From Pectobacterium punjabense (GTDB lineage: Bacteria; Pseudomonadota; Gammaproteobacteria; Enterobacterales; Enterobacteriaceae), in the NCBI RefSeq assembly GCF_012427845.1, contig NZ_CP038498.1:4650001-4714000 (forward strand): DNA of 64,000 nucleotides, read 5' to 3'. This document shows, piece by piece, positions 1 to 64,000 of this stretch. A model generated the notes under the pieces. It ran no database searches, was not told where the DNA came from, and saw nothing but the letters and a program-made list of their open reading frames with translations. A program made the translations under genes and the position numbers. The first letter of the stretch is position 1, and the number at the start of each line of letters is the position of its first letter.

Positions 1-1
1 A

Positions 2-250
2 GGCTATCTGTTTGAATATAAAAAGTCCTACATCGGCCCGCCATTATCACTAAGCCTACCGATACAGACCGGAACATTTCGTAGCAAATCATTGCCACCC
101 TATTTTGCCTCGTTGGCGCCGGAAGGCTGGTTGCGGCGACAGTACAGCCAGTTTCAACATCTGGATGAGAAGGATTTATTTGGCATCCTCATTCAAAACG
201 GTAAGAACCTAATCGGCGCAGTACAACTGATCGCAGAGGATAAGGCATGA
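2..250 (+). CDS. hipS: HipS-like protein (HipA N-terminal subdomain), 5' truncated by window edge
   Basis: An open frame runs in from the window edge and ends at a TGA at 248-250. The peptide contains PPYFASLAPEGWLRRQY and ends in GKNLIGAVQLIAEDKA, the pattern of the N-subdomain 1 of HipA kinases. Here it is a separate protein and does not continue into the kinase core. Its stop overlaps the start of the next gene in an ATGA, so the two are translationally coupled. In the HipBST systems of enteropathogenic E. coli, HipS is the small protein that acts as antitoxin to HipT; assigning that role here is inference. The true start and the expected upstream hipB are outside the window. Confidence 0.75.
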   Translation, partial: GYLFEYKKSYIGPPLSLSLPIQTGTFRSKSLPPYFASLAPEGWLRRQYSQFQHLDEKDLFGILIQNGKNLIGAVQLIAEDKA

Positions 251-1287
251 CAAGATGTCGAATTTTACTGACGCCTCTGGCACATGAAGAAGAAATTGCC
301 ACAGGCTATAGCCGTAAAGGATTGAAGCATCTTGCGGGGTCAATACATGCTTCCCCAACCTTACGTTTCACACGCCAGCAATTCATGCACGACTTGCCAC
401 AAACGCAGAAAGGCATGAGTATTTCTGGTTATCAGCCCAAGATTCAGATGGTATTAGAAGATCGGGCGTTTACCGTCGTTGACCACCAAGGTCTGTATAT
501 TCTTAAACCCTCTCCAATTGAATTTCCCCATTTGGCAGAAAACGAACACGCCACCATGACGCTCATGGAACGTCTGGGGTTTTCCGTGCCACCGCACGGG
601 TTGCTCCGTTTTAAACCGAAACAAGTTGATGACGAACCTGAGTTTGCTTTCGTTATTAAGCGCTTCGACCGAGACGAAAAAACAGGTCACCCTATCCATC
701 AGGAACAGTTGGATGGTGCAATGGGGATCGGTGAAAAATTCGGTAAAATACGCGCAGATGGCAGACAATATGTCAGTTATGAGAGGTTGGCGTTATTCCT
801 TAGCGAGCACGTTAATGACAATATCGTCTTCAAAATTGATCTATTCCGCCGCATTGCTTATGCCTATATGCTGGGTAACAATGACATGCACCTGCGTAAT
901 TTTGGCCTGATACATTCGCGTTCAGGCCAGTTAATACTAGCTCCCATTTATGATTTTGTTTCCGTCGCCCCTTATCCCGCCTATTTTTCTTCCTGCTTCA
1001 TGGCATTACCGCTGTTGATCCAAGAAGAAGGTGACGAGGTACTCGCACCAGGGTTTGAAACCGCGTATGGGGAATACCTTGGTATGGATTTCATACTGTT
1101 TGGCCAGCGTATCGGGCTGAGTGAAAATCTCACCAAGAAGCTACTAGCTGACTTCATAAAAGAAGCTGGATGCGTTGAATCAACCTATCGGGATTCTTTT
1201 ATGCCTGCGGACGCGATTGATGCAACGCTACAGTGCTATCGACACCGTCTGAATCTTATGAGTATTCTCGATGCAAAGCGGATTTAG
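247..1287 (+). CDS. hipT: HipT-type serine/threonine kinase toxin
   Basis: The 346-residue protein is a HipA-fold kinase core without the N-terminal subdomain, as in HipT. Visible elements are a glycine-rich loop GMSISGYQPK with serines 58 and 60, an ATP-site lysine in LKP (K87), a catalytic loop NNDMHLRN with D213, and the metal-binding YDF with D236. HipT of enteropathogenic E. coli phosphorylates tryptophanyl-tRNA synthetase, arrests translation and autophosphorylates the two serines of an SIS loop; all the matching residues are present here. It overlaps the HipS-like gene by four bases, indicating one operon. The target in this organism is inferred. A plain HipA is excluded by its short length (about 440 residues are usual) and by the separate HipS. 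Confidence 0.8.
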   Translation: MTRCRILLTPLAHEEEIATGYSRKGLKHLAGSIHASPTLRFTRQQFMHDLPQTQKGMSISGYQPKIQMVLEDRAFTVVDHQGLYILKPSPIEFPHLAENEHATMTLMERLGFSVPPHGLLRFKPKQVDDEPEFAFVIKRFDRDEKTGHPIHQEQLDGAMGIGEKFGKIRADGRQYVSYERLALFLSEHVNDNIVFKIDLFRRIAYAYMLGNNDMHLRNFGLIHSRSGQLILAPIYDFVSVAPYPAYFSSCFMALPLLIQEEGDEVLAPGFETAYGEYLGMDFILFGQRIGLSENLTKKLLADFIKEAGCVESTYRDSFMPADAIDATLQCYRHRLNLMSILDAKRI

Positions 1288-1347
1288 TGATGAGTAATCA
1301 AACACTTTAATCACATCACTGCTGACATCAGTACAATGGCACGAAGC

Positions 1348-1971
1348 CTACCGCCGGGAAAATGCCAGACGTGCAGCAAACGCTAAAAAGACAACGCCCG
1401 TTGTTCGATCCATCCATTTAACCACCGAGCCACGACGTAGAAAGCGCGCCAGCGGGCGTGTCGCGGCGATCAGCGTAGACGACCACAGCGTGCCAATAAA
1501 GACATGAATCAGTACGAGTAGATAAGTCCACAGTACCACCGAATGGCCGGCAGGGATAAACTGCGGCAGGAATGAAACGTAGAACACACCGATTTTCGGA
1601 TTGAGTATGTTGCCCAGCATACCACGGAGAAACCAGTTTTGATTCTTCGGTGCGTCTTGTGACGCCGTCATCACCAGCTCGGTTCTGGGCTTCAGGAGCA
1701 TTTGCAGACCCAGCCAGCAGAGATACGCCGCACCGCACCACTTCAAGATGTTATAGGCCAGCTCCGACGCAGCAATCAGCGTTCCCAGACCAAACGCCAC
1801 CATCGCGCCCCAAATCAGGCAGCCGACTTGAATACCAAACGCGGCATGGAAGGCTTTCTTACTGCCTTCAACAGTAGCGGTACGTAAAATCAACGCCGTA
1901 TCCAAACCCGGCGTCAGAGTCAGAAGCGTCGCGGCAAACGTAAAAGCAATCAGCGATTCGGTCAGGTTCAC
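1348..1971 (-). CDS. LysE/RhtB family amino-acid exporter
   Basis: This 207-residue inner-membrane protein is hydrophobic throughout and has the family's N-terminal signature LTPGLDTALILRTATVEG and the following glycine-rich helix. The length is standard for LysE/RhtB exporters (about 205-210), with roughly six membrane segments. Members export amino acids or homoserine lactone-like compounds; the substrate cannot be told from sequence. The start codon is GTG at 1971. It lies 3' to the CbrC-like gene on the same strand with a 43-base gap, so they may be co-transcribed. Confidence 0.85.
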   Translation of the reverse strand: MNLTESLIAFTFAATLLTLTPGLDTALILRTATVEGSKKAFHAAFGIQVGCLIWGAMVAFGLGTLIAASELAYNILKWCGAAYLCWLGLQMLLKPRTELVMTASQDAPKNQNWFLRGMLGNILNPKIGVFYVSFLPQFIPAGHSVVLWTYLLVLIHVFIGTLWSSTLIAATRPLARFLRRGSVVKWMDRTTGVVFLAFAARLAFSRR

Positions 1972-2014
1972 GGTAATTCATCACTCCAGCAGGGAAAACC
2001 ACAAAACGCCATAG

Positions 2015-2554
2015 TCAGGCGAAATCAATGCCGTAATGCACCTTCTGACAGTGCAGACACTCAAAACGGTAAAGCGCGGTTTCGCCGCCGGGCTGATAGA
2101 ACTCAACGAGATTCTCCCAGGCTTCCAACGGCCATGAGAAATCCGTAAATTGCGCCGATAATGCCCCTGCCCCCAATGCAATGAGCTCTTCGTGACTGGC
2201 ATCCCCCGCAAATGCACAGGCATCGTCGCAGCATGAAAGCCAATGCTCCTGCTGCCAGGAAACATAACCCGGCGTCCGCTCGCACACTTCATCAACGATC
2301 TCCCTCGCCACACCTGCGCAAAGCAGAGGGTGGCTGTCCGCAAAATGCATGTCGTAGCGTACCGCCGCGCTGCCATCTGCAATACACCAGGGGCAAAATG
2401 TCTCTTCGGGCAAATCATGTGCGGTATAGCATGAAGCGGTATAAACATAGCCACGCGCCTGATTGCAGCATGGGCAGACATCATCAGCCGCTTTGATGCT
2501 CCCCGTCGATAACGGATTAGGGTGATAACGGAAATGGGGGAAAGGTGTATTCAT
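2015..2554 (-). CDS. cbrC: CbrC family (UPF0167) protein
   Basis: The 179-residue protein matches the CbrC/UPF0167 family. It begins with FPHFRYHPNPLSTGSI and has two cysteine clusters that look metal-binding: C27-P-C29-C30 and C54-P-W-C57. The E. coli member is controlled by CreBC and has been linked to colicin E2 tolerance; its biochemical role is not known. There is no signal peptide or membrane segment, so it should be cytoplasmic. The ATG at 2554 gives the expected N-terminus. Confidence 0.8.
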   Translation of the reverse strand: MNTPFPHFRYHPNPLSTGSIKAADDVCPCCNQARGYVYTASCYTAHDLPEETFCPWCIADGSAAVRYDMHFADSHPLLCAGVAREIVDEVCERTPGYVSWQQEHWLSCCDDACAFAGDASHEELIALGAGALSAQFTDFSWPLEAWENLVEFYQPGGETALYRFECLHCQKVHYGIDFA

Positions 2555-2754
2555 GAAAGAAGCGCTCCACGCAGTAAGTAAGCCATCCTAATTAAGCCCT
2601 GCGTAATATACGCCAGAGAATGATCCTACCCAACCCATCTCTTCAACCAGACAAAATCTGTCTCTGATTCAGAAAGTGTAAATACACTCTCCCGATAGAT
2701 GGCCTTGCGCTACGCTATCCAGCAGACCATGATTTACGATACAGGTGCAATACC

Positions 2755-3510
2755 ATGATAAAACGCGTCTTCCTCACGCTCTCCTTATTGACGTTTTCCG
2801 CGTCTTCATTGGCGCAAGATGCCCTGCCGGACGCGGTGAAGAGCATAGAAAAACAGGGTATTACGATCATTAAGCCGTTCACTGCACCCGGCGGCATACA
2901 AGGTTGGCTGGGCAGCTATCAGGGTGTGGGAGTGACCATCTACTTAACTCCTGACGGTAAGCATGCCATTTCGGGCTATATGTATGATGAACACGGCAAC
3001 AACCTCAGCGAAGCGCTGATTCAGCAGGAAGTGTATGCTCCTGCCGGTCGAGAGATGTGGCAGAAATTGCAGCAAGCACCATTTATCACTGAGGGTTCGC
3101 AGGATGCGCCACGTAAAATCATCGTCTTCGCCGACCCGTTCTGTCCGTACTGCAAACAGTTCTGGCAGCAGGCACAGTCGTGGGTAAAAGCAGGAAAAGT
3201 GCAACTGCAAACGCTGCTGGTTGGCGTCATCAAACCGGAGAGTGGACGTTATGCCGCGGCGATTCTTGCCGCCAGCGATCCGGCCAAAGCCTGGCATGAA
3301 TATGAGCTATCGAATGGCAAAACGGTGCCACCGTTCCCCGAAAGCTCTTCACGCGACATCTGGAATAACATTCAGCTTAATCAGCGGCTAATGGATGAAT
3401 TAGGCGCAAACGTCACACCGGCCATCTATTACCTGAATGATAAGAATGAACTACAGCAGGTGGTTGGGCTGCCAAATGAACAGCAGATGGCGGAGATGAT
3501 GGGGAAATAA
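2755..3510 (+). CDS. dsbG: Thiol:disulfide interchange protein DsbG
   Basis: This periplasmic thioredoxin-fold protein has a clear signal peptide ([21 protein letters not shown]), an N-terminal dimerisation domain and a C-terminal thioredoxin domain with the redox motif CPYC at residues 130-133. CPYC distinguishes DsbG from DsbC, which has CGYC. In E. coli DsbG reduces sulfenylated single cysteines of periplasmic proteins and is kept reduced by DsbD. The length of 251 is usual. A strong hairpin terminator follows the stop codon. It stands alone between genes on the opposite strand. Confidence 0.92.
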
Positions 3511-3544
3511 CCTCAGGAGAGAATATCCCTCCTGAGGTTTTCTC
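3509..3544 (+). terminator. Rho-independent terminator after dsbG
   Basis: An 11-bp perfect stem (AACCTCAGGAG / CTCCTGAGGTT) with a 9-base loop is followed by a T-rich run. It starts at the dsbG stop codon and sits between two converging genes, so it may act on both. Confidence 0.85.
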
Positions 3545-4450
3545 TTAGCGATGCGACCAGTAAGCCATAAAGTTGATCGTTTCTTTATCGAGGTGGCGCT
3601 CGTCGAGCAGATAGCGGCGCAGCCGTTTGATGGCAGAAGACTCTCCCGCAGCCCATGCGTAAAAGGGACGGTGCGCCGTTGCCCGCTCCCACAGTAGCTC
3701 GTCTTCCGGCGTCTCTTGTGCGATTTCATCGCGGTTGGTACAGGCGCTGGCGGGAATTTTCACGTCCTGTTGCACCGCAGCCAGTAGGCGTTCACCCCAT
3801 ACTGTGCTATCGGTTTCCTCACGCGGTAACCAGTGAATCTGTGCAAACGGAAAATTGCCCGACGTCACGCAGTCGGCCGCTTTCGGCACTTCAAAAAAAG
3901 CCTGCACCGACGGCGGAGAAGGCTGAGTAGCCAATTGTTCAAGAATTCCCATTGCCGCTGGCAGCGCCGTTTCATCTGCAATCAGCAGCACCTGCTCAAC
4001 GCCATCGTGCGGTGCCCATTCATAACCGCCGCTGTCGCCATCGGCCTCCGCGTTGGGCGCGACGATCTGTAGCGCATCGCCCGGCTTAGCGTGATTCGCC
4101 CAGCTTGAAGCTGGCCCGGTATCGCCGTGCAGCACAAAATCGATCGCCGCTTGCTGTGATTCATGGGAGACAGACCGCAGCGTATAGGTGCGTAAAATAG
4201 GGCGACGCTCACGCGGCAGTGCCAGATAATCCTGATACCACGTGTCGCTCACGGCCATCGGCGTCAGTTCCCCGCTTTCACTAGCGAGCAGCAGTTTGAT
4301 GCGCTGATCCGGCGCGTCCAGTTTCATCTGGCGCACTTCAGGGCCGGTAAACACACAGCGAACAAGCGAGGGCGAGAGCAGCGTCTTGCTCTCTAAGCGT
4401 AAGTTGAACAGCCGATAGGCGGAAGACGTTGTACGGGTAGCTAAAGACAT
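3545..4450 (-). CDS. Siderophore-interacting protein (ViuB/SIP ferric reductase family)
   Basis: The 301-residue protein has the SIP layout: an N-terminal FAD-binding beta-barrel (RTYTLRSV near residue 85 and WANHAKPGDALQI), then an NAD(P)-binding domain (LLIADETALPAAMGILEQL) and a conserved C-terminal block (YAWAAGESSAIKRLRRYL). Such enzymes reduce ferric siderophore in the cytoplasm to release iron. A Fur-box-like sequence lies upstream at 4531-4549, supporting iron repression. No siderophore synthesis or ABC genes are adjacent, so it probably serves a siderophore imported by a system elsewhere. Confidence 0.9.
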   Translation of the reverse strand: MSLATRTTSSAYRLFNLRLESKTLLSPSLVRCVFTGPEVRQMKLDAPDQRIKLLLASESGELTPMAVSDTWYQDYLALPRERRPILRTYTLRSVSHESQQAAIDFVLHGDTGPASSWANHAKPGDALQIVAPNAEADGDSGGYEWAPHDGVEQVLLIADETALPAAMGILEQLATQPSPPSVQAFFEVPKAADCVTSGNFPFAQIHWLPREETDSTVWGERLLAAVQQDVKIPASACTNRDEIAQETPEDELLWERATAHRPFYAWAAGESSAIKRLRRYLLDERHLDKETINFMAYWSHR

Positions 4451-4530
4451 AGTGAGAAAACCGTATGTTTTGTAAGGAAAATCAGTTCACGGGATAAACC
4501 CCATTAACCGCAACTTACCATAAACAAAAC

Positions 4531-4549
4531 ACTAACGATAATCATTATC
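4531..4549. promoter_or_regulatory. Fur box upstream of the siderophore-interacting protein
   Basis: The 19-mer centred on CGATAATCATTATC matches the classical Fur consensus at 16 of 19 positions by hand alignment. It lies about 80 bases upstream of the start codon at 4450, in a position suited to repression under iron sufficiency. Confidence 0.75.
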
Positions 4550-4550
4550 A

Positions 4551-4932
4551 CTCTGCCATCCCAAAATACTGCAACACATACACATTATAGAAAAATAGGA
4601 AACCCAAGACAGGCAAAGTGTTGCTCCCTGTCGTGCCAATCTGACATCACCCTATAAATTCTTTTTTTGACTCTACGATGCACTGTGCCCAAGAAGGCGA
4701 AAGAATTAACATTAGGCTAAATTATTCACAATAAATATCTGTGCTATAAAATTGTTAATTTTCTCCCACTGGAATTACTGAGCCATCTAACTATATCAAT
4801 AAATAATTACTTACAGACTCTAAAAACCATAATAATAATTAACAGGACTTACTTCCCTATTATTTTGAATATAGGCATATGGATAATAGTGCTTGAACCT
4901 AATATTGGGTTCCTAATAAAGAGGAATACACT
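4551..4932. other. AT-rich intergenic stretch between divergent genes
   Basis: Beyond the Fur box, this stretch is rich in A and T and holds no convincing ORF. It must contain the promoter of the 200-residue gene at 4933. The start of that gene is preceded by a good ribosome binding site (AAAGAGGAATACACT). I see no repeat or RNA gene. Confidence 0.5.
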
Positions 4933-5535
4933 ATGTCTAATCAATACAGCGTTGAGTTTATCAACAAATCAAGTAATTCAGGCAATGTAGCAATCTTTCA
5001 AAAAGCACCGGACCAGAAGGCACGGAATATTTTCTCACTGGCATGGTTTAGCAAATTCGTGAATCCGAACGTGCATGAAACCTTCCGCTGGAACATTGAT
5101 TACTCTTTCGTCTGGTCAGATACCGGGGAAGTTAAACCTGGTGTCATTTTTGAAGGGGGGGAAGAAATTCCTGCCGACCTTCAGTCAGCAAATACCATCA
5201 CATTGGACTACAATGGAGGGTATCTCTTTGGCCCGACATCATTCACGGGTCAAGCGGGTTCACTCTATATTGATGAAAGCGGCAACGTTCCACTTAAGCA
5301 GGCTGCTGTCGGCATCGGAATGAGCAATGCAGGAACTTTCGTACAGGCGGCACAGCCAAATTTACATATTGAGTTTATCCCACACCCTTCTTACTGGATT
5401 GTATTCGGTAACTATGAAGAAGGTGAAATTCTGGATATTGAGCAAATCAGCGATGCCGTTGAATTAGTGTTCGAACCAAACATTTACAGCGTTGTCGCTA
5501 CACTGCAACAAAACAATACCTGGACGGTTTCCTGA
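4933..5535 (+). CDS. RhiA-like protein
   Basis: The 200-residue protein has no signal peptide and no membrane segment. Phrases such as FSLAWFSKFVNP, WNIDYSFVWSDTGEVKPGV and VGIGMSNAGTFVQAAQPN resemble, from memory, the RhiA family. RhiA was first described as an abundant rhizosphere-expressed protein of Rhizobium leguminosarum under LuxR-type control, and its biochemical function is unknown. The ORF has a strong ribosome binding site and sits in an AT-rich accessory patch with another orphan gene 68 bases downstream. The match is remembered rather than computed, so the family name is moderately sure and the role unknown. Confidence 0.6.
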   Translation: MSNQYSVEFINKSSNSGNVAIFQKAPDQKARNIFSLAWFSKFVNPNVHETFRWNIDYSFVWSDTGEVKPGVIFEGGEEIPADLQSANTITLDYNGGYLFGPTSFTGQAGSLYIDESGNVPLKQAAVGIGMSNAGTFVQAAQPNLHIEFIPHPSYWIVFGNYEEGEILDIEQISDAVELVFEPNIYSVVATLQQNNTWTVS

Positions 5536-5603
5536 TCCAGCAATCGGAAGGCAGGAGGGTTCCTGCCTTCCTCATCCCCTGTATTTTCTTTTGGAGAAAT
5601 AAT

Positions 5604-5963
5604 ATGTCTGATATTTATATCATTGATCAAGGTGTACAAAGCGGTCCTTTCAACCAAATGCAGGCAGAAAATGAATTAGCAGGCTACCTTGAGAAAAATC
5701 GCCATGCCAACATGAAACAAGCAATGAATGATGTTACATCTGGAAGAGGAAAAGCGACAGGCAGCTACACCTATGATGGCCACACCGTGCTACATGCTTC
5801 TTCTGGTAATAGTCAAAAAAGCGTGAGTATCTTTTTCTACCATACCGAAACACATGATTACCTGATCGCAATGGGAGAACATATAACGCCAACAACCTAC
5901 CGATTAACCGACTTTGGACAAAAATCTGGAGATTTCAAACTCGGTAAAACCATTTCACTTTAA
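5604..5963 (+). CDS. Hypothetical protein, 119 residues
   Basis: I do not recognise this protein. It is soluble-looking, with no signal peptide, membrane segment or cysteine. It starts MSDIYIIDQGVQSGPFNQ and has a beta-rich C-terminal half. The start has a good ribosome binding site (TTTTGGAGAAATAAT). It follows the RhiA-like gene by 68 bases on the same strand and is closed by a strong terminator, so the two probably form one transcript. The sequence gives no basis for a function. Confidence 0.7.
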   Translation: MSDIYIIDQGVQSGPFNQMQAENELAGYLEKNRHANMKQAMNDVTSGRGKATGSYTYDGHTVLHASSGNSQKSVSIFFYHTETHDYLIAMGEHITPTTYRLTDFGQKSGDFKLGKTISL

Positions 5964-5974
5964 AAAACAAACAA

Positions 5975-6010
5975 ATAAAAAGCATCCACGTTATCTTGGA
6001 TGCTTTTTAT
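5975..6010. terminator. Bidirectional hairpin terminator
   Basis: A perfect 14-bp stem (ATAAAAAGCATCCA / TGGATGCTTTTTAT) with an 8-base loop lies between the 119-residue gene and the converging Mor-like gene. A/T flanks on both sides allow it to work in both directions. Confidence 0.88.
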
Positions 6011-6032
6011 TTATCAATGCTATTCATAATCT

Positions 6033-6422
6033 TTATTTATACACAGTCTTCTTGATATTAGCCACTTGCCTTACTCCGAGGTTATATATTTTAGCAACTT
6101 CCGTACGCGACTTCCCCCTATCTAATAAATTGATTATTTCACGATTACGTAACTGCCTGTCAATATTTTTAGCGTGGGGAACATCGATACTTAAACCACC
6201 AAATTCCTGGCATAATCGTGCTACAGAATCCCCATTGATATCTGAGCAAAAACACTTCGGTGATTTAGGAATATATTTACATTGCCCACCAAATAATTTT
6301 GAAAAAATATAGGCATCCTCCAACCCCATGATATTAATTAATTCCTGAAATTGATCAGGTAATTTATTTATATCAAGTCCATAGAAAAAATCATTATGTG
6401 CCGCACTTTCTTTATAGCTCAT
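6033..6422 (-). CDS. Mor-like (phage Mu middle operon regulator) transcription factor
   Basis: The 129-residue protein carries the Mor family pattern: LPDQFQELINIMGLEDAYIFSKLFGGQCKYIP, then a second block VARLCQEFGGLSIDVP, then a C-terminal helix-turn-helix (NREIINLLDRGKSRTEVAKIYNLGVRQVANI). Mor proteins activate the middle promoter of Mu-like phages as dimers. No other phage gene is visible nearby, so this is a solitary member, either a domesticated regulator or a remnant. A four-cysteine-free core and an odd insert KSPKCFCSDINGD are visible. Its target promoter is unknown; the neighbouring accessory genes are an obvious candidate. Confidence 0.75.
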   Translation of the reverse strand: MSYKESAAHNDFFYGLDINKLPDQFQELINIMGLEDAYIFSKLFGGQCKYIPKSPKCFCSDINGDSVARLCQEFGGLSIDVPHAKNIDRQLRNREIINLLDRGKSRTEVAKIYNLGVRQVANIKKTVYK

Positions 6423-6895
6423 AGAACCATTCCTTGTGTTGTTCCTGTAATTTCGATGACATCACATTTACAACGCTCAAACGATAGGGAAACAATTCAT
6501 GCTATAGATTATTTTCAGATTTAAGACAAGCAACCTATCCATAGACTCCATTAGTAGGGGAAAGGATAAGGCATCATATTTTCGTAGAGGAAAAAGAATA
6601 CAATAGGCATTGTAAGATAGACACTTTAATTAGCACTGAATTAAATTATTCAATAAATGATTATTTATACATTTATTTGTCATCTATCCAACTACTTTCA
6701 AAACGATTCACTCTCTATTTATTGGCGAAAAATCGAGGATTGGATCGGCTCACTGCGCCAACGGGGCACGACCATTTGAAAAAATCAGTTAGGCCAGGTC
6801 ATTACCCTCATAAAAAATGCCGGCCAAATAGTTCACTATTCAGCCAGCATGTTTTCGTTTTCCCGAGAAGCAGTTAAGCCCGCTTCCCTACACCA
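6423..6895. other. Intergenic gap between the Mor-like gene and gorA
   Basis: This 473-base gap is AT-rich at 6423-6680 and near average after that. It must contain the promoter of the Mor-like gene. Close to gorA an imperfect inverted repeat (AATGCCGGC near 6809 and GCCAGCAT near 6843) may end gorA transcription. No convincing gene is present. Confidence 0.4.
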
Positions 6896-8248
6896 TTACC
6901 GCATCGTCACAAACTCTTCCGATGCCGTTGGGTGGATGGCAACGGTGTTGTCGAAGTCTTTCTTGGTTGCACCCATTTTGACGGCAACCGCGAAGCCTTG
7001 CAGCATTTCATCCATACCAAAGCCGATACCGTGGATACCGACGATTTTTTCTTCTTTGCCCACGCAAACCAGCTTCATGCGGCACGGCTGGCGGTGCTGC
7101 GTAACGGCAGTGTACATTGCGGTGAAGGCGGACTTATACACTTTCACCTGCTCGTCGCCGTATTGCTCGCGCGCCTGTGGTTCAGTTAACCCGACGGTAC
7201 CAATCGGTGGGTGACTGAAGACGACGGTCGGGATATTGCTGTAATCCAGATGCTCGTCCGGTTTATTGTTAAACAGACGCTCGGACAACCGACGCCCCGC
7301 CGCAACAGCAACCGGCGTTAGCTCGACGGCACCGGTATTATCGCCAACAGCGTAAATGCCAGAAACGTTAGTGTTCTGGAATTTATCGACATTGATGTAG
7401 CCTTTGTCGTTCAGCGCCACACCGGTGACGCTCAGGTTCAGGTTATCCGTCGCCGGTTCGCGGCCAATCGCCCAAATCAGGCAATCGACAGTTTGTGACT
7501 GACCATTTTCCAGCTCCAGCGTCAGGCTGCCATCAGCATTTTTCACAATCGATTTCGGGATCGACTCGGTATGCAGCGTCGGTCCTTCGGTGTTCATCAC
7601 TTCCACCAGCGTATCGACAATCAGCGGATCAAAACTGCGCAGTGGTGCATGTTTACGCACAAACAGATGGGTTTCAGAACCCAATCCATTCAGCACGCCA
7701 GCAATCTCCACGGCGATATAGCCTGCACCGACAATAGCGGTGCGCTTCGGCAGCGCATCCAGTTCAAAGAAGCCATCAGAATCGATACCGTACTCCGCAC
7801 CGGGAATATCAGGGTGAACCGGGCGACCGCCCGTCGCAATCAGGATATGGTCAGCCGTGATTTTCTCGCCGTTCACCTCCACCGTGTGCGCATCGACAAA
7901 ACGAGCGAAACCGTGGATGACATCGACCTTATTCTTACCCAGCACGTTATCGTACGACTGGTGGATACGATCGATGTAGGCGCTACGATTCTTGACCAAC
8001 GTACCCCAGTTAAACTGGTTCACCGTGGTATCGAATCCATAATCTGGGCCGTACTGATGGATCGCTTCGGCAATCTGCGCCGCATGCCACATCACTTTCT
8101 TCGGCACACAGCCGACGTTGACGCAGGTGCCGCCCAGGTATTTTGCTTCGATCAACGCACATTTTTGTCCATACATCGCCGCACGGTTGATAGACGCAAT
8201 ACCGCCGCTGCCGCCGCCAATAGCAAGATAGTCATAGTGTTTGGTCAT
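6896..8248 (-). CDS. gorA: Glutathione-disulfide reductase
   Basis: This enzyme reduces oxidised glutathione with NADPH in the cytoplasm. The N-terminus [19 protein letters not shown] is the FAD-binding motif, C42 and C47 of CVNVGC are the redox disulfide, [13 protein letters not shown] is the NADPH-binding fold, and the C-terminal AIHPTASEE carries the catalytic histidine. Starting at the ATG at 8248 gives 450 residues, the same as E. coli; an in-frame ATG four codons upstream is less likely because GGATACACTG serves as the ribosome binding site for 8248. The gorA-rlmJ order on one strand is conserved in enterobacteria. Confidence 0.96.
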
Positions 8249-8376
8249 CAGTGTATCCATGCTTAAGTGAATAAAATTTGCCTAGAGTGTAACGCCAGAG
8301 CCACATGTCCAATAAAGGTTATGCCTATGGTTGCGATAGGAAAAACCGACCGCATCGCCCACAGTAATCGCACGCA

Positions 8377-9219
8377 TTATTCCGGTACGATTTGCTCTAC
8401 CAACGTATGTCCGGTGCCTTCCGGTACCAGCACGTTATGCAGCCACGGCAGCACGCTTTTCATCTGCGCCGCCAGCTTCCACGGCGGATTAATCACAATC
8501 ATGCCGGACGCCGTCATGCCATAGCGATCGCTGTCGGGCAGCACTGCTAACTCAATTTGCAGAATGTTGCGTATGCCCGTGGCTTCCAGCTCTTTCAGCA
8601 TGCGTTTGATATGCTGACGCAACACAACCGGATACCACAGTGCAAATACGCCCGTGCCAAAGCGTTTATGTCCTTCCTTAATGCCTTTGACCACGGCCTG
8701 ATAGTCCGTCTTCAGTTCATAAGGTGGATCGATCAGCACAAACCCACGACGAGAAAGCGGCGGCAGCTGTGATTTCAACTGCTGATAGCCATCATCACGC
8801 GACACTTTGGTTCGTGCATCTTTCTGGAATTCATTACGCAGCAGCGGGAAATCGCTAGGGTGCAGCTCGGTCAAATGAAGTTTGTCCTGCTCACGCAGCA
8901 ACTGACGCGCTATCAGCGGGGAACCAGGGTAATAGCGCAACTGCCCGTTGTGGTTATAGGTGCGCACCGCCTGCATGTAAGGTTCGAGTTCAGCCGGAAT
9001 ATCGTCACGCTGCCAGATTTTCGCAATACCATCCAGATATTCACCTGTGCGCTCAGCGTGTTCACCGCTGAGCTGGTAGCGGCCAGCACCCGCATGGGTA
9101 TCCAGATACAGGAAAGGTTTTTCTTTCTCTTTCAGGGCGGTGATGATTAGGCTCTGAACAGTGTGTTTCAGCACGTCGGCATGATTGCCGGCATGGAAAC
9201 TGTGGCGGTAACTTAGCAT
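8377..9219 (-). CDS. rlmJ: 23S rRNA (adenine2030-N6)-methyltransferase
   Basis: RlmJ methylates A2030 of 23S rRNA. The 280-residue protein starts MLSYRHSFHAGNHADVLKH, contains the AdoMet-binding FLYLDTHAGAGRY and the N6-adenine methylase catalytic motif DPPYE. The length equals that of E. coli RlmJ. It is read on the same strand as gorA with a 128-base gap. Confidence 0.94.
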   Translation of the reverse strand: MLSYRHSFHAGNHADVLKHTVQSLIITALKEKEKPFLYLDTHAGAGRYQLSGEHAERTGEYLDGIAKIWQRDDIPAELEPYMQAVRTYNHNGQLRYYPGSPLIARQLLREQDKLHLTELHPSDFPLLRNEFQKDARTKVSRDDGYQQLKSQLPPLSRRGFVLIDPPYELKTDYQAVVKGIKEGHKRFGTGVFALWYPVVLRQHIKRMLKELEATGIRNILQIELAVLPDSDRYGMTASGMIVINPPWKLAAQMKSVLPWLHNVLVPEGTGHTLVEQIVPE

Positions 9220-9525
9220 GCTTGCTTTCCGGTGAAGTTTTTATAAATAACGTCGATTAACCGACAGTATAACCGTCTGAGGCGAAAAATATCCCGTCAA
9301 ACGCTTCATGTCGCGAACACCCCCGCAAACCAGCAATTTTTGTCGTCTTAAATCAGTAAATTGTGAAACATCCCCATTTTCCGTTCGATTAGATGCTATC
9401 GATATTCAAGCGGAAGAAGTACGTGCATACGCCAGGGGATTCAGGAATATTTTCCAACAGATCTGGTGAGTGATAAATAAGCGTTATATCATAAAATATA
9501 TAACGATCATTCACGGAGCATTATC
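9220..9525. other. Intergenic gap between rlmJ and the DUF2623 gene
   Basis: This 306-base gap separates divergent genes and should hold both promoters. An AT-rich near-palindrome (GTTATATCATAAAATATATAAC at 9483-9504) lies just before the ribosome binding site CACGGAGC of the next gene. Its function is not evident. Confidence 0.35.
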
Positions 9526-9819
9526 ATGGGAAACCATTTTGAGCGAGGCGTCCTCGCGGGGCTGAGATCGGCCAATCCAAAATCCAGCAACGACATTAAC
9601 CCTTACTGCTACGATTATCGACGCGGCTATATCTGTGGTTATGCTCACAATCTGGCGGAAACCAAAGGCGACCGCCAGCAGGCTGCCTTCGAGGCAGGGT
9701 TGTTATCGCGCCGCTACGGACTAGAACGGGAGAGAGTCGCAGAGTTCTTTACCGAACAAGGCAATCCCTACGCCATTCGGTTTTTTTATGCTGGCTATGA
9801 TGCGCACACACCGCGCTAG
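9526..9819 (+). CDS. DUF2623 family protein (YghW-like)
   Basis: The 97-residue soluble protein matches the small DUF2623 family of enterobacteria, typified by YghW of E. coli: NHFERGVLAGL at the start, CYDYRRGYICGYAHN, then GDRQQAAFEAGLLSRRYGL and FFYAGYDAHTPR at the end. No function is known. The start has a good ribosome binding site (CGGAGC). It ends 10 bases before the converging TonB-like gene. Confidence 0.8.
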   Translation: MGNHFERGVLAGLRSANPKSSNDINPYCYDYRRGYICGYAHNLAETKGDRQQAAFEAGLLSRRYGLERERVAEFFTEQGNPYAIRFFYAGYDAHTPR

Positions 9820-9829
9820 ATGATGCCAG

Positions 9830-10666
9830 CTAGCGGCGTGCTTCGCGCAAATCGAAGCTAATCGGGATCGTGATGGTGAGTTGCGTGTTATCGCCAATCA
9901 CTTCTGCCGGCGGAGCTGGAAGCGGCTGAGCACGCTTCGGCAAGGCGATAGACTCCGTATCCAATGGCGTCACGCCGCTGCTGCTGACCAACGAAACGGC
10001 CAACACATTTCCGGTTCTATCCAACGTCACGCGAATCTGTGCAACACCCTGCAATCGCTGCCGTGCGGCCTGAGCCGGATAGCGTTTATGGCGGCTCAGA
10101 TGCGCCAGCAGCTTGCTACTCCAGTCCGCCACCCCTTTACGCATCTGCGCGGCATCACTGTTATACGGCGCAGCGACGTGCTGGCTGCTACCCGGAAGCG
10201 GTGCGCTGGTAACGGGGGCTGGCGGCTTTTCCGATGGCGCAATTTCTTCCTGCGGCGTCGTCTCCTGCACCTGCTTTTCCATTTTTTTCTGTACTTTTTT
10301 CTGCGGCTGCGGTTTTTCCTTTTGCGCCGTCGCAATTGCGGGCTTTGGTGCAGGCGCAAGCGGCGGCACGTCTTGCATCATTTTTTCCGGTTGAACCGCC
10401 GACTCTTGCGGTGTGGACAGCGTTTGCTGCGGGCCAACAGGGGCATCCTGAGGACTGGACGTGGATTGCACGCTATCCGCAACCATTAACATCATAGCCG
10501 GCGGCGGCGCTTCAATTGAGGAATCGAGTGCATAGTAGCTCATCCAGACAATCACCCCTGCGTGTAACGCCAACGCCAGCAGCGAGCCACTTCCCCAACG
10601 TACTGTCGTTGCGGGCTGAATCGTATTGTATTTCAGCGTCTGGGCGGCCATTAGCATGCCGACCAT
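9830..10666 (-). CDS. TonB-like energy-transducing protein
   Basis: The 278-residue protein has the TonB layout: a short cytoplasmic start, one membrane anchor (about residues 27-46), a long proline-, lysine- and glutamate-rich periplasmic spacer (about 55-170) and a C-terminal TonB domain with RYPAQAARQRLQGVAQIRVTLD. Such proteins pass proton-motive energy from ExbB/ExbD to outer-membrane receptors. It is the last gene of the receptor-sigma-regulator cluster, like the dedicated HasB of heme systems, so it probably serves the receptor at 12532-15084. The start is uncertain: ATGs at 10666, 10657 and 10651 are all possible and none has a strong ribosome binding site. Confidence 0.85.
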   Translation of the reverse strand: MVGMLMAAQTLKYNTIQPATTVRWGSGSLLALALHAGVIVWMSYYALDSSIEAPPPAMMLMVADSVQSTSSPQDAPVGPQQTLSTPQESAVQPEKMMQDVPPLAPAPKPAIATAQKEKPQPQKKVQKKMEKQVQETTPQEEIAPSEKPPAPVTSAPLPGSSQHVAAPYNSDAAQMRKGVADWSSKLLAHLSRHKRYPAQAARQRLQGVAQIRVTLDRTGNVLAVSLVSSSGVTPLDTESIALPKRAQPLPAPPAEVIGDNTQLTITIPISFDLREARR

Positions 10667-10852
10667 CGCCGTGGGGAGAGGGGCGGCATCCTCAATGAAT
10701 GCAGTTCCGAGGAAATCATCATGCGTTTTTCATCACATCGTTAGGTATAAAACAGGCAACAGATAATAGTAGGTCGTTCAGCGACAGGGATCGGGCAGAA
10801 AAAAAATCAAAACAGCATAAAATGTAATGTTATTACGCTTTGGCAGGATATT

Positions 10853-11842
10853 TTATCGCGCAGCAATCTGAATCCAGTAACGAGAGAAATAACGCACTTG
10901 CACAGGAAGCGCCTCCACCAGCGCAGCCAAAATATTATCGGTATCCGACAGCGGGAAGACACCGGAAAACCGCAGGCTCTCAACCTCTGGCTGGCAACGA
11001 ATCACGCCGCTGCGATAGCGACTCAGTTCATCAACAAAATCCACCAGACGCTGGTTATCCGCCAACAATTGCCCTTTCACCCAAGCCGGCTCTGCTTTTG
11101 CTGTCTCAATCGCCCCACAGCGCTGCGTGGTGAACGTCGCCATCTGCCCGCTTTTTACCACTTGTACATCTTGACCGTTCTGCTGCGGATAAAGCCTTAC
11201 CGCACCGTCATACACCGCTACCTGAGTGTGTTCACCCTGTATCCGCAGGCTGAAGCGCGTCCCCAGTGCCTGCACCTTTCCCTGCGCCGTTGTCACAACG
11301 AAAGGACGAGGATATTGCCCAGTCTTCACAGCCTGGCTAGTTTCGATCATGACTTCACCGCGGATCAGCGCGAGCTGGCGTAGATCGTCACTGTAGGTCA
11401 CATTCAGCGCCGTCTGCGTATTCAGAAGCAGCGTAGTGCCATCCTCCAATACGGCATGGCGCTGTTCGCCTACCTGTGTCTGGTAATCCGCCGTAAACGA
11501 CCGCCAGAGATCGGTGCGCGACCCAACCACCCCAGCGCTTCCGGTCAGACAAAAAATAGTCAGCGCTTTCAGAACGCTGCGACGCTGCATACCGTTAAGC
11601 GTCGACAGGCTCTGGTGTGCGGCTCGCGCGTTAAGCTGACCCAGATTGGCACACACAGACTCAATATGCTGCCACGCCTGTTCGTTATCCGGTGAGGCTT
11701 CTCGCCAACGCTGCCACTCGCGGCGATCCTGTTCCGTAACACTGTCGGACATCAGTTGCGTCAGCCACGCCACCGCTTCACGCGCGCTGTCTGGTTGAAT
11801 CGGCTGACCCTGCCCGTCACGATAAAAAATACGATCGTTCAT
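10853..11842 (-). CDS. FecR-like anti-sigma/sigma-regulator
   Basis: The 329-residue protein resembles FecR. It has an N-terminal cytoplasmic part with the WQRWREASPDNEQAWQ pattern, one membrane span near residues 90-110, and a periplasmic FecR domain (QVGEQRHAVLEDGTTLLLNTQTAL and FVVTTAQGKVQALGTRFSL). FecR-type proteins receive a signal from the loaded receptor's STN domain and activate or release their sigma factor. The start at 11842 is chosen because its ATG overlaps the sigma factor's stop as ATGA, implying coupled translation; an ORF start seven codons upstream is therefore not needed. Confidence 0.9.
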   Translation of the reverse strand: MNDRIFYRDGQGQPIQPDSAREAVAWLTQLMSDSVTEQDRREWQRWREASPDNEQAWQHIESVCANLGQLNARAAHQSLSTLNGMQRRSVLKALTIFCLTGSAGVVGSRTDLWRSFTADYQTQVGEQRHAVLEDGTTLLLNTQTALNVTYSDDLRQLALIRGEVMIETSQAVKTGQYPRPFVVTTAQGKVQALGTRFSLRIQGEHTQVAVYDGAVRLYPQQNGQDVQVVKSGQMATFTTQRCGAIETAKAEPAWVKGQLLADNQRLVDFVDELSRYRSGVIRCQPEVESLRFSGVFPLSDTDNILAALVEALPVQVRYFSRYWIQIAAR

Positions 11843-12351
11843 AGCGGTAGTGCAAAGAAACACTGGAGGTTGGCGCGTTGCAGATACTGTTTCACCGAAC
11901 TGCTGGAAATACGCAAACGTTCGGCGATATCGCTGTAGCGCATACCGTGAAGGTGCGCGAGCAAAAACGCCTCTCTGACCGGCGCTGGCAGGCCATCCAA
12001 CGCCGCATCAAGCTGTTCAAGAATTTCGAGGGTAAGAAGACGCGTCTCAGGGGATGGCATACAGACATCCGGCTGCGTGCTCAACACATCCAGATAAGCA
12101 TCTTCAATCTTTTTACGACGATAATGATTAGCGACTAAACGGCGGGCCACGGTGGCCAGAAACGGGCGCGGCTGGCGAATCGTGAGAAGGTCGGGATTCA
12201 TCAACACGTTAAGGAACGTGTCCTGTGCCAGGTCTTCCGCATGCTGGGCGCAATCCAATTTATGGCGCAGCCAGTTATACAACCAGCGGTGGTGATCGAA
12301 ATAGAGCTGTTGGGCAAAGTCATTTACGCTGGCCGTCGCTTTCCTCACCAT
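11839..12351 (-). CDS. FecI-like ECF sigma factor
   Basis: The 170-residue protein is an extracytoplasmic-function sigma factor. Region 2 is visible as WLRHKLDCAQHAEDLAQDTF and region 4 as PAPVREAFLLAHLHGMRYSDIAERL with a helix-turn-helix. The FecI subgroup is indicated by the adjoining FecR-like gene and TonB-dependent receptor. It would direct transcription of the receptor gene once the receptor is occupied. A Fur box lies at 12383-12401, about 32 bases before the start, so expression should rise under iron limitation. Confidence 0.92.
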   Translation of the reverse strand: MVRKATASVNDFAQQLYFDHHRWLYNWLRHKLDCAQHAEDLAQDTFLNVLMNPDLLTIRQPRPFLATVARRLVANHYRRKKIEDAYLDVLSTQPDVCMPSPETRLLTLEILEQLDAALDGLPAPVREAFLLAHLHGMRYSDIAERLRISSSSVKQYLQRANLQCFFALPL

Positions 12352-12382
12352 CGAACTTTACCCCAGAGTGCCATTTAAATAT

Positions 12383-12401
12383 AAGAATGATAATCGTTCT
12401 T
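12383..12401. promoter_or_regulatory. Fur box upstream of the FecI-like sigma gene
   Basis: The near-palindromic 19-mer AAGAATGATAATCGTTCTT matches the Fur consensus at 14 of 19 positions by hand. It lies between the receptor gene and the sigma gene. Its place suggests that iron controls the sigma-regulator pair directly. Confidence 0.78.
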
Positions 12402-12531
12402 ATTTATGTTTTTTCCCTCTGGCTGTCAAGTTCCGAAACGAAAATTATTCAAATTTGCTGAATTTGCATTACGCCCACGCAACACGTCCCTACAAACGGG
12501 GCGGACATCACATCCGCCCCACGCAATGCTA

Positions 12532-15084
12532 TCAGAAGCGTTGTAGTACGCTGATTTTCACGTTACGTCCCACACCGGACACCGATTCGCCCAGATACGG
12601 GTAATAATCGGTGTTCAGTAAGTTATCGACCGTCACACGCGCTTCAAATCCTTTTATCGTCTGCGGCTGCCAGCTGGCAAACAAGCCATGCAGCACATAG
12701 CCTTTAGTCTTCGGTAACGCCCAGCCAGAAGCCAGCGGGTCGCCGTCAGCAGGTGAGCGATCCTGCTTACGCACGAAATCACCCGTCCAGCCTATTGCCA
12801 TATCCAAACTCGGAATTTTGGTGCCCAGCGTCGCATGTGCGGTTGTTGGTGGGATTTCAGCAATCCAGGTTTTATTGCCCCACGGGTTACGCGGTGAAGC
12901 ATCGCGTTCGCCGCGAATCGAGGAGAAGGACAGGCTACCAAACAGCCTGCGGCTGTCGTAGAACGACTCAATTTCAATCCCTTCGATGGTATATCCCGTC
13001 AGATTGCGGTAAACCGACAACGGCCCGGCACAGGATGAATTACGACCCGTCTGTGCAGACGCTTCGCAATACACGCCTGTACGTTTGAAAATTTCGTTTT
13101 TGCCACGGTTACGGAACAGCGTGGTGCGGATTTGCAAACTGTCTTCTTCCAGCATGAGGTTATTGAAGTCCAGAATCGCTCCCAGGCGGATGCCTTTAAT
13201 GCTTTCCACTTGCAGATTACGGCTGCTACCAGGCACACCCGAGGTCGCAGATTGTACTTCATACTGCTCATCGATAACGGGCGCGCGCCAGGTTCGGCTG
13301 GTATCAGCAAACAGCGAGAGGTTATCCGTTGCTTTCCATAAAGCACCGATTCGCGGCGACCAACCGGTGTAAGTCACGCTGCTGTAATCATGCCCAGCAG
13401 CAGGATTACTACTGTTATAACGAGGGGCTATGTTGGGTCGCCCAGTATTGGTTACATGGTCATAGCGTACGCCCGGCGTGATCGTTACGCTGCCCAGCGT
13501 AACCGCATCCTGTAGATAGACACTACGCGTTTCCTGATCTCCCGCAGGCATGTAGTAAGGCTGTAAATAGCCATAGTTATATTCGGCGCTATTCTTGCCA
13601 GACGGGTAATAAATAAGCGTATCGCGCTTATGCTGGTGCCAGCTCATTCCGACGAGAACAGCATGGTCGAAAGGACCGGTGCTGAAACGGCTTTCGTTAC
13701 TGACTTCCGCAAGCTGATCTTTATAGCTTACCCAACTTTCGTTCCCTAACGTGCCCAGAAAACTGTCTTGAGAAGCCGAATCAGGGCGTCTGTCATGCTG
13801 TTCAGTCTTTGAGGTAGCAAATGACGCCGTCAAATTCAGCCACGGCTTATCCTCCGGTGCAAGGTTCCATTTCAGCGAGTAGTTTTTATCAACCTGATCG
13901 CGGTAAACCAGCTTACGTAGCCAAGCCCCTTCCCAACCGTAGAGGTCAACATCCCTTTGTGAAGGTGCGGTCATCTCGTCACGTTTAGCGGCAAACGGCT
14001 GCCAGCCATCGGATTCGGAGCGCATCGCGGAGAGTGTCAGCGTCTGAGAATCCGTCAGATAGATGTTGGTCTTCAGTAAATAGGACGCCATGTCGCTGGT
14101 CGAGTAGGCAAAGCGAGTGCCATCAGGACGTTCGATATTGTCGCCATCGCGCTTGCTCATATAGAGCAGGCCATCTGCCATCCCCTCTTCCGTGCGGCCA
14201 TACAGCGCGCCGCTGTAGATATTTTGCCGATCGTTGGTGTGATAGCTGTATTTGACCATCCCGCCGAAGTTTTCTCCCGGCAGCAGCAGATCGCTGGCGT
14301 CTTTAGTATCAACATGAATGGTGCCGCCGAAACCGCCGTTGCCGCTGCGAATGTCATGCGGGCCCTTATCGACGTCGATACGCTTAATCAGCTCAGGCTC
14401 AATAAACACAGAACCTTGGCGGTATTTCTCAAAACCTTTCGGCGCGCCGTCCAGAACAACTTTGACGTCTTCCATGTCGCCCATGCCCCAGATGTTCAGG
14501 CTCTGCCCACCCGGTCGAGGAGAACCCGCCATCGACACGCCGGGGAGTTTGTCGAGCAGGCTGGCAATGTTGTCGGCTTGTACACGATCGACATCGGCTT
14601 GACGCAACACAGAACGCCCAGCAGCGGCGCTGTCCGATGTACCACCGACAACCGAGAGCGTCGGGATCATCAGGCTGCCGTCGCTTCCCTCGGCGGCAAG
14701 CGTGGATTCCAACCGATAGCCCGTGGCCGTCTGAACCACATTGAGCCCCGTTCCCGCCAGCGCAGCCGCAAAGGCTTCCTGAACGGTGTAGGTTCCCTGC
14801 ACACTCCCGCTAGTTTTATTCTGTGTTTGGTCGGGAGAGAACGTGAGAATAACATTGGCGCGGCTAGCGACAGCCTGCAAAGAGGCCCCTAGCGACCCTG
14901 GCGGAATGGAAAACGTCATTCTTGGTGCTGCGACAGCAGCAGAACTTTCCGCCGCCAACGCCGAGCTGGCCGCGCCAACACCCAAGATCAACACGCCAGA
15001 CAGTGCCAAATGGACTGCCCGCGCGACCGCCAAGGCAGGTTTGTGCGCAGCGATGCACCCGCCATCATGATGGTTTATTGCCAT
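12532..15084 (-). CDS. TonB-dependent outer-membrane receptor with signalling (STN) domain, heme/siderophore type
   Basis: The 850-residue receptor has a long signal peptide ending near SSALAAES. An STN signalling domain follows (FSIPPGSLGASLQAVASRANV), then a plug (RQADVDRVQADNIASLLDKLPGVSM) and a 22-strand-type barrel ending in the aromatic residue of LQRF. The C-terminal stretch NLLNTDYYPYLGESVSGVGR resembles hemoglobin/heme receptors such as HasR, but no HasA hemophore gene is nearby, so the ligand is open. The STN domain fits control by the neighbouring FecI/FecR pair. The start at 15084 is chosen because AGGGGA lies seven bases upstream; an ATG at 15090 is also possible, and the frame stays open to 15180. 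Confidence 0.9.
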   Translation of the reverse strand: MAINHHDGGCIAAHKPALAVARAVHLALSGVLILGVGAASSALAAESSAAVAAPRMTFSIPPGSLGASLQAVASRANVILTFSPDQTQNKTSGSVQGTYTVQEAFAAALAGTGLNVVQTATGYRLESTLAAEGSDGSLMIPTLSVVGGTSDSAAAGRSVLRQADVDRVQADNIASLLDKLPGVSMAGSPRPGGQSLNIWGMGDMEDVKVVLDGAPKGFEKYRQGSVFIEPELIKRIDVDKGPHDIRSGNGGFGGTIHVDTKDASDLLLPGENFGGMVKYSYHTNDRQNIYSGALYGRTEEGMADGLLYMSKRDGDNIERPDGTRFAYSTSDMASYLLKTNIYLTDSQTLTLSAMRSESDGWQPFAAKRDEMTAPSQRDVDLYGWEGAWLRKLVYRDQVDKNYSLKWNLAPEDKPWLNLTASFATSKTEQHDRRPDSASQDSFLGTLGNESWVSYKDQLAEVSNESRFSTGPFDHAVLVGMSWHQHKRDTLIYYPSGKNSAEYNYGYLQPYYMPAGDQETRSVYLQDAVTLGSVTITPGVRYDHVTNTGRPNIAPRYNSSNPAAGHDYSSVTYTGWSPRIGALWKATDNLSLFADTSRTWRAPVIDEQYEVQSATSGVPGSSRNLQVESIKGIRLGAILDFNNLMLEEDSLQIRTTLFRNRGKNEIFKRTGVYCEASAQTGRNSSCAGPLSVYRNLTGYTIEGIEIESFYDSRRLFGSLSFSSIRGERDASPRNPWGNKTWIAEIPPTTAHATLGTKIPSLDMAIGWTGDFVRKQDRSPADGDPLASGWALPKTKGYVLHGLFASWQPQTIKGFEARVTVDNLLNTDYYPYLGESVSGVGRNVKISVLQRF

Positions 15085-15406
15085 TGTCATTCCCCTGAAA
15101 TATTGAAAAAAAAGACACATCAGGTAGGTCACGCGAAAAACGAAATCGGGCAGAAAAATAGCAAAAAATTTCAGGGACACGTATTTAGCACAGCGTTAAG
15201 AACCGTGTTCAGGTAATGTTTTGGCGCTTATTCATGATGGAAAAATGTACCTTTGGTTACGAGGAGCACCGGCTCTACCATTGATTTTCGCGGCACTTGA
15301 CCTCATCTTAGTAATTAATCCGCAATAGATATGCGCTTTGCCGGTCTCTTTTCAACAGACTCCATTTATCGGCAACGAGATCACCCACAATTATCAGGAC
15401 GGCACC

Positions 15407-17449
15407 ATGACGAATCCATTACTGACCTCATTTACCCTGCCCCCGTTCTCCAGCATTAAAACAGAAGATATTGTCCCAGCAGTGAAAGATGCGCTGGATG
15501 AATGCCGTAAGACGGTAGAGCGGGTGGTCGCTCAAGCGGGGCCGTTTACGTGGGATAATCTGTGCCAGACGCTGGCAGACAGCGACGATCGTCTTAGCCG
15601 CATCTTTTCCCCCATTAGCCATCTGAATGCGGTAAAAAACAGCCCAGAGCTGCGCGGTGCGTATGAACAATGTCTACCGCTGTTATCCGAGCACAGCACC
15701 TGGGTTGGTCAACACGCCGGGTTGTACCAGGCCTACCGTAGCCTGCGTGACGGTGAACACTACACCACGCTGAGCGTGGCGCAGAAGAAATCCGTTGATA
15801 ACGCGCTGCGTGATTTTGAACTGTCCGGTATTGGCCTGTCGCCGGAAAAACAGAAACGCTACGGCGAAATTTCCGCCCGTCTGTCCGAGCTAGGCTCGCA
15901 GTACAGCAACAACGTGCTGGATGCCACGATGGGCTGGAGCAAACTGATTACCGACGTCACTGAGCTGGATGGCATGCCGGAAAGCGCGCTGGCAGCAGCT
16001 AAAGCGCAGGCAGAAGCCAAGGAGCAAGAGGGCTGGCTGCTGACGCTGGATATCCCGAGCTATCTACCCGTGATGACCTACTGCACCAATCAGGCACTAC
16101 GTGAAGAGATGTACCGCGCCTTTGGCACGCGAGCTTCCGATCAGGGGCCAAACGCTGGCAAATGGGACAACAGCGAAATTATGGCGGAAGCGCTGGCACT
16201 GCGTCACGAACTGGCACAGTTGCTGGGCTTCGATAGCTACGCGCACAAGTCGCTAGCGACCAAAATGGCGGAAAACCCGCAGCAGGTACTCGATTTCCTG
16301 ACCGATCTGGCGAAGCGCGCCCGTCCACAGGCGGAAGAAGAACTCGCTCAGCTGCGCGCCTTTGCCAAAGAACACTACGGCGTAGATGAGTTGCAGGCCT
16401 GGGATATTACCTACTATAGCGAGCAGCAGAAGCAGCATCTGTATTCCATCAGTGATGAGCAGCTTCGCCCATACTTCCCGGAAAACCGCGCGGTAAACGG
16501 CCTGTTTGAAGTGGTTAAACGTATCTACGGCATTACAGCGAAAGAGCGTAAAGACGTCGATGTGTGGCACCCGGATGTTCGCTTTTTCGATCTGTTCGAT
16601 GAAAGCGGTGAACTACGCGGCAGTTTTTATCTCGATTTATACGCCCGTGAACACAAACGCGGCGGAGCCTGGATGGACGACTGCGCGGGTAAACTACGCA
16701 AAGGCAACGGCGAGCTGCAAAAACCGGTCGCCTATCTGGTCTGTAACTTCAACCGCCCGGTCAACGGCAAACCCGCGCTGTTCACCCACGATGAAGTCAC
16801 TACCCTGTTCCACGAATTCGGCCACGGCCTGCACCACATGCTGACCCAGATCGATACCGCCGGTGTCGCTGGCATCAACGGCGTACCATGGGATGCGGTC
16901 GAACTGCCGAGCCAGTTCATGGAAAACTGGTGCTGGGAGCCGGAAGCGTTGGCCTTTATTTCCGGCCACCACGAAACCGGTGAACCGCTGCCGCAGGAAC
17001 TGCTGGATAAAATGCTGGCGGCGAAAAACTATCAGGCCGCGCTGTTCATTCTGCGTCAGTTGGAGTTCGGTCTGTTCGATTTCCGCCTGCATGCCGAGTT
17101 TGATCCTGCGAAAGGCGCACAGATTCTGCCGACGCTGGCCGAAATCAAAGCGCAGGTGGCCGTGGTGCCGAGCCCAAGCTGGGGCCGCTTCCCGCACGCG
17201 TTCAGCCACATTTTCGCGGGCGGCTATGCCGCAGGCTATTACAGCTATCTGTGGGCCGACGTGCTGGCAGCCGATGCCTATTCCCGCTTCGAGCAAGAAG
17301 GCATCTTCAACCGAGAAACCGGTCAGTCATTCCTGGATAACATCCTGACTCGCGGCGGTTCCGAAGAGCCCATGGAGCTATTCAAACGCTTCCGTGGCCG
17401 TGAACCTCAGTTAGATGCCATGCTCGCGCATTACGGCATCAAAGGATGA
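15407..17449 (+). CDS. prlC: Oligopeptidase A
   Basis: This cytoplasmic M3-family zinc metallopeptidase degrades short peptides, including cleaved signal peptides. The zinc motif HEFGH is at residues 469-473, and the family signature [12 protein letters not shown] surrounds it. Starting at [16 protein letters not shown] gives 680 residues, identical to E. coli; the frame is open a further 23 codons upstream to a TTG, which I reject as start. Its stop overlaps the rsmJ start in ATGA, the conserved prlC-rsmJ arrangement. Confidence 0.96.
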
Positions 17450-18192
17450 GCATCTGCTTAATCGCAGAAGAAGGCGCCGATAGTGGCGCCTTATCTTCTC
17501 TGGCCGAACGCTGGGGACTGGTTTCCGATCCCGATGCGGTGATGGCGCTGGTGCTAACCGCCGAACGCCTGGAACTGCGTAAGCAGGACGAACCGAAGCT
17601 TGGCGCTATTTTCGTGGATTTCGTTGGTGGGGCGATGGCACACCGTCGCCGCTTTGGCGGCGGACGCGGTGAGGCCGTCGCTAAAGCCGTCGGTATCAAA
17701 AAAGATTACCTGCCGGATGTCGTGGATGCGACGGCCGGGCTGGGGCGCGATGCCTTCGTGCTGGCGGCATTAGGTTGTCGAGTACGCATGGTTGAGCGCA
17801 ATCCGGTGGTTGCGGCACTGCTGGACGACGGGTTGCAGCGTGGCTATCAGGATGCGGAAATCGGCCCGTGGCTACGGGAACGGCTCACGCTGCTACACGC
17901 ATCAAGTATGACTGCGCTGCGTGACATCACGCCGCCGCCGGATGTGGTCTATCTCGACCCGATGTTCCCGCACAAACAAAAGAGCGCGCTGGTGAAGAAA
18001 GAGATGCGGGTGTTTCAATCACTGGTGGGGGCGGATGACGACGCCGATGCATTGCTGGAACCCGCACGTGCGCTGGCGAAGAAACGCGTCGTGGTGAAGC
18101 GACCAGACTATGCGCCGCCGCTGGCAGGCGTGCCAGCACAGTCCATGTTAGAAACCAAAAGCCATCGTTTCGACTTCTATCTTCCCGCCTGA
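17446..18192 (+). CDS. rsmJ: 16S rRNA (guanine1516-N2)-methyltransferase
   Basis: RsmJ (YhiQ) methylates G1516 of 16S rRNA. The 248-residue protein has the AdoMet-binding motif [19 protein letters not shown] and the catalytic region [20 protein letters not shown]. It overlaps prlC by four bases, so the two are translationally coupled. Confidence 0.94.
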
Positions 18193-18344
18193 AAAATCTC
18201 ATCGCCGTGACGCTACGCGTATCGGCGACTAAAAACTTAGCCTGCTTCGCATTTCCTACGCTGCTTTTGCAAAGTCTGTGGCACTAATGAGAAGCAAATC
18301 GCATAATTCCGCGTTATCACCTTTTATGACACTAAGATGACATA

Positions 18345-20240
18345 ATGAAAAAAACGCTTCTGTCACTTCTGCTTTGTTTGAGTACTTCTGCTATGGCCGC
18401 TCAAGAACCCGTCAATATTACGATTCTGGGGACATCCGATCTGCATGGCACCTTTGTTCCCTGGGATTACGCCACCGACACCGCCAACATGGCTGGCAGT
18501 CTGAGCCAGATCGCCACGCAGGTGCATAAAGTTCGCGCACAGCAGCCGAATGTCATTCTGGTTGATGCGGGCGATACCATTCAGGGTAACTTTGTCGAAA
18601 CCTTCAAAAATGACAAAACCAGCCCGATGATCCTCGGTTTTAATGCCCTGAATTATGACGTCTGGGTGCTGGGCAACCACGAGTTCGATTTCGGCCTGAA
18701 CGTGCTTTCCACCTCGCTTGACCAGTTCAAAGGCACCGCGCTGGCAGGCAACATTTTTTGGGAAAGCGGTAAACCTTACCTACCCGCTTATAAAATTGTC
18801 GAACGGCAAGGCGTGAAGATTGGCATTATCGGTATGGATACGCCGATGACTGCGGAATTCGCCAAAGGCACTGACCGCGTGAAAGGGCTGAACTTTACCG
18901 ATCCCGTCGGGGCGGTCAAAACCGTTATCCAGCAAATCCACGGCAACGTAGATGCCATCGTGCTGGTCGCCCATATGGGAATCGATAACGAAAACCAGCG
19001 ACCGGGCACTGGCGTCGGTGATATTGCCCGCGCGAATCCTGAATTAGCCGCCATCGTCGCAGGCCATATGCACGTAAAAGTGGACAAAGAGGTGATTAAT
19101 GGCGTGATCGTCACCGAACCGGACAGATATGGCCGTGCACTGTCGCGCATCGATTTGCAGTTTGAGCAGCAAAACGGCAAGTACGTGCTGATCAACAAAG
19201 ACAGCTATACCTATTCGATCAAGGACGTAGATTCTGACCGTAAGATGGAAGACATCTACGAGCCTTACCACAATACGCTGCGCGCCAACGCTAATCGCCC
19301 GATTGCACAACTTCTTGGGCACGATCTGGTGCCGCAAGATACCGTGAAAGGCATTCCTCAGGTACACGTGCAGGACACGGGCATCAGCGCCCTGTTCCAG
19401 GAAGCCAGCCGCCATTACGCCCCTAAAGCGCAGGTCATCGCACTGCAAATTGATAACGATCGTCCCAAACTGAACGTCGGCACCATCGCCGCAAAGGACA
19501 TCGCCTTTAACTATCAATATGCTGGCGGTGAAATCACGGTTTATCAGCTAACCGGAAAAGAACTGAAGAAATACATGGAATGGTCAGCAGGTTACTTCAA
19601 CCAGTTGCAGGACGGCGATGTGACTTACAGTTTCAATCCACAGCGCCGCGCGTCCAAGTATTCCACCAATGATTTCTTCGACGGCGTGACGTACACCATC
19701 GACCTGACGAAACCCGCTGGGCAGCGCATCACCGACCTGAAAATGAATAACGGCATGCCAGTTACCGACGACATGCCGATTCGTCTGGGTATGAACAGTT
19801 ACCGCATGGGCCACCTGACGCAGAAAGGCGGCGTGCTGGAAGGCATGCAGTTCCCAGTGCTATCGGATACCAAAGTAGAATATGGCGAAGAGGCCGGCAC
19901 GATTCGTAACCTGACCATCCGCTATCTGACCGAGGTGAAAAAAGGCCAATACGAGGGTACAGTGCCGCAGCGCTGGAAGCTGGCAGGATTGCAGGGCTAT
20001 GAGCGCGAACGCAAAATTGTCGAATCACTGCTCAACGGCGGAAAAATCAGCGTACCAACCTCAGACGATAGCCGCTACAGCAATGTGCAATCTATCAACG
20101 TGAAGTCGTTGCTGCTGCCAGATGCCGCACAAAGAGAAAAACGCGTGGCGGAATTGACGCAACAGCGCGACAGCACCACCAATGCGTTGACCAAACAGCG
20201 GCTGAACGATCAACTGACGATTATCGCAGCGATTAACTAA
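18345..20240 (+). CDS. Periplasmic 5'-nucleotidase / cyclic-nucleotide phosphodiesterase family protein (UshA/CpdB-like)
   Basis: The 631-residue protein starts with a signal peptide (MKKTLLSLLLCLSTSAMAAQ). A calcineurin-like metallophosphatase domain follows, with the metal ligands GTSDLHGTF, DAGDTIQG, LGNHEFDFG, VAHMG and GHMHVK. A C-terminal 5'-nucleotidase domain starts near residue 330, with YQYAGGEITVYQLTGKELKKYMEWS in the substrate region. It should hydrolyse nucleotides in the periplasm to supply nucleosides or phosphate. It is a member of the UshA/CpdB superfamily but neither of those two by position, so no gene symbol is given. The exact substrate is not visible. Confidence 0.88.
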   Translation: MKKTLLSLLLCLSTSAMAAQEPVNITILGTSDLHGTFVPWDYATDTANMAGSLSQIATQVHKVRAQQPNVILVDAGDTIQGNFVETFKNDKTSPMILGFNALNYDVWVLGNHEFDFGLNVLSTSLDQFKGTALAGNIFWESGKPYLPAYKIVERQGVKIGIIGMDTPMTAEFAKGTDRVKGLNFTDPVGAVKTVIQQIHGNVDAIVLVAHMGIDNENQRPGTGVGDIARANPELAAIVAGHMHVKVDKEVINGVIVTEPDRYGRALSRIDLQFEQQNGKYVLINKDSYTYSIKDVDSDRKMEDIYEPYHNTLRANANRPIAQLLGHDLVPQDTVKGIPQVHVQDTGISALFQEASRHYAPKAQVIALQIDNDRPKLNVGTIAAKDIAFNYQYAGGEITVYQLTGKELKKYMEWSAGYFNQLQDGDVTYSFNPQRRASKYSTNDFFDGVTYTIDLTKPAGQRITDLKMNNGMPVTDDMPIRLGMNSYRMGHLTQKGGVLEGMQFPVLSDTKVEYGEEAGTIRNLTIRYLTEVKKGQYEGTVPQRWKLAGLQGYERERKIVESLLNGGKISVPTSDDSRYSNVQSINVKSLLLPDAAQREKRVAELTQQRDSTTNALTKQRLNDQLTIIAAIN

Positions 20241-20351
20241 CCGACGCCTTACGGAAACCCAAGATTCCTAACGAAGTGCATCGCGCGATGATAATGGATA
20301 GATCGTAAAGACGCTGCAAGTACGTCCCCGTAAGCTCGAGCCGCGCAGATA

Positions 20352-20424
20352 GGAATCTCATCCCTGAGATTCCCCCTTTCAGGGCCGTCGCAAGCGACGT
20401 TCAAAAACGTTCCTAACGTTTTTG
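20352..20424. repeat. Modular hairpin repeat, copy 1
   Basis: Three perfect hairpins follow one another: GGAATCTCA/TGAGATTCC with loop TCCC (20352-20373), CGTCGC/GCGACG with loop AA (20386-20399), and CAAAAACGTT/AACGTTTTTG with loop CCT (20402-20424). A related arrangement occurs at 57796-57860. It lies in the 276-base gap between the nucleotidase and the FAD oxidoreductase, and looks like an interspersed intergenic repeat. Confidence 0.7.
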
Positions 20425-20492
20425 TCCATGGCGCGGACGCTTTACTCTTCTATTCCATTATCATTCTACGAAGAGGTTTTCTAACGGTCTTC

Positions 20493-20515
20493 AAGGCCTG
20501 CCGTCGGTAGGCCTT
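20493..20515 (-). terminator. Possible terminator of the FAD oxidoreductase gene
   Basis: The stem AAGGCCT/AGGCCTT, extended inward by three pairs including one wobble, lies immediately before the 3' end of the minus-strand gene. It lacks a strong T run on that strand, so its strength is doubtful. Confidence 0.45.
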
Positions 20516-20516
20516 A

Positions 20517-21830
20517 TTATCGCTCGCTGCGGGCTTTCCAACGTTCGCTCGTCAGGTAGCCATTCACGCCAACATCCAGAAAAGGGCGTGGCGGCAGGTA
20601 GTTTGCCTGACCGAGCGATTGCATATCACCAATCAACGGATTGTCTTCACCTAACGCCAGATCCGCCAAAATATGCCCGGCAGCAGTTTGCTTCGACAAC
20701 CCCGCCCCGTTACAGCCAGCGGACGCGTACACATTGTCGCTTAACTGTCCCCAAATTGGCGCGCCGTTGCGCGTGACGCTAATCAAGCCTGACCAGGTAT
20801 GCGCCATCTTCACATCGCTCAATTGCGGGAACATGCGGGCAAAAATAGCTGCGTGACGACGTGCGTGGCGTCCGGTTTCTACCGCGCTATTGACCAACTC
20901 AGGCGTAAATTTCACATGCTCCCGAATCAGGAAACGATGGTCACGCGTATAGCGCAGCGTCGCACTGGCCAACGCATTAACCGGCGTCAATCCCCAATCC
21001 GGCATGTCACCAATCCGCGCTATCTGCTCCGCATTCAGCGGCTCTGTCAGTGTCGCAAAGGTCGCCACGGCAAATACCCGCCCCTTAAACAGCGGCAGGC
21101 CGCGCGCCGCGCCGTTAATCGCCATCATCAGCTTCTCTGCCTGAATCTCGCCATAGGGCGTTTCCACGCGAATGCGCGATCCAGTTTCGATATTCAGCGC
21201 GGGTGAATGGGCGTAAACCGTCACGTTCTTAGGCAGATTAGCCACCAGCCCGATCACCAGTGCCGCTGGGTTTAACAGAATACAATTGGGGGTATACACA
21301 GCACGATGGTAGAAAGACGTGCCGAGGCGGCGGGAAAGTTCATCTTTTTCGACTACCTGATAAGATTCGCCAAGGTCGTCCAATTCACGGACATAGGTAT
21401 CGATCAGACCATTAAACGTCGAACTGACAGCACAGTGATATTTCCCTGCCACACTCCAGTCACACGCGATAGCGTGGCGATCCACCTTCTCTTTCAGATG
21501 CGCGACGCCGGACTGCAACAGACGGCGATAAGCCGCTGCTTTTTCCAGTTCAGCCGTCGAACTGCCGATATTGTGCGGCAAATCGATAACGAAACCGGAG
21601 TTACGCCCAGAGGCATTGTCGCCAATCTCGCCCGCATCCAGCAGGATAATGTGTTTATCCGGGCGTTGTTCAGCCAAACGGTGTGCAAAAGCAATCCCCG
21701 CATAGCCTGCGCCGATCACCAGCCAGTCCGCCGTTGTTTTCCCCCGCTGCTGCGGGTAAATAGGTTTATCGGCGAGATCTGCCGACCAGCCATTACGATT
21801 CTGATCGAAAGGAAGATGTTTGATTTTCAC
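20517..21830 (-). CDS. FAD-dependent oxidoreductase (DAO / PuuB-like family)
   Basis: The protein has a DAO-fold flavin-binding motif DWLVIGAGYAGIAFAHRLAE, the stretch GEIGDNASGRNSGFVIDLPH typical of amine-oxidising family members such as gamma-glutamylputrescine oxidase, and a C-terminal YASAGCNGAGLSKQTAAGHIL. The substrate cannot be assigned. Starting at the GTG at 21830 (MKIKHLPFDQNRNGW) gives 437 residues and a natural family N-terminus, but the ribosome binding site is weak and an in-frame start at 21881 would add 17 residues. It is a single gene between the repeat-bearing gap and gdhA. Confidence 0.8.
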   Translation of the reverse strand: MKIKHLPFDQNRNGWSADLADKPIYPQQRGKTTADWLVIGAGYAGIAFAHRLAEQRPDKHIILLDAGEIGDNASGRNSGFVIDLPHNIGSSTAELEKAAAYRRLLQSGVAHLKEKVDRHAIACDWSVAGKYHCAVSSTFNGLIDTYVRELDDLGESYQVVEKDELSRRLGTSFYHRAVYTPNCILLNPAALVIGLVANLPKNVTVYAHSPALNIETGSRIRVETPYGEIQAEKLMMAINGAARGLPLFKGRVFAVATFATLTEPLNAEQIARIGDMPDWGLTPVNALASATLRYTRDHRFLIREHVKFTPELVNSAVETGRHARRHAAIFARMFPQLSDVKMAHTWSGLISVTRNGAPIWGQLSDNVYASAGCNGAGLSKQTAAGHILADLALGEDNPLIGDMQSLGQANYLPPRPFLDVGVNGYLTSERWKARSER

Positions 21831-22046
21831 AATGGTGTAAGCCTTGAAGAGGACAGGTTGTACCGGAAGGCAGAAACACAATACCGACGATACGCAATAC
21901 GGATTAAGATAAAGAAAGGCAGGAAGCGGTGTCCAGCAAGAAATGTCGCTAAAACATAGATAAATAAGTGAAAAGTCAAAGCACCTGCGAATACAAGCGC
22001 TTTGACTACATTATGCGTTACACCATTACCGTTGAACCATCATCCG

Positions 22047-23390
22047 TTACACAACGCCCTGTGCCAGCATCGCGTCGGCTACTTTTACAAAGCCCGCCAC
22101 GTTGGCTCCGCGTACGTAGTTCGTCTGGCTATCTTCACCACCGTACTGCACGCATGCATTATGAATATCTAACATGATGTGGTGCAGACGCGCGTCTACC
22201 TTCTCGGCTTTCCAGCCTAAACGTGCCGCGTTCTGCGCCATTTCCAGCCCGGATGTTGCCACACCGCCTGCGTTGGCTGCTTTGCCCGGTGCAAACAGCA
22301 CGCCCGCATCCAGAAACGCGTCGGTCGCCGGGATGGTGGTTGGCATATTGGCGCCTTCCGCCACGGCTTTCACACCGTTAGCAATCAGCGTCTGCGCCGC
22401 TGGCAGATCTAACTCATTCTGCGTCGCACAAGGCAGCGCGATGTCTACCGGCACTTCCCACGGCGTCTTGCCTGCCAGATAGGTCAGCTTCGCTTCACGT
22501 GCGTAATCTTCCACGCGGCCATAGCGTTTGTTCTTAATCTCTTCCAGCAGCGCCAGTTTCTCTGGGGTAAACCCGTTTTCATCCACCACGGTACCGTTGG
22601 AATCTGATGCCGTGACCACGCGAGCCCCTAGCTCCATCGCTTTTTCAATCGCGTACTGCGCCACATTACCGGAACCGGACACCGCAACTCGCATACCTTC
22701 AAAGCCCAAACCATGGCGCTTCAACATCGCTTCCGTGAAGTAAATCAGACCGTAGCCCGTCGCTTCAGGACGAATCAAACTACCGCCGAACGACAACCCT
22801 TTGCCGGTGAAGACACACGCGGTGTTGTTGGTCAGTTTCTTCATCATGCCGGTCATGAAGCCAACTTCGCGGCCACCCACGCCGATGTCACCCGCCGGAA
22901 CGTCCGTATCCGCGCCCAGATGACGATACAGTTCCGTCATCAGTGCCTGACAGAAACGCATGACTTCACCCTGACTTTTCCCTTTCGGATTAAAGTCTGA
23001 ACCCCCTTTACCACCGCCCATTGGCAGCGTCGTCAGCGCATTCTTGAACGTCTGCTCGAATCCAAGGAATTTCAGAATCGACAGGTTAACGGACGGGTGG
23101 AAGCGCATGCCGCCTTTGTACGGGCCAATCGCGGAGCTGAACTGAACACGCCAGGCACGGTTTACTTGTACCTGACCTTTGTCATCCGTCCACGCCACGC
23201 GAAACTGAATCACACGTTCCGGTTCCACTAATCGTTCCAGCAGGCTGTAATCCGCATAGTGAGGGTTCTGCTCCAGAAAAGGCCACAGCGTGGAAAGGAC
23301 TTCATTAACGGCCTGTAGAAATTCAGGCTGATGCGGATCGCGTTGTTGAACAGAATCAAGAAAACTTGCCAGAGATACGATTTGTGCCAT
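22047..23390 (-). CDS. gdhA: NADP-specific glutamate dehydrogenase
   Basis: GdhA makes glutamate from 2-oxoglutarate and ammonium with NADPH when ammonium is plentiful. The 447-residue length equals that of E. coli. Visible signatures are PYKGGMRFHPSVN with the substrate-binding lysine, LPMGGGKGGSDFNPKGKS with the catalytic lysine, and the dinucleotide-binding VAVSGSGNVAQYA. It complements the glutamine synthetase pathway encoded at 51895-55978. Confidence 0.96.
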   Translation of the reverse strand: MAQIVSLASFLDSVQQRDPHQPEFLQAVNEVLSTLWPFLEQNPHYADYSLLERLVEPERVIQFRVAWTDDKGQVQVNRAWRVQFSSAIGPYKGGMRFHPSVNLSILKFLGFEQTFKNALTTLPMGGGKGGSDFNPKGKSQGEVMRFCQALMTELYRHLGADTDVPAGDIGVGGREVGFMTGMMKKLTNNTACVFTGKGLSFGGSLIRPEATGYGLIYFTEAMLKRHGLGFEGMRVAVSGSGNVAQYAIEKAMELGARVVTASDSNGTVVDENGFTPEKLALLEEIKNKRYGRVEDYAREAKLTYLAGKTPWEVPVDIALPCATQNELDLPAAQTLIANGVKAVAEGANMPTTIPATDAFLDAGVLFAPGKAANAGGVATSGLEMAQNAARLGWKAEKVDARLHHIMLDIHNACVQYGGEDSQTNYVRGANVAGFVKVADAMLAQGVV

Positions 23391-23682
23391 GAACAGCTCC
23401 TGATTGAACGAATAAGCTCCCGTCTGCTTCTTTAATTTTTAGACACGCAGAAGCTTGTGGGATCGGTGAAAATGAGGTTGTGTCCTCTGGACTATAACAC
23501 TGGCGATGGATATTTAAGCAAGCGTTTTCTTTTCAGATAAACGTTACAATCCAATGAGATAGGAAGGGTTTTTGGGCGGTTTTGAGAAGGAAATTAGACA
23601 TAAGTTTTTGTTATATAACAAAAGGCACAGCTAAGAAGCCGTGCCTTTCGTCACTGAAAAAAAATGCAAAAAAAGCTAATTT
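23391..23682. other. Intergenic gap between uspA and gdhA
   Basis: This gap of 292 bases holds the gdhA promoter and the uspA terminator. I see no further gene. Confidence 0.4.
23621..23648 (-). terminator. Terminator after uspA
   Basis: The stem AAAGGCAC(A)GC / GC(C)GTGCCTTT has one mismatch and a loop of about 7 bases. On the minus strand it ends in TTTTGTTATAT, a T-rich tail. Confidence 0.75.
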
Positions 23683-24120
23683 TTATTCGTCTTCTTCATC
23701 ACGCAACGGCACGATGAGCATATCAACATGGACGGTATTAATCAGCTGACGTGCAGAAGACATCAATTTGCTCCAGAAGTCCTGATGGTGCCCGCACAGC
23801 ACAAGGTCAGCGTCGTATTTCTTGATTGCATCCACCAGCACTTGCCCTAAATCACCGCTGCCGCTCAGCGTTTCACTGATGGGGTAGCCGGCATTTTGGG
23901 ACAGCTCGGTCAACGCATTCTGGGTTTCTTCGGAGATACGCTGTTGCATGTCACCCAGATTGACGTCGATCAGCCCCGTGTAGAGATCGGAGTAATTCAC
24001 ATCAACATGGATTAACGAGACTTTCGCATTGTACGGTCTTGCCATTGATACCGCTTTTTCCACTAACACTTTGCTTTCTGGAGAAAGGTCAACCGCAATA
24101 AGGATGTGTTTGTAAGCCAT
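23683..24120 (-). CDS. uspA: Universal stress protein A
   Basis: The 145-residue protein starts [20 protein letters not shown] and has the UspA fold with [20 protein letters not shown]. UspA accumulates in growth arrest and aids stress survival; it is cytoplasmic and forms dimers. It is divergent from uspB, as in E. coli, with a gap of about 560 bases that is longer than needed for two promoters. Confidence 0.94.
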
Positions 24121-24679
24121 AATGAGACTCCTTCCGTAAAGACTAATTAAGGGTTAGCAGCTATTTCTCCTGCCAATCTGATACTTAACGGCGGATTATA
24201 GGATAGCACTCGCCCGCGCTATCGGACTGTTCAGTCGATCACAACCCGTTTTCAAATCTGTTAATTCTATTGATAAGTGTAGTAGAAACCGCTCCTTTTC
24301 ACAGTTAAATCGCGTAGCTTCTCCTTTCAGAAAACGCATTATCTCGTCGAAAATCATCCTTCATGTCGATTGCGTCTGCCTCTCTGGCACAAACGAACAT
24401 TCTTCTTCTACACTACAAGTAGGGGGCAGTAAGACTATCCACTGCGCTCTGGGATGGAAAACAAGAATGGGGCTAGCCGTGACGCTGTTGGCTATCCACA
24501 ATGACAATAAAATCGTGCGCAAGCGCGTGGCATAACTATTCGTCGTTGAAAGACGCTCGTCGTAGAAAAACATCGTAGATAAGCGTCGCAAGTAATCGTA
24601 ACGCTTGTCATCGGCCACAGGTGGGCAACGGGAATGTGTGGCCATCGTATCTGACGAATAGAACGACCGGGAGGGAAGC
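24121..24679. other. Long divergent gap between uspA and uspB
   Basis: The 559-base region must hold both promoters, and in E. coli uspB depends on RpoS. A 122-codon frame on the minus strand (24361-24729) overlaps the uspB start and has no recognisable content. I see no RNA gene or repeat. Confidence 0.4.
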
Positions 24680-25015
24680 ATGATTAGTACATTTGCGCTT
24701 TTCTGGGCTTTATGTATCGTCTGCATCATTAATATGGCGAGGTACTACTCTTCATTACGCGTGTTACTGCTGATTTTGCGTGACTGCGATCCACTGCTTT
24801 ACCAATACGTTGATGGAGGAGGTTTTTTCACATCGCACGGGCAGCCAAGCAAACAAATCCGGCTGGTAGGATACATCTACGCACAGCGTTATCTTGATCA
24901 TCACGACCCTGAGTTTATTCGCCGCTGTGAGCGAGTACGAGGGCAATTTCTGCTCACGACCGCCTTGTGTGGCCTCATCGTCATCAGCCTGATTGCCATG
25001 ATGATGTGGTATTAA
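24680..25015 (+). CDS. uspB: Universal stress protein B
   Basis: The 111-residue membrane protein has an N-terminal span ([19 protein letters not shown]) and a C-terminal span ([20 protein letters not shown]). Its length and sequence match UspB of E. coli, an RpoS-dependent protein that affects ethanol resistance in stationary phase. A strong bidirectional terminator follows. The ribosome binding site is GGGAGGGAAGC. Confidence 0.93.
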
Positions 25016-25070
25016 CACATTGTACTTATACAATTATTGGTATTAACAGCATGAACGTCGATAAAAAGTA

Positions 25071-25102
25071 AAAAGGCGATTCCCCACAGAATCGCCTTTT
25101 TT
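25071..25102. terminator. Bidirectional terminator between uspB and pitA
   Basis: A 12-bp perfect stem (AAAAGGCGATTC / GAATCGCCTTTT) with a 6-base loop is flanked by A and T runs, so it can end both converging genes. Confidence 0.9.
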
Positions 25103-25123
25103 ATGATTAACTCGTTACCAAAA

Positions 25124-26629
25124 TCAAATCAGCTTCAGAGCCAACCAGTACAGCGCACCAGACATCAGCATTGAGACAGGCAGCGTCAATACCCAAGCCA
25201 GCAGAATGCTTCTTATCGTTTTGCCCTGTACGCCCCCACCGTCAGCAATCATCGTCCCAGCAACCGCCGAGGATAATACGTGCGTGGTGGAAACCGGCAT
25301 ACCGGTGTAACTGGCAACGCCAATCGACAAGGCCGCCGTCACCTGTGCCGAAACACCCTGTGCGTAGGTCATGCCTTTCTTGCCAATCTTCTCGCCGATG
25401 GTGACAGCAACGCGTTTCCAGCCCACCATGGTGCCCAGAGACAGCGCCAGTGCGACGGCAACGATAATCCAAAGAGGCGCATACTCAACCGTCTGCAGCA
25501 TGTCTTTACGCAGGTTGCTCAGGTAGCGTTTATCTTCGCCCGACGTTTCTGGTAGCTTGATCACCCGATCCATCGTATCCGAGATGCACATCAGCAAGCG
25601 ACGCACTCTGCTTCGATCGTCAGGGTTCAGTTGGTCATAGCTTTTCAGGTTATTCAGCAAGCCCTGTGTGCGCTCAATCGCAATCATTACGCGTGAACTG
25701 TCACAGTGGAACTCTTTCTGACCATTGCCGGGAATCGTGCTTTCTGGCGTAGGAATCACTGGCGGAGACAGGTCGATGACATGCGTCAACGCGTCGCCGT
25801 GCTGCTTGTAGTATTCCTGTAAATTAACAACGGCATCACGCGTCCGGCTGATGTCATAACCAGACGCGTTCATGTTGACAATAAACCCGGCAGGCGCAAC
25901 ACCAATCAGCACCAGCATAATCAGGCCGATACCTTTCTGACCGTCGTTTGCACCGTGAGAGAAGCTCACCCCAATCGCCGATAGAATCAGCGCGGTACGC
26001 GTCCAGAATGGCGGCTTACGTTTGCCATCCTGCTTTTCGCGATCGACGGGCGTCAGATGCACGCGTTTGCGTTTTTTACTGTTGTTCCAGAACCGACGCA
26101 GTACCAGCAGCATCAGACCTGCGACTACCATCCCCACAATTGGCGATAGCAGCAGTGACAGGAAAATGCTGATCATTTTCGGCACGTTCAACGCATCCAC
26201 GATGGAGGTATCCGTCAGCAGTGCGTTGGTCAAACCAATACCGATGATGGAGCCAATCAACGTGTGAGAGCTGGAGGCAGGAATACCAAAATACCAGGTA
26301 CCCAGATTCCAGATAATGGCAGCCAGCAGCATGGAAAAGACCATCGCCAGACCATGCGCCGAACTCACATTCAGCAATAAATCCGTGGGAAGAAGGTGAA
26401 CAATCGCATAGGCCACACTCAGGCCGCCCAGCAGTACACCGAAGAAATTAAAGACACCCGCCATAACAACGGCAAACTCTGCACGCATGGCTCGGGTATA
26501 AATAACGGTGGCAACGGCATTCGCAGTATCGTGAAAACCGTTAATGGCTTCGTACATCAATACAAACAACAAAGCCAATATCAACATCAGGCCGGTGTAG
26601 TAATCCAGTCCGGCAAATAAATGTAGCAT
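25124..26629 (-). CDS. pitA: Low-affinity inorganic phosphate transporter PitA
   Basis: PitA imports metal-phosphate complexes with protons through the inner membrane. The 501-residue protein (499 in E. coli) has the two PHO4 family signatures, [20 protein letters not shown] near the start and the later [17 protein letters not shown] and [19 protein letters not shown] large central cytoplasmic loop at about residues 250-370 separates the two halves. Confidence 0.95.
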
Positions 26630-26897
26630 AAACGTTAGGCCATTTAGTGGTCATGAACGCGGCGCATTATCGGCGACAAGCAGGGGTGGGGAAAAGGAAA
26701 ATATGACATTTTTTTGACTTAAAATGTGACGGGCATCGACAAGAAAACCACTTAATCAATATAAATCAATTAATTATATATTTTTACTAAAACATGCAAA
26801 TTGTTACGCTGGTATCGAACAAAAACCAACACTACAATTTGCCGCCCCAATGGCCCATTTGCCTGCGGTAATCAATCACTCATCGGAGAAATGCATT
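26630..26897. other. Divergent promoter region pitA / yhiN
   Basis: This gap of about 270 bases contains a very AT-rich core near 26750-26800. It should hold both promoters. No gene is visible. Confidence 0.35.
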
Positions 26898-28097
26898 GTG
26901 GAACAGTTTGACGTTGTCATCATCGGTGCTGGTGCAGCAGGCATGTTTTGTGCCGCACAGGCGGGACAGCGTGGGCTGCGTGTTCTACTGCTCGATAACG
27001 GCAAGAAGGCGGGGCGTAAAATATTGATGTCCGGCGGCGGACGCTGCAACTTTACCAATATGTATGCGGAGCCGGCCGCGTATCTGTCCCACAATCCTCA
27101 CTTCTGTAAATCGGCACTGGCGCGTTATACCCAATGGGATTTCATTAGTTTGGTCAACAGCCACCGCATCGCTTACCACGAGAAAACACTTGGCCAGCTA
27201 TTTTGCGATGACTCCGCACAGCAAATTGTGGATATGCTGGTAACAGAATGCGAGCAGGCTAACGTCACCCTTCGTCTGCGCAGTGAAGTCACCTCAGTGG
27301 CGAAATCAGACGATCTGTTCACCATCCACCTCAGCAACGGTACATCATTCCAAAGCGTATCACTGGTCGTTGCCTGCGGCGGCTTGTCGATGCCCGGTCT
27401 AGGCGCAACGCCGTTCGGTTACCAGCTTGCCGCGCAGTTTGATCTTAACGTACTCCCAACCCGCGCCGCGCTAGTCCCCTTTACGCTGCACAAACCACTG
27501 CTCGAACAGTTGCAAACGCTCTCCGGCGTTTCTGTACCTACCGTCATCACCGCAGAAAATGGCGTGACGTTCCGTGAAAACATCCTGTTCACACATCGTG
27601 GGCTCTCTGGCCCCGCTATTTTGCAAATTTCCAGCTACTGGCAAGCGGGTGAATTCGTCACCATTAACTTACTACCCGGACACAATCTCGCCCAGCTCAT
27701 CAATGATGAACGCAGTGCCCATCCAAACCAAAGCCTGAAAAATACGTTGGCACAGTGGCTACCTAAACGACTGGTTGAATGCCTGCAAACACTAGGACAA
27801 CTGCCAGATGTAACGTTGAAACAGCTCAACAGCGCACAGCAGCTACAAATTGAACAAAGCCTGCAACAGTGGCGCGTACAGCCGAATGGTACGGAAGGCT
27901 ACCGTACCGCAGAAGTGACCATCGGCGGTGTTGACACCCGCGCGCTGTCTTCCAAAACCATGGAAGCTAATTCAGTGCCAGGGCTGTATTTCATCGGTGA
28001 AGTGGTCGACGTAACTGGCTGGCTGGGCGGCTATAATTTCCAATGGGCGTGGAGTTCGGCATGGGCCTGCGCACAAGCGCTGCCTTTTAGCAAATAG
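26898..28097 (+). CDS. yhiN: NAD(P)/FAD-dependent oxidoreductase YhiN
   Basis: The protein belongs to the HI0933/BaiN-like flavoprotein family. It has FDVVIIGAGAAGMFCAAQAG for FAD binding, GRKILMSGGGRCNFTN and a C-terminal GLYFIGEVVDVTGWLGGYNFQWAWSSG-like block. I use the GTG at 26898, which follows GGAGA and gives 399 residues against 400 in E. coli; the ATG at 26850 is the alternative. Its cellular role is unsettled. Confidence 0.9.
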   Translation: MEQFDVVIIGAGAAGMFCAAQAGQRGLRVLLLDNGKKAGRKILMSGGGRCNFTNMYAEPAAYLSHNPHFCKSALARYTQWDFISLVNSHRIAYHEKTLGQLFCDDSAQQIVDMLVTECEQANVTLRLRSEVTSVAKSDDLFTIHLSNGTSFQSVSLVVACGGLSMPGLGATPFGYQLAAQFDLNVLPTRAALVPFTLHKPLLEQLQTLSGVSVPTVITAENGVTFRENILFTHRGLSGPAILQISSYWQAGEFVTINLLPGHNLAQLINDERSAHPNQSLKNTLAQWLPKRLVECLQTLGQLPDVTLKQLNSAQQLQIEQSLQQWRVQPNGTEGYRTAEVTIGGVDTRALSSKTMEANSVPGLYFIGEVVDVTGWLGGYNFQWAWSSAWACAQALPFSK

Positions 28098-28189
28098 GCA
28101 CTATAATAACCTCTATTCAGCGCTCTCCTTTAGTTAATGGAGAAAGGGACGTCTCTACATAGGCCTCTGCTGCCAGAAAGGAGATGTGA

Positions 28190-29794
28190 ATGAGCCCCAG
28201 ACGTAGTGAACGTAAAATCAACATGTTGCAGTTACTGACAGCAGGTATGCTGCCACTGCTGCTGGGATTACTGTTCACTTTTGTAGAATCCAGGTTAATG
28301 GTAAAACGCGATTTGGAAGCCACAGCGCAAATCGCAATGAATCATGCTGAGAATATTTCCACGCAGGCGTGGAAGATGGTGGATCGCCTCCAGCACTTTC
28401 ATGGTCAGTCCTGTGATGCCATCAATGATGCGCTGCAACGTCTTGGCTCGATTTTTCCTTACTTTCGCGCGATCGGCGTCACCCATAATACCGATGTCTA
28501 CTGCTCTTCAACGTTTGGCAACGCACTGACACCAATAAGTCGCGTCATTCAACAGCCGCTGCCGGATACCTATTCTGAACGCTGGAGCCTGTCAATTGCA
28601 GGCTCAGACAACGTGAGAACACGCCCTGCAATCATCTTCGTCCAGATGCCCCTCACGGGTTATGGCGCTTACACCATGGTTGACGCGCAGTACCTGATCG
28701 ATCTTATGACGGCGATCAGCCAAACCCGCGGCTATCAACTTACACTGAAGATCGGCAACGGTTACCCCATTCAAATTGGCCCGATCATTACGCTCAACTC
28801 AGGCTTATTTTCTACCTCAGCGCTTGAAATAAAATCGAGCGCTTTCCCGATAGCCCTCACGGTTACCGCACCAACTTCTCAATCTGTCGCAAACTGGAAG
28901 CAGGCGTTCTTCACGTTCTTGCCGCTGGCAATGATTCTCTCCCTGCTCTTCTTCGCGATGATGTGGTACTGGCAAAAACGTAAATTATTATTCCGCGACG
29001 AGCTCCGTAAAGGCATCGCCAAAGGCGAATTTTCCGTATATTACCAGCCCATCTATGATGCAGAATCGCAATCCTGCATCGGCGTTGAGACATTACTGCG
29101 CTGGCGGCGCAGTAATGGACAGTGGATCAGACCCGATATATTTATCTCTGCCGCCGAAGCAGAAAGCATGATTATCCCCATCACCCGGCATTTATTTGAT
29201 CTGGTCGCAGCCGATATCGCCAGTTGGCAGGTAAAACCCGGATTTCATCTGAGCCTTAACGTGGCAGCCGAGCATCTACATCACCCAAATTTCGTTTCAG
29301 ACGTACATCGGTTCGCAGAAAAAGTTGCCTCTCATTCATTAAGCATTACGCTGGAACTGACAGAACGTAACCTCATTAGCAACGGCCCTGAAGTCATACA
29401 GCGCCTGCATCAACTACGTGAAGATGGCTTTATGATCGCCATCGATGACTTCGGCACCGGCCACTGTTCACTCTCTTATCTGCAAAATTTCCCACTGGAT
29501 TGCCTGAAAATCGATCAGGGATTCGTCAGTGCCATTTCATCACCGGATGAAGAAGCCCCCATTCTTGATGCCATTATTAATTTGAGTCATCGCATCAAAC
29601 TTCAATCGATAGCAGAAGGCGTGGAAACCACGCAACAACTCATGTATTTACAACAGCACGGCGTCAAATATATACAGGGATTTCTTTATGCGAAGCCGAT
29701 GAACAATGAATCGTTGCTAGTATGGCTGCACTATCATAGTAATAAATCGATAGAGAGCTTTATGAATAAAAAAGAAGAGAGGGAAAAGAAGTAA
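28190..29794 (+). CDS. c-di-GMP phosphodiesterase with CSS-motif sensor and EAL domain
   Basis: The 534-residue protein has a first membrane span (about 12-32), a periplasmic CSS-motif domain with the CSS of VYCSS, a second span (about 243-263) and a cytoplasmic EAL domain to about residue 520. CSS sensors respond to periplasmic redox state through DsbA/DsbB. The EAL motif reads ETLLRW, keeping the metal-binding glutamate; downstream ELTERN, IDDFGTG, LKIDQGFV and AEGVET are intact, so it is probably active and lowers c-di-GMP. The start follows AAAGGAGATGTGA. It stands alone. Confidence 0.92.
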   Translation: MSPRRSERKINMLQLLTAGMLPLLLGLLFTFVESRLMVKRDLEATAQIAMNHAENISTQAWKMVDRLQHFHGQSCDAINDALQRLGSIFPYFRAIGVTHNTDVYCSSTFGNALTPISRVIQQPLPDTYSERWSLSIAGSDNVRTRPAIIFVQMPLTGYGAYTMVDAQYLIDLMTAISQTRGYQLTLKIGNGYPIQIGPIITLNSGLFSTSALEIKSSAFPIALTVTAPTSQSVANWKQAFFTFLPLAMILSLLFFAMMWYWQKRKLLFRDELRKGIAKGEFSVYYQPIYDAESQSCIGVETLLRWRRSNGQWIRPDIFISAAEAESMIIPITRHLFDLVAADIASWQVKPGFHLSLNVAAEHLHHPNFVSDVHRFAEKVASHSLSITLELTERNLISNGPEVIQRLHQLREDGFMIAIDDFGTGHCSLSYLQNFPLDCLKIDQGFVSAISSPDEEAPILDAIINLSHRIKLQSIAEGVETTQQLMYLQQHGVKYIQGFLYAKPMNNESLLVWLHYHSNKSIESFMNKKEEREKK

Positions 29795-29838
29795 TAACCG
29801 GCAGAAGCTCGTCCACCGGTTTTCTATATTCAGACAAA

Positions 29839-30369
29839 TTAGAAACGATAGCCGACGCCAATATTAAAGCTATCTACACGCGTTTCGTAGATTTTCGTGC
29901 CTTCGTAGCCAATATCAATTGCCCAGTTTGCTACCGGTGTGATTTGGATACCAGCGCCGTAAGCAAAGCGGGTTTCTTTCTCGCTGCCTGAATCAGCAAA
30001 AGTGCCGTAATCGTATTTCCAATCCACTTTTCCATGACCAACACCTGCAAGGCCATAAACACTAACGACATCGTTAAAACGATAGGATGGCCCAGCCATC
30101 AAGGAATAATATTTAAGTTTAGTCGTATCGTAGGAATTGAAGTCACGATCATAATACTCTTCTTTTGCCCCCAGATAAGTGAAAGAAGCAATAATTCCTA
30201 GAGCGGAATCACCCTGATAGTGATATTTTGCCGTAATCCCTTTTGGATCTTTAAAGTCATCAACTTTCGCCTGGGCATAACCCAATGATACCGTTTGTGT
30301 CGCCTGAGCAGCAGACATTCCCATGGCACAAGCAATCAGAGTGGAAAGCAGCAGTGTTGTTTTTTTCAT
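29839..30369 (-). CDS. Ail/OmpX-family outer-membrane protein
   Basis: The 176-residue protein has a signal peptide (MKKTTLLLSTLIACAMGMSAAQA) and an 8-strand beta-barrel with alternating hydrophobics, ending in GVGYRF. The YGLAGVGHGKV and FAYGAGIQITP stretches match the OmpX/Ail/Lom group, which influences adhesion, serum resistance and envelope stress. The start at 30369 is chosen because of the signal peptide; the frame is open upstream to 30501. OmpX itself is usually elsewhere, so no symbol is given. Confidence 0.88.
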   Translation of the reverse strand: MKKTTLLLSTLIACAMGMSAAQATQTVSLGYAQAKVDDFKDPKGITAKYHYQGDSALGIIASFTYLGAKEEYYDRDFNSYDTTKLKYYSLMAGPSYRFNDVVSVYGLAGVGHGKVDWKYDYGTFADSGSEKETRFAYGAGIQITPVANWAIDIGYEGTKIYETRVDSFNIGVGYRF

Positions 30370-30739
30370 GATAGAAACATCTTCCATGTTTGAATAAAAA
30401 GACGGCTTCAACAAAGCGAATAGGTAAGTATCGCGAATGTTGACCGCACATAAACTTACATTTAAATACGGTGAGGTAAAGCCTGTATTATTTTCAAACA
30501 CCTGAGGGAGTTTTTGTTTTTAATCATTAAAAAACAAAAAGATACATATTATCCAGGAAGATTAACGCATGCTTTTCCGCTCTATTTTTGGGAACATTCC
30601 GAACTGAAAACAAAGGAAATAGAGCAATTCCCAACGCCAAGTAACGTTGATATAAGAATCTTTTTTTACAAAGGAATAAGGTGAAATCAGAGAGTATCGG
30701 AAAATAAAATAAGAGGGGATTATCTATTGAGAAATAAAG

Positions 30740-30816
30740 TGGTCGGCGAGAGAGGATTCGAACCTCCGACCCACTGGTCCCAAACCAGTTGCGCTACCAA
30801 GCTGCGCTACTCGCCG
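30740..30816 (-). tRNA. proM: tRNA-Pro (anticodon TGG)
   Basis: The minus strand folds as a 77-base tRNA: acceptor stem CGGCGAG / CTCGCCG, anticodon stem-loop ACTGGTTTGGGACCAGT with anticodon TGG, T-arm GGAGGTTCGAATCCTC, and an encoded 3' ACCA. The sequence matches proM of E. coli as I remember it. It lies between the Ail/OmpX gene and eptB. In E. coli a proline tRNA is also next to eptB, though there it is proK. Confidence 0.97.
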
Positions 30817-30948
30817 AATGCGGGCGCATATTACTGCTACCTCATTGAAGCGTCAATCCCTTTTTCACAAAAGGATTCCGGCTGCCGTTAAAGTATCCAT
30901 CCCTTGTATTTACAAGCCTGAAATCGACGTCCTTGTCCGTGATTCATG

Positions 30949-32628
30949 TCAATCAGCAGGTTTCTGACACCAATTATTCTTAGGATTAATACCGCCGTCA
31001 GGCGACGTGTATCCCAAACATCCAAGAATCGTATCAAACAACTCTTCATGGCGATGTGTTTTACCAACGCGCTGCTGGGCTTTTAACTGCTCAAATGCAT
31101 GTAAATTATCGGCGTCAGCCAGAAATTTATCCGATGTCCACACCATCATCGGTGAACGGAACTGCTCAGGTGGTGCCATCTGACGCGGCGTGCCGTGCAA
31201 ATGGTAGTTATCATCAATAGACTCACCGTGATCGGAGGCATAAAACACGATCGCTTTCTTGTCCCGCACCTGATCGATGACGCTATCAATAAAGCTATCG
31301 GTATAGAGCACGCTATTGTCAAAAGCATTAATCAACTGCTCACGCGAACAGGAGGCATCAACGCCCATACATTCTGGCTGATAGCGCGCATAGCTGCGGG
31401 GATATCGCATGGAATACAGATAGTGAGAGCCTTTGGTATGCAACACAATCAGATGCTTACCTTGAGGGTAGCGTGCCAGCGACTCCTTGACCTCATCAAC
31501 TAGCAACATATCCTGCACCGATTTGCCGTCATTCTGTTTCTCTGACGCGATCATTTCTCGGAAGGAATAGTTGTTCGCCTCAATGCTATTGTAAAACCAC
31601 ACCTCACTTTGCATCGCAAACAGTTCGGAGGTAAAGCCCAGCTCTTTCATTACGGCAAAGACGTTCTGTTCTTTTAGCGTTCGCTGCGGGTTGTCTTCCG
31701 TACCGCCTTCTCGCACAAACATACAGCGCATGGAAAGTTTGGTCGAGGTATCACATGATTGGCCACGGAATGCGACCAGATTTTTTTCTTTTGATAACTT
31801 CGGCGTCGTATCTCGCTCGTAGCCTAACAGCCCCATATGATCCCAACGGGTTGTTTCACCAATAATGAAAACCACGTAAGTATCATCAATACCTTTCGGC
31901 GGGACATAGGTAAAATGCTGAGCGGGGTCAAAAAGATTGGAGGAATCCTGACTCTCGTCATACTTGGTGTATGCAAATAACCCTAACGCAGATAACCAGT
32001 TAGAAGGCAAATAAGAATGAGCCACAACGCCGCCATAACTAGGTAAATCCACATTGGATTCTCGTTCAGACACCGACTGAGCCTTGTCCATATAGCGAAG
32101 TGGCATCCACACGAGTGCAACGACAGCGACAAGAACCAAAAGAGGAATCAAACGCTTCCCTGGCGATTTAAGTTGTTCGATCAACGTATCACGCAGTGAG
32201 TTCTTCCAGATCAAAAATAATGGCAACGCACTCACCACTAGCATCCATAGGAAAAAACGAAAGCCGATAACTTCTTTAGAAAGATCAATATCCGTGGTCA
32301 TGACTGCTGCAACAATCCCATAGCCAATCACGACATTGAAAAACGTCATGTAATAACTAGCGGAAACAGAAATCAGCACTAAAAGAGAAGCGATAATCCG
32401 ATAAAAACGGCGTCCCCCAAGTGAAATAATTCTCATCAGGAAAAAGGTGAATAAGATACTTGCTGTCAATTCGACAAGAGCGGGAATAAGCGTTGGAATC
32501 TGGCTGCCAGCAGAGAGTGAAAAATAATCAAATCGGCGGTAATACACTGAGATATTGAGAAAAAGACCAATATAGATTGCCAGGACAAACGATAACTTGG
32601 GTTGCGAAAAAGATGCTACAAACTTCAT
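30949..32628 (-). CDS. eptB: Kdo2-lipid A phosphoethanolamine 7''-transferase
   Basis: EptB adds phosphoethanolamine to the outer Kdo of lipopolysaccharide on the periplasmic face. The 559-residue protein has about five N-terminal membrane spans and a C-terminal sulfatase-like domain with the nucleophile threonine in VVFIIGETTRWDHMG, plus YASDHGESIDDNYHLHG for metal binding. Long blocks (TTDIDLSKEV, LPSYGGVVAHSYLPSNWLSALGL, CLGYTSPDGGIN) match E. coli EptB. In E. coli it is controlled by sigma E and the MgrR RNA; no such site was checked here. Confidence 0.95.
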   Translation of the reverse strand: MKFVASFSQPKLSFVLAIYIGLFLNISVYYRRFDYFSLSAGSQIPTLIPALVELTASILFTFFLMRIISLGGRRFYRIIASLLVLISVSASYYMTFFNVVIGYGIVAAVMTTDIDLSKEVIGFRFFLWMLVVSALPLFLIWKNSLRDTLIEQLKSPGKRLIPLLVLVAVVALVWMPLRYMDKAQSVSERESNVDLPSYGGVVAHSYLPSNWLSALGLFAYTKYDESQDSSNLFDPAQHFTYVPPKGIDDTYVVFIIGETTRWDHMGLLGYERDTTPKLSKEKNLVAFRGQSCDTSTKLSMRCMFVREGGTEDNPQRTLKEQNVFAVMKELGFTSELFAMQSEVWFYNSIEANNYSFREMIASEKQNDGKSVQDMLLVDEVKESLARYPQGKHLIVLHTKGSHYLYSMRYPRSYARYQPECMGVDASCSREQLINAFDNSVLYTDSFIDSVIDQVRDKKAIVFYASDHGESIDDNYHLHGTPRQMAPPEQFRSPMMVWTSDKFLADADNLHAFEQLKAQQRVGKTHRHEELFDTILGCLGYTSPDGGINPKNNWCQKPAD

Positions 32629-32882
32629 TATGACAAGTGCTCCAACAAACCTTTCTTATTATCTGAAGATATACGACAACATCCCTATGCTTGAGTTCAA
32701 CGAAAATAATCAGACGCTCAGGCTTTTTTATATCGCAAAACAGCAAATAGGCTTAGACCGTTAATGAGTAAATATTACTTATAATGAAGTGAAGGAAACA
32801 GGAAAAAACTGTTCTTTTATGTGAATGAATCCACGAAAAAATAAACTGCGTGACCCAACATGTTCTAAGAAAACACGACCAA

Positions 32883-35517
<2,635 letters not shown>

Positions 35518-35570
35518 CGCCTCTTTCAGTATGATGCCCAGTCATTTTATTTCCTGTGGAGTAGCACATT

Positions 35571-35846
35571 ATGGCACGCGTAACTGTTCAAGACGCTGTA
35601 GAGAAAATTGGTAACCGTTTTGACCTGGTGTTGGTCGCTGCTCGTCGCGCCCGTCAAATCCAGACTGGCGGCAAAGATCCGTTGGTTCCTGAAGAAAACG
35701 ATAAGTACACCGTGATCGCACTGCGTGAGATCGAAGAAGGTCTGATCAACAACCAAATTCTGGATGTTCGTGACCGTCAGGAACAGCAAGAGCAGGAAGC
35801 CGCAGAGATTCAAGCGGTCACCGCAATTGCTGAAGGCCGCCGTTAA
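35571..35846 (+). CDS. rpoZ: RNA polymerase omega subunit
   Basis: The 91-residue protein [29 protein letters not shown] is the omega subunit, which helps assemble RNA polymerase and forms part of a ppGpp site. The start has the ribosome binding site TGTGGAGTA. The spoT start lies 18 bases after its stop. Confidence 0.97.
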
Positions 35847-35864
35847 TCACACCACGAGTCGCCC

Positions 35865-37964
35865 TTGTACATTTTTGAAAGCCTTAATCTGCTGATTCAA
35901 CGTTATCTTCCCGAAGATCAGATCAAACGTTTACAGCAGGCTTACTTAGTTGCACGTGATGCTCACGAGGGGCAGACTCGCTCCAGCGGTGAACCCTATA
36001 TCACACACCCTGTTGCCGTCGCCTGCATTCTGGCGGAGATGCGTCTCGATTACGAAACGCTGATGGCAGCACTGCTGCATGATGTCATAGAGGACACCCC
36101 CGCCACCTATCAGGACATGGAACAGCTTTTTGGTAAAAGCGTTGCTGAACTGGTAGAGGGCGTATCCAAGCTGGACAAACTGAAGTTCCGCGATAAGAAA
36201 GAAGCGCAGGCTGAAAACTTTCGCAAAATGATCATGGCGATGGTGCAGGACATTCGCGTCATCCTGATCAAACTTGCAGACCGTACCCATAACATGCGCA
36301 CGCTGGGTTCATTACGCCCAGACAAACGTCGCCGCATTGCCCGTGAAACGCTGGAAATATACAGCCCACTGGCACACCGACTGGGTATTCATCACCTCAA
36401 AACCGAGCTGGAAGAGCTGGGTTTTGAGGCGCTGTATCCGAACCGCTATCGCGTCATTAAAGAGGTCGTTAAGGCCGCACGCGGTAATCGCAAGGAAATG
36501 ATTCAGAAAATCCTATCGGAAATCGAAGGTCGTTTGACAGAAGCAGGGATTGCCTGCCGCGTCAGCGGTCGCGAAAAGCACCTGTACTCCATCTACTGCA
36601 AAATGCACCTGAAAGAGCAGCGTTTTCACTCCATCATGGATATCTACGCGTTTCGGGTCATCGTCAAAGAATTGGATACTTGCTATCGCGTGCTCGGTCA
36701 GGTTCACAGCCTGTATAAACCGCGCCCAGGCCGGGTGAAAGATTATATCGCCATTCCCAAAGCCAACGGCTATCAGTCGCTGCACACGTCTCTGATTGGT
36801 CCGCACGGCGTACCGGTCGAAGTACAGATTCGTACCGACGACATGGATCAAATGGCGGAAATGGGTGTTGCCGCGCACTGGGCCTATAAAGAAGGCGAGA
36901 GCAGCACTACCGCACAGGTACGCGCTCAACGCTGGATGCAAAGCCTGCTGGAACTCCAACAAAGTGCTGGCAGCTCGTTTGAATTTATCGAAAGCGTTAA
37001 GTCCGATCTCTTCCCTGACGAGATGTACGTCTTTACGCCGGAAGGCCGCATTGTGGAACTCCCCGCTGGCGCGACGCCTGTCGATTTCGCCTACGCGGTG
37101 CACACTGATATCGGCCACGCCTGCGTCGGTGCACGCGTTGACCGTCAGCCTTACCCGCTGTCACAGTCGCTTACCAGCGGCCAAACCGTTGAAATCATTA
37201 CCGCACCGGGCGCCAGACCAAATGCCGCATGGCTTAACTTTGTGGTTAGCTCCAGAGCGCGTTCCAAAATCCGCCAGATGCTGAAAAACCTCAAACGTGA
37301 TGATTCCGTGAGTCTCGGACGTCGTTTACTGAACCACGCATTAGGCAACGGCCGCAAACTCTCCGATATCCCTGAAAAGTCGGTTCAGTTGGAGCTTGAG
37401 CGCATGAAGCTCGCTACGCTGGACGATCTGATGGCGGAAATTGGTATGGGTAATGCCATGAGCGTTGTCGTGGCGAAAAATCTGCTGAACGAGCAATCTG
37501 AATTGGGAACCACTGGGCTGCGCAAGCTGCCAATCAAAGGCGCAGATGGCGTGATGCTTTCCTTCGCCAAATGCTGTCGCCCCATCCCAGGCGATCCGAT
37601 CATTGCCCACGTCAGCCCCGGTAAAGGGCTGGTGATTCACCATGAATCCTGTCGCAACATTCGCGGCTATCAGAAAGAACCTGAGAAATTCATGGCGGTA
37701 GAGTGGGATAAGGTGACAGAACAAGAGTTCATCGCTGAGATCAAAGTGGATATGTTCAACCATCAGGGCGCACTAGCGAATCTGACGGCAGCGATTAACG
37801 CCGCGAACTCCAATATTCAGAGCATCAATACGGAAGAGAGGGACGGCCGCGTATACAGCGCCTTTATCCGCCTCACTACCCTTGATCGCGTTCATTTGGC
37901 TAATATTATGCGTAAAATTCGCGTAATGCCGGATGTCATCAAAGTTAACCGTAACCGAAATTAG
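35865..37964 (+). CDS. spoT: Bifunctional (p)ppGpp synthetase/hydrolase SpoT
   Basis: SpoT hydrolyses and weakly makes (p)ppGpp in response to carbon, fatty-acid and iron stress. The 699-residue protein has an HD hydrolase domain (HDVIEDTP, histidine 72 and aspartate 73), a synthetase domain (RPGRVKDYIAIPKANGYQSLH), a TGS domain (FTPEGRIVELPAGATPVDFAYA) and a C-terminal ACT domain. The start codon is TTG, as in E. coli spoT. A five-base gap leads to trmH. Confidence 0.96.
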   Translation: MYIFESLNLLIQRYLPEDQIKRLQQAYLVARDAHEGQTRSSGEPYITHPVAVACILAEMRLDYETLMAALLHDVIEDTPATYQDMEQLFGKSVAELVEGVSKLDKLKFRDKKEAQAENFRKMIMAMVQDIRVILIKLADRTHNMRTLGSLRPDKRRRIARETLEIYSPLAHRLGIHHLKTELEELGFEALYPNRYRVIKEVVKAARGNRKEMIQKILSEIEGRLTEAGIACRVSGREKHLYSIYCKMHLKEQRFHSIMDIYAFRVIVKELDTCYRVLGQVHSLYKPRPGRVKDYIAIPKANGYQSLHTSLIGPHGVPVEVQIRTDDMDQMAEMGVAAHWAYKEGESSTTAQVRAQRWMQSLLELQQSAGSSFEFIESVKSDLFPDEMYVFTPEGRIVELPAGATPVDFAYAVHTDIGHACVGARVDRQPYPLSQSLTSGQTVEIITAPGARPNAAWLNFVVSSRARSKIRQMLKNLKRDDSVSLGRRLLNHALGNGRKLSDIPEKSVQLELERMKLATLDDLMAEIGMGNAMSVVVAKNLLNEQSELGTTGLRKLPIKGADGVMLSFAKCCRPIPGDPIIAHVSPGKGLVIHHESCRNIRGYQKEPEKFMAVEWDKVTEQEFIAEIKVDMFNHQGALANLTAAINAANSNIQSINTEERDGRVYSAFIRLTTLDRVHLANIMRKIRVMPDVIKVNRNRN

Positions 37965-37969
37965 CCGTC

Positions 37970-38662
37970 ATGACTCCTCAACGTTATGCACGCATAAAAG
38001 AAATGCTGAACGGCCGTCAGCCCGATCTGACGATTTGCATGGAGCAGGTGCATAAACCGCATAATATTTCTGCCGTGATCCGCACTGCGGATGCTGTCGG
38101 CGTACATCAGGTTCATGCCATTTGGCCCACCAGCCGAATGAAAACGCTGGTTTCCTCCGCTGCGGGCAGTAATAGCTGGGTAGAAGTTAAAACCCATCGC
38201 ACCATACATGATGCGGTCGGCCATCTGAAGGATGAGGGGATGCAGGTTCTGGCGACCAATTTGTCTGAACATGCGGTCGATTTTCGGGAAATTGATTACA
38301 CCCTACCGACCTGTATTCTGCTCGGACAAGAAAAAACCGGAATTACTGCCGAAGCGCTCAAACTGGCCGATCGGGATATTATCATTCCGATGACCGGCAT
38401 GGTGCAGTCGCTGAATGTCTCCGTGGCCTCAGCATTGATCCTGTATGAAGCACAGCGCCAGCGCCAGATCGCTGGCATGTATCAGCGTGAAGACAGCCCG
38501 TTGAATGAAGAAGAGCAGCAGCGCCTGCTGTTTGAAGGGGGTTATCCGGTACTGGCGCGCGTCGCAAAACGTAAAGGACTACCTCGCCCTTATATTGACC
38601 ATCAGGGTCAGATTGTAGCGGATACCCCGTGGTGGGCCGCGATGCAATCGTCGGAGTGCTGA
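37970..38662 (+). CDS. trmH: tRNA (guanosine18-2'-O)-methyltransferase TrmH
   Basis: TrmH (SpoU) methylates G18 of tRNA. The 230-residue protein has the SPOUT-fold signatures HKPHNISAVIRTADAVGVHQ, LLGQEKTGIT and IPMTGMVQSLNVSVASAL, the knot region that binds AdoMet. It overlaps the recG start by one base (TGATG) and follows spoT by five bases. Confidence 0.96.
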   Translation: MTPQRYARIKEMLNGRQPDLTICMEQVHKPHNISAVIRTADAVGVHQVHAIWPTSRMKTLVSSAAGSNSWVEVKTHRTIHDAVGHLKDEGMQVLATNLSEHAVDFREIDYTLPTCILLGQEKTGITAEALKLADRDIIIPMTGMVQSLNVSVASALILYEAQRQRQIAGMYQREDSPLNEEEQQRLLFEGGYPVLARVAKRKGLPRPYIDHQGQIVADTPWWAAMQSSEC

Positions 38663-40743
38663 TGAAAGGCCGCCTGCTAAACACCCAACCGCTAAGCACA
38701 CTTGCCGGCGTGGGTGCCAGTCAGGCAGCAAAACTCGCCCGACTCGGGCTAGAAACCGTGCAGGATTTATTGCTGCATTTGCCCCTGCGTTACGAAGACC
38801 GCACGCACCTTTACCCGATTGGTGACCTCCTTCCCGGCATGTATGCCACCGTGGAAGGTGAAATCCTACGCAACGACATCACCTTTGGCAGCCGGCGTAT
38901 GCTGACCTGCCAAATCAGCGACGGCAGCGGCATGCTGACCATGCGTTTCTTTAATTTCAGCGCAGCGATGAAAAACAGCCTCGCGCCGGGGCAACGTGTT
39001 ACCGCTTATGGCGAAATCAAGCGCGGTAAAATCGGCGCAGAAATCATCCATCCTGAATACCGTGTTCAGGGGGATAATACCCAAGTTGAGCTACAGGAAT
39101 CGCTGACGCCTGTTTACCCCTCCACAGAGGGCATTCGTCAGGCGACCCTGCGCAAACTCACCGATCAGGCGCTGGAGCTACTCACCGCAAACCACATCGA
39201 TGAATTACTGCCTGAATCACTGAGCCGATCGCTCATTAGCCTACCGGACGCGCTGCGCACGTTACATCGTCCCTCACCGGATATGCAGCTCAGCGAGCTT
39301 GAGCATGGGAAACACCCAGCGCAGCAGCGGCTGATTATGGAAGAATTGCTGGCGCATAACCTGAGCCTGCTCGCCGTACGAGCAGGGGAACAGCGCCATA
39401 AAGCTTCGCCGCTACCCGCTAAAGACAGCTTGAAACAGCAACTGCTCTCCGCCCTACCGTTCACCCCTACGCAGGCACAAGATCGTGTCGTGGCGGAGAT
39501 CGAAACGGATATGGCGAAAGATTTCCCGATGATGCGTCTGGTACAGGGTGACGTGGGTTCAGGGAAAACACTGGTCGCCGCGTTGGCCGCATTACGTGCT
39601 ATTGCCAATGGCAAGCAGGTCGCGCTAATGGCACCAACAGAGCTATTGGCCGAACAGCACGCTCATAACTTCCGTCAGTGGTTTGAACCGCTAGGGCTTG
39701 AAGTCGGCTGGCTGGCTGGCAAACAAAAAGGAAAAGCGCGTCAGGCGCAGCAGGACGCCATTGCTAACGGTCAGGTTTCCATGGTTGTCGGGACCCACGC
39801 CATTTTCCAGCAACAGGTGAAATTCAACGGGCTGGCCTTGGTCATCATTGACGAACAGCATCGCTTTGGCGTTCATCAACGCCTTGCTCTGTGGGAAAAA
39901 GGCGAAGAACAAGGCTTTCATCCTCATCAACTGATTATGACCGCCACCCCTATTCCCCGGACGCTGGCGATGACGGCCTATGCCGATCTGGATACCTCAG
40001 TTATTGATGAGCTACCGCCGGGCAGAACCCCTGTCACCACGGTCGCCATACCAGATTCACGCCGCAGCGACATCATCGAACGAGTGAATAGCGCCTGTCA
40101 GCAGGAAGGTCGGCAGGCTTACTGGGTCTGTACACTGATTGAAGAATCCGACCTCTTGGAAGCACAGGCAGCGGAAGCCACCAGCGAAGAACTGAAGGCT
40201 GCGCTACCGAATCTCAAGGTTGGGTTGGTTCATGGCCGCATGAAAGCGCAGGAAAAGCAGGCGGTGATGCAGGCTTTCAAACAGGGTGAACTGCAACTTC
40301 TGGTGGCAACAACCGTCATCGAGGTCGGTGTCGATGTACCCAATGCCAGCCTGATGATCATTGAGAACCCGGAGCGTCTGGGTCTGGCGCAATTGCACCA
40401 ATTACGTGGTCGCGTTGGGCGCGGTGCGGTGGCATCCCACTGTGTGTTGCTCTACAAAACACCGATGAGCAAAACCGCACAAAAACGACTTCAGGTTCTA
40501 CGCGATAGCAATGACGGCTTTGTCATCGCCCAGCGCGATCTGGAAATTCGCGGACCAGGGGAATTATTGGGTACGCGGCAAACGGGCAATGCCGAGTTCA
40601 AAGTGGCCGATCTTCTGCGCGATCGGGATTTGATCCCACAGGTACACCGCGTTGCCCGCCATCTGCATGAGCACTATCCCGAGCACGCCATTGCGCTCAT
40701 CGAACGCTGGCTACCCGAGCGGGTACGCTACACAAACGCCTGA
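38662..40743 (+). CDS. recG: ATP-dependent DNA helicase RecG
   Basis: RecG remodels stalled forks and recombination junctions. The 693-residue length, from the ATG at 38662 (MKGRLLNTQPLSTLAGVG), equals that of E. coli. The wedge domain is N-terminal; helicase motifs include VQGDVGSGKTLVAAL (Walker A), IDEQHRFG (DEQH box), MTATPIPRTL and QLRGRVGRG. An upstream in-frame ATG at 38629 lies inside trmH and is rejected, since TGATG coupling to trmH explains the start. Confidence 0.97.
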   Translation: MKGRLLNTQPLSTLAGVGASQAAKLARLGLETVQDLLLHLPLRYEDRTHLYPIGDLLPGMYATVEGEILRNDITFGSRRMLTCQISDGSGMLTMRFFNFSAAMKNSLAPGQRVTAYGEIKRGKIGAEIIHPEYRVQGDNTQVELQESLTPVYPSTEGIRQATLRKLTDQALELLTANHIDELLPESLSRSLISLPDALRTLHRPSPDMQLSELEHGKHPAQQRLIMEELLAHNLSLLAVRAGEQRHKASPLPAKDSLKQQLLSALPFTPTQAQDRVVAEIETDMAKDFPMMRLVQGDVGSGKTLVAALAALRAIANGKQVALMAPTELLAEQHAHNFRQWFEPLGLEVGWLAGKQKGKARQAQQDAIANGQVSMVVGTHAIFQQQVKFNGLALVIIDEQHRFGVHQRLALWEKGEEQGFHPHQLIMTATPIPRTLAMTAYADLDTSVIDELPPGRTPVTTVAIPDSRRSDIIERVNSACQQEGRQAYWVCTLIEESDLLEAQAAEATSEELKAALPNLKVGLVHGRMKAQEKQAVMQAFKQGELQLLVATTVIEVGVDVPNASLMIIENPERLGLAQLHQLRGRVGRGAVASHCVLLYKTPMSKTAQKRLQVLRDSNDGFVIAQRDLEIRGPGELLGTRQTGNAEFKVADLLRDRDLIPQVHRVARHLHEHYPEHAIALIERWLPERVRYTNA

Positions 40744-40776
40744 TGATATCAGCTATATTTTTAGATTTTAAAAATA

Positions 40777-41160
40777 CTATATTTTAACAAAAGTGACGGT
40801 TCCAATACGCGATTCTGGGTTTTCCAGTTGAGATATATATTTATTGAAAATAATTCTATTCCTTAGCAAGGAATTAGCTCCATTCAAAATAAACTTCTCT
40901 TCTTTAGATAAATTTTTAGATCCATTTATCTCTGTAGATACGTCAAGTTTATTATTTGTAAAATTTTCAATAAAAACATTAAAAACATTTTTCCCCGTTT
41001 GTGCGCTGACAAGAGAAACAGATGAATTATTTTTCTTATTATACTCGTCAGTGGCTGTTTTTAATATTTCATTGAAAACTCCATTTTTTTTATCACGTTG
41101 AATTTTCCATGTATTATCAACACCTTGGAGTCGAGAAAAACCATTGATATCATTAGACAT
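40777..41160 (-). CDS. Hypothetical protein, fourth gene of the C39 peptidase operon
   Basis: I do not recognise this 127-residue protein. It has no signal peptide and no membrane segment, is rich in asparagine, lysine and serine, and has no cysteine. It starts one base after the stop of the C39 peptidase gene, with a G-rich ribosome binding site (GGGGGG) inside the end of that gene. Low GC content matches the rest of the operon. It could be a cytoplasmic partner or immunity-type protein, but nothing in the sequence shows this. Confidence 0.65.
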   Translation of the reverse strand: MSNDINGFSRLQGVDNTWKIQRDKKNGVFNEILKTATDEYNKKNNSSVSLVSAQTGKNVFNVFIENFTNNKLDVSTEINGSKNLSKEEKFILNGANSLLRNRIIFNKYISQLENPESRIGTVTFVKI

Positions 41161-41161
41161 A

Positions 41162-41680
41162 CTACCCCCCTATTAATAATGCATACCCTTTCCATCGGTG
41201 CTTTAGTTCATAAATTGGCATATTTATCTTTCCAATTTCAGGATCATAAAGCGTTGCATTTTCTTTATTCATTCTATCAAGCACAACAAAGTGTATGTAT
41301 TCTGGCCCTTCGATAGGAATAATAATCGGTTCAGATATAACAAGTTCATTATCAATTTCAAATTTAACACCTTTAGCAGGGTATCCCAATCGCTCTACCT
41401 GCTGTTTTAAATCAAGAAGTGAGAATCCATTCTCTATCTTACTTCTCTCTGCTCCACTATCAGATCGAAAAATGATATCGGAGATTATTTCTATTTCTTT
41501 AATGTCGATGCCAAATTTCATATTCAAAAGAAGAGACAGTGCCGCAGGTCCACATGAAAAATCTGTAGTTTGCCGAGTAATCCCATCCATACGCAAATTA
41601 ACCCACCCTTTAATCGATGTGTTATAGGCATATGAATAGTTCATTATCAACATAATAAAAATGCACAATAAACTTTTCAT
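41162..41680 (-). CDS. Exported C39-family cysteine peptidase
   Basis: The 172-residue protein has an N-terminal signal peptide or anchor (MKSLLCIFIMLIMNYSYAY) and a C39 peptidase domain. The oxyanion-hole glutamine and catalytic cysteine are in RQTTDFSCGPAALSLLL (Q37, C43), the histidine in EYIHFVVLD (H130) and the aspartate in YDPEIG (D146). C39 domains classically cut double-glycine leaders inside ABC bacteriocin exporters; here the domain is free-standing and apparently periplasmic, as in FapD of amyloid systems. Its start overlaps the barrel gene's stop in TGATG. The first gene of the operon offers a matching leader, so it is the probable substrate. Confidence 0.82.
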   Translation of the reverse strand: MKSLLCIFIMLIMNYSYAYNTSIKGWVNLRMDGITRQTTDFSCGPAALSLLLNMKFGIDIKEIEIISDIIFRSDSGAERSKIENGFSLLDLKQQVERLGYPAKGVKFEIDNELVISEPIIIPIEGPEYIHFVVLDRMNKENATLYDPEIGKINMPIYELKHRWKGYALLIGG

Positions 41681-42897
41681 CAGAAATTCTTAGTCATTGT
41701 GATTCCAACAGTAGTACCTGTAGAATCCAAAGGAAAAGTTACTTCTGGCATAATACTCAATTTACTGGATAGTAGATAAGAGAAATAAAATGAAAGTAAC
41801 TCGGTTTCTGAATCAGTTCCTTTCATGGTAGTACCATAATACTTCATCTTATCGGTCCATGCGTAAGTAAACTTAGAACCAAAAGAAGACATGTTATTCA
41901 AAGAGTATCCAGACCCAAGATAAAGAGACACCGTATCGCCTACTTTTATTTTCTCTTTTCCTTTATTCGTTTCAAACGTTTTTTCGTATGAAACGCCACC
42001 AAAAAATGTCACAGGATCTACGATACGCACAAAACTAATCGCCGGAGTGACGCTCCAATAACCTTCACTGTTGTTCAACGGTTGTTTCCAGGAGTCCAGT
42101 TTTTCAACAAATTCTTTTCTTCCTGTCGGTATTCCTATAGAAAGAGACCCAGTAATTGCCGGAAATTCCATTGACTCTTTAAGAATTCGATATTGTATAC
42201 CCGTAGATATATCACCAACGTGTCCATTTTCCGCACTACGACTCCAGGCATTACTTGATACATCTTCAATCCGAGTATATGTATAAGGTAAATTAAACCA
42301 TACACTTAAATTTTCAGTCACACCAAATCGAGGAGACACATAAAGATATAGTTTTTTAACTGAATAACTAGAAACCTGATAAGGACCTTGCAATGGCAGA
42401 GATGAGATCGATTTGTATGTCCTATATTTAAATCCAAAATCAACATCCGTCTCACCTGGATTAAGAAGAACAGTATAATCTGACAGGTAACTAATCGGTG
42501 CGCTATACTCTTCTTGTTTTTTATCTATTTTTGAAATAACATTTTCTCTATCCCTGACGATATCAAAATCTTTAACATCTTCAAAATTAAAATCGTAACT
42601 TACATTATGACGAGTGATTTTTTGTTTGTTATCCGATTTTGTAAGATAGCCAGTGACACGATCACCATTATTTAATGCAACAGTAAACTCATTATCAGTA
42701 TTAATAAAAACAATGTCTTTTGCAGCTATCCTAATACTAGACTCATAAATGGTTCCAAAAACACAAACACCATTTTTAAAGGAGATAACATGCCCAGAAA
42801 TGTTATCCCCATTTTTTAACTCGATTGTATCCGCACTAGCTATTGGTCCAATGAAAAATAATGCTGCCGCACCAAAAATTCGCAGAATCATTATCAT
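41680..42897 (-). CDS. Outer-membrane beta-barrel protein with N-terminal repeat domain
   Basis: The 405-residue protein has a signal peptide (MIMILRIFGAAALFFIGPIASA). A soluble N-terminal part contains two similar units, TIELKNGDNISGHVISFKNG and TVALNNGDRVTGYL. A hydrophobic, beta-rich region from about residue 130 to the end has alternating strands, and the last residue is phenylalanine (TVGITMTKNF), the outer-membrane barrel signature. It may be the export pore or receptor of the operon. The start at 42897 overlaps the previous stop (TGATG); ATGs at 42891 and an upstream TTG at 42903 are alternatives. It resembles DUF3187/transporter-type barrels only loosely. Confidence 0.75.
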   Translation of the reverse strand: MIMILRIFGAAALFFIGPIASADTIELKNGDNISGHVISFKNGVCVFGTIYESSIRIAAKDIVFINTDNEFTVALNNGDRVTGYLTKSDNKQKITRHNVSYDFNFEDVKDFDIVRDRENVISKIDKKQEEYSAPISYLSDYTVLLNPGETDVDFGFKYRTYKSISSLPLQGPYQVSSYSVKKLYLYVSPRFGVTENLSVWFNLPYTYTRIEDVSSNAWSRSAENGHVGDISTGIQYRILKESMEFPAITGSLSIGIPTGRKEFVEKLDSWKQPLNNSEGYWSVTPAISFVRIVDPVTFFGGVSYEKTFETNKGKEKIKVGDTVSLYLGSGYSLNNMSSFGSKFTYAWTDKMKYYGTTMKGTDSETELLSFYFSYLLSSKLSIMPEVTFPLDSTGTTVGITMTKNF

Positions 42898-43505
42898 CAC
42901 CAACTTGTCACATTAATATTTCTAGTCCATTTAGCCCATCTAAGCGCTGTATTTGACATAGTTCCATCATTGTTTATAACACGATAATATTCTTCAACAA
43001 TAGGAGCATTAGCATCATTAAACCCTCCATTTTTACTTTTCGAGGCTCGCCATATATCACCTATTACGGTATATTTATTCCCGTTACCAGTATCAGTTAT
43101 CGTTATCGCACCTTTTTGGAAATACTCACTATTAGGAAAATAATTTTTGTGATCCTCGTCAACACCAAAATTATGTAACATATTTATATAATGGATACCA
43201 TAAAAAGGTTCCCTTTCAGTAATCGTCAGAAACCCTTCTAAAGGTGCTTTTATCCCAGGATTACCAGCCATATTAAGAGTCGAATATTTAGGGAATTTAA
43301 TATTTACCCATGGGTTTACATAACCAGATCCTGTTCCTGTCCATGGCTTTTTCGGTGGAAAAAGAGGCGGGTAAATAATACCAGGGATAGGCGTAATTAA
43401 ACCTTTCCCATGGATATTAGCAAGCTGAGCATCATTTAGTTCAGTGACAACAGCCTGAGCTGCTGTGGAAAAAAATAGCGCCATTAACACTATTTTTACT
43501 TTCAT
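42897..43505 (-). CDS. Exported protein with double-glycine-like leader after the signal peptide
   Basis: The 202-residue protein begins with a Sec signal peptide (MKVKIVLMALFFSTAAQA) and then VVTELNDAQLANIHGKGLI. This has the exact spacing of a double-glycine leader: L23, N24, Q27, L28, I31 and G33-K34 stand at -12, -11, -8, -7, -4 and -2/-1. A proline-rich linker follows (IPGIIYPPLFPPKKPW) and then a 150-residue domain of unknown fold, with no cysteine in the mature part. It is the first gene of the C39 peptidase operon and its likely substrate. The start at 43505 has AAGGATGATGAT upstream; an ATG at 43523 is rejected. I know no family for the mature domain. Confidence 0.7.
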   Translation of the reverse strand: MKVKIVLMALFFSTAAQAVVTELNDAQLANIHGKGLITPIPGIIYPPLFPPKKPWTGTGSGYVNPWVNIKFPKYSTLNMAGNPGIKAPLEGFLTITEREPFYGIHYINMLHNFGVDEDHKNYFPNSEYFQKGAITITDTGNGNKYTVIGDIWRASKSKNGGFNDANAPIVEEYYRVINNDGTMSNTALRWAKWTRNINVTSW

Positions 43506-43523
43506 ATCATCATCCTTGATCAT

Positions 43524-44006
43524 TTTAAATGAAAAATATTTTATTTAGTGCAAAAAGGAGGGGGAAGTCGCTCCCTGCAACTTTAATAAAATGACTATGA
43601 ATTCATCGAAGCCATTATATATCAAGAAAAATGATTTAATCTAGTTGAAATAAATCATTATCACGGGACTATTTTAATTTAATATAATTAACAAGGTAAT
43701 TATATTAAATTAGTGTTATAACAAACTCACACAGCATTATTTTTTATTAGAATAAAAATGATGGAATCCATTTTTTATAAGATAAAAAACATATTTAATT
43801 TAAAATTACCTTATATAAGGTCGCTATGATTGCCTTTTTCGAGACTATTTTCATCATTAATAATATTCTCACAAAGGGAAAACATCTGTCTGATGGGCTA
43901 TTTCATAACCTAAAAATCATGTGGACAAACGTTAGCAAACGTTTGCTTTCGACAAAGAGATCATTAAAATGCGCTCTTTGTCGTTTCAGGAACGCCAACT
44001 TACATC
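43524..44006. other. AT-rich divergent gap between the C39 operon and xanP
   Basis: This gap of 483 bases is very AT-rich at 43600-43820 and becomes average near xanP. It should hold the promoter of the C39 operon and that of xanP. A PurR-like operator lies at 43934-43947. The plus-strand frame at 43826-44065 runs across that operator and into xanP and is not a supported gene. Confidence 0.5.
43934..43947. promoter_or_regulatory. PurR-like operator upstream of xanP
   Basis: The perfect 14-base palindrome AGCAAACGTTTGCT carries the core of the PurR operator (GCAAACGTTTGC). It lies 60 bases upstream of the xanP start. Repression by PurR with hypoxanthine or guanine is the likely effect; this is inference from the motif. 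Confidence 0.65.
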
Positions 44007-45395
44007 ATGACTACCACCACGGAAACGTCCCAAACCGAAGCCGCTGCCACTCCTCAGCGCAGTGAACTTATCTATCGTCTTGAAGACAGGCCACCGCTGC
44101 CGCAAACGCTGTTCGCCGCCAGCCAGCACCTGTTGGCCATGTTTGTTGCTGTGATTACCCCCGCGCTACTGATCTGTCAGGCATTAGGTTTACCCGCTCA
44201 GGATACGCAGCGCATCATCAGCATGTCGCTTTTCGCTTCCGGCCTGGCCTCTATTCTCCAAATTAAAACCTGGGGTCCCGTCGGTTCTGGTCTTCTATCT
44301 ATTCAGGGCACCAGCTTTAACTTCGTGACGCCGCTGATTATGGGTGGGCTGGCGCTGAAGAATGGTGGAGCGGATGTTCCCACGATGATGGCTGCGCTGT
44401 TCGGTACGCTGATGGTCGCGTCCTTCACCGAAATCATTCTTTCACGCTTTTTGCATTTAACTCGCCGCATCATCACCCCGCTGGTTTCCGGCATTGTGGT
44501 GATGATCATTGGTCTGTCGTTGATTCAGGTCGGCCTGACCTCTATCGGCGGTGGTTATGCCGCGATGGGTAATAACACCTTCGGTGCGCCTAAGAACTTA
44601 TTGCTGGCAGGTGTGGTGCTGCTGGTGATTATTCTGCTGAACCGCCAGCGTAACCCCTACCTGCGCGTCGCCTCGCTGGTGATTGCCATGGCGGTGGGTT
44701 ATCTGGGTGCCTGGCTAATGGGTATGCTGCCGGAAAACACATCCTCGCAACACGATACAGCCATCATGGTGCCCACGCCGCTGTATTACGGTTTAGGCTT
44801 TGACTGGAATCTGTTGATTCCGCTGATGCTGGTCTTCATGGTCACATCGTTGGAAACCATCGGTGATATCACCGCGACCTCCGACGTTTCCGAGCAGCCC
44901 GTCAAAGGCCCACTGTACATGAAACGCTTGAAAGGCGGCGTGCTGGCAAACGGTCTGAACTCTTGCCTGTCCGCTGTATTCAATACCTTCCCGAACTCTT
45001 GCTTCGGCCAGAATAACGGCGTCATCCAGCTTACCGGCGTTGCTAGCCGATATGTCGGTTTCGTGGTTTCACTGATGCTGATCGCGCTAGGGCTGTTCCC
45101 TGCGGTCAGCGGATTTGTGCAACATATTCCAGAGCCGGTTCTGGGCGGCGCCACTATCGTGATGTTTGGTACGATCGCCGCCTCTGGTGTGCGCATTGTA
45201 TCGCGTGAACCGCTGAACCGCCGTGCAATCATGATTATTGCACTGTCACTGGCTGTCGGCCTTGGCGTATCACAGCAGCCGTTGATTCTGCAATTCGCAC
45301 CGGATTGGATTAAAACATTGCTGTCTTCCGGTATTGCCGCTGGCGGCATTACCGCAATCGTACTGAATATGGTCTTCCCACACGAAGAAAAATAG
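44007..45395 (+). CDS. xanP: Xanthine:H+ symporter XanP
   Basis: XanP (YicE) is a high-affinity xanthine permease of the NCS2 family in the inner membrane. The 462-residue protein matches the E. coli protein along its length: [55 protein letters not shown] and the family signature [21 protein letters not shown]. About 14 membrane segments are expected. The PurR-like palindrome upstream fits a purine uptake gene. Confidence 0.95.
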
Positions 45396-45430
45396 CGCCA
45401 GTACGCAATAATTTCTGTTCAATTCATGTA

Positions 45431-45465
45431 AAAGCGAGCGGTGATGCAACACCGCTCGCTTTTTA
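45431..45465 (+). terminator. Terminator after xanP
   Basis: A 13-bp perfect stem (AAAGCGAGCGGTG / CACCGCTCGCTTT) with loop ATGCAA is followed by TTTT, a textbook intrinsic terminator. Confidence 0.92.
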
Positions 45466-45552
45466 CTGTCTGTAACAGCATTACCTATTGAGCCTTCAGG
45501 GAAATTGCGGCATAAGAACAGTTCTCCCTGACGATTGGCATGGACTGACACG

Positions 45553-47244
45553 ATGAAATTTATCGGGAAATTATTGCTGACCCTACTGCTGCTGGCCTTT
45601 TTAGCGCTAGTGGTCGTATATGTATTACTGCAAACCAGTTGGGCGGCAGGCTGGGTGAGTAATTGGGTAAACCAGAACACCGACTACCAGTTATCACTGG
45701 GAAAAATCAATCATGGCTGGTCAACAGCCGATCATATCCAACTCACCGATGTCAGTTTTGGTCAGAAAAACCAGCCGCCGACCCTCACCGCAAAGCAGGT
45801 CTCAGCCGGGTTTAGCGTGCGTCAAATTACCGATCCGCGCCATTTCGCCAGCCTGGAATTGGAAGGCGGTACGCTGAACCTTTCCCCACAGGCCGCCACG
45901 CTCCCTATCGAAGCCGATGTGCTACAACTGCGTACCATGGCACTACAGGCAAAGGACGGTGATTGGCGCCTGAATGGTCAGCAGATCAACGGCGGCATAA
46001 TGCCGTGGCAGCCCGAAGCGGGTTATCTACTGGGCAAACAAGGGCAGTTCCAGCTCAGCGCCCGTTCGCTTGAGCTCAACGATATTCCTGCCAGTCAGGT
46101 ATTAGTTCAAGGCGAGATCAACCACAACCAGCTGATTTTGAGCAATTTCGGCGCCGATGTTGCCCAGGGGCAGCTAACAGGCAACGCCAGCCGCGCGGAA
46201 GACGGCAGTTGGCAGATCGGTAATCTCCGACTCAGCAATGTCCGTTTGCAAACGCAGAGAACGCCGGAAGCCTTCTGGCAGCCCGTAACCGAACTACCTT
46301 CGGTTACGGTTAACCGCTTTGACCTGATTGATGCTCGTATTGAAGGGCCGGGCTGGGCGTTTATCGACCTGGATGTTGCCCTACAAAATGTCACGTTTAA
46401 GCAGAATGACTGGCAGAGCGAAGGGGGGACGCTGTCGTTCAATGCGACCGATATTGTGAACGGCAACATGCACCTTATCGACCCGATCGTGAATCTGGAT
46501 TTGTCGCCAGCGGGTGTTAACATCAAGCAGTTCTCCACACGCTGGGAAGGCGGTTTACTGCGGACCAACGGCAACTGGCAGCGGAGCAATCGGCGCTTAC
46601 AGCTGAATGAATTTGTTGTTGCCGGGATGGAGTACACACTCCCCAGCGACTGGCGTCAACGTTGGCAAGCGACACTGCCATCATGGCTGGCAGAAGTGAA
46701 TGTGCGAAAATTCACGGCGAATCGTAACCTGCTAATCGATATCAACCCGGATTTTCCTTTCCAGCTAACCGCATTGGATGGTTATGGCAGCGATTTGCTG
46801 CTGGCTCGCAATCACCAATGGGGAGTGTGGACAGGATCGTTGACTCTTAATGCCAGTGACGCAACGTTCAATAAAGTTGATGTTCGTCGCCCTTCTCTGG
46901 CATTGGTCGCCGATGATAACCAGCTCGCCATTAATGAACTCAGTGCATTTACGCAGAATGGCATGCTGGATGCTAAAGCAACCATCAATCAGCAACCCGC
47001 ACGCAACTTTTCCCTATCGCTGACAGGGCGCGCCGTACCGCTAGATGTTCTGACACGTTGGGGATGGCCAGAACCCGCAACCGCACCAACAGGCAACACC
47101 AATCTGCAATTGCAGTTAAATGGGCGGCTTGCCGCGGATACACCGCTGAAGCCGACGCTAACTGGCACGCTACAAGGTGTGGATAGCAATGATCATCCCA
47201 TCAGACAGCAAATGCATCAGGGAACGGTGACGGAAACGCCATAA
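45553..47244 (+). CDS. yicH: AsmA family protein YicH
   Basis: The 563-residue protein has one N-terminal inner-membrane segment (MKFIGKLLLTLLLLAFLALVV) and a long periplasmic AsmA-type beta-rich region. Blocks such as FDLIDARIEGPGWAFIDLD, ALDGYGSDLLLARNHQWGVW and PLKPTLTG match E. coli YicH. AsmA-like proteins are thought to take part in lipid transfer to the outer membrane. The start at 45553 agrees with E. coli; an in-frame ATG six codons upstream is less likely. Confidence 0.92.
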   Translation: MKFIGKLLLTLLLLAFLALVVVYVLLQTSWAAGWVSNWVNQNTDYQLSLGKINHGWSTADHIQLTDVSFGQKNQPPTLTAKQVSAGFSVRQITDPRHFASLELEGGTLNLSPQAATLPIEADVLQLRTMALQAKDGDWRLNGQQINGGIMPWQPEAGYLLGKQGQFQLSARSLELNDIPASQVLVQGEINHNQLILSNFGADVAQGQLTGNASRAEDGSWQIGNLRLSNVRLQTQRTPEAFWQPVTELPSVTVNRFDLIDARIEGPGWAFIDLDVALQNVTFKQNDWQSEGGTLSFNATDIVNGNMHLIDPIVNLDLSPAGVNIKQFSTRWEGGLLRTNGNWQRSNRRLQLNEFVVAGMEYTLPSDWRQRWQATLPSWLAEVNVRKFTANRNLLIDINPDFPFQLTALDGYGSDLLLARNHQWGVWTGSLTLNASDATFNKVDVRRPSLALVADDNQLAINELSAFTQNGMLDAKATINQQPARNFSLSLTGRAVPLDVLTRWGWPEPATAPTGNTNLQLQLNGRLAADTPLKPTLTGTLQGVDSNDHPIRQQMHQGTVTETP

Positions 47245-47303
47245 ATATTACGTTTTCAAAGACGTTAAAAGCATTCACAGATTAATAACATGCTGAAAAA
47301 TAG

Positions 47304-47334
47304 GGTAAACCCCGTAAAAACCACGGGGTTACTC
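47304..47334. terminator. Hairpin between yicH and fabY
   Basis: The inverted repeat GTAAACCCCGT / ACGGGGTTAC lies between two converging genes. One base is unpaired and no T run is obvious on the plus strand, but the minus strand gives a TATTTTTC tail. It may serve fabY. Confidence 0.45.
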
Positions 47335-47406
47335 TGACGGGGTACTGCGGGCTAGCGTGAAGCGTGATGTACGGATGGGAAGAACGTCATAAGGCTCAGT
47401 AACGGG

Positions 47407-48348
47407 TTAATCGACTTCCGATCCCCCCTCTTCCAATGGCGCATCCGGCTGAGCAGGCAGCACGATATACACCCCTTCAAATAACGCCCCTTTATTGTCA
47501 TCACCGAACAGCTCGACGTTTAACTGCACGCGCGCCTTACGCCCTCGAGCCAGACGATCCAGATCGCCACTCAGCGACCCCAAATCGGCAATAGCGCTTG
47601 GTCGGCCACTGACTGGCGTACTGTAACGAATATGCGCATCCGCCAGAATGATCGTTCCACCAAGATGCCGTTCACGCAGCAACAGCCAGATCAACCCCCA
47701 ACCCGTTAGCGTTGCGAGAGAAAACATACTGCCGGCAAAAAGCGTGTGATGCGGATTCTGATTACCCGCTTCAGGCATGGTAGTAATAAATTTCTTCCCG
47801 GTGTACTGGCTTATCCGTACCCCCATTTTTTCACTCAGAGGGATATGATCATACCAAGCCTGCTGCAACTGCCCGCACCAGTCAGGGCGGTGCAAGATAT
47901 CATCCAGCGTCACCACCGGTTTGATCATCAGGAAGTGCCGAACAGGCGTCGTTTGCGGCGCAGTGATTTCCCCCTGATTAACAAAACCTAGTTTGGAAAA
48001 GAAGTCCATTGCGTCTTCACGGGCGCTACAGACCACGCGTTTAACGCCTTCCTGACGTGCTACAGACTCCAGAGTAATCGCAAGCAGTGTTCCTAACCCT
48101 TTCCCCCGTAGGTCAGGATGAACAGCTAGAAAGCGGATTGCCGCCTCATTATCTGCATTGATAGAAAGACGCCCAATCGCGACCAGCTTCCCCTGCTCAT
48201 CAACCACCGTTTGGTGATGTGCCAGCGCGTCATAGGCATCACGTTCGGAGCCTAGCGGCTGGTGTAGGGGTTTACGCAGCATTTCCCAGCGAAATTGATA
48301 GTACGCATCCAGTTCTTCCGCGCTTTCAGGTACTCTCAGATGATACAT
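47407..48348 (-). CDS. fabY: Acetyl-CoA-dependent 3-oxoacyl-ACP synthesis factor FabY (YiiD)
   Basis: The protein joins an N-terminal GNAT acetyltransferase-like domain ([22 protein letters not shown]) to a C-terminal hot-dog thioesterase-like domain ([22 protein letters not shown]). E. coli FabY supports initiation of fatty acid synthesis in the absence of FabH. I choose the ATG at 48348 (MYHLRVP), because GAGGAAGGGCT precedes it, giving 313 residues; an in-frame ATG at 48393 lacks a ribosome binding site but would be closer to the 329 residues annotated in E. coli. Confidence 0.92.
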
Positions 48349-48425
48349 AGCCCTTCCTCTATGCCGATGATGCTTTGTTGCACCATGGTTCATAAGATCT
48401 CAAACTGATACACGGAACAGCAGCT

Positions 48426-48863
48426 TTATGTCTGTAACCAGAACGTCACCGGGCCATCATTCACCAATGCCACTTTCATATCCGCCGCGAACTGCCCCGT
48501 TTCTGTATGAACGCCTTGCTCACGACACTGCCCAACAAAATACTGATAGAGGCGATCGGCCTCTGAGGGATGTGCACCACGGGAAAATCCAGGTCTCATA
48601 CCACGCTGCGTATCGGCCACCAGCGTAAACTGGGAAACCACCAGCACATTACCGCATGCCTGACGCACATTGAGGTTCATTTTCCCGTCATCGTCACCGA
48701 ATATCCGGTAGCCCAACACGCGCTCGCAAAGTCGTGTAGCTTTTTGTTCGTCATCGCCCTGCTCAACGCCCAGCAAGATCAGCAAACCTTTATCGATTTC
48801 CCCAACCACACTGCCTTCTACCGTAACGCTGGCGCTGGAAACCCGCTGAATTAGCGCAATCAT
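48426..48863 (-). CDS. dtd: D-aminoacyl-tRNA deacylase
   Basis: Dtd removes D-amino acids and glycine from mischarged tRNAs. The 145-residue protein starts [14 protein letters not shown] and has the conserved motifs [21 protein letters not shown] and [11 protein letters not shown], where the glycine-cisproline motif excludes L-amino acids. The start at 48863 gives the same length as E. coli; an ATG three codons upstream is rejected. The order typA-yihX-dtd-fabY is the conserved enterobacterial one. Confidence 0.95.
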
Positions 48864-48927
48864 AAAACCCAACTACTCCTGATGTTATCATTCCCAAGAG
48901 GGGCTATGTCCGCCCCTGCGATACAAA

Positions 48928-49539
48928 TCATGCTTTGGCCGTCGTTGTCTGCATAGCGAAAAAGTCTGGAACCACGTGACGATCGGTCACCAGAATGCTG
49001 TGAATGCCCAGACTCTGCGCAGCATCAATATTTGCAGAATTATCGTCAAAAAACACGGCCTGCTCAGGCGTAACACCTTCCTGTGTCAGGACATAGTGAT
49101 AAATCGCCAATTCAGGTTTACGTAGCCCAATGTCTTGCGACAAATAGAGTCTGTCAGCCGCATCCCCCACTTCTGGAAACAATGCTGGCCAGTGTGAACA
49201 ATGGAGACGATTGGTATTCGACAGAATCACCACGCGGTGTCCTTCCTGACGCAAACGCTGCATGATGTCGATAACCTCAGGACGCAGTGCAATAAAAATA
49301 GCCTGCCAGCCAGCGGTGAATTGCTCGAAGCTCAGGGCGATGCCCATTTCCTGGCACAGCCTGGTGGCAAATTCCTCGTCGCTAATTTCGCCCCGCTCAT
49401 GCTGTTCAAACGCGTCGCCCATGACAAAGCGCTCTTGCAACGTTGCGAGCGGCGCGCTGCTCAGATTACTCCAGACGCCCAATACTCTTTTGAAATCAAT
49501 ATCAATGACGACATTACCCAAATCAAAGATATACAGCAT
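48928..49539 (-). CDS. yihX: Alpha-D-glucose-1-phosphate phosphatase YihX
   Basis: This HAD-superfamily phosphatase acts on alpha-glucose-1-phosphate in E. coli. Motif I is LYIFDLGNVVIDIDF (D7 region), motif II VVILSNTNRLH, and motif III KPELAIYHYVL with FFDDNSANI. The ATG at 49539 has GAAGGTGG upstream and gives 203 residues (199 in E. coli); the longer frame to 49575 is rejected. Confidence 0.92.
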   Translation of the reverse strand: MLYIFDLGNVVIDIDFKRVLGVWSNLSSAPLATLQERFVMGDAFEQHERGEISDEEFATRLCQEMGIALSFEQFTAGWQAIFIALRPEVIDIMQRLRQEGHRVVILSNTNRLHCSHWPALFPEVGDAADRLYLSQDIGLRKPELAIYHYVLTQEGVTPEQAVFFDDNSANIDAAQSLGIHSILVTDRHVVPDFFAMQTTTAKA

Positions 49540-49651
49540 GGCAGCCACCTTCTGACGCAATCGTAGGATTTTCACTGTAGCGGGAAATGGCGGAGCTGAA
49601 CAGGGAGGAAATATAAAGGAAAGGTTAAAGTGGAAGAAAGCGCATAAAATT

Positions 49652-49673
49652 CAGGGCACCCGAAGGTACCCTG
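49652..49673 (-). terminator. Hairpin after typA
   Basis: The stem CAGGGCACC / GGTACCCTG with loop CGAA contains one mismatch. On the minus strand it is followed by AATTTTATG. It lies 29 bases after the typA stop codon. Confidence 0.6.
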
Positions 49674-49701
49674 TTACGTGACAATACAAATCGGTCTGAA
49701 A

Positions 49702-51525
<1,824 letters not shown>

Positions 51526-51676
51526 AGCTTTGCCTCAGGCATTTAGAAATAGCGCGCTATTGTACACGTATTAATCGAGGGACTAAACAAGATCACAAGC
51601 ATCTATGATAAACAACCTAGAGCTGCCTGCTTTGTGATCCCTTTCACGGTGCAAAAGCGCTACAAGCGAACATGAA

Positions 51677-51693
51677 TGCACTAAATAAGTGCA
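51677..51693. promoter_or_regulatory. NtrC binding site 1 (glnA enhancer)
   Basis: TGCACTAAATAAGTGCA is a 17-base perfect palindrome apart from its central base, with the TGCAC ... GTGCA arms of NtrC sites. Phosphorylated NtrC bound here would contact the sigma54 promoter by DNA looping. Confidence 0.85.
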
Positions 51694-51708
51694 ATAATTC
51701 ACATATGG

Positions 51709-51725
51709 AGCACCATTTTGGTGCT
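51709..51725. promoter_or_regulatory. NtrC binding site 2 (glnA enhancer)
   Basis: AGCACCATTTTGGTGCT is an inverted repeat with a central TTT and matches the NtrC consensus core GCACCA-N3-TGGTGC. Together with site 1, 32 bases away (three helical turns), it forms a typical enhancer pair. Confidence 0.88.
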
Positions 51726-51797
51726 TTAGACTATAATGGTGCAGTGGGTTTACGTGAGAAAGCCCCAAGGGGCAACACATTGCACGAATTTAAAAAG

Positions 51798-51814
51798 TTG
51801 GCACACTTTTAGCT
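51798..51814 (+). promoter_or_regulatory. Sigma54 promoter of glnA (glnAp2)
   Basis: TTGGCACACTTTTAGCT has the -24 GG (51800-51801) and -12 GC (51812-51813) twelve bases apart, as sigma54 requires. It aligns with E. coli glnAp2. Transcription should start near 51825, which gives a leader of about 70 bases to the ATG at 51895. Confidence 0.9.
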
Positions 51815-51894
51815 TTAGTCTACTCACGGCAACAACATCAATCCACAACGATATTCGTTCCACGACGATAAATGACCAATCGGGAGAACCAAGT

Positions 51895-53304
51895 ATGTCC
51901 GCAGAACATGTTTTGACGATGCTGAATGAGCACGAAGTGAAGTTTGTTGATTTACGCTTCACGGATACTAAAGGTAAAGAGCAGCACGTCACCATTCCGG
52001 CTCATCAAGTCAATGCCGACTTCTTCGAAGAAGGTAAAATGTTTGATGGTTCCTCGATTGGCGGCTGGAAAGGTATTAACGAGTCAGACATGGTTCTGAT
52101 GCCAGATGCCAGCACCGCGATGATCGATCCGTTCTTCGAAGATTCTACGCTGATCATTCGTTGTGACATCCTCGAGCCAGGCACCATGCAGGGCTACGAT
52201 CGCGACCCACGTTCTATCGCGAAACGTGCGGAAGATTTCCTGCGTTCTTCTGGCATTGCCGACACCGTACTGTTCGGGCCAGAGCCAGAATTCTTCCTGT
52301 TTGATGACATCCGTTTCGGCAGCAGCACGTCCGGCTCCCACGTTGCTATCGACGATATCGAAGCTTACTGGAACTCCGGTAAAGAATACGAAGGCGGTAA
52401 CAAAGGTCACCGTCCAGGTCTGAAAGGCGGCTACTTCCCAGTTCCACCTGTCGACTCAGCGCAGGACATCCGTTCTGCTATGTGCTTGACCATGGAGCAA
52501 ATGGGTCTGGTTGTTGAAGCTCACCACCACGAAGTGGCAACTGCTGGTCAGAACGAAGTGGCTACCCGCTTCAACACCATGACCAAAAAAGCGGACGAAA
52601 TTCAGATCTACAAATATGTCGTACATAACGTGGCTCACGCCTACGGTAAAACGGCGACCTTCATGCCAAAACCCATGTTCGGTGATAACGGTTCTGGTAT
52701 GCACTGCCACATGTCTCTGTCTAAAGACGGTACTAACCTGTTCGCTGGCGACAAATACGGCGGCCTGTCTGAACTGGCTCTGTTCTACATCGGCGGTGTT
52801 ATCAAACACGCTAAAGCTATCAACGCCCTGGCGAACCCAACCACTAACTCCTACAAGCGTCTGGTCCCAGGCTACGAAGCCCCTGTTATGCTGGCTTACT
52901 CTGCCCGTAACCGTTCTGCTTCAATCCGTATCCCTGTGGTTGCTAGCCCGAAAGCACGTCGTATCGAAGCGCGCTTCCCTGACCCAGCAGCTAACCCATA
53001 CCTGTGCTTCGCCGCACTGCTGATGGCCGGCCTTGACGGTATCATCAACAAAATCCACCCTGGCGATGCGATGGACAAAAACCTGTACGACTTGCCACCG
53101 GAAGAAGAAGCAGAGATTCCAAAAGTTGCAGGTTCTCTGGACGAGGCCCTGGCTGCACTGAACGAAGACCGCGAGTTCCTGACCCGTGGTGGCGTGTTCA
53201 CCGACGACGCTATCGAAGCGTATATCGAACTGCGTAAATCTGAGATTGACCGCGTTCGTATGACGCCACACCCAGTTGAGTTCGAACTGTACTACAGCGT
53301 CTAA
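51895..53304 (+). CDS. glnA: Glutamine synthetase type I
   Basis: GlnA makes glutamine from glutamate, ammonium and ATP and forms a dodecamer. The start [20 protein letters not shown] gives 469 residues, as in E. coli; the upstream open frame to 51736 covers the promoter and is rejected. The adenylylation tyrosine lies in [10 protein letters not shown], so activity is under GlnE control. Metal and ATP residues are in [17 protein letters not shown] and [10 protein letters not shown]. Transcription is from the sigma54 promoter with NtrC. Confidence 0.98.
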
Positions 53305-53404
53305 TAATCTCTGCCTTGGCGTGGTTGGGTGTGCTGATACCCGACCATCACCGATAACCAACAGAATACTAAGAAGTTTGTTCTTGTTGCCGTGGAAACG
53401 CTTC

Positions 53405-53429
53405 AGCCCATCTTCGGATGGGCTTTTTT
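53405..53429 (+). terminator. Terminator between glnA and glnL
   Basis: The stem AGCCCATC / GATGGGCT with loop TTCG is followed by TTTTT. It lies about 100 bases after glnA and should cut read-through into glnL, so that glnA is expressed more than glnL-glnG. Confidence 0.92.
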
Positions 53430-53478
53430 CACCACGGGCATTGGCCGTTGTGGCGTAACATCCATCATCCACACTAAA

Positions 53479-53495
53479 TGCACCATGCTGGTGCG
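53479..53495. promoter_or_regulatory. NtrC site at the glnL promoter
   Basis: TGCACCATGCTGGTGCG is an NtrC-type inverted repeat located 13 bases before the glnL start codon. In E. coli NtrC represses the sigma70 promoter of glnL from such a site; the same is likely here. Confidence 0.85.
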
Positions 53496-53507
53496 GGAGT
53501 CTGCGTT

Positions 53508-54557
53508 ATGGCAACAGGCACGCTGCCCGATGCTGGGCAGATCCTAAATTCTCTGATAAATAGCATCTTATTGCTGGATAACGATCTGGCGATTCACTAT
53601 TCCAACCCGGCAGCACAGCAATTACTGGCACAAAGCTCGCGTAAATTATCTGGCACACCGCTGCCCGATTTGCTGGGATATTTTTCTCTGAATATCGATT
53701 TACTGCGTGAAAGTCTGGATTCAGGACAAGGTTTTACGGATAACGAAGTCACCCTCGTCGTGGATGGCAAAGCGCACATCATGTCGCTCACCGCTCAGCG
53801 GGTACAAAACGATTTTATCTTACTGGAAATGGCGCCGATGGATAACCAGCGCCGTCTCAGTCAGGAACAGCTTCAACATGCACAGCAGCAGGCCGCTCGT
53901 GACTTGGTCCGAGGTCTGGCACATGAGATAAAAAATCCGCTTGGAGGATTGCGCGGAGCCGCACAGCTGCTTGCCAAGGCATTGCCCGATCCCGCGTTGA
54001 CGGAATACACCAAGGTCATTATTGAGCAGGCGGATCGCCTGCGTAATCTGGTTGATCGCCTGCTTGGGCCACAACAGCCCGGCCTGCACGTCACTCAAAG
54101 CATCCATCAGGTCGCCGAACGTGTTTGCCAGCTTGTCTCACTGGAAAAGCCAGATAACGTGACGCTGGTAAAAGATTACGATCCTAGCCTGCCGGAGTTA
54201 ACGCACGACCCCGACCAGATTGAACAGGTACTGCTGAATATTACCCGAAATGCGCTACAGGCGCTGGGCGAGGAAGGCGGGACGATTACGATACGTACAC
54301 GCACGGCTTTTCAGCTTACCTTGCACGGTGTGCGCTACCGCCTCGCCGCCCGTATTGATGTGGAAGATGACGGCCCCGGCGTACCCGCTCAGCTACAGGA
54401 CACCCTGTTTTACCCGATGGTAAGCGGGCGCGAAGGGGGAACCGGTTTAGGGCTTTCTATCGCCCGCAGTCTTATCGACCAACACTCCGGTAAAATTGAA
54501 TTTAACAGTTGGCCAGGACACACCGAATTCTCGGTTTACCTGCCCATTCGCCAGTGA
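53508..54557 (+). CDS. glnL: Nitrogen regulation sensor kinase NtrB
   Basis: NtrB is the cytoplasmic histidine kinase and phosphatase for NtrC, controlled by the PII protein GlnB. The 349-residue length equals that of E. coli. It has an N-terminal PAS domain ([21 protein letters not shown]), the H-box [15 protein letters not shown] with H139, and the ATP-binding motifs N (NITRNALQA), G1 (DDGPGV) and G2 (GGTGLGLSI). The start at 53508 lies just after the NtrC site; the frame is open upstream to 53478. Confidence 0.97.
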
Positions 54558-54565
54558 GGTTCACA

Positions 54566-55978
54566 ATGCAACGAGGGATAGTCTGGATTGTCGATGACGA
54601 TAGCTCCATCCGTTGGGTGCTTGAGCGCGCGCTTGCTGGTGCGGGTTTAACCTGCGCAACGTTTGAGAACGGCAATCAGGTATTGCATGCGCTAGCAACA
54701 CAAACCCCCGACGTTCTGCTGTCCGACATCCGCATGCCAGGGATGGATGGACTAGCGCTCTTACAGCAAATCAAACAGCGCCACCCAATGCTCCCGGTCA
54801 TCATTATGACGGCACATTCCGATCTGGATGCTGCCGTCAGCGCTTATCAACAAGGTGCGTTCGACTATTTGCCGAAACCCTTTGATATTGATGAGGCCGT
54901 TGCGCTAGTTGAACGTGCAATCAGCCATTATCTGGAGCAACAGCAGCCGGTACGTAGCCAGCCGATCAATGGTCCGACAACGGACATTATCGGTGAAGCG
55001 CCTGCGATGCAGGATGTCTTTCGCATTATCGGTCGCCTATCTCGTTCGTCGATCAGTGTGCTGATTAACGGCGAATCGGGAACTGGTAAAGAGCTGGTGG
55101 CACACGCCCTGCATCGCCACAGCCCGCGCACCAAAGCTCCTTTTATCGCTCTGAATATGGCCGCTATTCCCAAAGATCTGATCGAATCGGAACTGTTCGG
55201 CCATGAAAAAGGCGCGTTTACAGGCGCAAACCAGATCCGTCAGGGTCGTTTTGAGCAGGCCGATGGCGGTACGCTGTTTCTGGATGAAATCGGCGATATG
55301 CCGCTAGACGTACAAACACGTCTGCTGCGCGTATTGGCAGATGGACAGTTTTACCGCGTTGGCGGCTATGCAGCGGTGAAAGTGGATGTCCGCATTATTG
55401 CGGCAACGCACCAAAATCTTGAACAACGCGTGCAGGAAGGCAAATTCCGTGATGACCTATTTCATCGCCTGAATGTGATCCGCGTTCATCTGCCGCCGCT
55501 ACGTGAGCGTCGGGAAGATATCCCCCGTCTGGCACGTTATTTCTTGCAGGCCACGGCCAAAGAGCTGGGTGTCGAGCCGAAGAATTTGCATCCAGAAGCG
55601 GAAACGGCATTAACCCGTTTACCGTGGCCTGGCAACGTTCGCCAATTGGAGAACACCTGCCGCTGGTTGACGGTCATGGCCGCTGGTCAGGAAGTGTTGA
55701 TCCAAGATCTGCCGCCTGAACTGTTCGAGACCACCGCGCCCGATTCTACCGTGCATATTCTGCCAGACAGTTGGGCCACGCTATTAGCACAATGGGCCGA
55801 TCGCGCACTGCGTTCCGGTCATCAAAACCTGCTGGCGGAAGCGCAACCAGAAATGGAAAGAACGCTACTGACAACGGCACTTCGGCATACTCAGGGACAT
55901 AAACAGGAAGCGGCAAGATTGCTGGGATGGGGTAGAAATACCCTGACTCGTAAATTAAAAGAGCTGGGAATGGAGTAG
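54566..55978 (+). CDS. glnG: Nitrogen response regulator NtrC
   Basis: NtrC is the sigma54-dependent activator of nitrogen genes. The 470-residue protein has a receiver domain with phosphorylation site D54 ([12 protein letters not shown]), an AAA+ domain with Walker [12 protein letters not shown], the sigma54-contacting GAFTGA loop and Walker B FLDEIG, then a Fis-type helix-turn-helix ([32 protein letters not shown]). The start is eight bases after glnL, in one operon. The frame open to 54509 overlaps glnL and is rejected. Confidence 0.97.
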
Positions 55979-56121
55979 CGAGATTGTTTTTTTATTGCTC
56001 AATTGTTAACAAACAATTTGGTGATAAAAAATACAATCTGGCGCACGAAATTGTCATTAATTTGTCCTTTACTTGCCTTGAGCCAGCAGTATGATCGTGT
56101 CGCTGATTCGGGAGGAATACC

Positions 56122-56259
56122 ATGCTGGACTCATTGATTTCTGCGGCGACACTTTCCGTTGCAACACACGGCGCTGAAATTGGCTCTGCGGCAAGCCATT
56201 CGCCGCAGGCTGCTATTGCCGCCGTTTTGTGTGCCGCGCTGATTAACTTCTTTAGTTAA
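56122..56259 (+). CDS. yshB: Small protein YshB
   Basis: A 45-residue frame begins at ATG 56122 with the strong ribosome binding site GGGAGGAATACC. It ends SHSPQAAIAAVLCAALINFFS, which matches the C-terminal part of E. coli YshB (36 residues), found at the same place between glnG and hemN. The C-terminal half is hydrophobic and may sit in the inner membrane. YshB has been linked to intracellular growth in Salmonella; its role here is unknown. A terminator follows. Confidence 0.8.
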   Translation: MLDSLISAATLSVATHGAEIGSAASHSPQAAIAAVLCAALINFFS

Positions 56260-56277
56260 TCAGAGAAAAGTTAAGAG

Positions 56278-56316
56278 AACAGCCAGCCGGTCTGAACACC
56301 GACTGGCTGTTTTTTT
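56278..56316. terminator. Bidirectional terminator between yshB and hemN
   Basis: The stem ACAGCCAGCCGG / CCGACTGGCTGT has one mismatch and an 8-base loop and is followed by a run of seven Ts. On the other side, AAs precede it, so it may serve hemN as well. Confidence 0.9.
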
Positions 56317-56318
56317 GG

Positions 56319-57692
56319 TTAAATCACGCGGGAAAATTGCTGTGTCCTGAGCTTGCTACGTAAATAAACATCAAAACACATGCAGATATTGCGAATCAGC
56401 AAACGTCCTTTCGGCGTCACCACCAGTCCGTCCTGCTGACTATCGACCAGCCCATCAGCCACCAGCGGTGCCAATAGCGCTAAATCCTGCTCAAAGTAGG
56501 TTTTAAAATCGATCGCGTATTCTGCTTCAATCGGCGCATAGCTGAGTTGGAAATTACAGATAAGCGTCTTAATCACATCGCGGCGAAGACAATCATCACG
56601 CGTCAGCTGTAATCCACGCCACAAGCCATGCCCTTGGTCTTTAACCTGTGCATAATACTGCTTCAGCTCTTTCTGGTTCTGAGCATAGCTATCACCGATC
56701 ATACTAATCGCTGAAACACCCATACCAAGCAGATCGCTATCGCCTTGCGTCGTATAGCCCTGGAAATTGCGATGCAATTTCCCTTCTCGCTGCGCCACCG
56801 CCAGCTCATCGTCAGGGCGAGCAAAGTGATCCATACCGATAAACTGGTAGCCCGATTGCGTCAGCGACCCAATCGTCTGTTGCAGAATATCCAGCTTTTG
56901 CTCCGCGCTCGGTAAATCCGCGTCTTTAATTTTACGCTGTGCCGCGAATAGGCTAGGTAAATGCGCATAGTTAAAAACACTCAGTCGATGCGGACTTAAT
57001 TCCGCAACGCGCTGTAGCGTAAAGGCGAAGCTTTCCGGCGTTTGCTTCGGCAGGCCGTAAATCAAATCAATATTGGTTGAGGTGAAGCCAAGCGCCTTTG
57101 CCCGTTCAATAAGGGCAAAAATAAAGTCTTCATCCTGCTCACGATTGACAAGCTTCTGAACGTCTTTATTAAAATCCTGCACCCCCATGCTAAGGCGGTT
57201 AAACCCTTCAGCACGTAGATGGTCGAGAACATCCAGTTCAATTTCCCGCGGATCAACTTCAAGCGACAGCTCAGCCTGCTCGGAAAAAGAGAACAGCTCA
57301 CGCAACAGTGACATCAGCCGGCTAATTTGTGCTGTATTCAGGTAGGTCGGCGTACCGCCGCCCCAATGCAATTGCGTCACCATTCGTCCGACGAATAGCG
57401 GCGCGCGCTGACGAATCTCCAGCTCCAGCACATCAAGGTATTCATCCGCTTTATGCTGCTGACGCGTAACCAGCTTATTACAGCCGCAGAAATAGCACAG
57501 CCGATGGCAAAAAGGGATGTGGATATACAGCGACAGCGGTCGCTGCGGATAACGGGCAATGGCATGCTGAAACGCAGGCTCATCGTAAGCTTCACTGAAT
57601 TCTAACGCTGTGGGATAAGACGTATAACGCGGCCCAGAATAGTTATATTTTTGAATCAGGGCCAGATCCCAGTCAACGGACGGTATCGACAT
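56319..57692 (-). CDS. hemN: Oxygen-independent coproporphyrinogen III oxidase
   Basis: HemN oxidatively decarboxylates coproporphyrinogen III in anaerobic heme synthesis. This radical-SAM enzyme has the iron-sulfur motif CHRLCYFCGC near residues 62-71 and the start MSIPSVDWDLALIQKYNYSGPRYTSYPTALEF of the family. The 457-residue length equals that of E. coli. It lies next to yihI on the same strand with a gap of about 140-310 bases that holds a repeat. Confidence 0.97.
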   Translation of the reverse strand: MSIPSVDWDLALIQKYNYSGPRYTSYPTALEFSEAYDEPAFQHAIARYPQRPLSLYIHIPFCHRLCYFCGCNKLVTRQQHKADEYLDVLELEIRQRAPLFVGRMVTQLHWGGGTPTYLNTAQISRLMSLLRELFSFSEQAELSLEVDPREIELDVLDHLRAEGFNRLSMGVQDFNKDVQKLVNREQDEDFIFALIERAKALGFTSTNIDLIYGLPKQTPESFAFTLQRVAELSPHRLSVFNYAHLPSLFAAQRKIKDADLPSAEQKLDILQQTIGSLTQSGYQFIGMDHFARPDDELAVAQREGKLHRNFQGYTTQGDSDLLGMGVSAISMIGDSYAQNQKELKQYYAQVKDQGHGLWRGLQLTRDDCLRRDVIKTLICNFQLSYAPIEAEYAIDFKTYFEQDLALLAPLVADGLVDSQQDGLVVTPKGRLLIRNICMCFDVYLRSKLRTQQFSRVI

Positions 57693-57795
57693 ATTCGCTC
57701 ACTCCTTCCAGTTTTTACTCGGTGGGTTATCCTTCCCCTCCTTCAGATCACCAAAAAACGGCGTTCAAAAGCGCTCCCGGCATTTCGCTACTCAC

Positions 57796-57860
57796 CTCAT
57801 CCCTGATGACTCACAGCCCTAAAGGGCTGCGTTCAAAAACGTTTCCTATGTTCTTGTTTT
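57796..57860. repeat. Modular hairpin repeat, copy 2
   Basis: This segment repeats the layout of 20352-20424: CTCATCCCTGA, then a stem-AA-stem hairpin (CAGCCCT-AA-AGGGCTG at 57814-57829), then GTTCAAAAACGTTTCCTA. The hairpin stem differs in sequence from copy 1 but keeps pairing and the AA loop, which supports selection on structure. It lies downstream of yihI and upstream of hemN and overlaps the 3' end of a tiny ORF. Confidence 0.65.
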
Positions 57861-58003
57861 GGGCGTCGAACCTGATTCACGCGCCCGTTAAACAAGGCGC
57901 GATGCAACCGATGCTTACGCTTCGACAATAACCATAGTTTACTGAACAGACAGAGCAGATAAAACGCAACCAGCAATATCAGGAACAGAAACAGCCATTT
58001 CAT
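57833..58003 (-). CDS. Possible small membrane protein downstream of yihI
   Basis: The 56-residue frame begins four bases after the yihI stop (TAATCAATG). It starts MKWLFLFLILLVAFYLLCLF, a convincing membrane anchor, then SKLWLLSKRKHRLHR and a basic tail. There is no clear ribosome binding site; translation could be coupled to yihI. The last residues fall in the repeat at 57796-57860, so the C-terminus may not be conserved. I know no named homologue. Confidence 0.45.
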   Translation of the reverse strand: MKWLFLFLILLVAFYLLCLFSKLWLLSKRKHRLHRALFNGRVNQVRRPKQEHRKRF

Positions 58004-58006
58004 TGA

Positions 58007-58561
58007 TTAGAACGCGTCTTTCGGGTTATTACGTTTTAAAAGCTGCAACATGTCTTCCTGTTGCTCTTCTTCATCATCATCACCCAGCTCGATTCCAAGC
58101 TCTTCCATCAGGATATCGATACGATCCAGCGTTTCGTCAACCCATGACTGATCTTTAGCGCTCAGCGTTTCACCGCTATCCAGACGATCCAACAGGGCAT
58201 CCAGACGCGCATCGTTCTCTAACATTTCCAGCTCTTCTTCTGGAGACATTGTCGGCTTGGCAGCAACGGCTTTCTCCACGGGCGCAGAAGGCTTTGACTT
58301 AGGCTTCGGTTTAGTGATAGCGCTATCTAACACGCCAAGCTGTACAGGCTTTTTACTACCAATACGCGGATCGGCTACTTTACGTTGCCCGGACTTCTGG
58401 TCAGAAGACGCTTTTTCCTGAGTTCGGCTACCCGCAGCATGACCACGATGTTTTTTATCTCTTTTCCGCTCACGCGCTTCACGCTCCAGCTCTTCGCGGG
58501 ATTTTCTTTTTACTTTGGGCTTTTCTGCCTTATCGGCAGCCCCTTTGACAGGTCGGTTCAT
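58007..58561 (-). CDS. yihI: Der GTPase-activating protein YihI
   Basis: YihI stimulates the GTPase of the ribosome assembly factor Der. The 184-residue protein has a very basic N-terminal tail ([20 protein letters not shown] and HRGHAAGSR) and an acidic C-terminal part ([20 protein letters not shown]), as in E. coli. Ribosome assembly genes engB and the rRNA methylases also occur in the window. Confidence 0.9.
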
Positions 58562-58764
58562 AATGTTGTTCTCAGGTACACAGATATAAGGGAAGTGCGG
58601 CGGAATCTAGCAGAAAGCCCGATAATAAAAAAGCGCCCACATCAGACGACCGAGCTTTTCTTTTCATATCAGTCTGCTGCACTTTAAGGCAGATAAACCC
58701 GCCTTTATTGTCAGTTACAGGTATAATCCCCAACCAGACAGAGATCCAGACAGAGATAACGATC

Positions 58765-59400
58765 GTGACCCAGCAATATAACTACCACATGACGCGTTTT
58801 ATCATCAGCGCCCCGGATATTCGCCATCTGGCAACAGATAGCGGTATTGAAGTGGCCTTTGCTGGGCGTTCTAACGCCGGAAAATCCAGCGCGCTGAATA
58901 CGCTGACCAACCAGAAGAACCTGGCGCGAACCAGTAAAACGCCGGGCCGTACTCAGTTGATTAACCTGTTCCAGGTGGCAGACGATGTACGTTTAGTCGA
59001 TCTCCCTGGCTATGGTTATGCCGAAGTGCCAGAGCAAATGAAGATCAAATGGCAACGTGCGCTCGGTGAATATCTGCAAAAGCGTAACAGCCTAAAGGGT
59101 CTGGTTGTGCTTATGGATATTCGTCATCCTTTGAAAGATCTCGATCAGCAAATGATTCAGTGGGCTGTCGATGTCGAGCTTCCGGTCTTAGTACTACTGA
59201 CCAAAGCCGATAAGCTGGCTTCAGGTGCACGTAAGACACAGTTGCATATGGTTCGCGAGGCTGTCGTGCCATTTATGGGTGATATTCAGGTTGAGGCATT
59301 TTCGTCACTGAAAAAACTCGGCGTCGATAAACTACGGCAGAAATTGGATAACTGGTTCAGCACGCTGCCACACGCTGAAGAAGAACAAGAAGCAGAATAA
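58765..59400 (+). CDS. engB: Ribosome biogenesis GTP-binding protein EngB (YsxC/YihA)
   Basis: EngB is an essential GTPase for 50S subunit assembly and division. The G1 motif is [10 protein letters not shown]3 is DLPGYGY and G4 is TKADK. The start is placed at the GTG at 58765 ([21 protein letters not shown]), which yields 211 residues against 210 in E. coli; the frame is open to ATG 58708 but the longer N-terminus has no match. It diverges from yihI and converges on spf. Confidence 0.93.
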
Positions 59401-59564
59401 TTCTTTCACGTGGTGCAGAGTATCATTACTCGCATCACGTACCCACTTTCCCGCAATGATCGCCCACCAGAGACGTTCTTTTCACACTCGAAACTGTGCT
59501 GACCCGCTGCTGTCTATCAGGCAATTATTGGCGTTTTAAGGGCAAAAAATCCTGGATAAAGCCC
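59401..59564. other. Gap between engB and spf
   Basis: This gap of 164 bases lies after engB. I see no gene; the engB terminator is not obvious. Confidence 0.3.
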
Positions 59565-59672
59565 ATAAAAAACGCCCCGCTCAAAACTGAGCGGGGCGGC
59601 TAATATTCAGCCAAATCCGATTACGTGAAGTAAAAGGTCTGAAAGATAGAACATCTTACCTCTGTACCCTAC
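59565..59672 (-). ncRNA. spf: Spot 42 RNA
   Basis: The minus strand gives GTAGGGTACAGAGGTAAG at the 5' end and agrees almost base for base with the 109-base Spot 42 RNA of E. coli through GGCTGAATATTAGCC. It ends with the terminator hairpin CCGCTCAGTTTTGAGCGG plus a T run. Only the loop and stem of the terminator differ. Spot 42 base-pairs with galK and other carbon-catabolism mRNAs with Hfq and is repressed by CRP-cAMP. It lies between engB and polA, as in E. coli. Confidence 0.97.
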
Positions 59673-59816
59673 GTCTTTAACTCTACCCTATTTTTTCACG
59701 GGAACAAAGGCTTTTTTGTTGTTTACTTTCATAGAAAATGGTTATCGATTACACAAAGTTAAACCAGGTCACACAATACTGTTATTTAATTACAGAAATA
59801 GCGTAAGAATCGGCCA

Positions 59817-62606
59817 TTAATGTGCTTGATCCCAGTTCATGCCCGTGCCGATGTCTACCTGCAACGGAACATTCAATTGCATACAACCTTCCATTAATAC
59901 TTTGATTTTACTAATAGATTCCTCAATAACCGAATCGTGGATCTCGAAAACCAGTTCATCGTGAACCTGCATGATCATCTTCACCTTCGGCGCGTCTTTC
60001 TGTAGCCAGTCGTCAATCGCGATCATGGCTTTCTTAATAATATCCGCAGCGGTCCCCTGCATCGGGGCGTTAATCGCCGCGCGTTCCGCGCCTTTACGCG
60101 CCATCGCATTACGAGAATGGATATCTGGCAGGTAGAGACGGCGACCATCCAATGTAGACACATAGCCATGTTCCGCAGCCTGTTGGCGCGTCCGCTCCAT
60201 GTAATCCTGCACACCAGGATAACGCTCAAAATACAGGTTCATGTATTTCTGCGATTCGCTACGGGGAATGTTCAACTGGCGTGACAAGCCAAATGCGCTC
60301 ATGCCGTAGATCAGACCGAAGTTGATCGCTTTCGCACTACGACGCTGTTCTGCTGTCACCTTATCTAACGCGATGCCAAACACTTCTGACGCCGTTGCAC
60401 GGTGGATATCCAATCCGTTTGCGAACGCATTCAACAGCCCTTTATCACCCGATAGATGCGCCATAATTCGCAGCTCAATTTGCGAGTAGTCCGCCGCCAC
60501 AATGCTGTAGCCCTTAGGTGCAATAAATGCCTGACGAATACGACGCCCTTCATCATTACGAACCGGGATATTTTGCAGGTTAGGATCGCTGGAAGACAAA
60601 CGTCCGGTTGCAGTAACGGCCTGATGATAAGACGTATGCACTCGCTTCGTTGCCGGATTGATCATCAGCGGCAGCTTATCGGTGTAAGTAGATTTCAGCT
60701 TGGCTAAGCCACGATACTCTAGGATCAGCTTCGGCAGAGGGTAATCAAGCGCCAGTTCAGCCAGCACTTCTTCATTGGTTGATGGTGCGCCTTTTGGCGT
60801 TTTCTTCAGAATCGGCAGCTTTTGCTTTTCATACAGAATGCCCTGTAGCTGCTTGGTCGATGAGAGATTGAACTCTTCACCCGCCAGCTCATACGCTTCT
60901 GTTTCCAGCTCCGCCAAACGAGTCGTTAGCTCTTTTGAGTGTTCTGCCAGAATCGCGGGATCGATCAGCACGCCCGTACGCTCGATGCGGGATAAAACTG
61001 GCACCAGCGGCATATCAATCGTCTGGAAGACCTGACACAGATCGGCATGTGGCTGGAGTTTCCCCCAGAGCTTCTGGTGCAGATGCAGCGTAACGTCCGC
61101 ATCCTCGGCCGCATACGGCCCAGCCTGTTCCAGTGCGATCTGATTAAACGTCAGCTGATTTTTTCCTTTACCCGCAATTTCTTCAAAAGTAATAGTCTTG
61201 TGGTTCAGATAGCGTTCGGCCAGACTATCCATATCGTGACGACCCGCCACACTATCAAGCACGTAAGATTCCAACATGGTATCAAACGCGATGCCGCGTA
61301 AATCGATGTCATACCGTTGCATCACGCCTTTATCAAATTTGAGATTCTGGCCAATCTTAAGCAGCTTCTCATCTTCCAGCAGCGGTTTAAACAATGCCAA
61401 TACCGTGGTGCGATCCAACTGCTCCGGCGCATCCAAATAATCATGTGCCAACGGTAAATAAGCCGCTTCACCGGGCTTAATCGCAAATGACAAACCAATC
61501 AGATTGGCTGTGAGCGTATCCAGTCCGTCGGTTTCTGTATCAAAAGCGAAAACTTCAGCCTGTTTTAAACGCTCAACCCAATCCAGCAGCGTTTTTTCAT
61601 CAAGAATAGTGACATAGCCATCGGCAGAAAGCGTAGGCGCATTATCTTCTTCAGCAGCCTGCTCAACTACCACGTTACTTATGGCCTGAGCTGGCTGGCT
61701 GCTCTTTTTACCCTGCATCCAGGTGCCTGATTCAATATCTGATAACCAGCGTTTAAATTCATAACGGGAAAAGAGGCGATGCAGTTCATCCACATCCAGC
61801 TCGTTAACGGTGAGCTGATCGCAGCTAAGTTCCAGCTCAACATCCGTTTTAATGGTGGCAAGCTGATAAGAGAGGTAGGCCACTTCTTTATGCTGTTCCA
61901 GCTTCGGCGCCATAGTTTTCGCGCCACGGAAGGAAAGCCCGGCAATTTTATCGAGATTGGCATAGAGCGAATCCAGCCCGCCAAGCCCTTGCAATAGCGC
62001 CTGAGCCGTTTTTTCACCCACACCAGGCACACCGGGAATGTTATCCGATGCATCTCCCATCAACGCGAGGAAATCGATAATCAGCTCAGGAGGAATACCG
62101 TATTTATCACACACTTCCTGTGGGCCAAGAATGGTGTTGTTCATGGTGTTAATGAGCGTCACGCTCGGCGTTACAAGCTGTGCCATATCTTTATCGCCGG
62201 TACTAATCAGCACCGACTTACCCGCTTTTTCCGCCTGCACCGCGAGTGTACCAATGACATCGTCCGCTTCTACACCAGAAACAGCCAAAAGCGGCAACCC
62301 CATTGCTTTCACCATATTATGCAGAGGTTCTATCTGTTCGCGTAGATCCTCCGGCATAGGTGGGCGGTGAGCTTTATAGTTTTCGAACAGCTCATCGCGA
62401 AACGTTTTCCCTTTCGCATCAAAAACAACGGCAACGTGGCTGGGGCTATATTGCAGCAGCAAACTGCGTAGCATATTCAGTACGCCATACATTGCACCGG
62501 TTGCTTCTCCCGCGCTGTTTGTTAACGGTGGGAAAGCGTGATACGCACGATACAAATAGGATGAACCGTCTACCAGTATTAAAGGGTTTTCTGCAATCTG
62601 AGCCAT
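59817..62606 (-). CDS. polA: DNA polymerase I
   Basis: Pol I fills gaps and removes RNA primers. The 929-residue protein (928 in E. coli) carries a 5'-3' nuclease domain ([19 protein letters not shown]), a 3'-5' exonuclease domain ([19 protein letters not shown], with D and E metal ligands) and the polymerase domain with motif [17 protein letters not shown], motif [21 protein letters not shown] and motif C VHDELVFE. All motifs are intact. Confidence 0.98.
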
Positions 62607-62990
62607 AGCCTGCCGTGATCGTTGTTAGTCTGTCATAGCGCTAAGCATGCCATAGGTCAGAGAAAGAGACGATCCTTAACGTAAGATATCGGTTGATTTT
62701 GCATGGAGCATCGCAAGATTTTCCTGTGGATAACTTTGTGAATAGTTTTATTTTCGTAATTATTAATTTATCCATTTGTCTAATGGATTTATTTAATCAT
62801 TATAAATTTCATAAAGTTACAATATAAATTGTTTGTTTTTGATGCATGGCAAACCGTCATCTAATTTGTGGATATAAACAAAAAGATAAATAGATATTGT
62901 AGGTGGTGAGATATAAAAGATAAGGGAGTGAACAGCTTGAAGTATAACGGGTATAGGCCATGCGGTTAACCCGCATGGCCTATTAAGTGA
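62607..62990. other. Intergenic gap between dsbA and polA
   Basis: This gap of 384 bases is AT-rich from 62740 on. It holds the polA promoter. A perfect DnaA-box sequence TGTGGATAA lies at 62725-62733 and a near match TGTGGATAT at 62867-62875. A 12-bp hairpin (62954-62982) follows dsbA. No gene is visible. Confidence 0.5.
62954..62982 (-). terminator. Hairpin after dsbA
   Basis: A perfect 12-bp stem (TAGGCCATGCGG / CCGCATGGCCTA) with a 5-base loop lies eight bases after the dsbA stop. There is no T run on the minus strand, so it may stabilise the 3' end of the mRNA rather than terminate strongly. Confidence 0.6.
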
Positions 62991-63614
62991 TTACTTTTTA
63001 GTAATGAGGAATTTCACCACATCAGCATACTGTTTTACGTAAGCGTCCATTGAGCTAGTATCAAGACCATCGTTCTTGATCATATATTTGCCATTAACGA
63101 ACATCGCTGGAACACCACGTAATTGTAAATCTGCAGCCGCTTTTTCTTGTTGGGCAACCAGAGATTTCACAACAAAACTGTTCAGGGCACCATCAAATTC
63201 TTCCGCACTCACACCAGCTTTTACAAAGACAGCGCGAATATCTTCCGGTTTTTGTACGGTCTGTGTTTTCTGGACGGCATCAAACATCAGCGGGGTAATT
63301 TTATCTTCCACACCCAGCGCCATGGCCACAGCCCAAGCCTGCGTCAGGTTTTTACCCAATGGGCCCAAGAAGTCCACATGATAACGCGTCATCTTCACTC
63401 CCTCCGGCAGCGCTTTTTTTACTGCATCCGGGACATGGTAAACTTGTTCAAATTGATAGCAGTGCGGACAATAGAATGAGAAGAACTCGAGAACCTGAGG
63501 CTCTTGGGTTGCAGGTTTATCTAATTCTACATATTGTTTACCGTCAGAAAATTCTGCAGCAGAAGCACTAAATGCCAGAACGACGCCAATCAGCGCAAGC
63601 CATAATCTTTTCAT
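62991..63614 (-). CDS. dsbA: Thiol:disulfide interchange protein DsbA
   Basis: DsbA oxidises cysteines of newly exported proteins in the periplasm and is reoxidised by DsbB. The signal peptide is [20 protein letters not shown], and the redox motif CPHC is at residues 49-52 before signal removal. The cis-proline lies in [12 protein letters not shown]. The ATG at 63614 follows GGAGAGAG and gives 207 residues (208 in E. coli). It follows srkA by a few bases in a conserved operon. Confidence 0.97.
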
Positions 63615-63638
63615 AAATTTAACTCTCTCCATTTAATT

Positions 63639-64000
63639 TCAGTACATGGGCATCAGTTGTAGAGGAGGCTCCTGCAACAGCTGAGTTTGTCCAATAAATA
63701 TTGCCGTTTGCTTCAACCAAAAATCGGCATCCGTCATCCAAGGGAAATTTTTCGGAAAAGCAGGGTCTTCCCAACGACGCGCAACCCAAGCCAGATAATA
63801 AACCTGTCGCATCGCACGAAGAGGCTCAATCAACGCCAGTTCTTTCTCCTGAAAATCCGAAAATTCACTATAAGCCTCTAATAAGATATCCAATTGAATA
63901 CGTTGTTCACGGCGGTCGCCATGCAACAGCATCCATAAATCCTGTATTGCCGGGCCATTGCGAGCATCGTCCAAATCAACAAATAGCGGGCCATCACGCC
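63639..64000 (-). CDS. srkA: Stress response kinase A (C-terminal part)
   Basis: The frame enters from the right edge and reads RDGPLFVDLDDARNGPAIQ and then QDLWMLLHGD, the metal-binding and C-lobe region of SrkA (YihE/RdoA). It ends LLQEPPLQLMPMY, like the E. coli protein. SrkA is a Ser/Thr kinase controlled by Cpx that protects against envelope stress-related cell death. The N-terminus lies outside the window. It precedes dsbA in an operon. Confidence 0.93.
   Translation of the reverse strand, partial: RDGPLFVDLDDARNGPAIQDLWMLLHGDRREQRIQLDILLEAYSEFSDFQEKELALIEPLRAMRQVYYLAWVARRWEDPAFPKNFPWMTDADFWLKQTAIFIGQTQLLQEPPLQLMPMY

Follow-up and report, generated by a model that had tools for sequence, protein, structure and literature searches.

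A putative Fap-type export cassette with a UmoA-like cargo in Pectobacterium punjabense

The window, that is, the whole stretch of 64,000 nucleotides of Pectobacterium punjabense DNA that was analysed, carries four minus-strand genes at 40777-43505, here designated P1 to P4. A sequence-only reading had described them as tightly packed, AT-rich and flanked by recG and xanP, and closer analysis agrees on each count. P1/P2 and P2/P3 overlap as TGATG in the open reading frames, and P3 and P4 lie one base apart. The GC content is 0.29-0.36 per cassette gene, compared with 0.564 for recG, 0.546 for the permease gene and 0.499 for the window. The plus-strand neighbours encode RecG, above its model cut-off, and an NCS2/xanthine permease (pbuX model, 414.6 vs 414.15 bits). 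The features of the locus are as follows.

40744..43929, unstranded: inserted stretch from recG to the conserved region upstream of the permease gene, absent in 24/24 other genomes of the genus; GC 0.329
42897..43505, minus strand: P1, 202 aa, signal peptide, second leader, proline-rich linker and UmoA-like domain (UmoA model, 1.4e-12)
43452..43505, minus strand: P1 residues 1-18, Sec-type signal peptide with AQA before V19, read by eye
43404..43451, minus strand: P1 residues 19-34, second leader VVTELNDAQLANIHGK, with the C39 cut predicted to follow Gly33-Lys34 (strict pattern)
42900..43292, minus strand: P1 residues 72-202, UmoA-like domain (hhalign vs 8 UmoA-type proteins)
41680..42897, minus strand: P2, 405 aa, FapF-like outer-membrane barrel protein (PF13557, FapF model, PDB, hhalign)
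42556..42831, minus strand: P2 residues 23-114, N-domain predicted to be rich in beta structure (ten short strands; pLDDT of the block about 41-73)
41162..41680, minus strand: P3, 172 aa, stand-alone C39 peptidase with a Sec-type N-terminus (PF03412, FapD and FilB models)
40777..41160, minus strand: P4, 127 aa, orphan without a Sec-type N-terminus and without a significant family match

Because the gap between recG and the permease gene is only about 165-289 bp in 24/24 other Pectobacterium genomes, compared with 3263 bp here, the stretch is an insertion, and it was probably gained horizontally. A mobile-element or phage origin was considered and set aside: viral contigs contained no relative of the P3-family alignment (A2), phages none of P4 and plasmids none of P1, and a repeat search of the locus gave no recognisable element ends. 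The P3 search returned two distant Photobacterium records. Megablast gave no match for the cassette in the E. coli collection, nor did distant mode for the three-gene stretch of one Enterobacter locus (L006, described below). Promoter-like sites in the locus are near the shuffled number (19 vs 15.9), and terminator-like sites number 4, compared with 1.6 (sd 1.3) in shuffled sequence.

P3 is a C39 peptidase, apparently exported as had been proposed, and it resembles FapD and FilB. It matches PF03412 above the cut-off (1.2e-17) and the FapD model at 4.5e-24, with 85 bits against an equivalog cut-off of 330 under which most of the fap-like C39 proteins tested also fall. Among solved structures, the C39 entries 6mpz (1e-10) and 4ry2 (5.2e-9) match P3. 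Q37, C43, H130 and D146, which we take to be the catalytic residues of C39 enzymes, are invariant in 15/15 rows of A2, an alignment that leaves out the partial P0026 and P0027, which has 28% identity; the clusters of the window itself, P0001 and P0011, are excluded from the alignments. P3 also matches FilB, the peptidase that accompanies the FilC barrel in the Fil system of Acinetobacter, at 1.7e-19. However, its score of 70.3 bits falls short of the cut-off (475), and no other Fil protein is matched by any of the four, so that the locus is not assigned to Fil. The C39 ABC exporters for bacteriocins, such as PCAT1, share with the cassette the peptidase family and the general double-glycine pattern. 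In contrast to these type I secretion proteins, whose peptidase is fused to ABC and membrane domains, P3 is a protein of 172 aa with neither part; the exporter domains cut in the cytosol, whereas P3 would act in the periplasm, once Sec has translocated the substrate.

For P2, the earlier suggestion of an outer-membrane barrel related to FapF is upheld by both model and structure searches. P2 matches PF13557 above the cut-off (2.4e-5) and the FapF model at 1.6e-16 (60.2 bits vs cut-off 700), and the solved FapF structures 5o65, 5o67 and 5o68 match its residues 223-388 at 2.1e-14 to 2.5e-14. Comparison with nine FapF-like proteins by hhalign gave a probability of 99.4. A PTG triplet, P257-G259, is conserved in all three aligned rows, and such a triplet is named as a conserved motif in the part of PMC6173800 consulted. 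The N-terminal part departs from FapF: where FapF has a trimeric coiled-coil domain, beta strands are predicted in P2, which with moderate to low confidence may replace the coiled coil. The structure model of P2 is poor (mean pLDDT 34.2), and its barrel part failed. An in-frame TTG at 42903 gives a 407-aa form of P2, in which residues 14-41 weakly match Lepto_7_Nterm (4.7e-5).

P1 is the likely cargo of this pair. Its start at 43505 is favoured by relatives, an in-frame ATG at 43523 giving a 208-aa form. The UmoA NCBIfam model matches residues 97-202, the C-terminal part alone, with 47.7 bits against a cut-off of 200, and P1 as a whole protein falls outside the UmoA family. Alignment of residues 72-202 with the 8 UmoA-type proteins (6 score above the UmoA cut-off, the other 2 slightly under it) by hhalign gave a probability of 99.3 and an E value of 2.3e-20, which supports homology between this domain and UmoA of Proteus at the level of sequence profiles. 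Against PDB sequences the P1 profile found nothing at E 1, and the predicted structure is poor (mean pLDDT 50.6). Regulation of flhDC by UmoA is reported in the portion of PMC5484520 consulted, and umoA is named as a swarming regulator in that of PMC11599158. From its relation to UmoA, mature P1 is expected to act at the envelope or outside the cell and to touch motility.

Sec-type N-termini were judged by eye for P1, P2 and P3, according to the general rules for such sequences. All three proteins have one, as the sequence-only reading had claimed, and P4 does not; UmoA-type proteins share this kind of N-terminus, again by eye. The reading had also called P1 a leader-bearing exported protein, and a leader of the double-glycine type lies directly behind its signal peptide as LNDAQLANIHGK, followed by G. 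Leaders of C39 substrates follow the consensus LSxxELxxIxGG, to which the P1 leader conforms save for Lys instead of Gly at -1. The strict leader pattern is present in 18/18 rows of the P1-family alignment (A3), compared with 0/8 UmoA-type proteins and 1/175 background exported ORFs; here and below, all leader patterns were drawn up after the leaders had been seen, "exported" follows a crude rule and P values are descriptive. The leader is kept in all of these relatives although the linker after it differs in length. In contrast to P1, the UmoA-type genes have no recognised C39 or barrel gene in their flanks of about 1.5 kb, where N-termini were read, and the FapD model had no match in G723 and G727, two genomes with UmoA-type proteins. 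Since P1 has the leader, and the UmoA-type proteins have neither the leader nor a recognised exporter, the leader goes with the exporter and not with the UmoA domain.

Homologs of P1 numbered 10 in one search and 16 clusters in another. Among named organisms, Pectobacterium aquaticum and P. polaris have the closest relatives of P1 and P3, and both proteins have further relatives in Salmonella and in metagenomes. For 7/16 P1-family clusters, the longest contig is equally long as that of a C39 cluster, which suggests linkage of the two genes there. The order P1-P2-P3 recurs at another site in Enterobacter wuhouensis and in an Enterobacter metagenome-assembled genome (L005, L006), with five bases between P1 and P2, a one-base overlap of P2 and P3, and a convergent gene for an OmpR-type response regulator next. 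The three-gene unit is rare: P1 was found in its own genome only, both among 59 relatives and, as P1-type UmoA matches, among 392 genomes of the family. The four-gene order that had been expected to recur therefore stands for P1-P2-P3 and fails for P4, which is not behind P3 in either Enterobacter locus and which, among 25 genomes of the genus, occurs in its own only, the other 24 also lacking the cassette. A four-gene unit was accordingly rejected, and P4, with no significant match in Pfam, NCBIfam or PHROG, is probably a local passenger outside the conserved unit. Bacteriocins typically carry double-glycine leaders, and such a leader, the patchy low-GC insertion and the orphan directly behind P3 would fit contact-independent competition with P1 as the antibacterial and P4 as its immunity protein; this is very improbable, given P1-P2-P3 without P4 in both Enterobacter loci, the relation of the P1 domain to a regulator and the lack of any toxin family match at E 1 in Pfam or NCBIfam.

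The Fap system of Pseudomonas (FapA-F) offers the closest comparison, with a periplasmic FapD-like C39 peptidase, a FapF-like barrel and Sec-exported cargo. According to the part of PMC5557850 consulted, FapD acts in the periplasm and its Cys is required for FapC secretion in an E. coli assay, while its target is called unclear; the FapD substrate is called undetermined in the corresponding part of PMC6173800, and none is named in the portions of PMC9268375, PMC11787515 and PMC10903470 consulted. The cassette differs from Fap in the UmoA-like cargo and in the predicted beta N-domain on the barrel. The models of FapB, FapC and FapE had no match at E 1 among the four proteins, and FapC was not found in the whole source genome by a search that matched no control genome either.

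Comparable leaders also occur in fap-like operons outside Pseudomonas, where the protein behind fapD bears the same general leader type. Apart from that of the window, 25 strong stand-alone C39 places were recorded, of which 19 were fetched at length, plus G035. A comparable, looser leader, such as LDSQELSSYRGG or LADGELAHLRGR, is encoded by the gene behind fapD in 19/19 non-Pseudomonas fap-like loci (L041-L059). Of these genes, 15/19 pass the crude signal rule and 17/19 fit the loose pattern (L044 and L055 are outside that count), and the strict pattern was found in L056 only. The leader is also present on seven genes in the FapB position, and Photobacterium sp. DA100, which lay outside the set used to build the patterns, has it at both positions. 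The assignment of these loci to Fap varies: L053 has matches to the FapB, FapD, FapE and FapF models, each under its cut-off, the FapE model also matches L119 and L125, and FapF-like barrels from fap-like loci were matched by the FilC model. The FapD and FapF models match the peptidase and the barrel of L042, whose three small proteins match nothing, so that for this locus "FapE position" is a purely positional label. Among 16 further stand-alone C39 loci at the class level, a leader gene was found in 7, all of which (7/7) fit the strict pattern; L128 has a truncated ORF that opens with RGR, and the other 8 have no leader gene within about 1.5 kb.

Of the exported ORFs that lie no more than 4 kb from a stand-alone C39 gene, 25/129 fit the loose pattern, compared with 9/175 others (Fisher 1.0e-4, descriptive), two of these nine being fap-like L057 genes whose C39 the script missed; the neighbouring C39 genes in L052 and L057 were placed from searches. 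The strict pattern is found in 4/129 (the window, L005, L006 and L056), compared with the single case among the 175. A leader profile trained on 24 fap-like leaders and run on 513 ORFs put the held-out L052 and L057 and several FapB-position genes near the top. In contrast, the P1 family scored -2.3 to 9.7, compared with 25 to 32 for the trained leaders listed, because P1 lacks Arg at -3 and an aromatic residue at +1; with Lys at -1, its leader differs from the fap-like ones at that position as well. The P1 and fap-like leaders thus agree in the general C39 pattern and not in the narrow profile. The pathway had been proposed as a separate one. No amyloid subunit model matched any of the four proteins, but the comparable leaders behind fapD place the system closer to Fap than had been thought. 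Simple transfer of this view to Pseudomonas is opposed by PMC5557850, in the part consulted, where the Fap proteins are said to lack canonical C39 sequences, FapE having GG and GA motifs.

Taken together, the cassette may represent a minimal Fap-type export system for the non-amyloid, UmoA-like cargo P1, a reading to which we assign a probability of roughly 0.6. Sec would carry P1 across the inner membrane, and the signal peptide would be removed after A18. In the periplasm, P3 would read the second leader and cut after Gly33-Lys34, leaving a mature P1 that starts with GLITP, and the linker and UmoA-like domain would pass through, or be displayed by, the P2 barrel, whose beta N-domain may take the recruiting place of the FapF coiled coil. 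The three-gene order, the suggested linkage in 7/16 clusters, the C39 residues, the FapF-related barrel, the conserved leader, its counterparts behind fapD and the reported periplasmic action of FapD argue for this reading, and the P1 leader is a candidate signal for the FapD class of peptidases. Lys at -1, the low score in the fap-like profile, the poor fit of most L041-L059 leaders to the strict pattern, the reported lack of canonical C39 sequences in Fap proteins and the poor structure models count against it. PF13557 is a broad family that also includes presumed uptake channels, and this breadth likewise counts against export; related channels are discussed in the part of PMC6173800 consulted.

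The principal alternative is maturation without export, in which P1, once trimmed by P3, remains in the periplasm or at the outer membrane and serves there as a UmoA-like flagellar regulator, with P2 as a partner, sensor or small-molecule channel. In its favour, UmoA-type proteins work with no such exporter nearby, as judged from N-termini in flanks of about 1.5 kb, PF13557 is broad, and UmoA controls flhDC (PMC5484520, as consulted). Nevertheless, the leader is on P1 and not on UmoA, and the barrel encoded next to P1 has its nearest solved relatives among secretion pores, which makes this alternative rather unlikely. Still less probable is that the main target of P3 is P2 or another molecule, cut for instance to gate the pore, and that the P1 leader is no substrate. 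The passages of PMC5557850 consulted consider FapD cleavage of FapF or FapE possible, stating that the FapF linker may be cut too and that FapE alone had an N-terminal stretch, some 70 residues long, that escaped observation. Against such a role stands the leader directly behind the signal peptide in 18/18 relatives, kept despite the variable linker.

For the export reading, the value of the locus is that cargo, peptidase and pore lie together and that the leader seems readable by a C39 enzyme, so that the question of the FapD substrate becomes approachable with three small genes. If the reading is true, the Fap machinery exports proteins that may or may not be amyloid, and sequence searches can identify its cargo. 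The part of PMC6173800 consulted records fapD-fapF pairs in five more phyla, and the cassette suggests what these may carry. More tentatively, and at slightly less than even odds, a two-leader route may be general in Gammaproteobacteria, in which Sec is followed by a FapD-class C39 peptidase and a FapF-class barrel, the leader being the target of FapD and the clients comprising Fap proteins, UmoA-like proteins and, in trans, DUF6160 proteins. The N-terminus of P1 weakly resembles DUF6160 (PF19657; 0.038, below the cut-off). DUF6160 proteins appear to consist of a signal peptide and an MTDxELxxVxGQ-type leader on otherwise different bodies. They are like P1 in the order of signal peptide and double-glycine-type leader and in their occurrence in genomes with a stand-alone FapD-like C39, and unlike P1 in their bodies and in their many scattered genes, with 15 DUF6160 matches in one genome (G911). 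DUF6160 genomes number 3 among 143 of the class, and 3/3 also have a stand-alone FapD-like C39, which is present in 15/143 (co-occurrence P 9.5e-4), a count that includes the window's genome and uses open frames <400 aa at E <=1e-15, a cut chosen afterwards. In one genome (G780), a DUF6160 gene and the C39 gene share a contig, with a distance of about 1-5 kb between them.

A single genome, G911, contains 15 matches to DUF6160 (PF19657; loci L100, L103, L106, L109, L110, L112 and L114-L118), many of them dispersed across contigs, alongside one match to a stand-alone C39 peptidase resembling FapD of the Pseudomonas Fap amyloid system. These DUF6160 proteins are small and exported, and they have a leader in common, attached to differing bodies. 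Seven stand-alone C39 matches were found in another genome, G819 (locus L136 and six further places). In L136, the C39 gene is followed by that of an exported 336-aa protein, which is without a family match.

An arrangement unlike P1-P2-P3 (UmoA-like cargo, FapF-like barrel and FapD-like C39 peptidase), flanked by IS-like transposase genes, was observed at L060:6341-8807 of genome G035, encoding:
C39 protein whose N-terminus resembles that of a lipoprotein (2.4e-13 with the FapD model)
small Gly-rich protein with a Sec-type N-terminus
296-aa exported protein
The 296-aa protein may be a barrel. Only the C39 protein of this arrangement gave a family match, and all patterns tried, strict and loose, for a double-glycine-type second leader behind a Sec signal peptide failed to fit there.

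The N-domain of P2 (window 42556-42831) shows a weak likeness to Lepto_7_Nterm (NF047433; 4.7e-5, below the model cut-off), perhaps representing a module common to otherwise different envelope proteins. Upstream of P1, where the sequence is AT-rich, the repeat search picked out:
43675-43712, perfect 16-nt inverted repeat, AT-only, with a 6-nt loop
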